This document shows, one piece after another, positions 1 through 51,627 of a stretch of DNA of 51,627 nt. A program made the translations under genes and the position numbers. The first letter of the stretch is position 1, and each line of letters opens with the position of its first letter. The DNA is taken from the NCBI GenBank assembly GCA_947630085.1, contig CANRGP010000004.1, forward strand, positions 1-51,627, in the 5' to 3' direction. The notes beneath the pieces are model-generated. The model searched no databases. It saw only the letters and a list, made by a program, of their open reading frames with translations, and was not told the DNA's origin. Origin of the DNA: an uncultured Lachnospiraceae bacterium (GTDB lineage: Bacteria > Bacillota > Clostridia > Lachnospirales > Lachnospiraceae).

Positions 1-455
1 GCCGCCGCCACACAGGTGGTAGGAAGCGAACGGCTCACCTCCTCGGCATGGCTGGGGCCGGAAAGCACGGCCACGTCCGCCTGGGGGATCTCCTGCCCGA
101 TGATCTCCGAGAGCGTCTTGAGGCTGCTCTCCTCGATTCCCTTTGCCACATTGACGATCCTCTGCCCCAAACGGCAGAAGGGTTCCATGGACGCCGCCGT
201 CCGGCGCACATAGACGGACGGGACCGCCAAAACCAGAAGGTCCCTGTCCTTCATAGCCAGAGAAAGATCCTCCGTGAACTCGATCTCCTCCGGAAACCTG
301 ATGTCGGGAAGCATCCCGTGGCTCCGGGTGCGCCGCATCTGCTCGATCTCCTCCGGGAGAGCCGACCAGATGCAGACTCTGTGTCCGTTTTCATGCAGAA
401 GGAGCGAAAGTGCCGCCGCCCAGCTCCCCGCTCCTATGATTCCGATATCCGCCAT
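1..455 (-). CDS. gpsA: glycerol-3-phosphate dehydrogenase [NAD(P)+], N-terminal part
   Basis: Makes sn-glycerol 3-phosphate from dihydroxyacetone phosphate in the cytosol, the backbone donor for phospholipid synthesis. The 151 codons present begin MADIGIIGAGSWGAAA, a Rossmann dinucleotide-binding loop with GxGxxG at residues 8-13. The segment LVLAVPSVYVR followed by VNVAKGIEESSLKTLSEII and LSGPSHAEEV is characteristic of GpsA. The reading frame is open at the left edge, so the C-terminal catalytic half lies outside the window. It follows plsY by 56 bases, so the two genes that make and first acylate glycerol 3-phosphate are adjacent. Identification is firm; only the length is unknown. Confidence 0.95.
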   Translation of the reverse strand, partial: MADIGIIGAGSWAAALSLLLHENGHRVCIWSALPEEIEQMRRTRSHGMLPDIRFPEEIEFTEDLSLAMKDRDLLVLAVPSVYVRRTAASMEPFCRLGQRIVNVAKGIEESSLKTLSEIIGQEIPQADVAVLSGPSHAEEVSRSLPTTCVAA

Positions 456-511
456 ATTATCCCCCTGTTCCGATCCTTTCGTGCCGTGTTTTCAGAAGGT
501 GTCTCTCCGGA

Positions 512-1159
512 TCATTTTTCTTCCTTTTTCTTTAAACTGATTTTGTTCTCTTTTCCGCGGATCAGCCGGCCGATATTGGCGCGGTGCCTCCAGAACGCCA
601 TTCCCGTCACCGCCGCCGACAAAATAAAAAATTCCGGCAGGAGCCGCGGATCCAGGCCGTAATCTCCGCGCAGCCCGAATACGATCATCCAGATCAGGAA
701 TATGGTGACTACCGTCAGAGATCCCAGAGACACATATCGGGTGAGCGCCACGATCAGGATAAACGCCGCCAGGCATACGAGCATGACGCGCCAGTCCATC
801 GCGGCCAGAAGCCCCGCGGTGCAGGCTATGCCCTTCCCGCCCCTGAACTTCAGATAGAAGGGGAAATTGTGCCCTAAAATAGTCCCAAACGCCGTATATA
901 GGACCATCAGGGAGGCCGAATCCGGCTGTCTCTGCATAAACACCAGCCTGACGATCAGACAGGGGATCAGCGTCTTAAACGCGTCTCCCAGAAAAACGAT
1001 CAGCCCCGCCTTTGCTCCCATAGTCCGCAGCACATTGGTGCTGCCGGAATTGCCGCTCCCCACGCTGCGGATATCCACATCGTGGGCCTTTGTGTAAAAG
1101 TAGCCGGTCTGAATGAGACCGCAGGCATAACCGGCCAGCAGACAGATTACCCGTTCCAT
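512..1159 (-). CDS. plsY: acyl-phosphate:glycerol-3-phosphate acyltransferase PlsY
   Basis: Integral membrane enzyme that transfers an acyl group from acyl phosphate to glycerol 3-phosphate, giving lysophosphatidate. The 215-residue product has several hydrophobic helices. It carries the PlsY loop GSGNSGSTNVLRTMG (residues 34-48) and the second motif KFRGGKGIACTAG (about residue 105), which form the substrate-binding loops in this family. The C-terminus is rich in Lys and Glu. The start lies 3 bases after the der stop codon, which suggests translational coupling. With gpsA downstream it forms a phospholipid module inside the DUF512-der operon. Confidence 0.95.
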   Translation of the reverse strand: MERVICLLAGYACGLIQTGYFYTKAHDVDIRSVGSGNSGSTNVLRTMGAKAGLIVFLGDAFKTLIPCLIVRLVFMQRQPDSASLMVLYTAFGTILGHNFPFYLKFRGGKGIACTAGLLAAMDWRVMLVCLAAFILIVALTRYVSLGSLTVVTIFLIWMIVFGLRGDYGLDPRLLPEFFILSAAVTGMAFWRHRANIGRLIRGKENKISLKKKEEK

Positions 1160-1162
1160 ACC

Positions 1163-2491
1163 TTATCCTTCCTTTCCGTTTCTTTCCCGGATCATAAATT
1201 TAAGCGAGGTTCCCCGGAAGCCGAAAGCGCTGCGGATCTGGTTCTCCAGATAGCGCAGATAAGAAAAATGCATCAGCTCCTTGTCATTGACAAACACCAC
1301 GAAAGCCGGAGGCTTTACCGCTACCTGGGTCATATAGAATATCTTCAGCCGTTTCCCCTTGTCGGACGGGGGCTGCTTCATCGCCACCGCCTCGGAAACG
1401 ATCTCGTTGAGCACACCGGTAGCCACACGCAGGTTCTGGTTCTGCCGCACCATATCGATCGTCTCAAACAGTTTAGGAAGGCGCTGTCCGGTCAGGGCGG
1501 AAATAAACAGGATCTCCGCATACGGCATGAACGAGAGAACGCTCCGCACCCGGTCGGTAAAGCTGTAAATGGTCTTGTCGTCCTTCTCGACGGCGTCCCA
1601 CTTGTTGACCGCCACAATGATCCCCTTGCCCCTCTCATGGGCAATGCCCGCGATCTTGGCATCCTGCTCCGTGACTCCCTCGACCGCGTCGATCAAAAGC
1701 ACCACCACGTCCGCGCGCTCCACGGCGGCAACCGCCCGGATAATGCTGTAGCGCTCCAGCTCTTCCTTGATCTTGCTCTTCCTGCGCAGCCCCGCGGTGT
1801 CGATAAAAACATACTCATTTCCCCCGTAGGTCACAGCCGTGTCAACGGCGTCCCGGGTGGTTCCCGCAACATCGGAGACGATCATCCGGTTCTCTCCCAA
1901 CAGCTTGTTGATCAGAGAGGATTTCCCCACATTGGGCTTCCCGATCACGGCCACCCTCGGCCTGTCGTCGTCCTCCTCCTCCGGGTCCGCGTCCGGGAGC
2001 TTACGGACCACCTGATCCAGAAGCTCGCCGAGTCCCAGCATCGAAGCGGCGGAGATTCCGATGGGTTCTCCGATCCCCAGGTTATAGAATTCATAAATGT
2101 CGTTTCCGAATTTTCGGAAGCTGTCCACCTTATTGACGCACAGCACCACGGGCTTGCGGGACCTGCGGAGGATATCCGCAACCTTGAAGTCGGAATCCAC
2201 CAGTCCCTGACGCACATCTACGATAAAAATGATCACATGGGCAGTCGCAATAGCGATCTCCGCCTGCTCCCTCATCTGGGACAGGATAATGTCCTTGCTC
2301 TCCGGTTCGATCCCTCCGGTATCCACAAGCGTATAGCTCCTGTCCAGCCAGGTGCAGTCCGCGTAAATGCGGTCCCGGGTGACGCCGGGAGTATCTTTTA
2401 CAATGGAAATCGTCCGTCCCGCCAGCGCGTTGAACAGTGTGGATTTCCCCACATTGGGCCGCCCCACGATGGCGACGATTGGTTTGCTCAT
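1163..2491 (-). CDS. der: ribosome biogenesis GTPase Der (EngA)
   Basis: Essential tandem-G-domain GTPase needed for maturation of the 50S ribosomal subunit. The first P-loop GRPNVGKS is at residues 10-17 and a second, GKPNVGKS, is near residue 183; NKVD and NKWD base-recognition motifs follow each. The C-terminal about 90 residues form the KH-like RNA-binding domain. The start chosen is [13 protein letters not shown], the usual N-terminus; the frame is open 17 codons further upstream, but that extension has no family resemblance. Length is 442 residues, normal for Der. It is 47 bases behind the DUF512 gene and 3 bases ahead of plsY. Confidence 0.97.
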
Positions 2492-2538
2492 TCTCTGTCT
2501 CCTTATCATAACGGGCAAACGGATCGGCTCCGAAGCCC

Positions 2539-3903
2539 TCACAGTTCCTTCAGCTCATACCCGGCGTAGGAAGCGGGCGCATCCTCCGGCGGGTTTAAGA
2601 CTGCATTTACAAAATCCTGTCCGCTTGATTTTACAATATTCACCGGGACTTGTAAAGCAGTTTTTACCTGTTCCCTGGTCACGTCGTCCAGAAAAACCTC
2701 CTCGCCGCTCCTGAACATACAGCTCGGAAGCAAAAGCCTGCTTCCCAGCGGCTTGCCCTTCAGCTGGCTGATCAGATCCCGCCCGGTGATCAGCCCCGCC
2801 ACCGTGATCTGCTCCCCGAAAAACTCATTGACGATGGGATACAGATGGACCCTCCTGTTCGGGAATTTTTCCCGGATCCGGTCCAGAAAGCCCTGCAGAT
2901 ATCCTGCGGCGAGCGTCCCCGTTGCCACGGAAAGCTCCTCCTGCTCCATGTCCCCCGAACACCCTGCCAGCGCCTCCTCGACCTCCTCCGACATCAGCCG
3001 GACCATGCCGACGCCGTTCTCCAGCTGCAGATACCCGTCGTAGCGCCCGGCTTCCGGAAGAGGGCGTCCCGCCAGGATATAGAATTCGTCGCTTGCGTGG
3101 ACAAAATGAGTCCCGTGTGCGGAATACAGCTTCCGCTGCCATTTTTCGATCTGGTCGATGACCGCTCCCGCATCTTCCCGGGTAAACATTTCCAGAGGGT
3201 AGAGCCCCTCCCGGTATTTCGTCAGTCCGGCGGGGACCACGGAGACGCTTTCCATACAGGGGATATATTCCGCCAGGTCCCGTATGGTCCTCTCCAGTTC
3301 CTCTCCGTCGTTGATGCCCCTGCAGAGAACGATCTGCCCGTTCATGGGCGTACCGGCCTCGTAAAGCCTCCTGATATTCTCCAGGGATTTTCCGGCGAAC
3401 CGGTTGTTCAGCATCCGGCATCTGAGCTGCGGGTTCGTGGTATGGACGGATATGTTGATGGGCGCCAGTTTAAAGCGGATGATGCGGTCGATATCCTTTT
3501 TCTTCATATTTGTAAGGGTGATATAATTGCCCTGAAGAAAAGAAAGCCTGGAATCGTCGTCCTTAAAATAGAGCGTCTCCCGCATCCCCGGCGGCATCTG
3601 GTCGATAAAGCAGAATATGCAGCGGTTGGTGCAGGAGCGGTATTCGCTCATCAGTCCGTTCTCAAACGTCAGCCCCAGATCGCTGTACCCGTTCTCGATC
3701 TCGATCTCCCACTCTTCCCCGTCGGCCCGGAGGATCTCCACCGTGACGGAATCGTTCTCGAGATAATATTCGTAATCAAAAATATCCTCCGGATCCTTTC
3801 CGTCGATGGAGAGCAGACGGTCGCCCGGCTCAAGGCCCAGCTCCCCGGCAATGGATCCGGGCTCCACGAACTTGATCAAATGTCCCTTTTCTTTCTGTTT
3901 CAT
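2539..3903 (-). CDS. DUF512 radical SAM protein with N-terminal PDZ domain
   Basis: A 454-residue protein of the DUF512 family, common in Clostridia and cyanobacteria, of unsettled function. Residues 8-65 form a PDZ-like domain ([15 protein letters not shown], then GDRLLSIDG). Cysteines 91, 95 and 98 (CTNRCIFC) are the CxxxCxxC ligands of a radical-SAM 4Fe-4S cluster, and a C-terminal DUF512 region follows. The start [12 protein letters not shown] is preceded by AGAGGAAAAG at suitable spacing, so 22 further open codons upstream were left out. Adjacency to der is a recurrent clostridial arrangement and hints at a role linked to ribosome or RNA maturation, but the substrate is unknown. Confidence 0.9.
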
Positions 3904-3979
3904 CGGCGCTTTTCCTCTTTGTACGTCGCAGGCGCCGGTGCGTATCCCCGGCCTCTGCGCGGTCGTCATATATGTCTCT

Positions 3980-4008
3980 ATGATAGCAATATTCCGGCTT
4001 TTTGTAAA
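3980..4008 (-). promoter_or_regulatory. sigma-A-type promoter of the DUF512-der-plsY-gpsA operon
   Basis: On the minus strand TTTACA (4008-4003) is separated by 17 bases from TATCAT (3985-3980), about 80 bases before the DUF512 start. The -35 box sits inside a perfect 8-bp inverted repeat (CCGGCTTT/AAAGCCGG, 3994-4013). Confidence 0.6.
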
Positions 4009-4051
4009 GCCGGCAGCTTTTGTCTTTTTTCGCGTTCATTCCACATTCCTA

Positions 4052-4081
4052 TTGACGTTCTCTGAAATGAAATGGTATAAC
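4052..4081 (+). promoter_or_regulatory. sigma-A-type promoter of the PRPP synthetase gene
   Basis: TTGACG (4052-4057), 18-base spacer, TATAAC (4076-4081), followed 19 bases later by the ribosome-binding site CGGAGGGA (4101-4108) and ATG at 4115. It diverges from the DUF512 promoter. Confidence 0.6.
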
Positions 4082-4114
4082 GGATATGCAGAAATCGAAA
4101 CGGAGGGACGCATC

Positions 4115-5323
4115 ATGACAAACAAGTATGTATTCTACCATTCCCTGCCTGTGGCACCGCTGAAGCTGGCGGCTTTGGACGGATGCAGGGATCTTGCCCG
4201 TCTGGTCAACGATCATATCGTATCCTTTCGCAGACGCGATATGGAAGAGCTTATGCGAAGAAAAGAAGATCTGAATTACCGCGGTTACGATGTGGATTCC
4301 TATCTGTTAGACATTTCCTGCCCGCGCTTCGGGACCGGTGAGGCCAAGGCCGTCATCAACGAATCCGTGCGCGGTGCCGATACCTTCGTTATGGTTGATA
4401 TCACCAATCACAGCCTCACCTACTCCATGAACGGCTATACCAATCATATGTCGCCCGACGATCATTACCAGAACCTGAAACGCGTGATCGGAGCCTGCGC
4501 TTCCACCTCTCACCGTGTCAGCGTCATCATGCCCTTTCTCTACGAGGGCCGCCAGCACAAGCGCAGCAAACGGGAATCTCTGGACTGCGCCATGTCCCTG
4601 GAGGAGCTGGTGAAGATGGGCGTGAGCAATATCATCACCTTTGACGCGCATGATCCCCGCGTTCAGAACGCCATTCCTTTAAACGGATTCGATAACTTCA
4701 TGCCGACCTACCAGTTTCTCACCACTCTCTTCGAGCACGACCCGGATCTTGTAGTCGACAAGGACCACTTCATGGTCATCAGTCCCGACGAGGGAGCCAT
4801 GGACCGAGCCGTATATGTGGCCAACAACCTGAGCGTTGATATGGGAATGTTTTACAAGCGCCGCGACTACTCCCGCGTGGTTGACGGACGCAATCCCATC
4901 GTGGCGCACGAATTCCTGGGGGCGTCCGTCGAGGGCAAGACCGTGCTCATCATCGACGACATGATCTCCTCCGGCGAGAGTATGCTGGATACGGCAAAGG
5001 CCCTTCGGGACCGGAAAGCCAGCAAGGTGATCGTGTGCTGCACCTTCGGGCTTTTCACAAACGGTCTTGAAAAATTTGACGAGTTCTACCAAAAGGGATA
5101 CATCGATTATGTCATTACCACCAATCTGAATTACCGCTCCCCCGAGCTTCTGACCAGGCCCTGGTATCTGGAGGCGGACATGAGCAAATATCTGGCCGCC
5201 ATCATCAACTGCCTGAACCATGACGTGGCCATCGGAGGCGCCATGTCGCAGACCGAACGGATCCAGAAGCTGGTGCAGAGGCGCCGCTCGGACGGGTACG
5301 AATATTTTCAGATCATTCAATGA
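4115..5323 (+). CDS. prs: ribose-phosphate pyrophosphokinase (long clostridial form)
   Basis: Makes 5-phosphoribosyl 1-pyrophosphate (PRPP) from ribose 5-phosphate and ATP for nucleotide, histidine and tryptophan synthesis. The protein is 402 residues, longer than the roughly 315 of canonical Prs, as in the Lachnospiraceae group. It carries FDAHDPRVQNAIP (the flag/ribose-phosphate region, about residue 176) and VLIIDDMISSGES (PRPP-binding loop, about residue 278), plus YEGRQHKRSKRES. The ATG at 4115 was chosen for its strong Shine-Dalgarno sequence; the open frame upstream is only read-through. It stands alone with its own promoter and runs convergently towards pgeF. Confidence 0.9.
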   Translation: MTNKYVFYHSLPVAPLKLAALDGCRDLARLVNDHIVSFRRRDMEELMRRKEDLNYRGYDVDSYLLDISCPRFGTGEAKAVINESVRGADTFVMVDITNHSLTYSMNGYTNHMSPDDHYQNLKRVIGACASTSHRVSVIMPFLYEGRQHKRSKRESLDCAMSLEELVKMGVSNIITFDAHDPRVQNAIPLNGFDNFMPTYQFLTTLFEHDPDLVVDKDHFMVISPDEGAMDRAVYVANNLSVDMGMFYKRRDYSRVVDGRNPIVAHEFLGASVEGKTVLIIDDMISSGESMLDTAKALRDRKASKVIVCCTFGLFTNGLEKFDEFYQKGYIDYVITTNLNYRSPELLTRPWYLEADMSKYLAAIINCLNHDVAIGGAMSQTERIQKLVQRRRSDGYEYFQIIQ

Positions 5324-5357
5324 CCGAGCCGCGCCGGGATCCCGGCGGAGACCGAAG

Positions 5358-6230
5358 TCAGAGATTCTGCTTCAGGCAGAGAAAGGCCCCGAGGTTTCCC
5401 CTGGCATCTCCCTGGACACGGTGGGAAAACAAATATCGCGAATTGCAGCGGGTGCACAGATCCGATGTCTGGATGTGCTCCCGCTTTATTCCTGCCTCCA
5501 GCAGGATGATCTCGTTGGCCCTTCGCAGGTCAAGATAATATTTTCCGTTGTCTTTGCGGGTCCCGATCTCCGGCCAGTATCCGGAGCCGAATTCCTTCCG
5601 GAACGCATCCGCCACTTCCTCTCCCACTTCAAAGCAGTCCTTACAGATGCAGGGGCCGATGCAGCAGAGCACATCCGCGGGATCCGTGCCGTATTCCCGT
5701 GTCATTGCCTCCAGGGTCACCCGCCCCATCCGCGCCACGGTCCCGCGCCAGCCGGAATGGCTCAGCCCGATGGCCTCACGCACAGGATCCAGGAAATACA
5801 GCGGCACACAGTCGGCGTAAAATGTCGCAAGCGTAATGCCCTTCACATCGGTGATCAGCCCGTCCACATCCCGGTAATCCCTCTCCCGCACAACTCCCTT
5901 TCCCGCGTCTTCCTCCGTCACCTTCCGCACATTTGTCGTATGGGTCTGGTACGACAGGACAATCCGCTCCTCATCAACGCCTATGGCCCTTGCCATCCGC
6001 TTGTAGTTCTCCCGCACCTTGTCCGGCTCGTCTCCGCGGCTCACCGTAAAGTTCATTGCGGCAAACGGACCGGTGCTGATCCCTCCCAGTCTGGTGGAAA
6101 AGGCGTGGGCCACCATACCCGTATCCTCCAGCAGCGGGAATGACAGATACGGCATCTCTCCGTTCTTTGTCCATCGGATCCGAGGGATCCTCTCATCGGT
6201 CATATAGGTAAGCGGAATCGGCGTTCTCAT
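5358..6230 (-). CDS. pgeF: peptidoglycan editing factor / purine nucleoside phosphorylase-like, YfiH family
   Basis: Member of the YfiH/PgeF/laccase-domain (Cu-oxidase_4) family. Members act as purine nucleoside phosphorylase/adenosine deaminase-type enzymes, and the E. coli protein edits peptidoglycan precursors. Recognisable parts are VAHAFSTRLGGIS and MNFTVSRGDEP near the N-terminus, the metal-site segment LSHSGWRGTVARMG, CCIGPCICKDCFEVGEEV, and the C-terminal RCNSRYLFSHR. The start MRTPIPLTYM is preceded by GGAGGAGAACG; a long open frame upstream without family similarity was excluded. The 290-residue length is slightly above the usual 240-270. It converges with prs across 34 bases that hold only a 14-bp GC palindrome. 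Confidence 0.88.
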   Translation of the reverse strand: MRTPIPLTYMTDERIPRIRWTKNGEMPYLSFPLLEDTGMVAHAFSTRLGGISTGPFAAMNFTVSRGDEPDKVRENYKRMARAIGVDEERIVLSYQTHTTNVRKVTEEDAGKGVVRERDYRDVDGLITDVKGITLATFYADCVPLYFLDPVREAIGLSHSGWRGTVARMGRVTLEAMTREYGTDPADVLCCIGPCICKDCFEVGEEVADAFRKEFGSGYWPEIGTRKDNGKYYLDLRRANEIILLEAGIKREHIQTSDLCTRCNSRYLFSHRVQGDARGNLGAFLCLKQNL

Positions 6231-6315
6231 TTTTTCGTTCTCCTCCCCGGTTTCTATCCATAATAATATGCCCCGTTTCCCGGCATTGTCAAGTCCCTCG
6301 CAGGCGCTGTTCCTT

Positions 6316-6376
6316 CGTACCGGCTCTGTGTCCCTCCCGTGCCGGCTCTGTGTCCCTCCCGCAGGCTCTCTTCCTC
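6316..6376. repeat. 22-bp tandem repeat, two near-perfect copies plus a degraded third
   Basis: Copies at 6316-6337 and 6338-6359 differ at one base (CGTACCGGCTCTG versus CGTGCCGGCTCTG, both continuing TGTCCCTCC). A decayed third copy fills 6360-6376. The repeat lies just 3' of the ABC exporter operon, in the 157-base gap before pgeF, where no gene is visible. Confidence 0.8.
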
Positions 6377-6387
6377 CGTGCCGGCCG

Positions 6388-8175
6388 TCATCCGGCGGCC
6401 ACATCCTGAAACTGGGCCCGGTACAGATGAAAATACGCTCCCTGCTTTTCCAGAAGTTCCTCATGGGTCCCGGATTCCAGGATCCCCTGGCCGTCTACCA
6501 CAAAGATCCGATCCGCTTTCCGGATGGTGGAAAGACGGTGCGCGATCACAAACGACGTCCTGCCCGCCAGAAGCGCTTCTATCCCGTTCTGGACCATGAT
6601 CTCGGTTCTCGTGTCGATGCTGGATGTCGCCTCGTCCAGGATGAGGATCCTGGGTCTTGCGATCAGGGTCCTGGCAAACGCCACCAGCTGGCGCTGTCCG
6701 ACGGACAATCCGCTTCCGTTCTGTATCACCGTCTCATAACCGTCCTCGAGCAGTGCGATAAATTCATGCGCCCCGACGGCGCGGGCCGCCCATTCCACCT
6801 CCTGATCGGTCGCATCCAGTTTTCCGTACCGGATATTGTCGGCAATGGTTCCGGAAAACAGATAGGTCTCCTGCGTCATGATCCCCATCTGCCCGCGCAG
6901 GCTCTCGGTCGTCACATCCCGGATCGGGTACCCGTCGATGCGGATCTCGCCGGACGTTACATCGTAAAAGCGGCTGAGAAGATTGATGATCGTCGTCTTT
7001 CCCGCGCCGGTCGCGCCTACCAGCGCCACGGTTTCTCCGGGCATCACACGAAAGCTGACGTCCCGGATCACAGCCCTGTCCGGCTCGTCCGGATAAGCAA
7101 ACGTCACATGGGAGAACTCCACCTCCCCGGAGATTTCCGGGAGCGGCTTCGCTCCGGGAGCATCCGCGAGCTCCGGCTCCGTGTCCAGGATATCAAAGAT
7201 CCGCTCCGCCCCGGAGATGTTGTTGACGATCCTGTTGTAAAAGCTGGCAAGATTGCGGATCGGGGACCAGAACATACTCAGATAAGTGGCAAAAGCCAGA
7301 AACGTCCCGATCTGCGTATCTCCCATTCCCAGGATGCGGATCCCGATATAGTAGAGAAGAAAGCTCCCGATCCCCCATACCGTATCCACGGTAGGGCTGA
7401 AAGCATCCGCCAGCTGTACCGCCCCGATAAACGCCTTCTCATGCTCGTCCAGTATTCTTCCGAACGTCTCCTCCGACTCCTTCTCCGCACAGAAGCTCTG
7501 TACCACACGGATCCCGGAGAAATTTTCGTGTGAATAGGCGCTCATATTGGAATTCTTTTTTCTCACCGCCATCCATCTTCCGTGTCCCACGACCATGACC
7601 ACATACATTCCCAGAAGGAGGATCGGCATCGTGGCGATGGCCGACATGGTGAGGGCCGGGCTTTTTGCCAGCATAATAAGAAGAATGGCGGTTACCGTGA
7701 TCAGATCCGGTATCAGAGTCGTCACGCTGTCCGACATCATGCCCTGCAGGGAATTCACATCTCCGATGATCCGGGCCAGGATCTTTCCCGTCGGTCTCCC
7801 GTCAAAAAAGCGCAGGCTGAGCGTCTGAATATGGCGGTACAGTTCCTCCCTTATCTTCAGAACGATCTCGTTTGAGATCCGGGCCATCATGATCATCCGT
7901 ATCCTGACTCCCGCGATCCAAATCCCGTTCAGGGCAAGGGCAAGCAGGCAGAGAAGCAGAAGCTCCCTGATGTTCCCCTCGGGAACGCTGACGTTTACCG
8001 CTCTCTCGATCAGCAGCGGGTTGACCAGGACGACGGATACGGTCACCGCGACGACCAGGAGAACCAGCGCGATCTTTTTCTTATACGCAAACAGATATCG
8101 ATACAGCCGAAGCAGCGTCTCCCTCTTGGGGACGTCTCTGGAAGATTCGTCTTCACGATAGGAATTTACAGACAT
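6388..8175 (-). CDS. ABC exporter half-transporter with the consensus ATP site
   Basis: A 595-residue type IV ABC exporter subunit: a transmembrane domain (about residues 30-320) fused to a nucleotide-binding domain. Walker A is GATGAGKTT (about residue 385). Walker B is ILILDEATSS with the catalytic Glu intact (about residue 511), and the switch His lies in IAHRLST. The signature motif is the divergent LSVGQ. Its start overlaps the end of the upstream partner gene by 10 bases, so the two are translationally coupled. Divergent signature here plus a Glu-to-Asp change in the partner is the hallmark of heterodimeric multidrug exporters such as TM287/288 or BmrCD. The substrate cannot be read from sequence. 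Confidence 0.9.
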   Translation of the reverse strand: MSVNSYREDESSRDVPKRETLLRLYRYLFAYKKKIALVLLVVAVTVSVVLVNPLLIERAVNVSVPEGNIRELLLLCLLALALNGIWIAGVRIRMIMMARISNEIVLKIREELYRHIQTLSLRFFDGRPTGKILARIIGDVNSLQGMMSDSVTTLIPDLITVTAILLIMLAKSPALTMSAIATMPILLLGMYVVMVVGHGRWMAVRKKNSNMSAYSHENFSGIRVVQSFCAEKESEETFGRILDEHEKAFIGAVQLADAFSPTVDTVWGIGSFLLYYIGIRILGMGDTQIGTFLAFATYLSMFWSPIRNLASFYNRIVNNISGAERIFDILDTEPELADAPGAKPLPEISGEVEFSHVTFAYPDEPDRAVIRDVSFRVMPGETVALVGATGAGKTTIINLLSRFYDVTSGEIRIDGYPIRDVTTESLRGQMGIMTQETYLFSGTIADNIRYGKLDATDQEVEWAARAVGAHEFIALLEDGYETVIQNGSGLSVGQRQLVAFARTLIARPRILILDEATSSIDTRTEIMVQNGIEALLAGRTSFVIAHRLSTIRKADRIFVVDGQGILESGTHEELLEKQGAYFHLYRAQFQDVAAG

Positions 8176-9899
8176 GGCTTCACCTCCTCCGGTCTTTCAT
8201 ACTGCGCTGCAAAAGTGTCATAATATCTGCCCTTTTGGGCCATCAGGGATTCGTGATCCCCTCTCTCGGCGATCCGCCCGTTTTCCATGACGATGATCTC
8301 GTCGGCATGGCGCACGGTGGATATGCGGTGGGCGATGATGATCTTCGTGGTTTTCTCCAGCCGGTTGATCTCCTTCCACAGTTCATGCTCCGTCTCCATA
8401 TCCAGAGCCGATGTGGCGTCGTCAAGGATGAGGATCGGCGCTTGCTTCGCCAGGGCTCTCGCAATGCTCAGGCGCTGCTTCTGTCCGCCGGAAAGCCCCA
8501 CGCCCCGCTCGCCGATCACCGTCTCATACCGGTCGGGGAGCCTGTCGATGAATTCAGCCGCGCCGGCCCTCCCGGCCGATTCGGTCATCCGTTCTTCATC
8601 TATGTACCCCCGGTTTCCGATGCGGATGTTCTCCCGGATCGTGTCCGAAAAGAGGAACACATCCTGCATGACCACGGAGATGTTCCGGCGCAGGCTTTCC
8701 GTATCCAGATTTCGGATATCCACATCATCCAGAAGGATCCTTCCCTCATCCACATCATAGAAGCGTTCGGCCAGGTTGACGACGGTCGTCTTGCCGGACC
8801 CGGTCATTCCCATGATCCCCAGGGTCTTCCCCTCCTCTACCGAGAAGCTGACATTCTTCAGAATGGGACGTCCCTGGAGAGAGAAGCCCACGTTTTCAAA
8901 GGTGAGCCTTCCTTTTGCCCTCCCCATGGGGACGGCGCCGTCCGGGGAAAGGATCTGCGGTTCCTCGTCCAGGATACGGTTGATCTTTTTGTTGGAAGCC
9001 ACCGCGGCCGCCATCGTATTCGTCACCCATCCCAGTATCTCCATGGGCCACACGATATTATTGGCGTACTGGATAAAGGTACCCAGCTGCCCAAGGCTTA
9101 TCCGGCCGCGGATCACAAATATCCCGCCGACAGTCACGCAGAGAAACAGCATCGTCTTGGTCAGAAACGAGATCCACGGGTCGTATCTGGCCATGGTCCT
9201 GGCCAGATTCATGTTCAGTTCATAATATTTCTTATTGTGCGAGCGGAATTTTTCGATCTCGTATTCCCCACGGAAAAACGCCTTTACCGTCCGGACGCCG
9301 CTTACATTCTCCTGGGCCACCGCATTCAGCCTGGCGTTTTCCTCGCTGATCTCGTCATAGACCCGGTCGAGCCCTCTCTCCAGGCGGATGGCCACATAGC
9401 CCACGACAGGCATAACGCAGAGCGGGATCAGCGTCATAATCGGATCAAGCCGGATCATCTGCCACAGGACCATGACGGTATGGACCAGGGCTTCCACACA
9501 TAAGATCCCCACATATCCCATAGCCTCCCATATCCGTTCCGCATCCTCCTTGATCCTTGCCATCAGCTCCCCTGTATTGTTCTTCTCGAAAAATCCCATA
9601 TGCATCTTCTCGATATGGGAAAACAGCTTTCTCCGGATGTCCTCGGCGATCTTCACGCCGATGCAGTCGGATATGAACTCCTGGCCGTACTTAAAGATCC
9701 CTTTTCCGATGCTGACGAGCAGGAGCATAACGAGAAGTCCCATCAGGATCTGCCCATGTCCGCCCACGATCACATCGTCAATGATCCGCCCTACGATCCT
9801 GGGGCCCTGCAGATCGAGAAATACTCCGAGATACAGGCACGCCAGCGCCAGCATATAGTAAAATCTGTATTTAAAAAAATATTTTCCAAGTCCTTTCAT
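8166..9899 (-). CDS. ABC exporter half-transporter with a degenerate ATP site
   Basis: A 577-residue half-transporter with six expected transmembrane helices in its first 300 residues and a C-terminal ATPase domain. Walker A is GMTGSGKTT (about residue 364) and the signature LSGGQ is canonical. Walker B reads ILILDDATSALD, so the catalytic Glu is replaced by Asp, making this the degenerate-site partner. The switch His is kept (IAHRIST). ATG at 9899 follows AGAGAGGAAAT. It is first in a two-gene operon, 22 bases downstream of an intrinsic terminator that closes a leader with its own small ORF, so expression is probably controlled by attenuation. Drug export is likely but inferred. Confidence 0.9.
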   Translation of the reverse strand: MKGLGKYFFKYRFYYMLALACLYLGVFLDLQGPRIVGRIIDDVIVGGHGQILMGLLVMLLLVSIGKGIFKYGQEFISDCIGVKIAEDIRRKLFSHIEKMHMGFFEKNNTGELMARIKEDAERIWEAMGYVGILCVEALVHTVMVLWQMIRLDPIMTLIPLCVMPVVGYVAIRLERGLDRVYDEISEENARLNAVAQENVSGVRTVKAFFRGEYEIEKFRSHNKKYYELNMNLARTMARYDPWISFLTKTMLFLCVTVGGIFVIRGRISLGQLGTFIQYANNIVWPMEILGWVTNTMAAAVASNKKINRILDEEPQILSPDGAVPMGRAKGRLTFENVGFSLQGRPILKNVSFSVEEGKTLGIMGMTGSGKTTVVNLAERFYDVDEGRILLDDVDIRNLDTESLRRNISVVMQDVFLFSDTIRENIRIGNRGYIDEERMTESAGRAGAAEFIDRLPDRYETVIGERGVGLSGGQKQRLSIARALAKQAPILILDDATSALDMETEHELWKEINRLEKTTKIIIAHRISTVRHADEIIVMENGRIAERGDHESLMAQKGRYYDTFAAQYERPEEVKPCL

Positions 9900-9920
9900 A
9901 TTTCCTCTCTTTCAGAACGC

Positions 9921-9949
9921 AAAAAAGCCGCAGTTGCACAAACTGCGGC
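9921..9949 (-). terminator. intrinsic terminator inside the ABC exporter leader (attenuator)
   Basis: Minus-strand stem GCCGCAGTT/AACTGCGGC (9 bp, arms 9949-9941 and 9935-9927) with a 5-base loop, followed at once by six T residues (9926-9921). It lies between the leader ORF stop (9980) and the ABC start (9899), so any transcript from the promoter at 10099-10127 must read through it to express the exporter. Confidence 0.88.
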
Positions 9950-9979
9950 AGATATTCTCACGACAAATACGCAGAGAAC

Positions 9980-10057
9980 CTACAGCGGGGCAATCCATGC
10001 AACGACTATGCCGTATTCGTTTGTCAGTCTCATCTTATCGGTTCTCAGCATCGTCAT
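9980..10057 (-). CDS. 25-residue leader peptide of the ABC exporter operon
   Basis: A 26-codon frame (ATG at 10057, TAG at 9982-9980) behind an excellent ribosome-binding site, AAAGGAGG at 10073-10066 with 8-base spacing. The product starts MTMLRTDKMRL and ends VVAWIAPL. It lies wholly within the leader, between a strong promoter and the terminator at 9921-9949. Small leader ORFs of this type precede antibiotic-responsive exporters and ABC-F genes (for example bmrB before bmrCD in Bacillus subtilis), where a stalled ribosome prevents termination. The peptide itself matches nothing I recognise. Translation is inferred from RBS quality and placement. Confidence 0.72.
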   Translation of the reverse strand: MTMLRTDKMRLTNEYGIVVAWIAPL

Positions 10058-10098
10058 CGCACTTGCCTCCTTTCGTTATATTCGATGTACTGTAAGCT

Positions 10099-10127
10099 AC
10101 TATACCTCATCCGGAAAATTTTGTAAA
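10099..10127 (-). promoter_or_regulatory. strong sigma-A promoter of the ABC exporter leader
   Basis: Minus-strand TTTACA (10127-10122), exactly 17 bases, TATAGT (10104-10099). Predicted transcription starts near 10092, about 20 bases before the leader-ORF ribosome-binding site. Confidence 0.75.
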
Positions 10128-10181
10128 GAGCTTTTTCTGTTTTTCCGAAATTCTCCCGGAGCCTGCGCAGCGGCTCCCCTT

Positions 10182-10526
10182 TCAGAACGCGTCGCGGATC
10201 AGGCGGATCCTGTCTCCAAGTATCGAAACCACGTCGAAACGGCACAGCGTATCATCCGAATATCCCTTCCGGTACAGATAAACCGTAGCCGCCTTGCGGA
10301 TCCTTCTCTGCTTTTCCGGTCTCACGGCTTCCTCCGGATACCCTCTCGCAGGGCTCCCGCGATATTTCACCTCCACGAACACCAGATACTTTCCGTCCCG
10401 GGCAACGATATCGATCTCTCCCGGTCCGCAGCGAAAATTTCTGTCCTGTATCTGCATCCCCTCCTGCGTAAGGAAAGCGGCCGCAAGATCTTCATAATGG
10501 CTCCCCACTGCTCTTTTGTTGTCCAT
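10182..10526 (-). CDS. yraN: YraN family (UPF0102) nuclease-like protein
   Basis: A 114-residue protein of the YraN/UPF0102 family, which has a restriction-endonuclease-like fold related to Holliday-junction resolvases. The putative active-site residues are in order: Asp39 in GEIDIV, then Glu52 and Lys54 in FVEVKYRG. The start MDNKRAVGSHYEDLAA is preceded by GGGAGG; the longer open frame upstream overlaps the end of rnhB and lacks similarity. It is the last gene of lepB-rbgA-rnhB-yraN, and rnhB-yraN adjacency is widespread in Firmicutes. The biochemical role in cells is not established. Confidence 0.92.
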   Translation of the reverse strand: MDNKRAVGSHYEDLAAAFLTQEGMQIQDRNFRCGPGEIDIVARDGKYLVFVEVKYRGSPARGYPEEAVRPEKQRRIRKAATVYLYRKGYSDDTLCRFDVVSILGDRIRLIRDAF

Positions 10527-10594
10527 AGGACCTCCCTTCCCGCTGGTACGGATCCCGACGCATATCATTCGCCGGATCCGCTCCTCTGAAAATA

Positions 10595-11233
10595 TTACAC
10601 AAAGCTGCCGATAAACGTTCTTCTGTGGATGGGACACGGACCGTGCTCGCGGATGGCCCGGATGTGCTCCGCCGTCCCGTACCCCTTGTTTTGGGCGAAT
10701 CCGTATTCCGGATAAAGTTCATCATACCCGCGCATCATACGGTCTCTGGTGACCTTGGCAATCACGCTGGCGGCGGCGATGGAAAGGCTTTTCGCATCGC
10801 CCGTGATGATGGGGACCTGCTTCACGGAGATCCCGGGGATCGTTACCGCGTCGTTCAGCAGAAGATCCGGCTTGACCGACAGACCGGATATGGCCCGGCG
10901 CATAGCCTCATAGGTCGCCTGCAGGATATTGATGCGGTCGATCTGCTCCGGGGATACGATCCCAACGCTCCAGGCCACCGCCTTTTCCGTGATCTCATCA
11001 TAGAGCAGCTCCCTGCGCTTTTCCGACAGCTTCTTGGAATCATTCAGATAGAGGATCCGCACGTCGGCAGGAAGAATGACCGCGCCCGCTGCTACGGGGC
11101 CGGCAAGGGGCCCGCGGCCCGCTTCATCCACGCCGCAGATGCAGGAAAACATCCCGTACTGTTTTTCGTATGCCTTCATCTGCTCCAGGCGGTCCAGTTC
11201 CGCCTGCAGTTTTTCCCCGCTCAGTTCTCTCAT
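10595..11233 (-). CDS. rnhB: ribonuclease HII
   Basis: Cleaves the RNA strand of RNA-DNA hybrids and single ribonucleotides in DNA. The hallmark GVDEAGRGPLAGPV supplies Asp36 and Glu37. The later motifs LNDSKKLSEKRRE, the family Asp in LLLNDAVT, and ASVIAKVTRDRMM are in order, and the tail ends HRRTFIGSF as is typical. At 212 residues it is of standard type with a short N-terminal extension. It lies between rbgA (67 bases upstream) and yraN (68 bases downstream), the order seen in many Firmicutes. Confidence 0.96.
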   Translation of the reverse strand: MRELSGEKLQAELDRLEQMKAYEKQYGMFSCICGVDEAGRGPLAGPVAAGAVILPADVRILYLNDSKKLSEKRRELLYDEITEKAVAWSVGIVSPEQIDRINILQATYEAMRRAISGLSVKPDLLLNDAVTIPGISVKQVPIITGDAKSLSIAAASVIAKVTRDRMMRGYDELYPEYGFAQNKGYGTAEHIRAIREHGPCPIHRRTFIGSFV

Positions 11234-11300
11234 ATATCTACATCCCCGCTTTTCTCAAAAAATCCTTCGGCCGCGGCAGCTGCCGCCCTGTCGGTGTCTC

Positions 11301-12176
11301 TTAGTCCGGAGGGAATTCCAGGGTGATCCGCCCCAGCCTCCCGCTCCGAAAATCGTCAAGAAAAAGTGCCGCCGCCTTCTCAAGGTCATAGACTCCGCCC
11401 TTTACCAGGCAGGAACGGGCGGCGGCGATCCTCTCGAGGGCCTTTTCTCCTTCCGCTTCCGCTCCGTATCTCTTCTCCAGGATACCGGGATATCTCTCGT
11501 TAAAAAACCGGATCAGCTCCGCAGACAGCTCCTGCAGATCAAGGATCTGATCATTTATAGAACCGATCATCGCAAGATGAACGCCCGTCTGCCTGTCCCC
11601 GAGCTTCGGCCATAAAAGCCCCGGGGTATCCAGAAGCTCCACCTGCTTATTGATCCGGATCCACTGGTTTCCCCTGGTGACGCCCGGCCTGTTTCCGGTT
11701 TTGGCGCACGACTTTCCGGCAAATGAATTGATGAACGTGGATTTGCCCACATTGGGGATCCCCACCACCATGGCGCGGATGGGACGGCCTATGATGCCTC
11801 TTTTCCGGTCCCTCTCAATCTTCTCGCGGCAGACCTCCCTGACGGCCTGTCCGACCTGCTTCAGCTGGGCGCTGTTCCGGCTGTCCGCCCGGACGATACC
11901 GTATCCGTCCGCGGCAAACCGCTGTTCCCAACGGGAGGTTGCCGCTTCTTCGGCCAGGTCCGATTTGTTGAGGATCAGCAGACGGGCCTTGCCGCGTCCG
12001 AGTTCGTCAATATCCGGATTTCTGCTGGATATGGGCACGCGGGCATCCACGATCTCGATCAGAAGATCGATGAGCTTCACGTCCTCCTGCATCGCCCGTC
12101 TGGCTTTTGTCATATGTCCCGGATACCAGTTGATGCCGGATCCGGAGAATGTCTCTTCCCTGTTATTTTTGTCCAT
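11301..12176 (-). CDS. rbgA: ribosome biogenesis GTPase RbgA (YlqF)
   Basis: Circularly permuted GTPase required for late assembly of the 50S subunit. The motif order is permuted as expected: NKSD (G4, residues 70-73) precedes the P-loop GIPNVGKS (G1, 139-146) and DTPG (G3, 183-186). The N-terminal INWYPGHMTKARRAM is diagnostic for YlqF, and the C-terminal ANTAR-like helical domain is present. Length is 291 residues, normal. It follows the signal peptidase gene by 71 bases and precedes rnhB. Confidence 0.96.
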   Translation of the reverse strand: MDKNNREETFSGSGINWYPGHMTKARRAMQEDVKLIDLLIEIVDARVPISSRNPDIDELGRGKARLLILNKSDLAEEAATSRWEQRFAADGYGIVRADSRNSAQLKQVGQAVREVCREKIERDRKRGIIGRPIRAMVVGIPNVGKSTFINSFAGKSCAKTGNRPGVTRGNQWIRINKQVELLDTPGLLWPKLGDRQTGVHLAMIGSINDQILDLQELSAELIRFFNERYPGILEKRYGAEAEGEKALERIAAARSCLVKGGVYDLEKAAALFLDDFRSGRLGRITLEFPPD

Positions 12177-12247
12177 AAAACACCTTTTTGCAGCTCCGTT
12201 TGCACCGGCAGAGCCGGTCCTTCCCGCAATGCGTCTCCGGAAGGGAT

Positions 12248-12790
12248 TTACCGAACCGGCCCGATCCTTCTGATCGGAAACATACGGAACCAGACCTTTC
12301 CCCGGATCCGGGAGCGTTTTACATTGCCGATATTGGCAAAACGGCTGTCCTCGCTGCTGTCGCGGTTATCTCCCAGAAGAAAATATTCGTCTTCGTCCAG
12401 GATAACGGGATTTTCAGCGAGGCCGGCCAGGGCGACATAGCTTAACGCCTCGTCGCTCTCCAGCCTCTCTCCGTTTATAAAAATGGAGCCCGATACGATC
12501 TGCACCGTCTCTCCCGGGAGACCGATCACTCTCTTTATATTGGTCTTTCCGTCCTCCCGGGTAAAAACCACCACATCAAAACGGGCCGGATCCCACAGAT
12601 CATACGCCAGGCGGTTCACAAGCACCCTGTCCCCGCCGGACAGCGTGGGCATCATGGACTGCCCGGAGATCTCGGTCTGTTCCCCGAACGCATAAACCAT
12701 AAACCAGGCGAGGGCAATAACCGCCACGATATCCACGATCCAGCCGACGATTCTCTGCAGGACGCCTGTCTCTTCCTGATAAAATTCCAC
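12248..12790 (-). CDS. lepB: signal peptidase I
   Basis: Membrane serine protease that removes signal peptides from exported proteins. One transmembrane helix (about residues 15-36) is followed by the catalytic Ser45 in ISGQSMMPTL. The general base Lys86 is in NIKRVIGLPGE, and the box YFLLGDNRDSSEDSR is near the C-terminus. Translation appears to start at GTG (12790), set by AGGAG eight bases upstream. The protein is 180 residues, the short Gram-positive type. It begins the lepB-rbgA-rnhB-yraN group just downstream of the rplS terminator. Confidence 0.95.
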   Translation of the reverse strand: MEFYQEETGVLQRIVGWIVDIVAVIALAWFMVYAFGEQTEISGQSMMPTLSGGDRVLVNRLAYDLWDPARFDVVVFTREDGKTNIKRVIGLPGETVQIVSGSIFINGERLESDEALSYVALAGLAENPVILDEDEYFLLGDNRDSSEDSRFANIGNVKRSRIRGKVWFRMFPIRRIGPVR

Positions 12791-12843
12791 TGCTGCAACT
12801 CCTGACCGGTTTAAAATGGGATGAATTTTCCCATAAGATGAAG

Positions 12844-12873
12844 AAGGGACAATAAAATGATTTATTGTCCCTT
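12844..12873 (-). terminator. rho-independent terminator after rplS
   Basis: A perfect 13-bp stem (AAGGGACAATAAA/TTTATTGTCCCTT) with a 4-base loop, 16 bases after the rplS stop. The 3' arm is followed by CTTC rather than a pure T run, but stem length and position make a terminator likely. Confidence 0.75.
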
Positions 12874-12888
12874 CCGTGTCACCAATGA

Positions 12889-13236
12889 TTATCTGACAAG
12901 CTCTTTAACCTTTGCGGCCTTTCCGACGCGCTTTCTCAGATAGAACAGCTTGGCCCTTCTCACCTTGCCTCTGCGGACCACCTGAATGTCGGCAACGGAA
13001 GGGGAATGAAGCGGCCAGGTCTTCTCAACGCCGATTCCGCTGGAAGACTTGCGGACCGTGAACGTCTCTCTCGCCCCGCCGTTCTGTCTCTTGACCACGG
13101 TTCCCTCAAAGATCTGGATCCTCTCTCTGGAACCTTCCTTGATAAGGTTGTGAACGCGCACGGTATCTCCTACGCGGAAATCCGGCACGGTCTTCTTCAG
13201 CTGCTCTGATTCAATGTTCCTGATAATCTCGTTCAT
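12889..13236 (-). CDS. rplS: 50S ribosomal protein L19
   Basis: Large-subunit protein at the 30S-50S interface. The 115-residue sequence has the L19 segments [29 protein letters not shown] in two halves, [13 protein letters not shown] and [14 protein letters not shown]. It follows trmD but has its own promoter (13324-13352) and an untranslated leader of about 85 bases, and a strong terminator follows, so it can be expressed on its own. Confidence 0.98.
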
Positions 13237-13239
13237 GTA

Positions 13240-13318
13240 GCCTGTGTCTCCTTTTCCATCTATTTGATGTTCATAATACGCATTCGGTAACAGAGGACCA
13301 TCTCTTATTTGTCACAAT
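13240..13318 (-). ncRNA. candidate L19 leader (autoregulatory 5' UTR of rplS)
   Basis: The roughly 80 bases between the predicted rplS start site and the RBS contain GGTCCTCTGTTACC, CGAATGCG and a CATC-AAATA-GATG hairpin. Many Firmicutes carry an L19-binding leader here that represses rplS. Position fits, but I could not align it to the family model, so this is a suggestion. Confidence 0.35.
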
Positions 13319-13323
13319 AATAG

Positions 13324-13352
13324 ATTCTAGCATACAAAAGGTGGAAATGCAA
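13324..13352 (-). promoter_or_regulatory. sigma-A promoter of rplS
   Basis: Minus-strand TTGCAT (13352-13347), 17-base spacer, TAGAAT (13329-13324), lying in the gap after the trmD stop codon. Confidence 0.68.
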
Positions 13353-13365
13353 GCATTTTTTTCGT

Positions 13366-14109
13366 TCATTCTTCTTCTCCGCCGTTTTGCAGAAAAGCCA
13401 GATATTCCGCTTCTTTTTTGGACAGCGCCGCTTCCCTGAGAAGGTCCGGGCGTCGCTCAAGCGTCCTTTTGATGGACTGCTTTCTCCGCCATTCTTCGAT
13501 GTTTTTGTGATGCCCGGACAAAAGCACCTGCGGAACACGCATTTCCTCAAAAACCTCCGGCCTGGTGTACTGGGGATACTCCAGCAGATTGTCGTGGAAG
13601 GACTCGATCTCCGCGGAAGCGTCGTTGTTGAGAACGCCGGGTATGAGGCGGGAAATGCAGTCGATCATAACCATCGCGGGAAGCTCTCCGCCCGTCAGCA
13701 CATAATCGCCAATGGACAGATAATCCGTCACAATGCTCTGAAGGGCTCTCTCATCGATCCCCTCGTAATGGCCGCACAGAAACACCAGGTCCTCCTCGCC
13801 TGCCAGCTCCTGAGCAATGGACTGATTAAAGACCGTTCCCTGCGGCGTCATATAGAGAACCCGCGGCTGCTTCCCCAGCCGTCCGCAGAGCGCCCGATAG
13901 GAATCGCAGACAGGGCCCGGCTGCATGACCATACCCGCCCCTCCGCCATAAGGGGCATCATCCACATGGCCGTGCTTCTCCTCGGTATAATCCCGTATAT
14001 TGATCGCTTCCACACCAATGATTCCCTTTTCGATGGCCCTCCCGGTGATGCTGGTCCCCAGACCGCTCATCACCATCTCGGGAAATAATGTCAGAATATA
14101 GAAATTCAT
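13366..14109 (-). CDS. trmD: tRNA (guanine-N1-)-methyltransferase
   Basis: SPOUT-class enzyme that methylates G37 of tRNAs with G36, preventing frameshifts. The N-terminal MNFYILTLFPEMV, the loop DDAPYGGGAGMVM, and the knot segments LCGHYEGIDERA and YLSIGDYVLTGGELPAMVMID are all present. I set the start at MNFYILT because GGAGGG lies in front; 12 more codons are open upstream, but the alternative ATG there lacks a Shine-Dalgarno sequence. Length is 247 residues. It follows rimM by 37 bases in the conserved rpsP-khpA-rimM-trmD order. Confidence 0.97.
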   Translation of the reverse strand: MNFYILTLFPEMVMSGLGTSITGRAIEKGIIGVEAINIRDYTEEKHGHVDDAPYGGGAGMVMQPGPVCDSYRALCGRLGKQPRVLYMTPQGTVFNQSIAQELAGEEDLVFLCGHYEGIDERALQSIVTDYLSIGDYVLTGGELPAMVMIDCISRLIPGVLNNDASAEIESFHDNLLEYPQYTRPEVFEEMRVPQVLLSGHHKNIEEWRRKQSIKRTLERRPDLLREAALSKKEAEYLAFLQNGGEEE

Positions 14110-14146
14110 CAGCTGCCGCCCTCCCCGCGGCTCCTCTTCGGACATC

Positions 14147-14659
14147 CTACAGATCCAGAAGGCCGTCCATCACATGGACCGTGACCTTCTCCTTCTCCAG
14201 ATCCACATCCAGAATACATTCTTTTATAGAGGGAAGCAGGATCTCCCTGCCTTCCTCCGTTTTCACCACATATACGTCATTCGCTCCCGTCTGGAGGATA
14301 TCCTTCAGCGTGCCAAGGCGTGTTCCTTCGTCGGTCACTACGTCGAGTCCGATCATATCGGCGATAAAATTCTCCCCCGGAGCCAGCTCCACCGCATTTT
14401 CCCTGGTCACCAGAAGATCCATGCCCTTGTAGCCTTCGACATCGTTGATGCTGTCATATCCTTCAAATTTCAGGATCACCATATTTTTAAAGAAACGGAC
14501 TCTCTCGATCCTGAGGGGAAGCGTGCCTCCGGGTGCGTCCAGGAGCACTTCCTTCAGGTCTTCATACCTCTTCGGGTCGTCCGTGGTGGGAAAGACCTTA
14601 ACCTCACCGCGGATCCCGTGAGTGGAGGTGATAACGCCTACCCGCAATGTCTTTACCAT
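14147..14659 (-). CDS. rimM: 16S rRNA processing protein RimM
   Basis: Assembly factor for the 30S head that binds S19. The N-terminal RimM domain starts VKTLRVGVITSTHGIRGEVKVFPTTDDP, which is diagnostic, and a C-terminal PRC-barrel follows (IGLDVVTDEGTRLGTLKDIL, then LLPSIKECI). The start at 14659 has GGAGGAAAT in front. An open 26-codon extension upstream is not used by the family. The product is 170 residues, normal length. Confidence 0.96.
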   Translation of the reverse strand: MVKTLRVGVITSTHGIRGEVKVFPTTDDPKRYEDLKEVLLDAPGGTLPLRIERVRFFKNMVILKFEGYDSINDVEGYKGMDLLVTRENAVELAPGENFIADMIGLDVVTDEGTRLGTLKDILQTGANDVYVVKTEEGREILLPSIKECILDVDLEKEKVTVHVMDGLLDL

Positions 14660-14742
14660 ATTTCCTCCTTGCCGTTTCACAGAACAGAACCTCGTCCGGG
14701 ACAAGATCCTCCGCAGAAGCATGAACATCTCCGGCATGGAAA

Positions 14743-14789
14743 AGGCAAGCGGCCCCAGGCGCTTTCTGCCTCCGGATCACCGTTTGCCT
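14743..14789 (-). other. inverted repeat in the khpA-rimM gap
   Basis: Ten-base arms AGGCAAGCGG and CCGTTTGCCT with one G-T wobble flank 27 bases in the 148-base gap between khpA and rimM. It could form an intra-operon RNA hairpin; there is no T run, so not a convincing terminator. Nothing else was seen in this gap. Confidence 0.4.
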
Positions 14790-14807
14790 CTCCATTCGCG
14801 GTCTTCT

Positions 14808-15035
14808 CTAGTCAATATCCACAACGACTTTCTTATCTTCCTTTGAGGCTGCTGCCTTTACTACGGAACGTATGGCTTTCGCGATCCTGCCCTGCTTTCC
14901 AATAACTTTCCCCATATCGGAAGGGGCCACTTTCAGTTCCACAATGGTCTCCCCATCCTTCTCGGTTTCGGTGACAGTGACCTCATCCGGATTTTCCACC
15001 AGAGCTTTGGCCATTACTTCAACCAGTTCTTTCAT
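14808..15035 (-). CDS. khpA: KH-domain RNA-binding protein KhpA
   Basis: A 75-residue single KH-domain protein. The GxxG loop is GKQG at residues 46-49 in APSDMGKVIGKQGRIAKAIR. In Firmicutes KhpA partners KhpB (Jag/EloR) in binding small RNAs and controlling cell elongation. It sits 13 bases after rpsP, its usual place. Confidence 0.95.
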   Translation of the reverse strand: MKELVEVMAKALVENPDEVTVTETEKDGETIVELKVAPSDMGKVIGKQGRIAKAIRSVVKAAASKEDKKVVVDID

Positions 15036-15048
15036 AATCTCACCTCAA

Positions 15049-15291
15049 TTACTGGATACCGGCGAGCTTCAGGAGCTTTGCCACTCTCTCAGTGGGCTGT
15101 GCGCCCGTAGCCAGCCACTTCTTCGCTGCTTCCTCGTTGAACTTGATCACGCTGGGATCCTCGTTGGGATCATAGTAGCCGACCTCCTCGATGAACTTTC
15201 CGTCCCTCGGAGATCTGGAGTCTGCGACTACAACTCTATAGAAAGGTGCCTTCTTCTGCCCCATCCTTCTAAGTCTCATCTTTACTGCCAT
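15049..15291 (-). CDS. rpsP: 30S ribosomal protein S16
   Basis: An 80-residue small-subunit protein beginning [26 protein letters not shown], with the typical [10 protein letters not shown] and [28 protein letters not shown] precedes it. It stands 78 bases after ffh, linking the secretion pair ylxM-ffh to the ribosomal block. Confidence 0.98.
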
Positions 15292-15369
15292 TTTTGTTTC
15301 ACCTCCTTATCCTGTATGGTTTATATCGGCAAAAACAGAGTGTCTGTTCTGCTGTCGCTGTCATACTTC

Positions 15370-16725
15370 CTAAAACGGAAGTTTCATCCTGCCGAGCATT
15401 CCGCCCAGCATCCCGCGGCGTTTGCCGCTCATCATCCCGCCCATCTGCTTCATCATCTTGCGCATCTGGTCAAACTGCTTGACGATCCGGTTCACCTCGC
15501 TGACCGGAACGCCCGCCCCCTTGGCGATCCTCAGTTTCCGGGAAGGGTTCAGCACGGAGGGGTTCGTTCTCTCCTGCGGCGTCATGGACAGTATGATCGC
15601 CTCTACCCTGTCCATCGCCGATTCGTCAATATCCAGGTTTCCTTTGACCTGAGGCATCCCCGGCATCATTCCGAGAATGCTGCCCATTCCTCCCATCTTC
15701 CGGATCTGGCGCATCTGCTCGAGAAAATCGTTAAAATCAAACTCCGCCTTGCGGAGCTTCTGGCTCATTTCCCTGGCCTTGGCCTCATCGACCTCCTGCT
15801 CCGCCTTTTCGATCAGAGAAAGGATGTCCCCCATTCCCAGGATCCGGGAGGCCATACGGTCCGGGTAAAACTGTTCAAGATCGGAAAGCTTTTCGCCCAT
15901 ACCCACGTACAGGATCGGCTTTCCGGTAACCGCGCGGATGGAAAGGGCCGCTCCTCCTCTGGTATCGCCGTCCAGCTTCGTCAATATGACGCCGTCTATT
16001 CCGATCCGGTTCTGAAAGCTCTCCGCAACGTTGACCGCATCCTGGCCGGTCATAGCGTCCACCACCAGGATCGTCTGGTCCGCCGAAACCGCCTCCTTGA
16101 CCTCGGCCAGCTCCTCCATCATATCGTCGTCCACATGAAGCCGTCCCGCCGTATCGAGAATGACCACGTTGAAGTTGTTTTTGCGGGCGTGCTCCACCGC
16201 CGCCCTGGCAATGTCCGCGGGCCGGTGGCTGACTCCCATGGAGAAGACCGGAATCCCCTGCTTCTCCCCGTTGATCTGGAGCTGCTGGATCGCTGCGGGG
16301 CGGTAGATATCGCAGGCCACCAGCAGCGGATTCTTTCCCTTTCCTTTCAACTTTCCGCCGATCTTGGCTGCCGTCGTGGTCTTTCCTGCTCCCTGCAGGC
16401 CCGCCATCAGGATCACCGTGATCTCGTTTCCCGGCCGGATGGCTATCTCCGTAGTCTCCGATCCCATCAGGGAGATCAGTTCTTCGTTGACGATCTTGAT
16501 CACCATCTGTCCGGGCGTCAGGCTTCCCAGGACATCCTCACCCACAGCCCGCTCCTGCACGGACGACACAAACTGTTTGACCACCTTGAAGCTTACGTCG
16601 GCTTCCAAAAGAGCCATTTTCACTTCCCGGAGCGCCGCCTTCACATCGGCCTCGGTCAGGCGTCCTCTGCCGCGCAGATTTTTAAATATATTCTGCAGTT
16701 TGTCCGACAAATTCTCAAAAGCCAT
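15370..16725 (-). CDS. ffh: signal recognition particle protein Ffh (SRP54)
   Basis: GTPase of the signal recognition particle, binding signal sequences on the ribosome and 4.5S RNA. Residues 1-85 form the N domain. The G domain has the P-loop GLQGAGKTTT (about residue 108), DTAGRLHVD and TKLDGDTRGG. From about residue 300 the M domain is rich in Met, ending in MRKMMKQMGGMMSGKRRGMLGGML. Length is 451, normal. RBS GGGAGGAAC precedes the ATG. ylxM lies 52 bases upstream. Confidence 0.98.
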   Translation of the reverse strand: MAFENLSDKLQNIFKNLRGRGRLTEADVKAALREVKMALLEADVSFKVVKQFVSSVQERAVGEDVLGSLTPGQMVIKIVNEELISLMGSETTEIAIRPGNEITVILMAGLQGAGKTTTAAKIGGKLKGKGKNPLLVACDIYRPAAIQQLQINGEKQGIPVFSMGVSHRPADIARAAVEHARKNNFNVVILDTAGRLHVDDDMMEELAEVKEAVSADQTILVVDAMTGQDAVNVAESFQNRIGIDGVILTKLDGDTRGGAALSIRAVTGKPILYVGMGEKLSDLEQFYPDRMASRILGMGDILSLIEKAEQEVDEAKAREMSQKLRKAEFDFNDFLEQMRQIRKMGGMGSILGMMPGMPQVKGNLDIDESAMDRVEAIILSMTPQERTNPSVLNPSRKLRIAKGAGVPVSEVNRIVKQFDQMRKMMKQMGGMMSGKRRGMLGGMLGRMKLPF

Positions 16726-16777
16726 GGGTTCCTCCCGTTCCTGTCCTTTCCTTCCGCCCCGAAAGGCGGTCCGGCCG

Positions 16778-17119
16778 CTACAGGCTGATGATGTCCTGCG
16801 CGATCTGACCGATCCTGTCGATCAGGCTCATCTGCGGGCTGGCCTTAAACTGCTCCGTCAGACGGACGATCTCTTCCACCATCTTCCGGGAAGCCTTGAA
16901 CTTCTCTACCAGCTTCAGCTTCTCCTCATAGCCCTCCAGTATCCTGTCGCAGCGTTTCACCAGATCATGTACGCCCTGTCTGCTGATCCCCTGCTCGCCC
17001 GCGATCTCGCCAAGCGAGAGATCTTCAAACACGACCTCTTCATAGATCTGGCGCTGCCTAGGGGTCAGCAATTCACCGTAAAAATCATAGAGCATGGCCT
17101 GCTCGCCAATCGCTTTCAT
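16778..17119 (-). CDS. ylxM: YlxM/p13-type DNA-binding protein, SRP-associated
   Basis: A 113-residue protein of the UPF0122 family, found beside ffh or ftsY in Firmicutes, where it helps SRP function. A sigma-70 region-4-like helix-turn-helix is visible: LTPRQRQIYEEVVFEDLSLGEIAGEQGISRQGVHDLVKRC. A coiled C-terminal segment follows. It has its own promoter directly upstream and is followed by ffh. Confidence 0.93.
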   Translation of the reverse strand: MKAIGEQAMLYDFYGELLTPRQRQIYEEVVFEDLSLGEIAGEQGISRQGVHDLVKRCDRILEGYEEKLKLVEKFKASRKMVEEIVRLTEQFKASPQMSLIDRIGQIAQDIISL

Positions 17120-17136
17120 ATCCGCTCACCTGTGCT

Positions 17137-17165
17137 ATCATACACGATACCGGCCGGTGTGTCAA
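17137..17165 (-). promoter_or_regulatory. strong sigma-A promoter of ylxM-ffh
   Basis: Minus-strand TTGACA (17165-17160), 17-base spacer, TATGAT (17142-17137). The -35 box begins just 7 bases past the carD stop and overlaps a 7-bp inverted repeat (TCAAGTA/TACTTGA, 17162-17179) that covers the carD stop codon. Confidence 0.78.
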
Positions 17166-17171
17166 GTATTT

Positions 17172-17678
17172 TTACTTGATTCCGTCAATTCTTTCCGTGA
17201 TGAACCTTTCCACTTCCTCCGCTGGGATGCCCAACGGGATCGAAAGCTCGCCGTAGAGATTGTCCTTGGCCTTTTTCATATAACGCTCGTCCACCTCGGT
17301 AAGGCGCTTCCCGTGACCCATCCGGTCCATCTTCCGCAGATACAGCGTCTTGATGATCCCGATCCACATCCGGCAGTCGCAGCTCATCATCGCTTCCTTG
17401 TACTTCATCTCCCGCTGCTTATCGTCGGCGATCCGCAGCCGTTCGATCTCCTTGATCCCGTCGATCAGCCTGTATGCCTCCTCGCTGGTCAGGATCCGCC
17501 TCATGATGCTCTTGTTTCCCTCTACCGGCGTGATGATCCGGCCCCCGCGGGTTCCGGTGGGCTCCAGCACATAATACAGCTTTTCCGTATTTTCTCCTTC
17601 CATATTCATCGCCGTGATGTCGCTGACACGGCAGACTCCTGTCATCCCGTACACGATGTATTCGCCCTTTTCAAACAA
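17172..17678 (-). CDS. CarD/CdnL-family RNA polymerase-binding regulator
   Basis: A 168-residue CarD-type protein. The N-terminal about 60 residues (MFEKGEYIVYGMTGVCRVSDI, then LYYVLEPTG, IITPVEGN) form the Tudor-like RNA-polymerase-interacting domain shared with Mfd. The rest is helical, as in CdnL, which binds DNA at the upstream edge of the promoter bubble and stabilises open complexes. The start codon is TTG (17678) with GGAG upstream. The gene is flanked by a HAD phosphatase (122 bases upstream) and ylxM. I assign no symbol because CarD, CdnL and YdeB paralogues are not separable by eye. Confidence 0.88.
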   Translation of the reverse strand: MFEKGEYIVYGMTGVCRVSDITAMNMEGENTEKLYYVLEPTGTRGGRIITPVEGNKSIMRRILTSEEAYRLIDGIKEIERLRIADDKQREMKYKEAMMSCDCRMWIGIIKTLYLRKMDRMGHGKRLTEVDERYMKKAKDNLYGELSIPLGIPAEEVERFITERIDGIK

Positions 17679-17800
17679 TGTTCTCCGTCCTTTCTCGATT
17701 TCTTAAAATATATAATATCGGGCTCCTATTTTCATCATATCAAAATGTAACAGTTTTTATTCGGAAAACAACTATTAAAATTGAATAATGAACAACTTTT

Positions 17801-18454
17801 TTAACAACTCAACAAATATTTTTCCAAATCTTCTACCGTCTCCGCGATCCAAAACGCACCGGCCTCTTCCAGCTCGGCGCGGCTTCCGTATCCGAACAGG
17901 ACGCCCACACAGTCCATGCCGTTCTCGCCCGCGCCCCGGACGTCATGCTCCCTGTCACCCACCATAATGGCCTGATCCGTACAGACGATATTCTCATGCT
18001 GCAGGGTGTAGACGATCACCTCGCTTTTTTTCACCCTGACCTCGTCCATGCTTGCGCCTCCTACAAAATCAAAATACTGATACAGATCGAAATGTTTCAG
18101 AATGCGGACCGCGAACTCATCGGGCTTGGACGTGGCCACCAGAAGAGTCTTTCCGCTGTCCTTCAGTCTTTTCAGCATCCGGGGGATCCCCTCGTAGACC
18201 CGGTTCTCAAAGATCCCTTTCTCGGAAAAATACTCGCGGTAGCGCACGATGGTTTCCGCCGCTTTTTCCTCTGAGAATCCGTAGTATTTCATGAAGCTTT
18301 CCCCGAGCGGCGGACCGATAAACGGATAGAGCTTTTTCCGGTCCGGTTCCCGGATCCCGAAAGCGTTCAGCGCGTACTGCACGGACCTTGTGATCCCCTC
18401 GCCCGGATCCGTCAGCGTTCCGTCAAGATCAAACAAAACGTACTTTCTTTCCAT
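17801..18454 (-). CDS. HAD hydrolase, phosphoglycolate phosphatase/PpaX-like
   Basis: A 217-residue HAD phosphatase with an alpha-helical cap. Motif I is FDLDGTLTDP, with the nucleophile Asp near residue 8. Motif II is in LLVATSKPDE, the motif III Lys in RVKKSEV, and motif IV is MVGDREHDVRGA. Related proteins hydrolyse phosphoglycolate, pyrophosphate or nucleoside monophosphates; specificity cannot be told here. The start MERKYVLFD has a GA-rich RBS; the longer open frame upstream runs into the pckA terminator and is excluded. It stands alone between pckA and carD. Confidence 0.85.
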   Translation of the reverse strand: MERKYVLFDLDGTLTDPGEGITRSVQYALNAFGIREPDRKKLYPFIGPPLGESFMKYYGFSEEKAAETIVRYREYFSEKGIFENRVYEGIPRMLKRLKDSGKTLLVATSKPDEFAVRILKHFDLYQYFDFVGGASMDEVRVKKSEVIVYTLQHENIVCTDQAIMVGDREHDVRGAGENGMDCVGVLFGYGSRAELEEAGAFWIAETVEDLEKYLLSC

Positions 18455-18496
18455 TCTCACTCTCCTCTCTGTCAGGCCCGGCGTCCTGCCGCCCAT

Positions 18497-18536
18497 AAAA
18501 AAGCAAAGTGGGAGCTGTAACGCTACAGCCCCCACT
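18497..18536 (-). terminator. rho-independent terminator after pckA
   Basis: Minus-strand stem AGTGGGGGCTGTA/TACAGCTCCCACT (13 positions, one mismatch) with loop GCGT, then TTGCTTTTTT. It lies 41 bases past the pckA stop. Confidence 0.88.
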
Positions 18537-18576
18537 CTTCACTTGTGACAACTCGTTCCGTAAATCGCACCGGAGC

Positions 18577-20175
18577 TTACAGCTGCGGGCCGGCGGCCAC
18601 CAGCGCCTTGCCTGCATCATTGCCCTCATACTTGGCGAAGTTCTTAACGAACCGCTGCGCCAGATCCTTGGCCTTCGTCTCCCACTCGGCGGGATCTTCG
18701 TATGTGTCGCGCGGATCCAGGATACCCGTATCCACACCGTTCAGCTGGGTCGGTACTTCAAAGTTGAAATACGGAATCTTCTTTGTCGGCGCGTTCTTGA
18801 TATCTCCGTTCAGGATGGCGTCGATGATCCCGCGGGTGTCCTTGATGGAAATGCGCTTGCCGGTTCCGTTCCATCCGGTGTTCACCAGGTAAGCCTTCGC
18901 GCCGTTCTTCTCCATCTTCTTAACCAGCTCTTCGGCATACTTGGTCGGATGCAGCTCCAGGAACGCCTGGCCAAAGCAGGCGGAGAATGTGGGCGTAGGC
19001 TCGGTGATGCCGCGCTCGGTTCCCGCAAGCTTCGCGGTAAATCCGGACAGGAAATAATACTGGGTCTGCTCCGGTGTCAGAATGGATACCGGCGGCAGGA
19101 CGCCGAAAGCGTCGGCGGACAGGAAGATCACGTTCTCGGCAGCCGGAGCGGCGGAAACCGGACGGACGATCTTCTCAATATGATCGATGGGGTAAGAAAC
19201 ACGGGTGTTCTCCGTCACGCTCTTATCCGCAAAGTCGATCTTGCCGTCCGCGTCAAGCGTCACGTTCTCCAGCAGGGCGTTGCGCTTGATGGCGTTGTAG
19301 ATATCGGGCTCGGACTCCTTATCGAGGTTGATCACCTTGGCATAGCAGCCTCCCTCGAAGTTGAATACGCCGGAATCGTCCCAGCCGTGCTCGTCGTCGC
19401 CGATCAGGAGACGCTTGGGATCCGTGGACAGGGTCGTCTTGCCCGTTCCGGAGAGGCCGAAGAAGATGGCCGTATGCTCTCCGTTCATATCCGTATTGGC
19501 GGAGCAGTGCATGGAAGCGATCCCCTTCAGAGGCAGATAATAATTCATCATGGAGAACATACCCTTCTTCATCTCGCCGCCGTACCAGGTATTGATGATC
19601 ACCTGCTCACGGCTGGAAATGTTGAAGGCCACGGCGGTTTCGGAATTCAGCCCCAGCTCCTTATAATTCTCCACCTTTGCCTTGGAGGCATTGTAGATCA
19701 CGAAATCCGGCTCAAAATTCTTAAGTTCTTCCTCGGACGCCTGGATGAACATATTCTTGACGAAATGTGCCTGCCAGGCAACTTCCACGATGAAGCGGAT
19801 CGCCATACGGGTATCCTTGTTGGCTCCGCAGAACGCATCCACCACATACAGCTTCTTATTGGAAAGCTCACGGATGGCAATATCCTTCAGCACCGCCCAG
19901 TTCTCCTCGGACAGCGGATGGTTGTCATTCTTGTATTCATCGGAGGTCCACCAGACGGTTCCCTTGGAGTTCTCGTCCATAACAATATATTTGTCTTTGG
20001 GAGACCGTCCCGTATAGATACCCGTCATGACATTGACCGCACCCAGTTCGCTGACCTGGCCTTTCTCATAGCCCTCCAGATCTTTTCTCGTCTCTTCTTC
20101 AAACAGAAGCTCGTAGGACGGATTGTAAACGATCTCCGTGGTGCCGGTAATGCCATACCTTGTTAAATCAATCAT
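18577..20175 (-). CDS. pckA: phosphoenolpyruvate carboxykinase (ATP)
   Basis: Interconverts oxaloacetate and ATP with PEP, CO2 and ADP; in fermenting gut anaerobes it often runs towards oxaloacetate. The protein is 532 residues. Motifs are [18 protein letters not shown], the kinase-1a P-loop [13 protein letters not shown] (about residue 240), [22 protein letters not shown] (metal and substrate residues) and the adenine loop [15 protein letters not shown] at 20175 is preceded by AGAGGTTAAAA. The frame stays open through the promoter repeats upstream, but that part is not protein-like. It is monocistronic, with its own promoter and terminator. Confidence 0.97.
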
Positions 20176-20230
20176 CTTTTTTAACCTCTTTTCTTCAAAT
20201 AGATTTTCGTAAAAACCCGAATGTGTTTTT

Positions 20231-20259
20231 ATTATCTCATTTTGCGGCAAAAAAGTCAA
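20231..20259 (-). promoter_or_regulatory. sigma-A promoter of pckA
   Basis: Minus-strand TTGACT (20259-20254), 17-base spacer, GATAAT (20236-20231), about 55 bases before the start codon. The tandem-repeat array runs directly into the -35 box. Confidence 0.68.
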
Positions 20260-20340
20260 TATTTGGCGGGATAATTTGCCCGCTATTTTGCAGGATAATT
20301 TGTCCACTATTTTGCAGGATAATTTGCCCGCTATTTTTAA
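20257..20340 (-). repeat. 24-bp tandem repeat array with 12-bp sub-period upstream of pckA
   Basis: Three contiguous 24-bp copies at 20269-20292, 20293-20316 and 20317-20340 differ at only a few positions. Read on the minus strand each copy splits into two related 12-mers, TGCAAAATAGCG and GGCAAATTATCC. A seventh 12-mer (20268-20257) continues the phase into the -35 box. This looks like a set of operator or activator sites at the pckA promoter. Confidence 0.85.
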
Positions 20341-20341
20341 A

Positions 20342-20352
20342 GGGGCGCCCCC
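20342..20352 (-). terminator. weak terminator-like hairpin after the SleB-like gene
   Basis: Minus-strand GGGG-GCG-CCCC followed by TTTAAAAA, 27 bases past the sleB-like stop codon. Short stem and mixed tail make it doubtful. Confidence 0.3.
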
Positions 20353-20379
20353 GCAGCCGGAGACGTCCCTCATTGTCTG

Positions 20380-21141
20380 TCATCGGTAGAATTCATGTCC
20401 CTGATAGTAAAACAGATAAGTAAGATTTCCGTCAAACCAGCGTACCGCTCCCGGGCTTGCGCTCCTCCTGTTCATAAAGTAGAGCGCGCCCTGGGAATAA
20501 TCTTCACCGTGAAGCGCCCTCTCCACGGCGTCAACCGTATCCTGGGTCACCTGGCAGGTATCGATGGTCCCGTTCTGAACGGGCGAAAACTGGGAGTTCT
20601 GATAGACCACCCCGGTAACCGTATTGGGGAATTCACTGTCGCGGATCCTGTTCATGATGACGTTTGCCACCAGAATCTTTCCCTTTGTGTCACAGACTCC
20701 CGCCTCCGCTTCCACGATCCGCAGAAGCACCCGGTAATCCTGCTCGCTCAGTGAGATCCCCGCGGCCTCCTGCGCGGCGCTTTCCTCTGTCTCCTCCGCT
20801 TCCGTCGTCTTCACAACCCCGGGCCCCTGCGCGATATCCTCCTCGGGCGGTATCTCGGCGGGCCGGGTCTCCTGCCGAGCGCTTTCTTCTGTCTCCGCGG
20901 CCTGCCGGCCGGTCTGCTGTCCTTCCTGAATCGGGTCCGTAAGTTCAATTTGTACGTCTGCTTCCGTAGTCGTTCCGATTTCTTCCGCTGCGCCCCCGGC
21001 CGGGTCAGACGTATGGGCCGTCTCCGCAAAGACGGTCATCACATTCCCGTCCTCTCCTCCTGCCACGCCGGACGTTATGACCAGTACCGCAGTCAGAGGG
21101 CCGAAAAGCATACGCCGAAGAAATGAGCATCTTGTCAGCAT
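20380..21141 (-). CDS. exported cell-wall hydrolase, SleB/CwlJ family
   Basis: A 253-residue exported protein. Residues 1-40 look like a signal peptide (Arg-rich start, hydrophobic core ending near VMTVFA). Residues 40-135 are a low-complexity Glu/Thr/Ala-rich linker. The last about 115 residues are a Hydrolase_2 (SleB/CwlJ) domain: LSEQDYRVLLRIVEAEAGVC with the catalytic Glu, GKILVANVIMNRI, FSPVQNGTID and GALYFMNRR. SleB and CwlJ degrade cortex peptidoglycan in germination, but many clostridial members act on vegetative wall. No cortex-binding domain is present, so the role is open. Own promoter at 21236-21265. Confidence 0.88.
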   Translation of the reverse strand: MLTRCSFLRRMLFGPLTAVLVITSGVAGGEDGNVMTVFAETAHTSDPAGGAAEEIGTTTEADVQIELTDPIQEGQQTGRQAAETEESARQETRPAEIPPEEDIAQGPGVVKTTEAEETEESAAQEAAGISLSEQDYRVLLRIVEAEAGVCDTKGKILVANVIMNRIRDSEFPNTVTGVVYQNSQFSPVQNGTIDTCQVTQDTVDAVERALHGEDYSQGALYFMNRRSASPGAVRWFDGNLTYLFYYQGHEFYR

Positions 21142-21171
21142 AATACGCCTCTCTCCTTCTTGCTCCGTTTA

Positions 21172-21215
21172 TGTGTCAAATACAAAAGTGGGGGATCCCG
21201 CTCATATTTGACGCA
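21172..21215 (-). promoter_or_regulatory. nested inverted repeat in the 5' UTR of the SleB-like gene
   Basis: Outer arms TGTGTCAAATA and TATTTGACGCA (11 bases, one G-T pair) enclose inner arms AGTGGG and CCCGCT around GGAT. It lies between the predicted start site and the RBS, so the mRNA would start with a long stem-loop. Confidence 0.6.
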
Positions 21216-21464
21216 TTTTTCAAGTGACAGTGGTAATTATATTGTGATTTTTTTCCAAAAGTCAATGGGATCGGACGAGATTTGTGATAATTTATAGGAT
21301 GATTTCTGGAAGATTTTACCTTTTTATTTATTTTGCACTGTTTTTTATTCCGATTTCATTACAATTTTATCTATTATTTCACTGAAATTCGTTTCATAAT
21401 TATTACATTTGTGTTAAATATACAGCGCTGATCCGTTGTCGAAACGTCGTGTCGATAATTTATG
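21216..21464. other. AT-rich intergenic region with no gene
   Basis: The gap between the SleB-like gene and leuD (21142-21536) holds the sleB-side promoter, its inverted repeat and the leuCD terminator. The remainder is AT-rich and lacks an ORF with a ribosome-binding site. TGTCGAA (21437-21443) and TGTCGAT (21450-21456) resemble Spo0A boxes but are far from any start. Nothing else could be identified. Confidence 0.6.
21236..21265 (-). promoter_or_regulatory. sigma-A promoter of the SleB-like gene
   Basis: Minus-strand TTGACT (21265-21260), 18-base spacer, consensus TATAAT (21241-21236). A sigma-A match argues for expression in growing cells rather than only in the forespore. Confidence 0.68.
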
Positions 21465-21497
21465 TAAACAAAACAGCGTTCCGCGAGCGGAACGCTG
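21465..21497 (-). terminator. rho-independent terminator after leuCD
   Basis: Perfect stem CAGCGTTCCG/CGGAACGCTG with a 4-base loop (21474-21497), followed on the minus strand by TTTTGTTTAC, 39 bases after the leuD stop. Confidence 0.85.
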
Positions 21498-21536
21498 CCG
21501 TCTTGAGAGCCGTTTTCCGGCCCCTTCTCCTTTTCG

Positions 21537-22028
21537 TCAGGAGCGGTTTTCATTGATGTAATTTATGAGACCGCCCGCCGTGATAATGTTCTGCATGAAC
21601 GGCGGAAACGCCTGTCCGCGGTATGTCTCTCCCCTGGTCAGGTTGGTGATCACGCCGGAGTCAAAGTCTATCTCCACCCTGTCTCCGTTCTGGATCCTGG
21701 CCGAGCCCTCCGGGCACTCGATAATGGGGAGCCCGATGTTGATGGCGTTGCGGTAGAAGATCCTGGCAAAGGTTTCCGCGATAACGCAGCTCACGCCCGC
21801 GGAACGGATGGCCAGCGGCGCGTGCTCCCGGGAAGATCCGCAGCCGAAATTCTTTCCGGCGACGATGATGTCGCCGGGGCTGACCCTGCTGACAAATTCC
21901 CTGTCGATATCTTCCATGCAGTGCTTTGCCAGTTCGGAACCCTCCGTGGCATTCAGGTATCGCGCCGGTATGATCACATCCGTGTCCACATTATCACCGT
22001 ATTTGAATACTGTTCCGTTTGCTTTCAT
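21537..22028 (-). CDS. leuD: 3-isopropylmalate dehydratase small subunit
   Basis: Swivelling-domain partner of LeuC; together they isomerise 2-isopropylmalate to 3-isopropylmalate in leucine synthesis. The 163-residue product carries [17 protein letters not shown], the substrate-binding loop [20 protein letters not shown] and [14 protein letters not shown]. Its length fits the HACN-type small subunit of Clostridia. It starts 19 bases after leuC and is followed by a terminator. leuA and leuB are not in this window. Confidence 0.96.
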
Positions 22029-22047
22029 GGTTTTTTGTCCCTCCTCG

Positions 22048-23307
22048 TCACAGCTGGTCCGGGCTGACGATCCTGCCGGCCACCGCGCTCGCCGCGGCCG
22101 TCGCCGGGCTGGCCAGATACACTTCCGAATCTACATGGCCCATACGGCCTACAAAGTTCCGGTTGGTGGTGGAAATGCACCTCTCTCCGGCCGCCAGGAT
22201 CCCCATATATCCTCCCAGGCAGGGCCCGCAGGTAGGTGTGCTCACCACCGCTCCCGCCTCGATGAATGTCTCGATCAGACCCTCTTTCAGGGCCTGAAGA
22301 TATACGCTCTGGGTCGCCGGAATGATGATGCAGCGTACTCCTTTGGCGACCTTTCTGCCCTTGAGGATCTGCGCGGCCGTTCTCATGTCGCTTATACGCC
22401 CGTTGGTGCAGGAACCGATGACGGCCTGGTCGATCTTAATGTCCCCGAAGGTGCCGGTCTCCCTGGTATTCTCCGGAAGATGGGGGAACGCCACGGTGGG
22501 CGCGAGCCGGGACAGATCGATCGTATAGACCGCGTCATATCCGGCGTCCGGATCCGCCTCATAGATCTTGGGATCCTTCGCGGAATGTTCCCGGATATAT
22601 GCGAGCGTCAGATCGTCTACCGGGAAGATCCCGTTCTTGCCTCCCGCCTCGATGGCCATATTGCAGATGGTAAAACGATCGTCCATGGTCAGGTTCTGCA
22701 CACCGTCGCCCGCAAATTCCATGGATTTATACAGGGCGCCGTCCACACCGATCATCCCGATGATGTGAAGGATCACGTCCTTCCCGCACACATATCCCTG
22801 CGGCTTGCCGGTAAGGACAAACCGTATGGCCGGCGGAACTTTAAACCAGGCTTTTCCGGTCACCATTCCCGCCGCCATATCCGTGCTTCCCACGCCGGTG
22901 GAGAATGCGCCGAGAGCGCCGTATGTGCAGGTATGGGAATCGGCTCCGATCACCGCGTCTCCCGCGGTCACAAGGCCCTTCTCGGGTACAAGAGCGTGCT
23001 CGATCCCCATCTCTCCCACATCAAAATAGTTGCTTATCTGGTGAAGTCCGGCGAAATCCCTGCAGCATTTGCAGTTTTCCGCGGATTTAATATCCTTGTT
23101 CGGGATAAAGTGGTCCATGATCAGAGCAATCCTGTCTTTATCGAACACTGTCTGGCGGTTCATCTTCTTCATTTCATTGATCGCCACCGGCGAGGTGATA
23201 TCGTTGCCGAGAACAAGATCCAGATCCGCCTCGATCAGCTGGCCCGCTTCCACCTCCGGAAGCCCGGCGTGGGCCGCCAGAATCTTCTGGGTCATCGTCA
23301 TTCCCAT
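22048..23307 (-). CDS. leuC: 3-isopropylmalate dehydratase large subunit
   Basis: Aconitase-family 4Fe-4S enzyme of 419 residues, the shorter archaeal/clostridial type. The cluster cysteines are visible in [11 protein letters not shown] and [37 protein letters not shown] and the C-terminal [10 protein letters not shown] complete the signature. Translation starts [10 protein letters not shown] after AGGAGGAAACTCACA. The leader just before the RBS contains a strong GGGCCC hairpin. The gene diverges from a LysR regulator, the usual arrangement for LysR-controlled biosynthetic genes. Confidence 0.97.
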
Positions 23308-23325
23308 TGTGAGTTTCCTCCTGAC

Positions 23326-23345
23326 CGGGCCCGTACCGGGGCCCG
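23326..23345 (-). promoter_or_regulatory. GC hairpin directly before the leuC ribosome-binding site
   Basis: CGGGCCC and GGGCCCG (7 bp) with a 6-base loop end only four bases before the AGGAGG of leuC on the minus strand. It could modulate leuC translation or protect the mRNA 5' end. No T run, so not a terminator. Confidence 0.55.
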
Positions 23346-23361
23346 TAATTTATGCTTATGC

Positions 23362-23390
23362 TTGCATTTTACCATAGCAAAGGTTATAAT
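23362..23390 (+). promoter_or_regulatory. sigma-A promoter of the LysR gene
   Basis: TTGCAT (23362-23367), 17-base spacer, consensus TATAAT (23385-23390). The -35 overlaps a partial dyad (ATGC-TT-GCAT, 23358-23367), a plausible binding site for the divergent regulator. The leuC promoter must lie in the same region but is not clear. Confidence 0.66.
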
Positions 23391-23480
23391 AGAAATACAT
23401 AATATGAATAATTGATATAAAGGAAAGTTATGCTTGTTCGGGGCGGCAGGCCCAAAGGAATCCTCAGGAGGGCACAGAGA

Positions 23481-24368
23481 ATGGAACAGAATCTATCACA
23501 GTACCGCATTTTTTACGAGGTGGCCAAAAGCGGGAACATTTCCCGTGCGGCCCGGGAGCTCTACATCAGCCAGCCGGCCATCAGCAAGGCGATCGGCAAG
23601 CTGGAGGACAGCCTGGGGACCGTTCTTTTCTCCAGAAATTCCAGAGGCGTCCAGCTGACCGAAGAGGGAGCCGTTCTTTTTGAGCATATCCGCAAGGCTT
23701 TTGAGGAGCTGGCCCTTGGCGAGCAGGAGCTGAAGCGTTTCCGGGAATTCCATATGGGCCACATCCGTATCGGCGTGAGCAATACCCTCTGCCGCTTTAT
23801 CATGCTGGATTACCTGAAGGACTTTATCCGGGAATACCCTCATGTAAAGGTGACCATCGAAAGCCAGTCGACCACCCACACGCTCTCCATGCTGGAGCAG
23901 CAGCGCATCGACATCGGTCTGGTAGCCGAGCCCAAATCCCAGAAGAACCTGGTCTTTTTTCCCGTCATGGACATTCAGGACATCTTCGTGGCCGCCCCCA
24001 GCTATCTGGAGAATCTCCGCATCCGGGAGGGGAACGACGCCGATGTGTTCCAGGTGGGGAACGTGATGCTGTTGGACCGGGAAAACATTACCCGCCGCTA
24101 TATCGACGATTATATGGCGGAAAACCATATCCAGGTCAACAGCCTTCTGGAGGTCACCACCATGGATCTTCTGGTGGAATTTGCGAGGATCGGCCTGGGG
24201 ATCGGATGCGTGATCCGCGAATTCGTAGAGGAGGATCTGCGGACGGGCCGGCTGGTCCAGGTCCGCGCCGACGCCCGGATCCACAAGCGGACCGTCGGCT
24301 TCGCCTACTGTCCGAACCGGGCCTCCCACGCGGTGCAGACTTTCCTGGACTTCGTCTCCAGGCAGTAG
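23481..24368 (+). CDS. LysR-family transcriptional regulator divergent from leuCD
   Basis: A 295-residue LysR-type regulator. The winged helix-turn-helix is at residues 5-62 (YRIFYEVAKSGNISRAARELYISQPAISKAIGKLEDSLG), followed by a linker helix and a periplasmic-binding-like effector domain. The start MEQNLSQYR has AGGAGGGC in front; 17 codons upstream are open but have no good RBS. Head-to-head placement with leuCD suggests it controls that operon in response to a leucine-pathway intermediate and represses itself, by analogy with other LysR pairs. The effector is unknown. Confidence 0.92.
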   Translation: MEQNLSQYRIFYEVAKSGNISRAARELYISQPAISKAIGKLEDSLGTVLFSRNSRGVQLTEEGAVLFEHIRKAFEELALGEQELKRFREFHMGHIRIGVSNTLCRFIMLDYLKDFIREYPHVKVTIESQSTTHTLSMLEQQRIDIGLVAEPKSQKNLVFFPVMDIQDIFVAAPSYLENLRIREGNDADVFQVGNVMLLDRENITRRYIDDYMAENHIQVNSLLEVTTMDLLVEFARIGLGIGCVIREFVEEDLRTGRLVQVRADARIHKRTVGFAYCPNRASHAVQTFLDFVSRQ

Positions 24369-24390
24369 GCTGCCGTTGCCGCGGCCGCCC

Positions 24391-25743
24391 TCATCGCGGT
24401 TCTTTTCCCGCATCCCATTTTCCTTTTCTGTAAAACAAGATCGACAGGCAGGTGCCTATGAGCCACCCTATAGGCCAGGCAAGCCAGATGCCGTACGCTC
24501 CCAGTCCCGTAAGGGAAAGCGCCTTTGCCAGCACCACGCGCAGGATCAGGTCGGTAAAGGTGGCGGCCATAAATTCTCTCATCTGCTCCGCTCCCCGAAG
24601 CACGCCGTCGGCGATCAGCTTTGCGGATACCACAAAATAGAACGGCGCCACGGTCCTTAAAAATACCACCCCGGTATTCAGCGCCGCCTCGCTGGGCGCA
24701 TCCAGAAAGATCCGGACAAAATATTTCCCGAAAAAGAAATAGAGAACGGCAAGAGGAAGGCACAGAAGCCAGGCCAGCTTCAGACCGGCCCGAAAGCCTT
24801 CCCGCACTCTCGTCAGCTTCCCTGCTCCCACGTTCTGTGCCGTAAAATTGGAGATCCCGTTCCCCAGGGTAGTAAAGGACGTAATCACCAGATTGTTCAG
24901 CTTGATCGCCGCAGAATACCCGGCCATAACGCCCGTGCCGAAGGTATTGATCACGCCCTGGATCACAATGTTTCCCACGGAAATGAAGCTCTGCTGCAGG
25001 ATACTGGGAACGGCCACGACTGAGATCCTTCCGAGCAGCCGCCACGAAAACGGCAGTACCTTCTCGTCTGTGCGGATCGCGGAAAACGCCCTGCCGACAA
25101 AGGCCATCGCCAGGATGCAGCTCACGCCCTGGCACAGGAAGGTGGCCCAGGCCACGCCGTCGACTCCGTACCGGAACCAGCCGGCAAACACCGTGGTAAA
25201 AAGAATATCCATGCCGATGTTTGCCAGAGACGAACACATGAGAAAGAAAAACGGCGTTTTTGAATTTCCCATTGCCGAAAAGATCCCTGTCGCCACATTA
25301 TAATAAAATACAAAAGGGAGCCCAAGCAGATAGATGTTCAGATAGACGCGGGACGCCTCGAGAACTTCTTCCGGAGTGTGGATCAGGCGCAGAAGCCCGT
25401 CCCCAAACAAAAATCCTACGGCCATCAGCAGCAGGCAAAGTATGCCGCTGGAGATCAGCGTCGTGTAAACGGCCGTCTTCATCTCCCCGTATCTTTTCGC
25501 TCCGAACAGCTGGGACACCGTGACGGAGCAGCCGATGTTGCATCCGAAAGCAAAGGCGATAAAAATAAGGGTGATCTCGTAGCTGTTTCCGACGGCTGCC
25601 AGAGCGCTTTCGCCGATGAATTTTCCCGCGACAAAGCTGTCCGCAATATTATAAAGCTGCTGAAAAATAATGCTCCCAAACAGCGGAACGCAGAATCTCC
25701 ACACTACTTTCCCCGGATCTCCCACTGTCAGATCTTTATTCAT
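24391..25743 (-). CDS. MATE-family multidrug/cation exporter
   Basis: A 450-residue MATE transporter with about 12 transmembrane helices in two homologous halves. The start MNKDLTVGDPGKVVWRF is the common N-terminus of the clostridial DinF/NorM-like group, and the first helix has LFGSIIFQQLYNIADSFVAGKFIG. RVYLNIYLLGLPF and the second-half LQQSFISVGNIVIQGVINTFG are typical. Members expel drugs or metabolites using sodium or proton gradients. It follows a HAD phosphatase by 38 bases on the same strand. Substrate unknown. The earlier ATG at 25785 overlaps the HAD stop and is less likely. Confidence 0.93.
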   Translation of the reverse strand: MNKDLTVGDPGKVVWRFCVPLFGSIIFQQLYNIADSFVAGKFIGESALAAVGNSYEITLIFIAFAFGCNIGCSVTVSQLFGAKRYGEMKTAVYTTLISSGILCLLLMAVGFLFGDGLLRLIHTPEEVLEASRVYLNIYLLGLPFVFYYNVATGIFSAMGNSKTPFFFLMCSSLANIGMDILFTTVFAGWFRYGVDGVAWATFLCQGVSCILAMAFVGRAFSAIRTDEKVLPFSWRLLGRISVVAVPSILQQSFISVGNIVIQGVINTFGTGVMAGYSAAIKLNNLVITSFTTLGNGISNFTAQNVGAGKLTRVREGFRAGLKLAWLLCLPLAVLYFFFGKYFVRIFLDAPSEAALNTGVVFLRTVAPFYFVVSAKLIADGVLRGAEQMREFMAATFTDLILRVVLAKALSLTGLGAYGIWLAWPIGWLIGTCLSILFYRKGKWDAGKEPR

Positions 25744-25781
25744 CTGCACATTCTTCCTTTCCCATGCTGTCGTCCGGCCGC

Positions 25782-26504
25782 TCATCCGTCCGTCCGGATC
25801 CCCAGATAATCCGACAGATCCGCAAATCCTCCGCGCGGGTAGCGCGAAATGTCCTTTTCTCTCCGGATCAGGCAGTCCGTGAGCAGAAACACCTTCATGC
25901 CCGTTTTTTCCGCCGTCATATCTTCATCCACGTCATTTCCCACCATCAGGCACTCTTCCGCCCTCAGATTCCGCCGGGTCAGGATCTCCCGGTAATACTC
26001 CGGATTGGGCTTGGAAAAGCTGATGTTTTCATATGTCGTGCAGAATTCAAAATCGGACGGAGACAGCCCCGCCCATCGGATCCGGCTGTAGGTAGCCGTC
26101 TGGGGAAATACCGGATTGGTAGCCAGGATCAGGCGGTATCCTCTCTCCTTAAGCCGCAAAACCAGCTTTGCGGACTCCGGATTGAAGCCGCAGCTTGACT
26201 GCACCTTCTGAAATTCCCCGCGATAAAATTCTTCGATGACCGGACGGTCCTTCAGGCTTTCACGGCCGAATATCTCCGCAAACACCGTCCAGAAAACCTC
26301 TTCATTTCTCCGGGATCCGTCGTTGGCCGCCATAGCTCCGACGCCCTTCCAGACAGCCTCGACCAGCTTCTTCGGCTCATAGCCGTAAGGAACCAGGTAT
26401 CCTGCCAGAAGCCCAAGATACGTTTTTACAAAAACCTCCTGGTCCATCGGAAGCAGCGTCCCGTCGAGGTCAAATAAAATCGTTTTTACCATAGTTTCAT
26501 CCAT
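25782..26504 (-). CDS. HAD-superfamily hydrolase
   Basis: A 240-residue HAD protein with motif I FDLDGTLLPMD, motif II ILATNPVFPQT and motif III/IV FSKPNPEYY then LMVGNDVDEDMTAEKTGMKVFLLTD. The Thr-Asn form of motif II and the large helical cap place it near the YjjG/GMP-phosphatase type, but the substrate is not predictable. The start MDETMVKTIL was chosen because GGAGAAAAGG lies in front; MVKTIL at 26492 is the alternative. It sits between ilvC and the MATE gene and may be co-transcribed with the latter. Confidence 0.85.
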   Translation of the reverse strand: MDETMVKTILFDLDGTLLPMDQEVFVKTYLGLLAGYLVPYGYEPKKLVEAVWKGVGAMAANDGSRRNEEVFWTVFAEIFGRESLKDRPVIEEFYRGEFQKVQSSCGFNPESAKLVLRLKERGYRLILATNPVFPQTATYSRIRWAGLSPSDFEFCTTYENISFSKPNPEYYREILTRRNLRAEECLMVGNDVDEDMTAEKTGMKVFLLTDCLIRREKDISRYPRGGFADLSDYLGIRTDG

Positions 26505-26540
26505 CCTTTTCTCCTGTGATCGCGTCTTCCGGCAAGGAAA

Positions 26541-26570
26541 CGGCGCATGGATTCCGAAAACCATGCGCCG
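26541..26570 (-). terminator. terminator-like hairpin after ilvC
   Basis: A perfect 10-bp stem CGGCGCATGG/CCATGCGCCG with a 10-base loop followed by TTTCC, in the 147-base gap between ilvC and the HAD gene. The short T run makes it a moderate call. Confidence 0.6.
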
Positions 26571-26651
26571 TGACTGAATTCCGATATACAGACGCGGGGC
26601 CCGGCCTCCCGCGGCGTCCTGTCCGCACACCGCGCCGAAGGCGAAACCTCA

Positions 26652-28227
<1,576 letters not shown>

Positions 28228-28375
28228 ATAAACTCCTGCTTTCTGTAATCAACTGCTTTCCGTAATGCATCACCCGCTGTGGTCAAAACCCCTGCCTCCG
28301 GGGCATCCGTATGCCCCAAAGCCGCACATATCCGGGCGCGGGCCGCCTGATATCTGCCTTGCATCATATAGATAG
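28228..28375 (-). promoter_or_regulatory. structured 5' leader of ilvN-ilvC
   Basis: About 145 bases of untranslated leader. GGGGCAT/ATGCCCC (28300-28317) forms a 7-bp hairpin, while the same CCCC tract can instead pair with a GGGG seven bases further on, an either-or pair. Near the RBS a 14-base block ATTACrGAAAGCAG occurs twice, 17 bases apart (28236-28249 and 28253-28266). No T-box motif, T run or Leu/Val/Ile-rich leader peptide was found. Confidence 0.5.
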
Positions 28376-28379
28376 ACAT

Positions 28380-28408
28380 ATCTTATCAATCACCCGGATA
28401 TTTGTCAA
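28380..28408 (-). promoter_or_regulatory. strong sigma-A promoter of ilvN-ilvC
   Basis: Minus-strand consensus TTGACA (28408-28403), 17-base spacer, TAAGAT (28385-28380). It is about 150 bases before the ilvN start. Confidence 0.78.
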
Positions 28409-28483
28409 CTATATAAAAGGAATGGATATTATGAATCCTGGTTATGTCGGAAACGGTTCAGCCTCCGCCGCCCCGCGAAGACA

Positions 28484-29362
28484 TCAGACCCGTTTCCAGA
28501 GGAGGAGGTTGTCCTCAAACACCGCCTCGATCCTCCCGTTATCCTTGAGCCAGGACAGATACGAGCGGACGGTGCTTCCCACCAGGACGTACTGTTCATG
28601 ATTCATGATCAGCCCATAGTCCGAAAACAGCCTCTGAAGGATCTTCTCGAACCCGGACGGCTCCCTGCACAGTTCTTCAATATGATCGGCAATATCCAGG
28701 ACCGCCCGGCGGTTATACCTGGCCAGCGGGCCGATATCATCCGTGACTTCGGCATGGGCCGGAACAAAGATCTTCGCCTCCATTTTCTCCACGGTCTCCA
28801 GTGTTTTCAGATAGGCATCCACATCATAGAGGAAGCTGATCCGGTACTTGTCAATCGTCTCCCTTCCGGAAAGGCAGTCCGCCAGGTATACCACGTCGTC
28901 CCCCGTCCGGAAGCCTACCATATGGAAAAAATGTCCCGGCAGGGGAATGATCCGGAATCCGTCCGGGAGCACGTCCTCCGTCAGATACAGGGCGTCGCTC
29001 TCCTGGGCCATTAAAAACTTGTGCCGGAGATCCCGAAACGGATACCCTCCATACAGAAACGACGGTTCCAGAAGAGGATAGCGGGTAATGCAGCACTCGA
29101 TCCCCGGCGCATAGACGCGGCATCCTGTCTGCGTCTGCAGGTATTTATTGCCTCCGATATGGTCCGCGTTGGAATGGGTATTGTATATGGCCGTCAGTTT
29201 CCATCCGTTGTCGTCCAGGATCCGGCGGACCTTTCTCCCGGCATCCTTGTCGTTGCCGCTGTCGATCAGGCATACCTGATCCGGGCCGGTCCGTACCAGC
29301 CCGATCTTGGCGGGGCTCTGGATATAATAACAGTTTTCGGAAACCGGAATCAATTCGTACAT
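28484..29362 (-). CDS. metallo-beta-lactamase-fold hydrolase with altered metal motif
   Basis: A 292-residue metallo-beta-lactamase-fold protein of the glyoxalase-II-like type. The central motif is THSNADHIGG: relative to the canonical HxHxDH, the second His is Asn, while the first His and the Asp-His are kept. Downstream ligands appear as PGHFFHM, LADCLSG and PAHAEV. A C-terminal helical part (residues 215-292) resembles the winged-helix tails of related hydrolases. It is the last of the long operon led by the M23 peptidase, 21 bases after recU. The substrate is unknown; reduced metal occupancy or altered specificity is possible. Confidence 0.85.
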   Translation of the reverse strand: MYELIPVSENCYYIQSPAKIGLVRTGPDQVCLIDSGNDKDAGRKVRRILDDNGWKLTAIYNTHSNADHIGGNKYLQTQTGCRVYAPGIECCITRYPLLEPSFLYGGYPFRDLRHKFLMAQESDALYLTEDVLPDGFRIIPLPGHFFHMVGFRTGDDVVYLADCLSGRETIDKYRISFLYDVDAYLKTLETVEKMEAKIFVPAHAEVTDDIGPLARYNRRAVLDIADHIEELCREPSGFEKILQRLFSDYGLIMNHEQYVLVGSTVRSYLSWLKDNGRIEAVFEDNLLLWKRV

Positions 29363-29383
29363 TTTCAGTCCCTCTCGTTTTCT

Positions 29384-29932
29384 TTATTTTTCCGGAGCCG
29401 TTTCTCTCCGCTCCAGATCTCTTTGGATCATCACCAGATAATGCACCAGTACGTCCCGCTGATGCCCCACCCTCCAGGATTTGTCAAGTTCTTCGTAGGT
29501 AAAGCTTTTCCTGCCGCCCCGCTGCATCCGTTTCCAGAAGCCGTCCAGCTCGTCAAACGGGATATAGTAGATCTCATCCAGCGCCGTCCAGTGGAGAATG
29601 ATAAACGCAATGCCCCCCTGCTGCTCAAACTCGCGCATGAATTCGACCTGATGCTCATGGACATTCTGCAGGGGGAAGGTACTCACCGCGCACTCCTTGG
29701 CATCAAAGCACACCGGGATCCCCTGGACGGCCCCGATATAATCTACCGTGCTCTTCTGGTCAAAGTAAGCCAGCGTAATATGTCGTGTCTCCTTCTCGAT
29801 GGTGATCGGAGTGATGGGGGTGGGAACCTTCTGGATCAGCGCCAGCTTTTTCTCGCGATACACCTCGTTGGTATGATTGATCATGTCCTCCAGAGTGGAG
29901 CCGCGAAGCCCCCTGGAATTCCACGTACCCAT
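29384..29932 (-). CDS. recU: Holliday junction resolvase RecU
   Basis: A 182-residue RecU-type resolvase that cuts four-way DNA junctions. It opens MGTWNSRGLRGSTLEDMINHTN, typical of RecU, and carries the catalytic segment STVDYIGAVQGIPVCFDAKE with the conserved Asp and the Glu after Lys. Later parts (HEHQVEFMREFEQQGGIAFIILHW, FTYEELD) also match the family. In many Firmicutes recU sits with the penicillin-binding protein gene ponA. Here it is in an operon with pseudouridine synthases, 47 bases behind the RluA-type gene. Confidence 0.9.
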   Translation of the reverse strand: MGTWNSRGLRGSTLEDMINHTNEVYREKKLALIQKVPTPITPITIEKETRHITLAYFDQKSTVDYIGAVQGIPVCFDAKECAVSTFPLQNVHEHQVEFMREFEQQGGIAFIILHWTALDEIYYIPFDELDGFWKRMQRGGRKSFTYEELDKSWRVGHQRDVLVHYLVMIQRDLERRETAPEK

Positions 29933-29979
29933 GCCGCTCTCCTCCTTCGTCTGTATGCAGTCCTGCGCCTGTCCCGTCC

Positions 29980-30999
29980 TTACGGTATGCGGCCCGGGAA
30001 CAGTCTTTCAAACTCCTTCGGCGGCCCGGCCGTAAAGCTTCTTCCGTTCAGATATCCCAGCGCTTCCGGAAGACCCGAAAACACGATCCTCCAAGAATGG
30101 AGCATCTGGCGGCGGATCCCAAACCGCTCCCTGAGCTTCCCGTTGAGGGCTTCGTCCCCGTACTTTATGTCGCCGGCAACCGGATGGCCGACAGACGCCA
30201 GGTGCGCCCGGATCTGATGCGTCCTCCCCGTGATAAGCTCGGCCTGAAGCAGCGTGAATGCCCCGTCATCCGAGTATTCCAGGGGACGATACGCCGTCAC
30301 GATCGGCAGCGCGCCGTTTTCCGGCCCGCCGCAAACCCGGACCCGGTTTGTCCTTTCGTCCTTCAGAAGATACCCTTCGATCCGTCTTTCCTCCTCCACA
30401 CGGCCCTTCACCGCGCAAAGATAATACTTGTGGACGCTTCTCTTTCGCAGCGCCTCCGACATGGTCTGAAGCCCGATCAGGGATTTTCCCGCCACCACAA
30501 GCCCGCTGGTGTTCCGGTCCAGGCGGTTGCATACGGAGGGGCGGAAGGTCGCCAGATCCCCGGCAGTCATCTGCCCGCTGTCAAGAAGGTACCGGATCAC
30601 ATACTCCACGAGAGAGTCGTCCTCCCGGGCCGCTTTCTGCGACAGCATACCGGCAGGCTTGTTGATCAGGAGGATGTGGGCATCCTCATAGATGATATCC
30701 GGCATCCGTCCAGCCGCGTTCCCGGTCTTCCGGCCGTCCGGCCGCTCACGGCCGCTCTTCGGCGCCGGGATGTCCTGCGGCGCAGAGAAAGCAAGGATCG
30801 TCTCGTCGGACAGGAAAAGCCTTATCTCGTCGCCGACGGCCAGCCGTTCGGAACCGTCGCACCGTCTCCCGTTCAGCGTGATGTTTTTTTTGCGGAGCAT
30901 TTTATACAGGAACCCCCTGGGCGCCAGCTTCATATATTTTGCAAGCAGCTTGTCCAGGCGCTGGCCCGCCTCGTTGGCCTCCACCCGCAGCAGTTTCAT
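29980..30999 (-). CDS. RluA-family 23S rRNA pseudouridine synthase
   Basis: A 339-residue pseudouridine synthase with an N-terminal S4 RNA-binding domain (LDKLLAKYMKLAPRGFLYKMLRKKNITLNGRR) and the RluA catalytic motif VCNRLDRNTSGLVV with the nucleophile Asp. The tail GRTHQIRAHLASVGHPVAGDIKYGD is also typical. It is closest to the RluC/RluD branch, but the target uridines cannot be stated. I chose ATG at 30999, preceded by GAGGTGTGAAT; GTG at 31005 is also open. It lies 9 bases after the small membrane protein gene. Confidence 0.92.
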   Translation of the reverse strand: MKLLRVEANEAGQRLDKLLAKYMKLAPRGFLYKMLRKKNITLNGRRCDGSERLAVGDEIRLFLSDETILAFSAPQDIPAPKSGRERPDGRKTGNAAGRMPDIIYEDAHILLINKPAGMLSQKAAREDDSLVEYVIRYLLDSGQMTAGDLATFRPSVCNRLDRNTSGLVVAGKSLIGLQTMSEALRKRSVHKYYLCAVKGRVEEERRIEGYLLKDERTNRVRVCGGPENGALPIVTAYRPLEYSDDGAFTLLQAELITGRTHQIRAHLASVGHPVAGDIKYGDEALNGKLRERFGIRRQMLHSWRIVFSGLPEALGYLNGRSFTAGPPKEFERLFPGRIP

Positions 31000-31008
31000 A
31001 TTCACACC

Positions 31009-31572
31009 TCACATAGACAAACTTTTCATCGTTTCCGCGGCATCGCCGAGCGCATCTCGCTCCTCATCCGATATGGGTTTCACCGTTTCAAGCCTGGAAA
31101 AGAACGTCCTCTCTTCCTTAATGATCCGGATGCTCTCTTTAACGTTTCCCGTCCGCAGCAGCTCTCCCACCGCCTTTTCCGCCTTCTTTTCATCCGTATC
31201 CGGGCGGGAACAGTAGGCAAAAATCCCGCAGCTATGCACGAGGACGGCGTCCAGAGGCAGGATCTGCTCCTTTGTCGTGACGACCAGGTCGTAAAGCAGA
31301 ATCCCCTTCCCGGCAAACTCTTCGGCTCTCCTGTGAAATTCCTCGGGAGGCGTAGCGTAGCGCGCCGCGGCCAGAAACGGAGCCGCCACATTGGCGGTAG
31401 GCAGAACGGAAAGGATCGCCATCAGGGTCAGCACATTTTTGACAGCCTGGCTGTCCGTCAGGTTCCTGGCCAAAAGCTGGGCCGCGATCATCGCCGCGCC
31501 GAACAGGATCTCAAGCAGCTGTATGCGCCTGCGGGTATTCCGATATCCGTATTCTCCTTTTTTCTTTTTCAT
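31009..31572 (-). CDS. small membrane protein of unknown function
   Basis: I do not recognise this family. The 187-residue protein starts with a basic segment (MKKKKGEYGYRNTRRR). Two hydrophobic segments follow (about residues 18-38 and 44-68). A soluble part of about 120 residues contains DLVVTTKEQILPLDAVLVHSCGIFAYCSRPD and ends in an acidic, helical tail. Its position, tightly packed between an SDR gene (15 bases upstream) and an RluA-type gene (9 bases downstream), shows it belongs to the same operon. No signal-peptide cleavage site is clear, so I expect it to be anchored with the C-terminal part in the cytosol. Confidence 0.75.
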   Translation of the reverse strand: MKKKKGEYGYRNTRRRIQLLEILFGAAMIAAQLLARNLTDSQAVKNVLTLMAILSVLPTANVAAPFLAAARYATPPEEFHRRAEEFAGKGILLYDLVVTTKEQILPLDAVLVHSCGIFAYCSRPDTDEKKAEKAVGELLRTGNVKESIRIIKEERTFFSRLETVKPISDEERDALGDAAETMKSLSM

Positions 31573-31587
31573 AAACGCATCCTCCCC

Positions 31588-32370
31588 TTATATCCCCAGA
31601 AAGATCCGGTGCGGGGCAATCTTCGCCAGCAGGGCAAACGCTTTCATGGGAAGCCCGTACACGGAAATCTCCTTTTGGGCCATACTGTCCGCCAGCGCTT
31701 TTCTCACGACCTTCTCCGGATCGGCCATCGCCAGCTTCTTGTACGCGGGGATCCGGCCGATCCCTCCGGCCCTGTCAAAGAATTCCGTGTCCACCGGTCC
31801 GGGGCAGACGGCGGTCACACAGATTCCCCTGTGCCGGAGCTCCGCCCCAAGGGCTCTTGAATAGCTCAGAACAAAGGCTTTGGTAGCCGCATAGACAGCA
31901 AAATGAGGCTGCGGTGCAAACGCGGCGGCGGATGCGAACTGAATGATCCGGCTGTTCTTCCCCATATAGGGCAGGAGCATCCGCGTAAAGGCAAACAGCG
32001 CCTCGCAGTTCAGCCGGATCATCCGGCACTGGACCTCCTCGTCTGTCTCCATCGAGTCTCCCATAACGCCGAACCCCGCCGCATTGACGAGGATCCGGAC
32101 CGCCGTTTTTTCCTTTCCCGCCGCCGAAACGTCACCGCCGTTCTCCGCCTCCAGGGCGTCGCGCACCGCCCTTCGGCCCTCGGGCGCGGTTATGTCCTCC
32201 GCAAAGATGCGGATCTTTGCCGGAGTCTGTCCGACAAGCTCCGCAAGCCGTTCTCCGCGCCGTGCCACCACCCAGATCTGATCGATCCCGGAGAAACGGT
32301 CCCCGATCTGAATGGCCATCTCCCGCCCCATACCTGATGAAGCTCCCGTGACCACCGCAATATTTTTCAT
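31588..32370 (-). CDS. short-chain dehydrogenase/reductase (SDR)
   Basis: A 260-residue classical SDR. The cofactor loop is TGASSGMGREMA (TGxxxGxG, about residues 9-16), the NAG motif appears as NAAGFG, and the catalytic Tyr-Lys is in YAATKAFVLSYSRALGAEL. Residues PGPVDTEFF complete the pattern. It resembles the DltE/YdfG type of uncertain substrate. Its ATG overlaps the stop codon of the upstream HAD gene by four bases (ATGA), so translation is coupled. Confidence 0.9.
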   Translation of the reverse strand: MKNIAVVTGASSGMGREMAIQIGDRFSGIDQIWVVARRGERLAELVGQTPAKIRIFAEDITAPEGRRAVRDALEAENGGDVSAAGKEKTAVRILVNAAGFGVMGDSMETDEEVQCRMIRLNCEALFAFTRMLLPYMGKNSRIIQFASAAAFAPQPHFAVYAATKAFVLSYSRALGAELRHRGICVTAVCPGPVDTEFFDRAGGIGRIPAYKKLAMADPEKVVRKALADSMAQKEISVYGLPMKAFALLAKIAPHRIFLGI

Positions 32371-33089
32371 ATTCCTTTCCTCTCTTTCAGGGACTTTTCC
32401 GCTGTCTCTTCTCCCGTCTCCTCCGGCAGGGGGATATCCTCAAAGCTTTCTATAAAATAATCGGAGAGCCCGATCACCTCTTCCCGCATATGCGCCGCCG
32501 AATCATCGGCGACGCCGCAGACCGTCATGCCCGCCCGCTTTCCGGCCAGGATGCCGGCCGGCACATCCTCAAATACCAGACAGTCCTCCGGAGCGACGCC
32601 CAGCCGGGACGCGACCTCCAGATAGATATCCGGGCTCGGTTTCCCCTCCTTCACCTCACAGGCGGTCGTCACCACCTGAAAATACGGCAGGACCCCGGTG
32701 GCCTCCAGCACCGCGTCGACCATCTGCCTGCCGTTGCTGGTGGCGATCCCGCAGGCGATCCCCCGCGCCCCGGCATACCGCAGGAGCCTGACGGCCCCGG
32801 ACTTGAGCCTGACCTGCGTCCGGTACTTGTCGATGGACATCCGGGTCCATATTTCCTTGATCTGCCCGGTATCCAGGGGAAGATCGAACCTCGCTTTAAA
32901 ATATTCCGCAGTCTCGGAAAAGCTCATCCCCTCGATCTGCTTCTGCAGATCCTCCGGGCACGCTCTGCCGTATTCGCCCAAAAATTCAATATCAATGGCT
33001 TTCCACATCCACATGGAATCCACCAGCGTTCCGTCCAGATCAAAAATAATGGCTTTCCGGTTCCTAAGTATCTCGTTTTTCCGCATCAT
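32367..33089 (-). CDS. HAD hydrolase, beta-phosphoglucomutase-like
   Basis: A 240-residue HAD protein of subclass IA. Motif I is FDLDGTLVDSMWMW, motif II CGIATSNGRQ, motif III CEVKEGKPSPDIYLEVA and motif IV VFEDVPAGILAGKRAGM. The GKPxPD and EDxxxG pattern is that of the beta-phosphoglucomutase/phosphatase group; the substrate is unknown. It overlaps both neighbours by 4 bases: its start with the RsuA-type stop and its stop with the SDR start. Confidence 0.9.
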   Translation of the reverse strand: MMRKNEILRNRKAIIFDLDGTLVDSMWMWKAIDIEFLGEYGRACPEDLQKQIEGMSFSETAEYFKARFDLPLDTGQIKEIWTRMSIDKYRTQVRLKSGAVRLLRYAGARGIACGIATSNGRQMVDAVLEATGVLPYFQVVTTACEVKEGKPSPDIYLEVASRLGVAPEDCLVFEDVPAGILAGKRAGMTVCGVADDSAAHMREEVIGLSDYFIESFEDIPLPEETGEETAEKSLKERKGI

Positions 33090-33811
33090 CGCTTCAGATC
33101 GGCAACCTCCTGTTCCGTAAGCTCCCGGTACTGCCCCGGCTTCAACTTCTCATCCAGAGTAAGGGAGCCCATGGAGATCCTCTTTAAATAGACCACCCTG
33201 CATCCCAGCGTCTCGAACATCCGCTTGATCTGGTGGAATTTCCCCTCGCGGACGGTCACGATCACATGGGTCTCGTCCGTCGGCTCCCGGTCCGAAAGGA
33301 TCTCGAGCCGAGCCGGGAGCAGAGGCGTGCCGTCGTTCAGCACAAGCCCCGCTGAGATTCTCTCCGCCGCGTCGCCGGGAAGCTGTCCCTGTATCCGCGC
33401 GTAATAGCGCTTGTCTACGTGTTTTTTCGGAGACAGGAGACGGTGCGCAAGCTCTCCGTCATTGGTAATCAGAAGAAGCCCCTCCGTATCGATATCCAGG
33501 CGGCCCACCGGAAACAGATCGTTTCGTTTCTTTTTGTCGATCAGATCCAGGACCGTCCCGTGCCGTCCGTCCTCCGTAGCCGAAACCACTCCCTGCGGCT
33601 TATTCAGCATATAATACTCATAGCGCACATACTCGATCCTGCGGCCGTCATAATATATCTCCTGCCTGTACGGATCGATCTTTATGTCGGCTTTTTCCAC
33701 CACGGTCCCGTCCACCCGGATCCGCCCCTGTCTGGCGTCTTCCCGGATCCGGCTTCGGGAACCGACTCCCATCTCCCCCAGGAATTTATCCAGACGGATC
33801 ATTTCTTTCAT
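33086..33811 (-). CDS. RsuA-family pseudouridine synthase (RluB/RsuA type)
   Basis: A 241-residue RsuA-family enzyme that converts a uridine in rRNA to pseudouridine. An N-terminal S4 domain (IRLDKFLGEMGVGSRSRIREDARQGRIRVDG) precedes the catalytic block FPVGRLDIDTEGLLLITNDG with the conserved Asp. FHQIKRMFETLGCRVVYLKRISMG follows, as typical. The start MKEMIRLDKF shares one base with the stop of the methyltransferase gene upstream (TGATG). The site modified (16S U516 or a 23S position) cannot be decided. Confidence 0.93.
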   Translation of the reverse strand: MKEMIRLDKFLGEMGVGSRSRIREDARQGRIRVDGTVVEKADIKIDPYRQEIYYDGRRIEYVRYEYYMLNKPQGVVSATEDGRHGTVLDLIDKKKRNDLFPVGRLDIDTEGLLLITNDGELAHRLLSPKKHVDKRYYARIQGQLPGDAAERISAGLVLNDGTPLLPARLEILSDREPTDETHVIVTVREGKFHQIKRMFETLGCRVVYLKRISMGSLTLDEKLKPGQYRELTEQEVADLKR

Positions 33812-35178
33812 CACAACCACCGCCATCCCGGATAATATTTGTTTTTCAGTGTCCGCCCGCATCCTCTGGCAAATCCGAGGCCGAACCCGTCCGCGCACAC
33901 AAGAACCCATCCGTCCGCGTCCGCTTCCCCGTCCCCCAAAAAGACCGTCTCTCCCTTCAGATAGCGGATCACCCGCTCATCGTCGAAAGAAAAGGAAACG
34001 GAATTCGCATAGGAGTCCGCGCCCAGCACCATGGCTAACGCCTGGGACGGCTCGAATCTCCCGTTCTTTACGGAGCCCGCAAGAAGTCCCGTCCTCAGAT
34101 ACCGAAGGCCATTCGGGAGGACAGCGTCCTTCGGGAGATAGTACACGCATCCCCCGCGGAAAAGGAACCGGCTTTCTTCCCATGGAAGCGACGTATTTGC
34201 GAGGAAATCCCGGCACACGGCGGGGCACTCCCCCTGACCCGGGATCCCGCGGACGTATCCGGGCTCCGGATCCTCCGGCGCTTCATCCGGGCCGCCGTCT
34301 GTCTTTTTCCTCAAGAGAGCCGCAAAATGCCCTTCGCCCCGCAGTCTGTGCGGGTACATCCGAATACATCCGGGAAGCCCGATCCCGTCCTCCGCTCCCG
34401 GAAACTTCTCAAGCGGGACCAGTTCCATCTCCCGGTTTTCCGCAAGCAGGCTGCGGACGGCTTCCTCGTTTTCCGTCTCCGAAAATGTACAGGTGGAATA
34501 GAGAAGATATCCGCCGCCCTTAAGCATTCCGGCGGCTCGCTTCAGAAGATCCCTCTGGATCGGAGCATAATGCTCCGGCCCCTTCTCCTCCCATGCCTTT
34601 ATCATGTCCGGATCCTTCCGGAACATTCCCTCTCCGGAGCAGGGGGCATCCACCAGGATCTTATCAAAATAGCCTGTCCAGAAACGCTCCAGCCTCTCCG
34701 GCGGCTCGCTCACAACACAGATATTGGGGATCCCGAAGCGCTCCAGGTTCTTTAAAAGGCCCTTCGCCCTGGAACTGCTTATATCATTGGCGACAAGAAC
34801 CCCCTCGCCTCTGAGCCTTGCCCCCAGCTCGGTGCTCTTTCCGCCGGGCGCGGCGCACAGATCCAGGACACGGTCCCCCGGCTCCACGGGAAGCAGAGCG
34901 GCAGGGGCCATCGCGCTGGGCTCCTGAAGGTAATAGAGTCCCGCAAAATATCCGGGATTGCGGGACATCCGCTCTCCCCGCAGATAAAAGCCGTTGTCCG
35001 TCCACGGCACTCTGTCGTCCGGAAGCCCCAACGCATCCCGGGCCTGATCCGGCGTCCATTTCAGCGTATTGACCCGCAGGCCGGTCTCTCCCGGTTTTTC
35101 GCAGTCTGACAGATATTCTTTATATTCCTGGCCCAGAAGCCGGCGCATCCGGGCGGTAAAACGGGAGGGCAGCTCCAT
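33811..35178 (-). CDS. RsmF/RsmB-family rRNA cytosine-C5 methyltransferase
   Basis: A 455-residue NOL1/NOP2/sun-family m5C methyltransferase. The SAM-binding part is VLDLCAAPGGKSTEL (about residue 105). The two family cysteines are in DAPCSGEGMFRKDPD and YSTCTFSETENEEAV. The C-terminal about 150 residues form an RNA-binding domain as in RsmF/YebU, ending KNKYYPGWRWL. The start MELPSRF follows AAAGGAG by 11 bases; a 19-codon open extension is not family-like. It lies 76 bases after the M23 peptidase gene and overlaps the next gene by one base. Confidence 0.92.
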   Translation of the reverse strand: MELPSRFTARMRRLLGQEYKEYLSDCEKPGETGLRVNTLKWTPDQARDALGLPDDRVPWTDNGFYLRGERMSRNPGYFAGLYYLQEPSAMAPAALLPVEPGDRVLDLCAAPGGKSTELGARLRGEGVLVANDISSSRAKGLLKNLERFGIPNICVVSEPPERLERFWTGYFDKILVDAPCSGEGMFRKDPDMIKAWEEKGPEHYAPIQRDLLKRAAGMLKGGGYLLYSTCTFSETENEEAVRSLLAENREMELVPLEKFPGAEDGIGLPGCIRMYPHRLRGEGHFAALLRKKTDGGPDEAPEDPEPGYVRGIPGQGECPAVCRDFLANTSLPWEESRFLFRGGCVYYLPKDAVLPNGLRYLRTGLLAGSVKNGRFEPSQALAMVLGADSYANSVSFSFDDERVIRYLKGETVFLGDGEADADGWVLVCADGFGLGFARGCGRTLKNKYYPGWRWL

Positions 35179-35254
35179 GTCGCATCTTGCTCCTTTGTAT
35201 GGACCGGTTATTCCGTCTTTTCCATATCTTATCACACTTTCTTATTTTCTGGAA

Positions 35255-36097
35255 TCAGAAATCGTATTTCAGGCGATATTTTTCCAGATACCGCAGGATC
35301 CAGTAGGGATTTATACTCAGTTCGTCGTAATGATCGGTCCTCAGGTACAACCCTATATGCAGGTGGACGGAAAAATTGCCGGTGGTACCCGGCACGGCGG
35401 AATATCCGCTGTCGCCCATGAATCCCAGAAGCTCCCCGGCCGAAACGCTGTCCCCCTCCTTCCACTCCCTGGAATATCCGTACAAATGTGCATAATAGAG
35501 ATACAGTCCGGACGGGGACCGGATCCCCAGGCGCCATCCGCCCTGCTCCAGCCATCCGGCCTTCTCCACCACGCCGTCGCTGATGCTGACCACCGGGTAA
35601 GATCCTCTCTCCAGGTTTTCTCCCATAATGTCACAGCCTTCATGTCCCCGGTCGCCTCCGTAAGTGCGTCTGTCCATCCATCCGTTCTCAAAGGTCACAT
35701 CCGGCGTCCCCGCCCGGATGCTTTCCGGGACCGGGAAGAAGCGCAGATCCTGAAATATGGATGTATAGACGCCCCGCAGCTTCCGGTATTCCGCCGGACG
35801 TCTCTGCAGAAGGAGAAATACATCCGGATCCGCGGCCCCTCCCTCGCCGGCCGCCGCGCTCCGCGCGTCGTCTTCCCCCGCATCCCGCATATCATACTCC
35901 CATCGGATCATGGAGGCCGTCAGCCCATCCATATCCAGCCCGTCCAGAGCGGCCACCGCCTCGCCGAGGTTCATGGCGCGGAAGGCTTCCTCCTCCGCGG
36001 TATAGGCATGGAGCTGATAAAAATCCGGATTTTCGAGGAGATATGTACGCAAACATACATTGACAAAAGCAAGGAGAAGAATCAGCAGGATCCTCAT
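35255..36097 (-). CDS. membrane-anchored M23 peptidase (lysostaphin-type)
   Basis: A 280-residue exported peptidase. The N-terminus (MRILLILLLAFVNVCL) is a signal peptide or anchor. The C-terminal about 130 residues are an M23 domain with GDRGHEGCDIMG (His and Asp zinc ligands), the glycine-rich loop and SVHLHIGLY (HxH). Such enzymes cut peptide cross-links in peptidoglycan; some clostridial versions act in sporulation. A linker with acidic residues joins the parts. It is first in a nine-gene operon otherwise devoted to RNA modification, HAD/SDR enzymes and RecU, and it diverges from ylbJ. Confidence 0.88.
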   Translation of the reverse strand: MRILLILLLAFVNVCLRTYLLENPDFYQLHAYTAEEEAFRAMNLGEAVAALDGLDMDGLTASMIRWEYDMRDAGEDDARSAAAGEGGAADPDVFLLLQRRPAEYRKLRGVYTSIFQDLRFFPVPESIRAGTPDVTFENGWMDRRTYGGDRGHEGCDIMGENLERGSYPVVSISDGVVEKAGWLEQGGWRLGIRSPSGLYLYYAHLYGYSREWKEGDSVSAGELLGFMGDSGYSAVPGTTGNFSVHLHIGLYLRTDHYDELSINPYWILRYLEKYRLKYDF

Positions 36098-36120
36098 ATA
36101 CGTTCCTCATTGCCACATAT

Positions 36121-36149
36121 ATTATACAAATCCATTGTATTCCGGTGAA
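36121..36149 (-). promoter_or_regulatory. possible promoter of the M23-rsmF-rluA-recU operon
   Basis: Minus-strand consensus TATAAT (36126-36121) with a weaker TTCACC (36149-36144) 17 bases upstream. The -35 box overlaps the start region of the divergent ylbJ gene. Confidence 0.45.
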
Positions 36150-36150
36150 A

Positions 36151-37155
36151 ATGAAAAAATCCATCCTCCGCCTCGGATCGGCAGCCTGTCTTCTTCTTCT
36201 CCTGCTGCGTCCCTCTCTGGCTTTTTCCGGAGCCAGGAGGGGGCTCCTGTTATGGTCCAGCACGGTGCTTCCGACCCTTCTTCCCTTTATGATCTGTTCC
36301 AACGCGGTCGTGGCTTCGGGAGCGCTTCCCCTCATCATGCGGCCTTTCCGCCCTGTGCTCCGCCGCTTCCTTCATCTGTCGGAAGACGGAGGCTATGTGC
36401 TTGTGTCCGGGCTGCTCTGCGGATACCCCATGGGGGCGAAGACCTGCTCCGAATTTCTGGAACAGGGGCGCATCGGCCCCAGGCAGGCCCGCCGGCTTCT
36501 GGCGATCAGCAACCATCCCAGCCCCATGTTCGTGCTGGGCTTCCTGTACGCCAATCTGACGCCCTCCTTTCCCATAGGACGTATGCTTCTCATACTCTAT
36601 CTTCCCGTGCTCATACTGGCCCCCGCGGCGCGAAAGATCTACGGCGGAGAAGAAAAAAGGGGGCTGCCGGACAATGACTCCCGCCTCCTGGCCGCGCAGA
36701 TACAGCCCCGCCCGGAAAGCCGCCGTCCCCGCGGCTCTGCCGCTTCGGAAGAAGAAGCGGGCTTTGACCGGATGATGATGTCCTCTATCCGGATCATGGT
36801 CCGGATCGGCGGCTATATCATGCTGTTTTCCATTCTGGCCGAATGGATCCGGCAGATTCCCTTCCTTCCGGACCGCGTCTCAGCCGTCCTCCTCGGACTT
36901 TGTGAGATCACCACCGGGATCCCGGAAATTTCCCGTGCCTTTTCCGGCACCTGTCAGGGACTGGTCCTGGCCGCCGTCACTGCCTTCGGCGGGCTCTCGG
37001 GGATCTTCCAGACCCGTAGCGTGATCCGGACACAAAAAAATGCCGGATTGTCCGTCCGGCATTATGTTCTGTGGAAAGCGGCCCATTCGGCCGTCACGCT
37101 CATTCTTGGTATTGTCCTGAGTAGCCTGCGTCCGTATCTTCCGCCTGTTCCGTAG
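36151..37155 (+). CDS. ylbJ: YlbJ-like sporulation integral membrane protein
   Basis: A 334-residue polytopic protein of the YlbJ/nucleoside-recognition (Gate) type, linked to spore formation in Bacillus. Features are the hydrophobic N-terminus, LLLWSSTVLPTLLPFMICSNAVV in two stretches, LLCGYPMGAKTCSEFLEQGRI, AISNHPSPMFVLGFL and a second Gate-like half (MMSSIRIMVRIGGYIMLFSIL, TTGIPEIS). A charged linker of about 45 residues separates the halves. ATG at 36151 has only a weak GGTG nearby; GTG at 36145 is also possible. As in Bacillus, ylbJ neighbours rsmD and coaD (ylbH, ylbI). Its 3' end overlaps the convergent coiled-coil gene by 56 bases. Confidence 0.82.
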   Translation: MKKSILRLGSAACLLLLLLRPSLAFSGARRGLLLWSSTVLPTLLPFMICSNAVVASGALPLIMRPFRPVLRRFLHLSEDGGYVLVSGLLCGYPMGAKTCSEFLEQGRIGPRQARRLLAISNHPSPMFVLGFLYANLTPSFPIGRMLLILYLPVLILAPAARKIYGGEEKRGLPDNDSRLLAAQIQPRPESRRPRGSAASEEEAGFDRMMMSSIRIMVRIGGYIMLFSILAEWIRQIPFLPDRVSAVLLGLCEITTGIPEISRAFSGTCQGLVLAAVTAFGGLSGIFQTRSVIRTQKNAGLSVRHYVLWKAAHSAVTLILGIVLSSLRPYLPPVP

Positions 37156-37699
37156 GCTGTCCGGCAGGAAGATTCAGTTCGTTCCGGTTGGTGGATACAA
37201 GATCGTAGCTGTTCTGCATGGACATGACAAACGATTCAAAACGGCTCTGGGAGGTTTCCACCGCATGGGCAATGATCCCCTGAATGTTTTTCAGGCACTC
37301 GTCCGTATACTGGATCGCTCCCTGACGGATGTTGTTGGCATCGTTGACCGCCGCATCCACCAGTGCCTGCGCCTGCCGGTTCGCCTCATCCACGATCTGC
37401 TTGGCGGCCGCATAAGCGCTCTGCGTGATCTCGTGTTCGTTGACCATCTCGTTGGTCTGGTTGCGGGCCTCCTCAAGCATCGCGTCCGCCTGTGTGCGGG
37501 CTTCGCTGAGAATAGCGTCCTGGTTGCTGATGATCTTCTGGTACTTCTTGATCTCCTCGGGGACCCTCATGCGGAGCTCCACCAAAAGCTCCACCAGCTC
37601 CTCGCGGTTGACCATGATCTTATTGTTGGAAAACGGCGACGCCTTGCAGGACTCTACATACTCCTCGATCTCTTCGATCAGCTGCTCGATCTTGCTCAT
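37100..37699 (-). CDS. coiled-coil protein (DivIVA/V-ATPase-subunit-H-like)
   Basis: A 199-residue, strongly helical and acidic protein without a signal peptide. It starts MSKIEQLIEEIEEYVESCKASPFSNNKIMVNREELVELL in two segments. A long heptad-like stretch rich in Ala, Glu, Gln and Asn follows (about residues 60-150), and the tail is disordered and Gln/Glu-rich. Similar clostridial proteins are annotated as V-type ATPase subunit H-like or DivIVA-like by coiled-coil similarity only. It follows coaD by 23 bases, so it belongs to rsmD-coaD. A scaffold or division role is possible but unproven. Confidence 0.8.
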   Translation of the reverse strand: MSKIEQLIEEIEEYVESCKASPFSNNKIMVNREELVELLVELRMRVPEEIKKYQKIISNQDAILSEARTQADAMLEEARNQTNEMVNEHEITQSAYAAAKQIVDEANRQAQALVDAAVNDANNIRQGAIQYTDECLKNIQGIIAHAVETSQSRFESFVMSMQNSYDLVSTNRNELNLPAGQPTEQAEDTDAGYSGQYQE

Positions 37700-37722
37700 G
37701 ATACTTACTATCCCCCTTCTTT

Positions 37723-38205
37723 TTATCTCTCCGCAAGTTTCCTTCTGATCTGCCCGGCAACAAACGGATGAACAAATGCGCTGATATCGCCTCCGTACAT
37801 GGCGATCTCTTTTACAATGCTGGAACTCAGATATGAATATTTCAGATTCGTGGTCAGAAATATGGTGTCCACCTCCGGCGCGATGACCCTGTTGGTCTGC
37901 GCCAGCTGGAGTTCATATTCAAAATCGGTCACAGCGCGCAGACCGCGGATGATCACGTCCGCATGATACAGGCGCACAAAATCCACCAGAAGCCCGCTGA
38001 AGCTGCATACCTCCACGTTCGGATAGTCTTTTGTTATCTCCAATAACATATTAACACGTTCTTCTACAGAAAACAACGGCGTTTTTGAATTATTGTTCAG
38101 AACCCCCACCACTACCCGGTCCATGATCTGGCTGCTTCTCTTGATGATATCCGAATGGCCCAGGGTGACGGGGTCAAAGCTCCCCGGATAAACGGCAACT
38201 GCCAT
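37723..38205 (-). CDS. coaD: phosphopantetheine adenylyltransferase
   Basis: Adds AMP to 4'-phosphopantetheine, the penultimate step of coenzyme A synthesis. The 160-residue enzyme has the nucleotidyltransferase motif [16 protein letters not shown] (TxGH), [21 protein letters not shown], and the second motif [13 protein letters not shown] (SSxxVK). RBS and ATG at 38205 lie 8 bases behind rsmD, the same order as ylbH-ylbI in Bacillus. Confidence 0.98.
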
Positions 38206-38213
38206 ATTCTCTC

Positions 38214-38774
38214 CTATTCCGCACTCTTCCTCAGAAAAATATGCTTGTTTGTCTTATAATTTTTAATCCGCAGCGTCTGATACCCCAGCTCTTCCGTGTA
38301 GGAAAGCTCCGTCTCCAGGGCTGCTTCCACGATGATCAGCGTCTGTGCGTCCGCCAGGCAGGAATCCGCCAGGTATTCCAGAGTCTTCCGTTCAAGCTCT
38401 CTGCGGTAAGGAGGATCCATAAAGATGATCCCGAAAGGCTCCGTCCGGCCTTCCAGCCGCGCAAGCCCCCCTGTAATGTCGCAGACCAGCACCCTGGCGG
38501 ATTCTTCCAGGTGCGTGGTCTTAAGATTTTGACGGATACACGCGGCGGCTCTGGGATTCTTCTCGATAAACGCCGCCCAGGACGCGCCTCGGCTCAGGGC
38601 CTCGATCCCAATGCCTCCGCTCCCGGCAAAGCAGTCCAGAAAGCTTCTTCCCGCCACATCCTCACGGATCATGTTGAAAAGGGTCTCCTTGATCCGGTCT
38701 GTCGTAGGGCGGGTATCCGTCCCTTCCAATGTCTTAAGATTGAGTCTTCTGGCGCTCCCGGCTATCACACGCAT
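38214..38774 (-). CDS. rsmD: 16S rRNA (guanine-N2-)-methyltransferase RsmD
   Basis: Methylates G966 (E. coli numbering) in 16S rRNA. The 186-residue enzyme begins [18 protein letters not shown] with [16 protein letters not shown]. It shows the SAM loop [20 protein letters not shown] and the catalytic FMDPPYRRE. It heads the rsmD-coaD-coiled-coil operon behind its own promoter. Confidence 0.96.
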
Positions 38775-38801
38775 CGCATCATTTCTCCTTATATCTTTAT
38801 T

Positions 38802-38830
38802 AGTATAATATGAAAACCTCGGTCAGACAA
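38802..38830 (-). promoter_or_regulatory. sigma-A promoter of rsmD-coaD
   Basis: Minus-strand TTGTCT (38830-38825), 17-base spacer, TATACT (38807-38802), 28 bases before the rsmD start. Confidence 0.62.
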
Positions 38831-38875
38831 GTATTTTATAGTAAAAATATGACAGTTCGCACAGAAGATGCCAGT

Positions 38876-38902
38876 GTATTATTTTTTAGTGGACACATAA
38901 TA
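38876..38902 (+). promoter_or_regulatory. possible sigma-G/F-type promoter of the spore protein gene
   Basis: CATAATA (38896-38902) fits a sigma-G-type -10 box. GTATT (38876-38880) is a poor -35 at slightly short spacing. Forespore expression is expected for the gene, but this site is tentative. Confidence 0.35.
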
Positions 38903-38951
38903 GCATTGTAACACGAAAACAACATCATCAGATGAGAAGGAGGCGTTTACA

Positions 38952-39155
38952 ATGTCAGGAACTTCTAACAACACGAACGTACCGGAAGCCAGAGAGGCTA
39001 TGGACAAGTTCAAAATGGAAGTGGCGAATGAGATCGGCGTTCCGCTGACCAATGGCTATAACGGCAACTTGACTTCTGCTCAGAACGGTTCTGTCGGCGG
39101 CTATATGGTCAAGAAGATGATCGAGGCCCAGGAGAAGCAGATGGCAGGCAAGTAA
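38952..39155 (+). CDS. alpha/beta-type small acid-soluble spore protein
   Basis: A 67-residue DNA-binding spore protein that coats forespore DNA and protects it from UV and heat. It matches the family core: PEAREAMDKFKMEVANEIGV (including the germination protease site around MEVANE) and GYNGNLTSAQNGSVGGYMVKKMIE. A very strong RBS, AGAAGGAGGCG, precedes the ATG. Canonical LTSRQNGSVGG here reads LTSAQNGSVGG, a mild change. Shows that the organism makes endospores. Confidence 0.95.
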   Translation: MSGTSNNTNVPEAREAMDKFKMEVANEIGVPLTNGYNGNLTSAQNGSVGGYMVKKMIEAQEKQMAGK

Positions 39156-39156
39156 A

Positions 39157-39260
39157 CTGCCGCAAAACGGCAGGATTTTCAGACAGATGATCCTGCGATA
39201 AGGAAGAAGCCGTTGTTTCATGGATCCAACAAGAATCCATGAGGCAGCGGCTTCTTTTCC
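39157..39260 (+). terminator. tandem terminators after the spore protein gene
   Basis: First, CTGCCG/CGGCAG with a 5-base loop then GATTTTC (39157-39179), two bases after the stop. Second, a much longer stem of about 19 pairs with small bulges (39206-39254) closing on GCTTCTTTTCC. The remaining bases to recG (to 39393) hold only minor hairpins and no gene. Confidence 0.78.
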
Positions 39261-39393
39261 GTATGTCAGGAAGCCGAGAAACGGGCGCGGCCTGCGCGTT
39301 TTTACTATGAAAAGAGAGCCGCGGAACGGGAGCGCTCCGCACCTGTCTTTTTCCTCGCCGAATACATTTTCTTATAAAATGAAAAACGGTCCG

Positions 39394-41448
39394 TCACAGG
39401 CTCAGGCTTCCATAGCTCTTCTGCAGATATTCGGAAAGTCTTTCGCGCAGTCCCAGGTTCTCCTCCTTCTCCAGCCCCGGATCCTCCGCAAGAAGCCTGT
39501 CGGCTTCCCGCGCCGCGTCCCCGAGGATCGCCGCGTCCGTGAAGATATCCGCAAGGCGGAATTCCATATCGCCGCTCTGGCGGACCCCGAAGAGATCTCC
39601 GGGCCCGCGGAGCTTCAGATCCTCCGAGGCAATATAAAATCCGTCGTTCGATCGGTTCAGTATGTCAAGGCGCTTCCGGGTTTCCTCCCTGCCGCCGCTG
39701 TTGACCATGATGCAGTAGGACTGAAAGCGTCCCCGGCCTACACGCCCCCGAAGCTGATGGAGCTGGGCCAGGCCGAAGCGTTCGGCATTTTCGATCATCA
39801 TGACAGTGGCGTTCGGAACGTCGACCCCTACCTCCACCACCGTTGTGGATACGAGGATCCGGATCTCTCCCGACAGGAACTCTTCCATGATCTCTGTCTT
39901 TTCTCTGCCCTTCATCTTTCCGTGCAGATATTCCACGCGGATGCCCGGGAGCTTCTCCCGAAGCATTTTGGTATAGTCGACCACGTTCTCCGCGTCCATC
40001 AGCTCGCTCTCCTCCACCAGCGGACAGATCACATATGCCTGGCGGCCCTCCGCCACCTGTCCCGCGATGAATTCATATGCCTTCGGGCGATATTCCGCGC
40101 CCACGACGCAGTTCCTGACAGGCAGGCGGTTCGCCGGCATCTCGTCGATAACGGAAATGTCCAGATCGCCGTACAGGATGATCGCCAGCGTACGGGGAAT
40201 GGGCGTAGCGCTCATGACCAGCACATGGGGATCGCGGCCCTTTTCTCCCAGTCTCTCCCTTTGTCCCACTCCGAAGCGGTGCTGCTCGTCCGTGATCACC
40301 AGGGCAAGGTTGTCATAGATCACGCTCTCCTGGATCAGGGCATGGGTCCCTATGACGATGTCCGCCTCATGATTCAGGATCCGCTCCCTCGCCAGGCGTT
40401 TTTCTTTGGCCGTCATGGCTCCCGTGATCAGCACCGCCTTCCACGGGACGCCGAGCGATTCGAACATCCGGCTTATTTTTTCATAATGCTGCCTTGCCAG
40501 GACCTCCGTCGGGGCCATCAGAGCCCCCTGGAAACCGTTGGCGGCGGCGCTGGCCAGGGCAAGAACGGCCACTATGGTCTTTCCCGATCCCACGTCGCCC
40601 TGGATCAGCCGGTTCATGACCGTTTCCCCTCCCATATCCTTCTGAATGTCCCGGAAAGCCCGAAGCTGGGCGCCCGTCAGGCGGTAGGGCAGCTGTTCGA
40701 TCAATTCCTCCACCTCCGGCTTCTCTTCCATCCGGCAGGCGTTCGGCCGGTCCGCCCGTTTTTCCTTTAATCCGCGCACGGCCAGGATAAACAGAAGGAA
40801 TTCATCAAAGACAAGCCGCTTCCTGGCAAGCAGGAGATCCTGACGGTCCGCCGGGAAATGAATATGTTCAACGGCGAAATTATATTCGGAGAGCTCGTAT
40901 CTTCTCCGGATCGCCTCCGGCAGATACTCCTTCTCCAGCCTCCGCATATCCAGCGCCTGAGCCACCGCCCTGGATATGGCCTTGTTTCCGAGCCCTCTGG
41001 TCTGGGCATAGACCGGCTGCATGGCGGACATGATCTGCCGGTATCCCTCTTCCGTATAGATCTCCGGCTGCTCCATGGTCAGGCGGTTGTTCTTCCTCAC
41101 CACTCTCCCGTAAAACACATGGTGCGTCCCCGCCTGCAGCCCGTTTTTTACATACGGCATATTGTACCAGACCAGCTGGATGCTTCGCGATCCGTCCTTC
41201 AGAGAAGCGGTCACGATCTGCATATGGCTGAATCGGCGAAGGGAAGCGTCTTTCAGCAGAGTGCCCTCCACCGCCAGCACACGGTCTTCCCTGACTTCCC
41301 CAAGAGGCACAGGCTCGCCGTATGCACGGTAATCTCTGGGGTAGTAGCGGATCAGGTCCTCCACCGTAAAGATTCCCAGTTTCTCAAATAATTTTCCGGT
41401 TTTCTCTCCTATCCCCTTCAGAGAACGAACGGGCTGCTGATTTTCCAT
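39394..41448 (-). CDS. recG: ATP-dependent DNA helicase RecG
   Basis: Branch-migrating helicase that remodels stalled forks and Holliday junctions. The 684-residue protein has an N-terminal helix-hairpin-helix and OB wedge domain (LKGIGEKTGKLFEKLGI, residues 9-25). Superfamily-2 motifs are GDVGSGKTIVAVLA (Walker A), ITDEQHRFGVGQRE (DEQH), MSATPIPRTLA and HQLRGRVGRG. The only usable start, ATG at 41448, lies 10 bases past a strong terminator hairpin and has no clear Shine-Dalgarno sequence. It follows asp23-fakA on the same strand. Confidence 0.97.
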   Translation of the reverse strand: MENQQPVRSLKGIGEKTGKLFEKLGIFTVEDLIRYYPRDYRAYGEPVPLGEVREDRVLAVEGTLLKDASLRRFSHMQIVTASLKDGSRSIQLVWYNMPYVKNGLQAGTHHVFYGRVVRKNNRLTMEQPEIYTEEGYRQIMSAMQPVYAQTRGLGNKAISRAVAQALDMRRLEKEYLPEAIRRRYELSEYNFAVEHIHFPADRQDLLLARKRLVFDEFLLFILAVRGLKEKRADRPNACRMEEKPEVEELIEQLPYRLTGAQLRAFRDIQKDMGGETVMNRLIQGDVGSGKTIVAVLALASAAANGFQGALMAPTEVLARQHYEKISRMFESLGVPWKAVLITGAMTAKEKRLARERILNHEADIVIGTHALIQESVIYDNLALVITDEQHRFGVGQRERLGEKGRDPHVLVMSATPIPRTLAIILYGDLDISVIDEMPANRLPVRNCVVGAEYRPKAYEFIAGQVAEGRQAYVICPLVEESELMDAENVVDYTKMLREKLPGIRVEYLHGKMKGREKTEIMEEFLSGEIRILVSTTVVEVGVDVPNATVMMIENAERFGLAQLHQLRGRVGRGRFQSYCIMVNSGGREETRKRLDILNRSNDGFYIASEDLKLRGPGDLFGVRQSGDMEFRLADIFTDAAILGDAAREADRLLAEDPGLEKEENLGLRERLSEYLQKSYGSLSL

Positions 41449-41458
41449 GATGACCGAA

Positions 41459-41483
41459 AAGGCGTCCGCGGTACGGACGCCTT
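41459..41483 (-). terminator. hairpin between fakA and recG
   Basis: Perfect 10-bp stem AAGGCGTCCG/CGGACGCCTT with a 5-base loop, followed on the minus strand by TTCGG. It lies 41 bases after the fakA stop and 10 bases before the recG ATG. Confidence 0.65.
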
Positions 41484-41524
41484 CTTTCCTTTCTGATTAT
41501 GCTGCTGTCCATCCAGTGCAAAAA

Positions 41525-43240
41525 CTATTCCACCGATATGAGATAATAATAGATCGGCTGTCCGCCGTAGTTGAGCTCTACTTCGCAGTCCGGGCAGAGC
41601 GCCTGCACTTCCTCCAGGAAGCTCTCGGCCGTCTCCTGAGCAATATCCTGCCCGTAATAGATGCTGACCAGTTCAGAATCCCCGTCCAGCATCTGGCGAA
41701 GGGCCTCCAGCGCTGTTTCCCTGACCTCCTTGCCCACAGACAGGATTCTGTGGTCGCCGAGGCCCATGATGTCACCCTCCTGGATCTCCTTGCCGTCGAT
41801 CTGGGTATGGCGCACCGCGTAGGTGACCTGCGCGGTCTTGACGCCCTTCATCTCCGCGACCATATTCTCGCAGTTCTCCTCCGCCGTCAGATCCGGGATG
41901 AAATTGATGATTGCGGAAATCCCCTGGGGTACCGTCTTGGACGGGATCACGACGATCTTTTTGTCCTTGACCAGATGAGCCGCCTGCTCTGCGGCCAGGA
42001 TTATGTTGCCGTTGTTGGGCAGAATAAAAATGGTGTCCGCGTTTACTTTATCAATGGCGTTCAGCATATCCTCCGTACTGGGATTCATGGTCTGTCCGCC
42101 CTCGATCAGGTAGTCCGTTCCGATCCCCTTAAAGATATCCGCGAATCCGTCTCCCATGGATACGGCAATGAATCCGTAGTCCTTCCTGGGCGCTTCCGCC
42201 TCCGGCTCACCGTTTTCGGATGTCCCGGATCCCGCGGCCGGATCCTTCTGTTCCGCCTCCGCCCGCTCTGCGTCCCGGATCAGCCTCTCATGATGCTCTT
42301 CCCGCATATTGTCGATCTTAATCCGGGAAAGCGAGCCGTAAGTGAGAGCCTTCTGGATCACAAGTCCGGGATCGTTCGTATGGACGTGGACCTTGACCAC
42401 GTCGTCGTCGGATACCAGCACGATGGAATCCCCCAGGGATTCCAGATATGCCTTGAACTCCGCCTCGTCGCCGGCCGTATATTTTTTCTCCGGGTTCACG
42501 ATGAACTCGGTGCAGTACCCGAACCGGATATCCGCCGTGTCGATGCCGGCCGTATCCACGCGGGTCCCGTCGGCGCCGGAGACGTGCTGCTGCGTCTGTG
42601 CCTCCTCGGAGAACTCGATTCCCTGTCCCTGAAGCCCCTTTAAGGCGCCCTTCATGACTTCCATCAGTCCCTGGCCGCCGGAATCCACCACGCCCGCCTG
42701 TTTCAGAATCGGAAGCAGCTCCGGCGTCCTGCTCAGGACCTCGTCTCCGTATGCAATGACCTGCTCCATGAAGGACACGATGTCCTCCGTGTCCGGAGCA
42801 AGCTCCGCGGCCTTATCCGCCATTCCCCTGGCCACCGTAAGGATCGTTCCCTCCTTCGGCTTCATAACGGCCTTGTAGGCCGTTTCCTTGGCCCGGGTAA
42901 AAGCCTTCGCCAGCGTCTCAGTCGTAATGACATCCACGGTCCGGATCTCCTTGGTAAAGCCCCGGAACAGCTGTGAGAGGATCACGCCGGAATTTCCTCT
43001 GGCGCCCCGTAATGAGCCGGAAGAAATGGCCTTGGCCAGTGTCTCCATGGTGGGATGCTCCATCGCCGCCACATCTCCCGCCGCCGACATAATGGTCATC
43101 GTCATGTTCGTTCCCGTGTCTCCGTCCGGAACGGGGAAGACATTCAGCTCATTGATCCATTCTTTTTTTGATTCCAGTTCTTTTGCTCCCGCAAGGAATG
43201 CCTGCCTCAGCATACCCGCATCCATCGTATTGATCGCCAC
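41525..43240 (-). CDS. fakA: fatty acid kinase catalytic subunit FakA (DAK2/DhaL domain)
   Basis: A 571-residue YloV/FakA-type kinase that phosphorylates fatty acids held by a FakB (DegV) carrier; the acyl phosphate feeds PlsX/PlsY. The N-terminal DhaL domain has NVFPVPDGDTGTNMTMT, with the Asp residues that bind Mg-ATP, and SGSLRGARGNSGVILSQ. A middle domain (ending about residue 320) and the C-terminal DegV-like part (IFILPNNGNIILAAEQAA) follow. A negatively charged insert lies near residue 340. The start is GTG (43240) with GGAGG in front, 14 bases after asp23. No fakB is in the window. Confidence 0.93.
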   Translation of the reverse strand: MAINTMDAGMLRQAFLAGAKELESKKEWINELNVFPVPDGDTGTNMTMTIMSAAGDVAAMEHPTMETLAKAISSGSLRGARGNSGVILSQLFRGFTKEIRTVDVITTETLAKAFTRAKETAYKAVMKPKEGTILTVARGMADKAAELAPDTEDIVSFMEQVIAYGDEVLSRTPELLPILKQAGVVDSGGQGLMEVMKGALKGLQGQGIEFSEEAQTQQHVSGADGTRVDTAGIDTADIRFGYCTEFIVNPEKKYTAGDEAEFKAYLESLGDSIVLVSDDDVVKVHVHTNDPGLVIQKALTYGSLSRIKIDNMREEHHERLIRDAERAEAEQKDPAAGSGTSENGEPEAEAPRKDYGFIAVSMGDGFADIFKGIGTDYLIEGGQTMNPSTEDMLNAIDKVNADTIFILPNNGNIILAAEQAAHLVKDKKIVVIPSKTVPQGISAIINFIPDLTAEENCENMVAEMKGVKTAQVTYAVRHTQIDGKEIQEGDIMGLGDHRILSVGKEVRETALEALRQMLDGDSELVSIYYGQDIAQETAESFLEEVQALCPDCEVELNYGGQPIYYYLISVE

Positions 43241-43254
43241 CGGTTACTTCCTCC

Positions 43255-43614
43255 TTAATCAATCACTCTTACGCCTTCGACAAAGATATTGATCCTGTCA
43301 ACGGTCATTCCCGTGAATTCCTCGACTTTATATTTCACGTTCTCGATCAGATTGTCCGCCACGGCGGAAATGCTGACTCCGTAAGATACGATCACATGAA
43401 AATCCAGGGTGATGTGATTGTTGTCTTTCATCTCCAAATTGATTCCGTGCGTCAGACTCTCCCGCTTCAAGAGCTTTACAAGGCCATCCTTTACGCTGAT
43501 GCCGGCCATGCCTACGATCCCAAAGCACTCGACGGCTGTCAGTCCCGCATATTTGGCGATGACTTCGGGATTGATCTGGATCTCGCCCAATTTATTGCTG
43601 ATTCGTCCCTTCAT
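43255..43614 (-). CDS. Asp23/Gls24-family protein (YloU-like)
   Basis: A 119-residue Asp23/Gls24 protein, commonly found directly ahead of yloV/fakA. It begins MKGRISNKLGEIQINPEVIAKYAGLTAVECFGIVGM in two segments. It has the family strand HITLDFHVIVSYGVSISAVADNL and ends IFVEGVRVID. These proteins are associated with envelope stress and the membrane, but their biochemical role is not known. The start is set by GGGAGG; 30 codons further upstream are open but unlike the family. Confidence 0.92.
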   Translation of the reverse strand: MKGRISNKLGEIQINPEVIAKYAGLTAVECFGIVGMAGISVKDGLVKLLKRESLTHGINLEMKDNNHITLDFHVIVSYGVSISAVADNLIENVKYKVEEFTGMTVDRINIFVEGVRVID

Positions 43615-43692
43615 TGCGCAACCTCCCTTATCCGTATTCTCTCTGTAAAGTATCTCCATGTTTTTCAAGTCTAACATTCGCATACACTGGTA

Positions 43693-43721
43693 AGTATAGC
43701 ACATTCCAAATCCGGTGTCTA
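43693..43721 (-). promoter_or_regulatory. sigma-A promoter of asp23-fakA
   Basis: Minus-strand TAGACA (43721-43716), 17-base spacer, TATACT (43698-43693), about 80 bases ahead of the start codon. Confidence 0.62.
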
Positions 43722-43764
43722 TCTGAACTTATTCACAAATTTTGCGCAGAAATATAAATTATGC

Positions 43765-43793
43765 TTGCAAAATCCGCTCTCTTCTGGTAAGAT
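43765..43793 (+). promoter_or_regulatory. sigma-A promoter of rpmB
   Basis: TTGCAA (43765-43770), 17-base spacer, TAAGAT (43788-43793), about 55 bases before the rpmB start and diverging from the asp23 promoter. Confidence 0.65.
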
Positions 43794-43847
43794 ACATTTG
43801 TTATGGATTCCTGAAGAGAATCGAATCGGTTTTAAGGAGGTGCAATC

Positions 43848-44033
43848 ATGGCAAAATGTGCGATCTGCGAGAGAGCCGTTCACTTTGGTAATGCGGTCAG
43901 CCATTCACATAGAAGATCCAACAAGATGTGGAGAGCTAATGTCAAATCCGTTCGCGTGAAAGTGAACGGAGGTACCAAAAAGATGTACGTTTGTACTTCT
44001 TGTCTGCGTTCCGGGCTGGTTGAGCGGGCATAA
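43848..44033 (+). CDS. rpmB: 50S ribosomal protein L28
   Basis: A 61-residue large-subunit protein, MAKCAICERAVHFGNAVSHSH then RRSNKMWRANVKSVRV. Four cysteines (CAIC and CTSC) form a zinc ribbon, the zinc-binding form of L28. RBS AAGGAGG precedes it. It is monocistronic, with promoter and terminator. Head-to-head placement with asp23-fakA-recG is a common Firmicutes arrangement. Confidence 0.98.
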   Translation: MAKCAICERAVHFGNAVSHSHRRSNKMWRANVKSVRVKVNGGTKKMYVCTSCLRSGLVERA

Positions 44034-44062
44034 TCCGGACAATACGGTTTGAGAGAAAAAAG

Positions 44063-44099
44063 ACGGATGACGGGAAAATCTTCCCGCCATCCGTTTTTT
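44063..44099 (+). terminator. rho-independent terminator after rpmB
   Basis: Stem ACGGATG-CGGG/CCCG-CATCCGT with one mismatch and an 8-base loop, followed by TTTTTT (44094-44099). The opposite strand also shows a T-rich tail, so it could work both ways for the converging 5'-nucleotidase transcript. Confidence 0.85.
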
Positions 44100-44164
44100 C
44101 TGTCCTGCTTTCCGCCGCGGCCCGCTCCGGAGGATCCGGGCGGCCGCGGCATCAAAGAACCGAA

Positions 44165-46219
44165 TCAGTCCCACAGCCCCGGCGTCTCCGGATCCACGGT
44201 GAAATACAGATGATAATATCCGTCCGCGGTGGTGACTATACCCGAGCCGGAATAATTGTTCGTATAAACCGGCACCGCGTCGACCGATTCGGCAAGATAA
44301 TATGTATGGGCTCCCTTTGATACGGTAAGGTGCAGGCCGTCCTCTTCACAGATCACCTCTACCGGAGGCTCATTGTCCGTCACGACCTCAAATTTCGCTC
44401 CGGAAAAATCATACTCACTGCCGTCGGGCGTCCGGATGGGAATGACCACATCGTAGGTCTCGGGAGACGTATCGTTCCAGATCATGATCCTTCCTTCCGG
44501 TCTGTCGATGGTGAGGGTGTCCGCTCCGTCGTTCGTCAGGTGCAGGATGTAATCCATGACGATAGCGTCCTCTCCTCCCAGCTCCCCGAATTTCATGGAG
44601 GAATTGAACCCGTCGAAGGTCGTTACGTAGTTGTTGGTGACGACCAGGAGGTCCGTCTCGCTGTCGTCCCGGGAAAGCTCCGTTCCGTCCTCAAGGGTCA
44701 CGGAAACAACCTTGCTTCCGGCTTCGCCGGCCGGATCATACGTGTAAGTGATCCCCGACACCTGCAGAAAGCTTCCGGACGGCTTTTCCCGGATCAGAAG
44801 CCCTGTTTCATCCTGTCCGCTCATGGACAGGCCAAGCTCCAGCGCGGTGTAGATCTGGGAAGGATACACCCGGATCACATCCACGGTATTGCCGTGGTTG
44901 AAGGCATTCAGGATATCGCCCCTTGTGACGATGCCGTAGGGAAGGGTGGCGCTGATCCCGCCGCCGTTCTCCACGCCGATCACCGGGAGCGGCAGATCGT
45001 TGTTTTCGGCAAATATCTGGCCGTAATACCGGAACGCGTCTGCTACCAGGTCGCCCATAGTGGTTTCCACGATCCTCGGTTCGGCATAATCATAATAAAT
45101 ATAGCCTCCCCAGACAGGCGCGCCCGTGCGGGCAACCTCTTCCGCCAGGACCGGATCGATTTCCAGTATGCAGCTGTCATAAGCCGCGGCAGCCGCAGCC
45201 TTCGCTGCCTCGCCCGCTTCATTCAGGGCAAAAGCGGCCGCCGTTTCATAATCCCACACATCTCCTTCCGCCTTAAAGGTCCCGTCGCCGTTGAAAGAAA
45301 TGGCGACGACGCCAAGAGCGGTGTTGCGCGTACCGGCCTGGATGATCGGGACCCCGTCGCAGACCGTATTCTCCACCGTATGGCTGTGGCCGTCTATGAC
45401 GGCGGCAATTTTCGCGAGGTCTTCCGGATCAAGACCTTCCAGAAGCTGCTGCGACGTGACATCTGTTGCGAGAGGATTATCGCCGAGATGGGCAAGAAGG
45501 ACGATCGCGTCCACACTGTCCGAGATCTGTTCGATCTCCGCCCTGGCAATTTCGATCTCATTTTCAAATGTAATGCCCTTCAGCTTCTCGGGGTTTGTCG
45601 ATACGGAAGTGGAGGCCGTGGTGATGCCGATGACCCCGATCCGGTATCCCGCCGTCTCGATAACGGTATGGCTGTCCAAAAGCGGCTCCCCGTCCTTTAA
45701 CGTGTTGGCAGAAAGGATCGGGAAAGCGGCATTGGCGGCATTGGCGAGAAGCACGTCGGCCCCGTAGTCAAATTCATGGTTTCCCGCGGCCATAGCCTGA
45801 TATCCCGCGGCATTCATCACCTCGATCACATGGGCGCCGGTGTCGACAGTCGCAAAGCTGGCGCCCTGCGTGGCGTCCCCGGCATCCAGAAGAACGGAGT
45901 TCTCGGTGGAAGCGGCTATGCCGGCCACCATGGGCAGTCCGATCACCCCGTCGTCAGGGCTCTCTTCCACAACTCCATGGATATCGTTGGTCGAGTAGAT
46001 GGTTACGAGCGCGGGTTCGCGCTCCCCCGCTTCCTCCTGCTGCGCGGTTTCTGCTGCGCTTGCGGATCCCGCCTCCGCAGCCGCCGCGGATTCCGCGGCG
46101 GGCTGTGAGGATTCTCCCCCGGACTCCGGGGATGCCGTCCTCCTGCCGCAGGCGCCCAGGCCGGCCGTCATGGCCAGGCACAAAAGAACCGCCGTTATTC
46201 TGCACAATTTTCTTTTCAA
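44165..46219 (-). CDS. lipoprotein 5'-nucleotidase/2',3'-cyclic phosphodiesterase-type phosphoesterase
   Basis: A 684-residue extracellular, lipid-anchored nucleotidase. I start it at TTG (46219) behind GGAGGAG, giving LKRKLCRITAVLLCLAMT and a lipobox LGAC. A low-complexity Ala/Glu/Ser linker (residues 25-70) follows. The metallophosphoesterase domain has STNDIHG, GDATQG, GNHEFDYG, LLAHLGDN and GHSHT. The 5_nucleotid_C domain has VENGGGISATLPYG and GDILNAFNHGNTV. A beta-rich tail of about 130 residues is extra. The family (UshA, CpdB, YfkN) releases phosphate and nucleosides from external nucleotides. A monocistronic unit, with two near-identical boxes upstream. Confidence 0.88.
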   Translation of the reverse strand: MKRKLCRITAVLLCLAMTAGLGACGRRTASPESGGESSQPAAESAAAAEAGSASAAETAQQEEAGEREPALVTIYSTNDIHGVVEESPDDGVIGLPMVAGIAASTENSVLLDAGDATQGASFATVDTGAHVIEVMNAAGYQAMAAGNHEFDYGADVLLANAANAAFPILSANTLKDGEPLLDSHTVIETAGYRIGVIGITTASTSVSTNPEKLKGITFENEIEIARAEIEQISDSVDAIVLLAHLGDNPLATDVTSQQLLEGLDPEDLAKIAAVIDGHSHTVENTVCDGVPIIQAGTRNTALGVVAISFNGDGTFKAEGDVWDYETAAAFALNEAGEAAKAAAAAAYDSCILEIDPVLAEEVARTGAPVWGGYIYYDYAEPRIVETTMGDLVADAFRYYGQIFAENNDLPLPVIGVENGGGISATLPYGIVTRGDILNAFNHGNTVDVIRVYPSQIYTALELGLSMSGQDETGLLIREKPSGSFLQVSGITYTYDPAGEAGSKVVSVTLEDGTELSRDDSETDLLVVTNNYVTTFDGFNSSMKFGELGGEDAIVMDYILHLTNDGADTLTIDRPEGRIMIWNDTSPETYDVVIPIRTPDGSEYDFSGAKFEVVTDNEPPVEVICEEDGLHLTVSKGAHTYYLAESVDAVPVYTNNYSGSGIVTTADGYYHLYFTVDPETPGLWD

Positions 46220-46332
46220 GATAGTCTCCTCCTTTTCGCGGATCATTTCAGCCGGGATCATATTCCATACGGCCTTCTCCGCCTGTTGCTTCCCTAACAT
46301 TTTATCATCTATTTGAACATCCGGAATGACCG

Positions 46333-46365
46333 TTTATGTAATCTAACCGTGCAATTTACGTAATC
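46333..46365 (-). promoter_or_regulatory. paired GATTACrTAAA boxes upstream of the nucleotidase
   Basis: On the minus strand GATTACGTAAA (46365-46355) and GATTACATAAA (46343-46333) are repeated 22 bases apart, two turns of the helix. The first contains the palindrome TTACGTAA. About 115 bases before the TTG start; could be an operator for a regulator of the phosphoesterase. Confidence 0.5.
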
Positions 46366-46380
46366 CGCGCCTTTCAGAAC

Positions 46381-46423
46381 GGACTGCCCGCAGAGCCATC
46401 GACCATGGTTCCGCGGGCAGTCC
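46381..46423 (-). terminator. long nested hairpin after uxaC
   Basis: Outer 11-bp stem GGACTGCCCGC/GCGGGCAGTCC with an inner CCAT/ATGG stem, 42 bases after the uxaC stop. No T run follows (TTCTGAAAGG), so it may be a terminator of unusual type or a 3'-end stabiliser. Confidence 0.55.
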
Positions 46424-46465
46424 GCAGCATTTTCGATATTAAAATACAGAAAAAACGTGCAGATA

Positions 46466-47881
46466 TTACCGTTTCTGCAGATCGAACCCAAAATACCTCA
46501 CGGCATTGTTGTAAGAGATTCCCTTGACGATCTTCTCCAGCACCTCATAATCTGCCGGATATTCCCCGTTCTCCACCCAGCCGCCGATCAGTTCGCACAG
46601 GATGCGGCGGAAATATTCATGCCTGGTATAGGACAGGAAGCTTCTGGAATCCGTCAGCATACCGATAAAGTTTCCGAGAAGTCCGAGGTTCGCCAGCGAC
46701 GTCATCTGGTCAAGCATACCGGTCTTGTTGTCGTTGAACCACCAGGCGCTTCCCTGCTGGACCTTGCCGACACAGGACGAATCCTGGAAGCAGCCGATGA
46801 TCGTACCGATCGCCGCGTTGTCTATTGGGTTCAGGGAATACAGGATCGTTCTGGGCAGCTCGTCCGTTCCGGCCAGCGCGTTCAGATAATCGGCCGTTTC
46901 CGACGCCGGAGCCATACTGGCAATGCTGTCGATCCCCGCGTCCGGGCCAAGCCTGCGGAATATGCTTTCATTATTGTCGCGCTTTACACCGTAGTGGAGC
47001 TGCATCACCCATCCTCTCCTGTGATAGGCCCTGCCCATAGCGACCATGAAAGCGGTCTTGAATATATGCTCCTCATGTTTCGTAACCGTTTCTCCCGCCA
47101 GGCGTTTCGCAAAGACCGCCTCGACCGCCTTCTCCGGGGCGGGATCGTACATCACATATTCCAGCCCATGGTCGGATACGCGGCAGCCGTTGGCCGCGAA
47201 ATGATCCATCCGCCTGTCAAGGGCCTCCAGCAGGGAGGCAAAGCTGTTCACCCTGACGCCGCTCGCCTCGCTCAGGCGCTCCAGATAATCCGGATAATCC
47301 GGTTTTTCCAGGTTCATCGCCCGGTCGGGACGCCACGCCGGCAGCACCTGCACGTCGAACGTATCGTCCTCTGCGATCTTCTTATGCCACTCCAGCGAAT
47401 CCGCAGGATCGTCGGTGGTGCACACCAGCGTCACATTCGACATCCGGATCAGGCTGCGGGCGCTGTGGTCCGGCCTCGCCAGCTGCTCATTGCACAGGTT
47501 CCATACCTCTTCCGCCGTCCTGCTGTTCAGGCAGCCTTCGTAGCCGAAATATTTTTTCAGCTCCAGGTGGCTCCAGTGGTACAGCGGATTCCCGATGGCC
47601 ATCTCCAGCGTCTCCGCCCATTTCTGAAACTTCTCCCGGTCAGGAGCGTCGCCGGTGATGAATCGCTCCTCCACGCCGTTCGAGCGCATCTGACGCCATT
47701 TGTAATGGTCCGCGCCCAGCCATACCTGCGTGATGTTCCCGAATCTGCGGTCCTCGTATATCTCCCTGGGATCGATATGGCAGTGGTAATCCAGGATCGG
47801 CATCTTTTCGGCATATTCGTGATAGAGCTTCTTCGCCGTCTCCGTAGACAGAAGAAAATCCTTATCCATAAATGCTTTCAT
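46466..47881 (-). CDS. uxaC: uronate isomerase
   Basis: Isomerises D-glucuronate to D-fructuronate (and D-galacturonate to D-tagaturonate) in hexuronate catabolism. The 471-residue amidohydrolase-fold enzyme starts MKAFMDKDFLLSTETAKKLYHEYA. It has the metal-binding DYHCHIDPREIYEDRRF, the LVCTTDDPADSLEWH strand and, near the end, TDSRSFLSYTRHEYFRRILC. ATG at 47881 fits the spacing to AAGGGGG; ATG at 47887 is too close. It lies 17 bases behind the GH3 gene, in a GH2-GH3-uxaC operon. Confidence 0.96.
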   Translation of the reverse strand: MKAFMDKDFLLSTETAKKLYHEYAEKMPILDYHCHIDPREIYEDRRFGNITQVWLGADHYKWRQMRSNGVEERFITGDAPDREKFQKWAETLEMAIGNPLYHWSHLELKKYFGYEGCLNSRTAEEVWNLCNEQLARPDHSARSLIRMSNVTLVCTTDDPADSLEWHKKIAEDDTFDVQVLPAWRPDRAMNLEKPDYPDYLERLSEASGVRVNSFASLLEALDRRMDHFAANGCRVSDHGLEYVMYDPAPEKAVEAVFAKRLAGETVTKHEEHIFKTAFMVAMGRAYHRRGWVMQLHYGVKRDNNESIFRRLGPDAGIDSIASMAPASETADYLNALAGTDELPRTILYSLNPIDNAAIGTIIGCFQDSSCVGKVQQGSAWWFNDNKTGMLDQMTSLANLGLLGNFIGMLTDSRSFLSYTRHEYFRRILCELIGGWVENGEYPADYEVLEKIVKGISYNNAVRYFGFDLQKR

Positions 47882-47898
47882 TTTCATTCCCCCTTCCG

Positions 47899-50160
47899 TT
47901 ACACTCCGTACTGCAGCCCGAAATCCAGTTCATAATAATTTCCCGCCGTATCGCGATAGGCATAGGCCCTGCCGTTCTCATCCTTCATGGAATCCGGAAG
48001 ATACCGGTCCTTGTCGTATCCCGGCACATCGTTGGGACTTATGCAGACACCGTCCGCATCCACCCGGAGCACTTCATCTCCCCGCGGGAGCGTGAACGGC
48101 AGCCGTCCCGTCGGCGCAAAGCGTCCGAATACCACATCCAGCGTCGCCGAGGGATATGTGTCGTAGCCCGCCAGCAGAGCGTCCGCGCAGGGCTCCACAT
48201 TTCCCAGCTCCCACGCCAGGGTAAAGTTCACATTCATGATCACCTTTCCCCCGTGTCCGCGCACCGCCTCCGCGATCTCCGGGATCCGCCCCGCTCCGGA
48301 AAGAGTCGTCTCCAGATGCGTCTGCGCCGTGGGTTTTCCCTCCTGATCTACATTGCACACAGGTTTTCCGTCGCAGATATCCAGCTCCAGGTACCCGGGC
48401 GTAGCGCTGAAATACTCGCCGGACGACGGAAAAATCATGAGGAGCGCATAATCCGCCTCCGACGGCTCCTCTGTAAGCGCGGCTCCGGCCATAAGCCCTT
48501 TCAGCTGTCCGGTCAGGACGCCGGCCGTCTGCCGGTTTTTATGAAATGCCTCCACATATATCTTTTTCCCGTTCAGCTTCTCCTCGGTAAGAGGCAGCGT
48601 CCCGTCGTTTTTCAGAAGCGTAACACTCTTTCTGTGGGCATCCATAGCGTGCTGCCAGTCTTCCCGGCAGGCAACCGCCTCCGCCGCCTTCACCGGATCC
48701 CGGTACGGATCGTCGAACATTCCCAGTTCAAACATCTCGGTCAGCGTACGGGACACCGCCCGGTCAAGCGCCTCGTCGGTCAGCACAAGGTCTTCCTTCC
48801 GAAAGCCGTCGGGTACCGGATGCGTCTCGTAATAACCGTCCCTGCCCCGCCTGTATGCCTCGCGGCCGTATTCGTTATCGAAGAGTCCGCTGATCAGGTC
48901 AACGCCCGCATGGTTTACTGCGAATCCGATCCTCTCCGGTTTATCAAGCATCTCCACGCCCCAGCTCATGTTGTGGACGATACCCGTGTCGGAATTGACA
49001 TAGCCCTTAAATCCCATCTGTCCGCGGAGCAGTCCGTCGATAAACGGCCTGTTGTAGGCAAAGCCGAAGGGCTGCATTTCCATCATCCCGCCGTCGCCGT
49101 CTGTCTGCGGCGCGCTCTTCTCCCCGGACGGCTTAGCATAATACGGCATGATCGACGACACATTGCACTCCACTGCCGTCCGGAATGCCGGAAGATGGTA
49201 TTTCCGGAGGCTCCCCTCCGTCCGGTACACGTTCCACTGTCCCATGGCGTAATGGGGATCGAATCCGTTTTCGCGGGCTCCGCCGCCCGGGAAATGCTTT
49301 ATGGTCATGGCGACGCCATCCTTCGTGACTCCGTCCGGGCTTCCCTGGATCCGGGGGATGATATGCCCGCAGATCTCGCAGATCAGGTCCGGGTCCTCGC
49401 CGAAGGTCCCGAAGCTGCGCTGCCACCTGGGATCCGACATTACGTCCGCCATATACATATATCCCTTGCGCAGGCCCGTTCCGTTCCAGGAGCGGCGCAC
49501 CGCATCCGCAAACCGGTCGGCGACTTCGATCCCGCTTCCCCGGACTGCCGCCGCGATCCCCAGCGTCCCCGGCCAGGAAGCGAACACGCCGGCCGCGTCA
49601 TTCATGCCGAATACCACTTCCCCGTTCTCATTGCGGGAATTTGACGCCGCGAGCACCGGCACAAAATGCTCACATTCCTCCGCCACTGCCTGAAGCTGGT
49701 TCAGAAAATCCGCGAGATCCTCCGGCGTCGGATTCGCCCGCAGGATCAGATGGCGCGCGAACCACTCCTTCAGGAGCACCGATGTCCCGGGCAGATGCTG
49801 CTCCCCGAATATGGTCCTCCCCCTGAATTCTCCTTCATCCAGCGTCCCGGACTCATCCAGCAGGATATCGCCCGGGCCGTCGGGATCCGACGGATTCCCC
49901 TGCGCCGGGTATTTTCCCATGTGCCAGTCGGAGATAAAAAGCTGTCCGATCTTTTCCTCTACGGTAAGGCGCCTGACATAGGCCGCCGCTCTCTCCCCCG
50001 CAGGCAAACGCCAGTCATTGACCGGCGAAACCTCTCCCGTGCCGTCAATGTCTTTAAAATACAGGCCGTCCCGCTGGATCACGCGCCTGCTGACCACGGA
50101 AACCGTCGCTCCCTGAGGGTTGCGGTAATAGCGGATGTTGTCGCTTGCTTTCTTTGCCAT
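47899..50160 (-). CDS. glycoside hydrolase family 3 (beta-glucosidase/xylosidase-like)
   Basis: A 753-residue cytosolic GH3 enzyme without signal peptide. The N-terminal barrel has EKIGQLFISD, the region MKGYMYMADVMSDPRWQRSFGTFGEDP read as LRKGYMYMADVMSDPRWQ and its continuation, and KHFPGGGARENGFDPHY. The nucleophile Asp is in KGYVNSDTGIV (about residue 388). The second alpha/beta domain carries HRKSVTLLKNDGTLPL and ALLAGYDTYPSATLDVVFGRFAPTGRLPF in part. No fibronectin-III tail is present. Linkage cannot be decided; between GH2 and uxaC it probably removes a sugar from a uronate-bearing glycoside. Confidence 0.88.
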   Translation of the reverse strand: MAKKASDNIRYYRNPQGATVSVVSRRVIQRDGLYFKDIDGTGEVSPVNDWRLPAGERAAAYVRRLTVEEKIGQLFISDWHMGKYPAQGNPSDPDGPGDILLDESGTLDEGEFRGRTIFGEQHLPGTSVLLKEWFARHLILRANPTPEDLADFLNQLQAVAEECEHFVPVLAASNSRNENGEVVFGMNDAAGVFASWPGTLGIAAAVRGSGIEVADRFADAVRRSWNGTGLRKGYMYMADVMSDPRWQRSFGTFGEDPDLICEICGHIIPRIQGSPDGVTKDGVAMTIKHFPGGGARENGFDPHYAMGQWNVYRTEGSLRKYHLPAFRTAVECNVSSIMPYYAKPSGEKSAPQTDGDGGMMEMQPFGFAYNRPFIDGLLRGQMGFKGYVNSDTGIVHNMSWGVEMLDKPERIGFAVNHAGVDLISGLFDNEYGREAYRRGRDGYYETHPVPDGFRKEDLVLTDEALDRAVSRTLTEMFELGMFDDPYRDPVKAAEAVACREDWQHAMDAHRKSVTLLKNDGTLPLTEEKLNGKKIYVEAFHKNRQTAGVLTGQLKGLMAGAALTEEPSEADYALLMIFPSSGEYFSATPGYLELDICDGKPVCNVDQEGKPTAQTHLETTLSGAGRIPEIAEAVRGHGGKVIMNVNFTLAWELGNVEPCADALLAGYDTYPSATLDVVFGRFAPTGRLPFTLPRGDEVLRVDADGVCISPNDVPGYDKDRYLPDSMKDENGRAYAYRDTAGNYYELDFGLQYGV

Positions 50161-50189
50161 ACGGTTTTCGCCTCCACTTCTTTACTCCG

Positions 50190-50219
50190 CCGCCGGCCGG
50201 AAAGCACACCGGCCGGCGG
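50190..50219 (-). other. GC-rich intercistronic hairpin between GH2 and GH3
   Basis: Perfect 11-bp stem of CCGCCGGCCGG/CCGGCCGGCGG with an 8-base loop in the 75-base gap. No T run on the minus strand (CGGAGTAAAG follows), so more likely an RNA stabiliser or processing element that sets GH2:GH3 ratios than a terminator. Confidence 0.6.
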
Positions 50220-50235
50220 TCTTATTCACATTTTG

Positions 50236-51627
50236 TCAGACCTTGTCGATCTGTATGAGTTTCGCATTCAGGCTCTCCAAAAAGCCGTCGGGGGCCATTG
50301 AACCGGCCATATCCACCATAGCCTTCGGAGCCATGCTCTTCATCATGTCCCACATTCCTTCCCCGACCGACACTTTCATATTCATGGTCAGCCGGATGGC
50401 CTCGGCGACAATCTTCAGCGCCTCCTCCGACTTTGCGATCTCCTCCATGGAGTCGTTCACATTGTACTTGCCCTCCGGGAATTCCATAGGCGCCTTCAGG
50501 TCAAGATCGCCGGCCAGCTGGAACCAGTTCGCCACGCCCTCCGCGCGCTCGCTGACTTCCGGAAGCACATAGATCGCCGGTTCCTTCTCCACCTTTTCAA
50601 GCGTAATGCTGTCCTTTACCGTGCCGGCATCGGCCACCAGCGTATTAAATCCGTCCGCCAGCTCCACGGTGAACACAAAAACCTTGTCCGCCTGCTTCTC
50701 AGCCACCTTCTCTCCGTTCAGATACAGGGAAACCGACGGCTGGTTGGAATAGACGCGGACCTCGGTGGTCTCGCCGGCCCGCTGCGCATAGCGGCGTCCG
50801 CACAGATGCACCATAGGCTGTGTCGTCCAGTATGCCTGATAGACGTAGTAGCTGTCCTTCTTCGTCATGCGGTCCATGGTCACAAGGCCCTTGTTGTTCC
50901 TTCCTGCCACGCCGCCCTCGTCACGGGCCGCACAGCCGAAATCGAACATATTCCATACATGGCTCGACCAGATCCAGGGACGCTCGGCAAGCACCTTCGC
51001 CATATGCTCATGGTACAGCGCCTGATATTCCTCGCTGTAGTCCTTGCAGGCCGGGTTCGGGCCGTGATATGTAACGATGCCCTCGCAGCCGTACTCGGAA
51101 AGTCCCAGGCAGATGTCCGGATGCACCTCATGGAAATGATCCAGCCAGGGTCCGTTGTCCTCCATCCTGCCGCCGTACCATCCGAAATAGTGGTTGTAGC
51201 TCTCCACATCCGTGATGTGATGGAGAGGACTGTCAAGAGGCGTCATCGACACATGGGCGATCGTGGTAAGCCTTGTGGGATCCATCTCCTTGCACAGGGC
51301 ATTCAGCTCCTTATGGTTCTCCACCAGCTTTTCGGAAATGCCTCCGATCAGGATCTCATTGGAAACGCCCCAGAAGCAGATCGACGGATGGTTGTAATTC
51401 TGGACGATCAGCTCCTTCATCTGGCTGATGCAGTTTAAGTGGGCCTCGGGGTCCTTGTTGAACACACTGATGAACGGGATCTCCGCCCATACGATAAATC
51501 CAAGCGCATCGCAGGCATCATAAAAATCCTGTGAGTGCTGATAATGGGCCAGACGGATCGTGTTGGCTCCCAGCTCCTTGATGATGCAGGCGTCATTGTA
51601 ATGGTCTTCCGCGGTCAGGGCGTTGCC
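50236..51627 (-). CDS. glycoside hydrolase family 2 (beta-glucuronidase or beta-galactosidase), C-terminal part
   Basis: The frame is open to the right edge, so 463 C-terminal residues are present and the N-terminal domains are missing. The barrel shows GANTIRLAHYQHSQDFYDACD and GFIVWAEIPFIS. The acid/base Glu is in NHPSICFWGVSNEI and the nucleophile Glu in LGLSEYGCEG. RNNKGLVTMDR contains an N-x-K-G sequence, which in glucuronidases contacts the carboxylate but also occurs in some galactosidases. A beta-sandwich follows, then a helical, Met-rich tail of about 100 residues. It is first of the GH2-GH3-uxaC set. The neighbour UxaC favours a glucuronidase. Confidence 0.88.
   Translation of the reverse strand, partial: GNALTAEDHYNDACIIKELGANTIRLAHYQHSQDFYDACDALGFIVWAEIPFISVFNKDPEAHLNCISQMKELIVQNYNHPSICFWGVSNEILIGGISEKLVENHKELNALCKEMDPTRLTTIAHVSMTPLDSPLHHITDVESYNHYFGWYGGRMEDNGPWLDHFHEVHPDICLGLSEYGCEGIVTYHGPNPACKDYSEEYQALYHEHMAKVLAERPWIWSSHVWNMFDFGCAARDEGGVAGRNNKGLVTMDRMTKKDSYYVYQAYWTTQPMVHLCGRRYAQRAGETTEVRVYSNQPSVSLYLNGEKVAEKQADKVFVFTVELADGFNTLVADAGTVKDSITLEKVEKEPAIYVLPEVSERAEGVANWFQLAGDLDLKAPMEFPEGKYNVNDSMEEIAKSEEALKIVAEAIRLTMNMKVSVGEGMWDMMKSMAPKAMVDMAGSMAPDGFLESLNAKLIQIDKV

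Follow-up and report, generated by a model that had tools for sequence, protein, structure and literature searches.

How the expression of an ABC exporter may be adjusted by the short leader preceding its genes is the question raised by this locus of an uncultured Lachnospiraceae bacterium. The DNA stretch analyzed here (the window, 51,627 nucleotides) belongs to a draft genome of 111 contigs and 2.06 Mb, and carries on its minus strand, in the order of transcription, a promoter, a leader ORF, a terminator and two overlapping genes for ABC half-exporters; other genes on the same strand precede the leader in a row. The promoter, recognized from the sequence and by comparison of orthologs, consists of a −35 box TTTACA (10127–10122) and a −10 box TATAGT (10104–10099) separated by 17 nt. 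It is followed by the Shine-Dalgarno (SD) sequence AAAGGAGG (10073–10066), by a leader ORF of 25 codons (9980–10057) that encodes MTMLRTDKMRLTNEYGIVVAWIAPL and ends with its stop codon, and by an intrinsic terminator that begins 30 nt past this stop and comprises a 9-bp hairpin (9949–9927, −14.2 kcal/mol) and a run of six T residues (9926–9921). An earlier note, made from the sequence alone, had listed the promoter, the 25-codon ORF, the 9-bp terminator with six T residues and the ABC start, all of which are confirmed in the sequence. The SD of the first ABC gene (9904–9910, minus strand) is located outside the terminator hairpin.

Translation and matches to solved exporters identify both gene products as ABC exporter subunits. 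Subunit 1 (8166–9899, minus strand, 577 residues) contains the sequence LILDDATSAL, with a Walker B motif ending in LDD, and subunit 2 (6388–8175, minus strand, 595 residues), whose gene overlaps the first one, contains LILDEATSS, with the motif ending in LDE; one catalytic Glu of the pair is thus substituted. A single substituted catalytic Glu is a feature of heterodimeric ABC exporters, and the heterodimeric nature proposed by the earlier note is borne out by these adjacent half-transporters. Among the best 60 solved exporters listed, BmrC and BmrD are not the best match and are outscored by other bacterial heterodimers and by P-glycoproteins, so that the pair is not assigned as orthologous to BmrCD. 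The nearest named records of the first ABC gene, with 49–55% identity, come from Lachnospiraceae or Clostridiales metagenome-assembled genomes and from Kineothrix alysoides.

Comparison with relatives reveals that the leader accompanies the exporter. Matching ABC exporters occur in all 26 genomes of the genus, a true ortholog in only six of them including that of the window (69–100% identity). In the five genus genomes with upstream DNA, AAGGAG, an ORF of 25–31 codons and the near-identical hairpin GCYGCAGTYTGTGNNACTGCRGC with its T run recur; this hairpin pattern is found once per genome in 5 of the 26 genomes, always before the exporter gene, the other 21 lacking it. At the level of the family, an ortholog was detected at E ≤ 1e-150 in 70 of 397 genomes. 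A leader ORF of 23–54 codons (median 29) is present in 67 of 74 ortholog upstream regions, and 64 of these 67 leaders are followed by a terminator starting at most 140 nt past the stop codon; no leader was found in the remaining seven regions, two of which lie near a contig end. The 67 leaders were picked semi-manually, with seven dropped, and one locus without a gene start was left out; an automatic choice of the ORF, blind to the motif described below, retrieved an ORF in 69 of the 74 regions and agreed with the manual choice in 64. The six closest orthologs, that of the window among them, all have TTTACA-17-TATAGT upstream of their leader, and the best promoter match reaches at least 10 of 12 bases in 45 of the 67 leaders, compared with 2% of shuffled sequences. 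Several orthologs (five loci) carry a second strong terminator hairpin after that of the attenuator. Among nine loci from named records a leader could be read in eight, with the ORF chosen by its best helix, and the ninth is cut by a contig end; the two weakest helices of this set, Kineothrix alysoides among them, score −9.7. According to the earlier note, a lack of conservation of the ORF or terminator among close relatives would speak against a bmrB-like attenuator, in which transcription of the heterodimeric exporter genes depends on the leader ORF; the conservation of both elements, together with the helices described below, supports such an attenuator. No Rfam 15 family matches the window at the gathering threshold, nor positions 9880–10140 at E ≤ 1.

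The strongest helix of the leader is missing from the list of the earlier note. The leader SD with its spacer is complementary to bases close to the end of the ORF that it serves. In the window (minus strand), segment A (SD, spacer and start codon, 10054–10070) would pair in this way with segment B (the end of the leader ORF, 9987–10005) as an anti-antiterminator, on the grounds of duplex energies, codon shuffles, covariation and masked folding. Pairs seen in the family include GAGGTAA/TTACCTC, GAGGCAG/CTGCCTC, GAGGCAA/TTGCCTC and GGTAAGCTT/GAGCTTGCC. The exact complement of a leader's own GAGGNNN lies inside its ORF in 32 of the 64 leaders that have GAGG (3 of the 67 do not), against a mean of 0.47 (maximum 4, 500 runs) for codon-shuffled ORFs and of 16.1 (maximum 28, 5000 permutations) for permuted SDs; these permutation figures, like those below, overstate independence because the orthologs are related, the regions nevertheless coming from many genera (63/334). 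Blind ORF choice leads to the same result (32 of 65 exact; permuted mean 15.8, maximum 24; codon-shuffled mean 0.5, maximum 3). Both strands change together: leaders with the SD GAGGTAA (n = 33) contain TTACCTC in 24 cases and CTGCCTC in one, those with GAGGCAG (n = 16) contain CTGCCTC in seven cases and TTACCTC in none. Since the exact motif is read in three phases (24, 6 and 2 of the 32 leaders), selection acts on the RNA. Moreover, when B is defined from its other partner alone (segment D, see below), A:B scores −11.95 for own pairs versus −9.07 ± 0.29 (minimum −10.15) for permuted A, and pairing of A with the ORF beats 95% of codon shuffles in 52 of 64 leaders.

The exact heptamer is absent from the other 32 leaders, and the window also lacks it. 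Its A:B helix is made of stretches of 9 bp (with G-U pairs), 5 bp and 2 bp, separated by bulges of 3 nt and 1 nt in this order, and runs through the start codon, GGCAAGTGCGATGA pairing with TCGTTGCAT, followed by the bulge GGA and then by TTGCC. Its energy is −20.9 kcal/mol when the final 26 bases of the ORF are offered, and −23.3 kcal/mol when the ORF is offered from base 25, versus −10.7 ± 2.5 kcal/mol for codon shuffles, none of 2000 of which reach this value. Ungapped scoring had overlooked this helix (score 13, with a fraction of 0.28 of shuffles as good), which is revealed by the gapped duplex.

Segment B has a second partner. The end of the ORF pairs with the 5' arm and loop of the terminator, in many cases across a single mismatch, for instance U.U; in the window (minus strand) this arm is segment D (9941–9949), next to the loop (9940–9936), and its alternative partner, assigned from the hairpin pattern, is segment E (9927–9935), the 3' arm. 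When B is defined from A alone, B:D averages −10.78 versus −7.74 ± 0.31 (minimum −8.82) for permuted D (5000 permutations, n = 64). Both A:B and B:D thus beat permuted partners, so that B is common to two exclusive partners, D:E being the terminator, and the covariation of alternative helices called for by the earlier note is observed beyond the permutation controls for A:B and B:D. Taken leader by leader, no more than 25 of the 64 have an ORF:D pairing better than 95% of codon shuffles, and the window's B:D is not significant by itself, 16% of codon shuffles being as good (60% for L035, 29% for L036).

The pairings of the earlier note fared unevenly. Its helix between codons 4–6 and the post-stop sequence is present as complementarity in the window (−7.9 kcal/mol) and is not conserved over 64 leaders (own −2.44, permuted −2.56); the same holds for the helix between its ORF segment, here B' (10009–10025, minus strand), and the post-stop segment (9962–9971, minus strand), with −10.9 kcal/mol in the window and −4.40 for own versus −4.87 for permuted pairs over 64 leaders. 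The third one, between B' and the terminator arm, reaches −13.5 kcal/mol and exceeds permutation (−8.30 versus −6.80 ± 0.29), a result limited by the overlap of this ORF segment with segment B in many relatives; in the folding models described below B':D may act as an auxiliary antiterminator. The short CTGCG/CGCAG pairing is present by sequence.

The influence of ribosome position was modelled with partition functions for the RNA ending with the terminator loop, before E, the ribosome being masked at set places. The mean number of expected D:B pairs over 64 leaders is 2.85 in the free RNA, 7.98 with the start masked, 4.29 with codon 6 masked and 0.94 with the stop masked. Compared with the free RNA, a masked start adds more than one D:B pair in 51 of the 64 leaders and diminishes D:B in two others; swapping D between leaders reduces the start-masked value to 4.43, the own D being better in 46 of 64. 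For the window, the free RNA has 15.8 expected A:B pairs, which drop to 0 in the start-masked state in favor of 5.4 B:D and 3.1 B':D pairs, B' thus accounting for about a third of the pairing of D. With codon 6 masked B:D amounts to 0.1, and with codon 12 or the stop masked there is no B:D, B':D being 1.05 at the stop. At equilibrium the terminator of the window wins in all five folded states, the start-masked one included (D:E 8.75 of 9 pairs); readthrough must therefore be kinetic, decided during transcription. B ends a median of 18 nt, and at most 33 nt in 60 of 64 leaders, before the leader stop, and is so near to it that a ribosome terminating there would occlude or disrupt B.

The element is thus probably a ribosome-operated transcription attenuator placed before the exporter. 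Sequence comparison shows its helices, their covariation and exclusivity, and a conserved promoter and leader, and the masked folding is consistent with an anti-antiterminator under control of ribosome position. Segments A, B, D and E would form three mutually exclusive helices, A:B, B:D and D:E. On a leader without ribosome A:B would form, B would be taken, and D:E would stop the RNA polymerase before the exporter; under normal translation the ribosome would run over B to the stop codon and again leave D for E. A ribosome held on the start or the first few codons would cover A and free B, which could then catch D during transcription, block the terminator and allow transcription of the exporter genes. 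The signal would be the occupancy of the leader start, the peptide itself not being read. B:D presumably forms fast enough during transcription, and we infer that the natural signal is given by drugs arresting ribosomes at the start codon (lincosamides, pleuromutilins, tetracycline and the like), which the pump would then export.

The same device precedes other genes. A search of the 397 genomes for the pattern GAGGTAA..ATG..TTACCTC yielded 38 places in 35 genomes, 17 before the exporter, 8 other leader-like and 13 not leader-like; since the reversed pattern used as a control matched 36 times, places were judged by ORF and terminator, and 10 of the 21 non-exporter places were examined (8 leader-like, two not). 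A covariance model (CM R1) built from 17 leaders listed 66 places in 54 of the 397 genomes. The 20 examined by eye comprise one exporter, six RsgA-like, three GNAT and two PF09818 targets, two leader-like places without readable target and six that are not leader-like. The model misses the window's own copy, which belongs to another sub-class, and in 291 genomes of the class it matches only three (E ≤ 0.001), all from the window's own family; this absence outside the family is weak because the model was built on one sub-class. In total, the device was found before ten RsgA-like GTPases (PF03193), of which one (L218) clearly carries a GNAT domain fused to its N-terminus; it also precedes three genes for GNAT acetyltransferases, of which one is frameshifted and two are intact, a further, distinct pair of ABC exporter genes and two PF09818 ATPases. 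Six genomes were checked for RsgA, and each has a higher-scoring RsgA in addition to the attenuated one, the latter being a second copy. The attenuator-like leaders before the two PF09818 (ABC_ATPase) genes read MKG..LPRE.., and one of the best-scoring attenuators precedes an ORF of 94 residues (L182, 414–698). At a further locus (L179, 200–2657) the attenuator is followed by a 54-codon ORF with a strong SD, a promoter-like site and the gene of RqcH (NFACT); RqcH, which seems to have a promoter to itself, was downgraded as a direct target because the start of its gene lies 616 nt past the leader stop, with the SD-bearing 54-codon ORF and the promoter-like TTGTCA-17-TATACT in between. An Rfam scan of 10 relative loci retrieved only a T-box past this RqcH gene (L179, 2728–2932) and a THF riboswitch (RF01831) downstream of an RsgA-like gene (L177, 1636–1738), both away from the leader. 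In the genome of the window a single RsgA exceeds the cut-off and a single RqcH is present; inspection by eye of the 260 nt before each revealed no such leader. The 21 leaders before other genes repeat the A:B helix (own −15.0, permuted −12.8 ± 0.45, minimum of 5000 permutations −14.55), with covarying extensions past a mismatch, for example GAGGT-A-ATCATT with AATGAT-G-ACCTC.

Stalling specific for the peptide is an improbable alternative, yet the one that survives best: the nascent leader peptide, which ends in VVAWIAPL, would together with a drug or metabolite arrest the ribosome at a defined codon or the stop codon, in the manner of TnaC or ErmC. The WIAPL end of the window's peptide resembles TnaC-like ends, and a stretch EYxxxTS is common to RsgA- and GNAT-type leaders. 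Many of these leaders have E-Y followed after a few codons by T-S, and the leader of the window contains NEYGIVV. Against this reading, the window's peptide was not found in the 299 family genomes searched: the best match besides the window has an E value of only 0.066. Matches at E ≤ 1 occur in 45 of the 299 genomes, 38 of them at the same part of the query and in open frames of 739–833 codons; three matches in short frames are not leaders. The peptides of relatives differ whereas the RNA pairing is kept, no sequence is common to the leader peptides beyond the part encoded by the RNA motif, and this motif is read in three frames; the C-terminal motifs ITS and ACL at first suggested a stalling peptide, an idea rejected because it is the RNA that is conserved, with varying reading frames. 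Furthermore, a ribosome at the stop of the window's leader leaves no B:D and little B':D in the folds above. The suggestion that the peptide represents a new leader-peptide family is accordingly abandoned, the conserved unit being an RNA read in different frames.

The start-occupancy attenuator has further to be distinguished from a reading still less probable, in which the pairing merely silences leader translation or is an SD-like by-product, the terminator ends the upstream operon and the exporter has a second promoter. The row of same-strand genes upstream of the leader would fit, and an anti-SD-like sequence could prevent spurious initiation. However, a promoter lies upstream of leader and terminator in relatives too, D covaries with B, and unrelated genes follow the device: in the 15 target loci with a readable gene, which begins 66–271 nt past the leader stop, the interval between leader and gene contains no promoter-like site exceeding shuffles, and a promoter-like site is present upstream of the leader in 14. 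A sensor of amino-acid starvation of the trp type is very unlikely, for although any starvation holding ribosomes early would also trigger the switch, the leaders share no run of one codon by eye and the identifiable targets are not biosynthetic. Equally slight is the probability of translation attenuation, instead of or besides transcription attenuation, with the switch mainly freeing the exporter SD: cplR and vmlR combine both modes in the available descriptions (PMC10201436, PMC9226507), but here the terminator hairpin ends before that SD is reached.

The general logic of the attenuator proposed here is already known, as far as the accessible accounts of bmrB, vmlR and cplR/lmo0919 go. In the available text on bmrB of Bacillus subtilis (PMC4191407), a leader ORF with predicted anti-antiterminator, antiterminator and terminator precedes the heterodimeric exporter genes bmrCD and is induced by lincomycin and other ribosome-targeting drugs, the lincomycin induction requiring leader translation. 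The window's element shares with it the leader ORF, the three-helix logic and the type of target; by that description, the leader coding region of bmrB contains the terminator, and what the anti-antiterminator does was left unclear, whereas here the terminator lies past the stop and the putative anti-antiterminator is formed by the leader's own SD and ORF end, backed by covariation. With vmlR of B. subtilis the same uORF-dependent logic is shared; as described in the text available, its uORF is a tripeptide in the bulge of the anti-antiterminator hairpin with an SD predicted to be single-stranded before it (PMC9226507), compared with ORFs of 23–54 codons and an SD inside the anti-antiterminator in the present family. 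At family level the element has what characterizes attenuators of the bmrB/vmlR kind, a leader ORF with SD, a terminator, an antiterminator exclusive with it and, judged by sequence and masked folding, an anti-antiterminator controlled by ribosome position. The clostridial uORF of cplR (Clostridioides difficile), considered together with Listeria lmo0919/VgaL, responds to lincomycin and retapamulin and is sequestered by a 5' hairpin, anti-SD elements being named in a figure legend; as far as described, it differs by its three codons, its ABC-F gene and a terminator that also hides the main SD (PMC10201436). The toiL uORF of the Escherichia coli topAI-yjhQ operon senses several drug classes, some via arrest at the start codon, and, unlike what is proposed for the window's leader, acts, in the text available, on translation and Rho-dependent termination (PMC12121999). 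A 2010 survey predicted premature terminators before ABC transporter genes; one case is the leader of an operon for multidrug export in two lactobacilli, with an attenuator-like terminator as in the window, although the part of the survey available mentions neither a leader ORF nor SD pairing in that case (PMC2965389). The present leaders differ in that the ORF is long and peptide-independent, that its SD itself serves as the anti-antiterminator strand, and that the device is used before several translation- or drug-related genes. No description of this self-anti-Shine-Dalgarno layout and its shared use was found in the open-access full texts searched, a scope outside which most subscription papers lie.

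On balance, we lean toward regarding these leaders as a class of peptide-independent attenuators responding to start occupancy, in which the SD is its own anti-antiterminator strand and which would form a Lachnospiraceae cis-regulon without protein regulator, comprising drug export, a second RsgA-like GTPase, GNAT acetyltransferases, PF09818 ATPases and perhaps RqcH. Its RNA signature, a leader SD complementary to its own ORF end followed by a terminator whose 5' arm pairs with that same ORF end, can be used for gene finding, and the genes found under the same switch (the second RsgA, the PF09818 ATPase, GNAT and small ORFs) are candidates for coping with stalled ribosomes. The switch would explain how a family-wide exporter of gut-associated bacteria may respond to translation-arresting drugs without a dedicated sensor protein.
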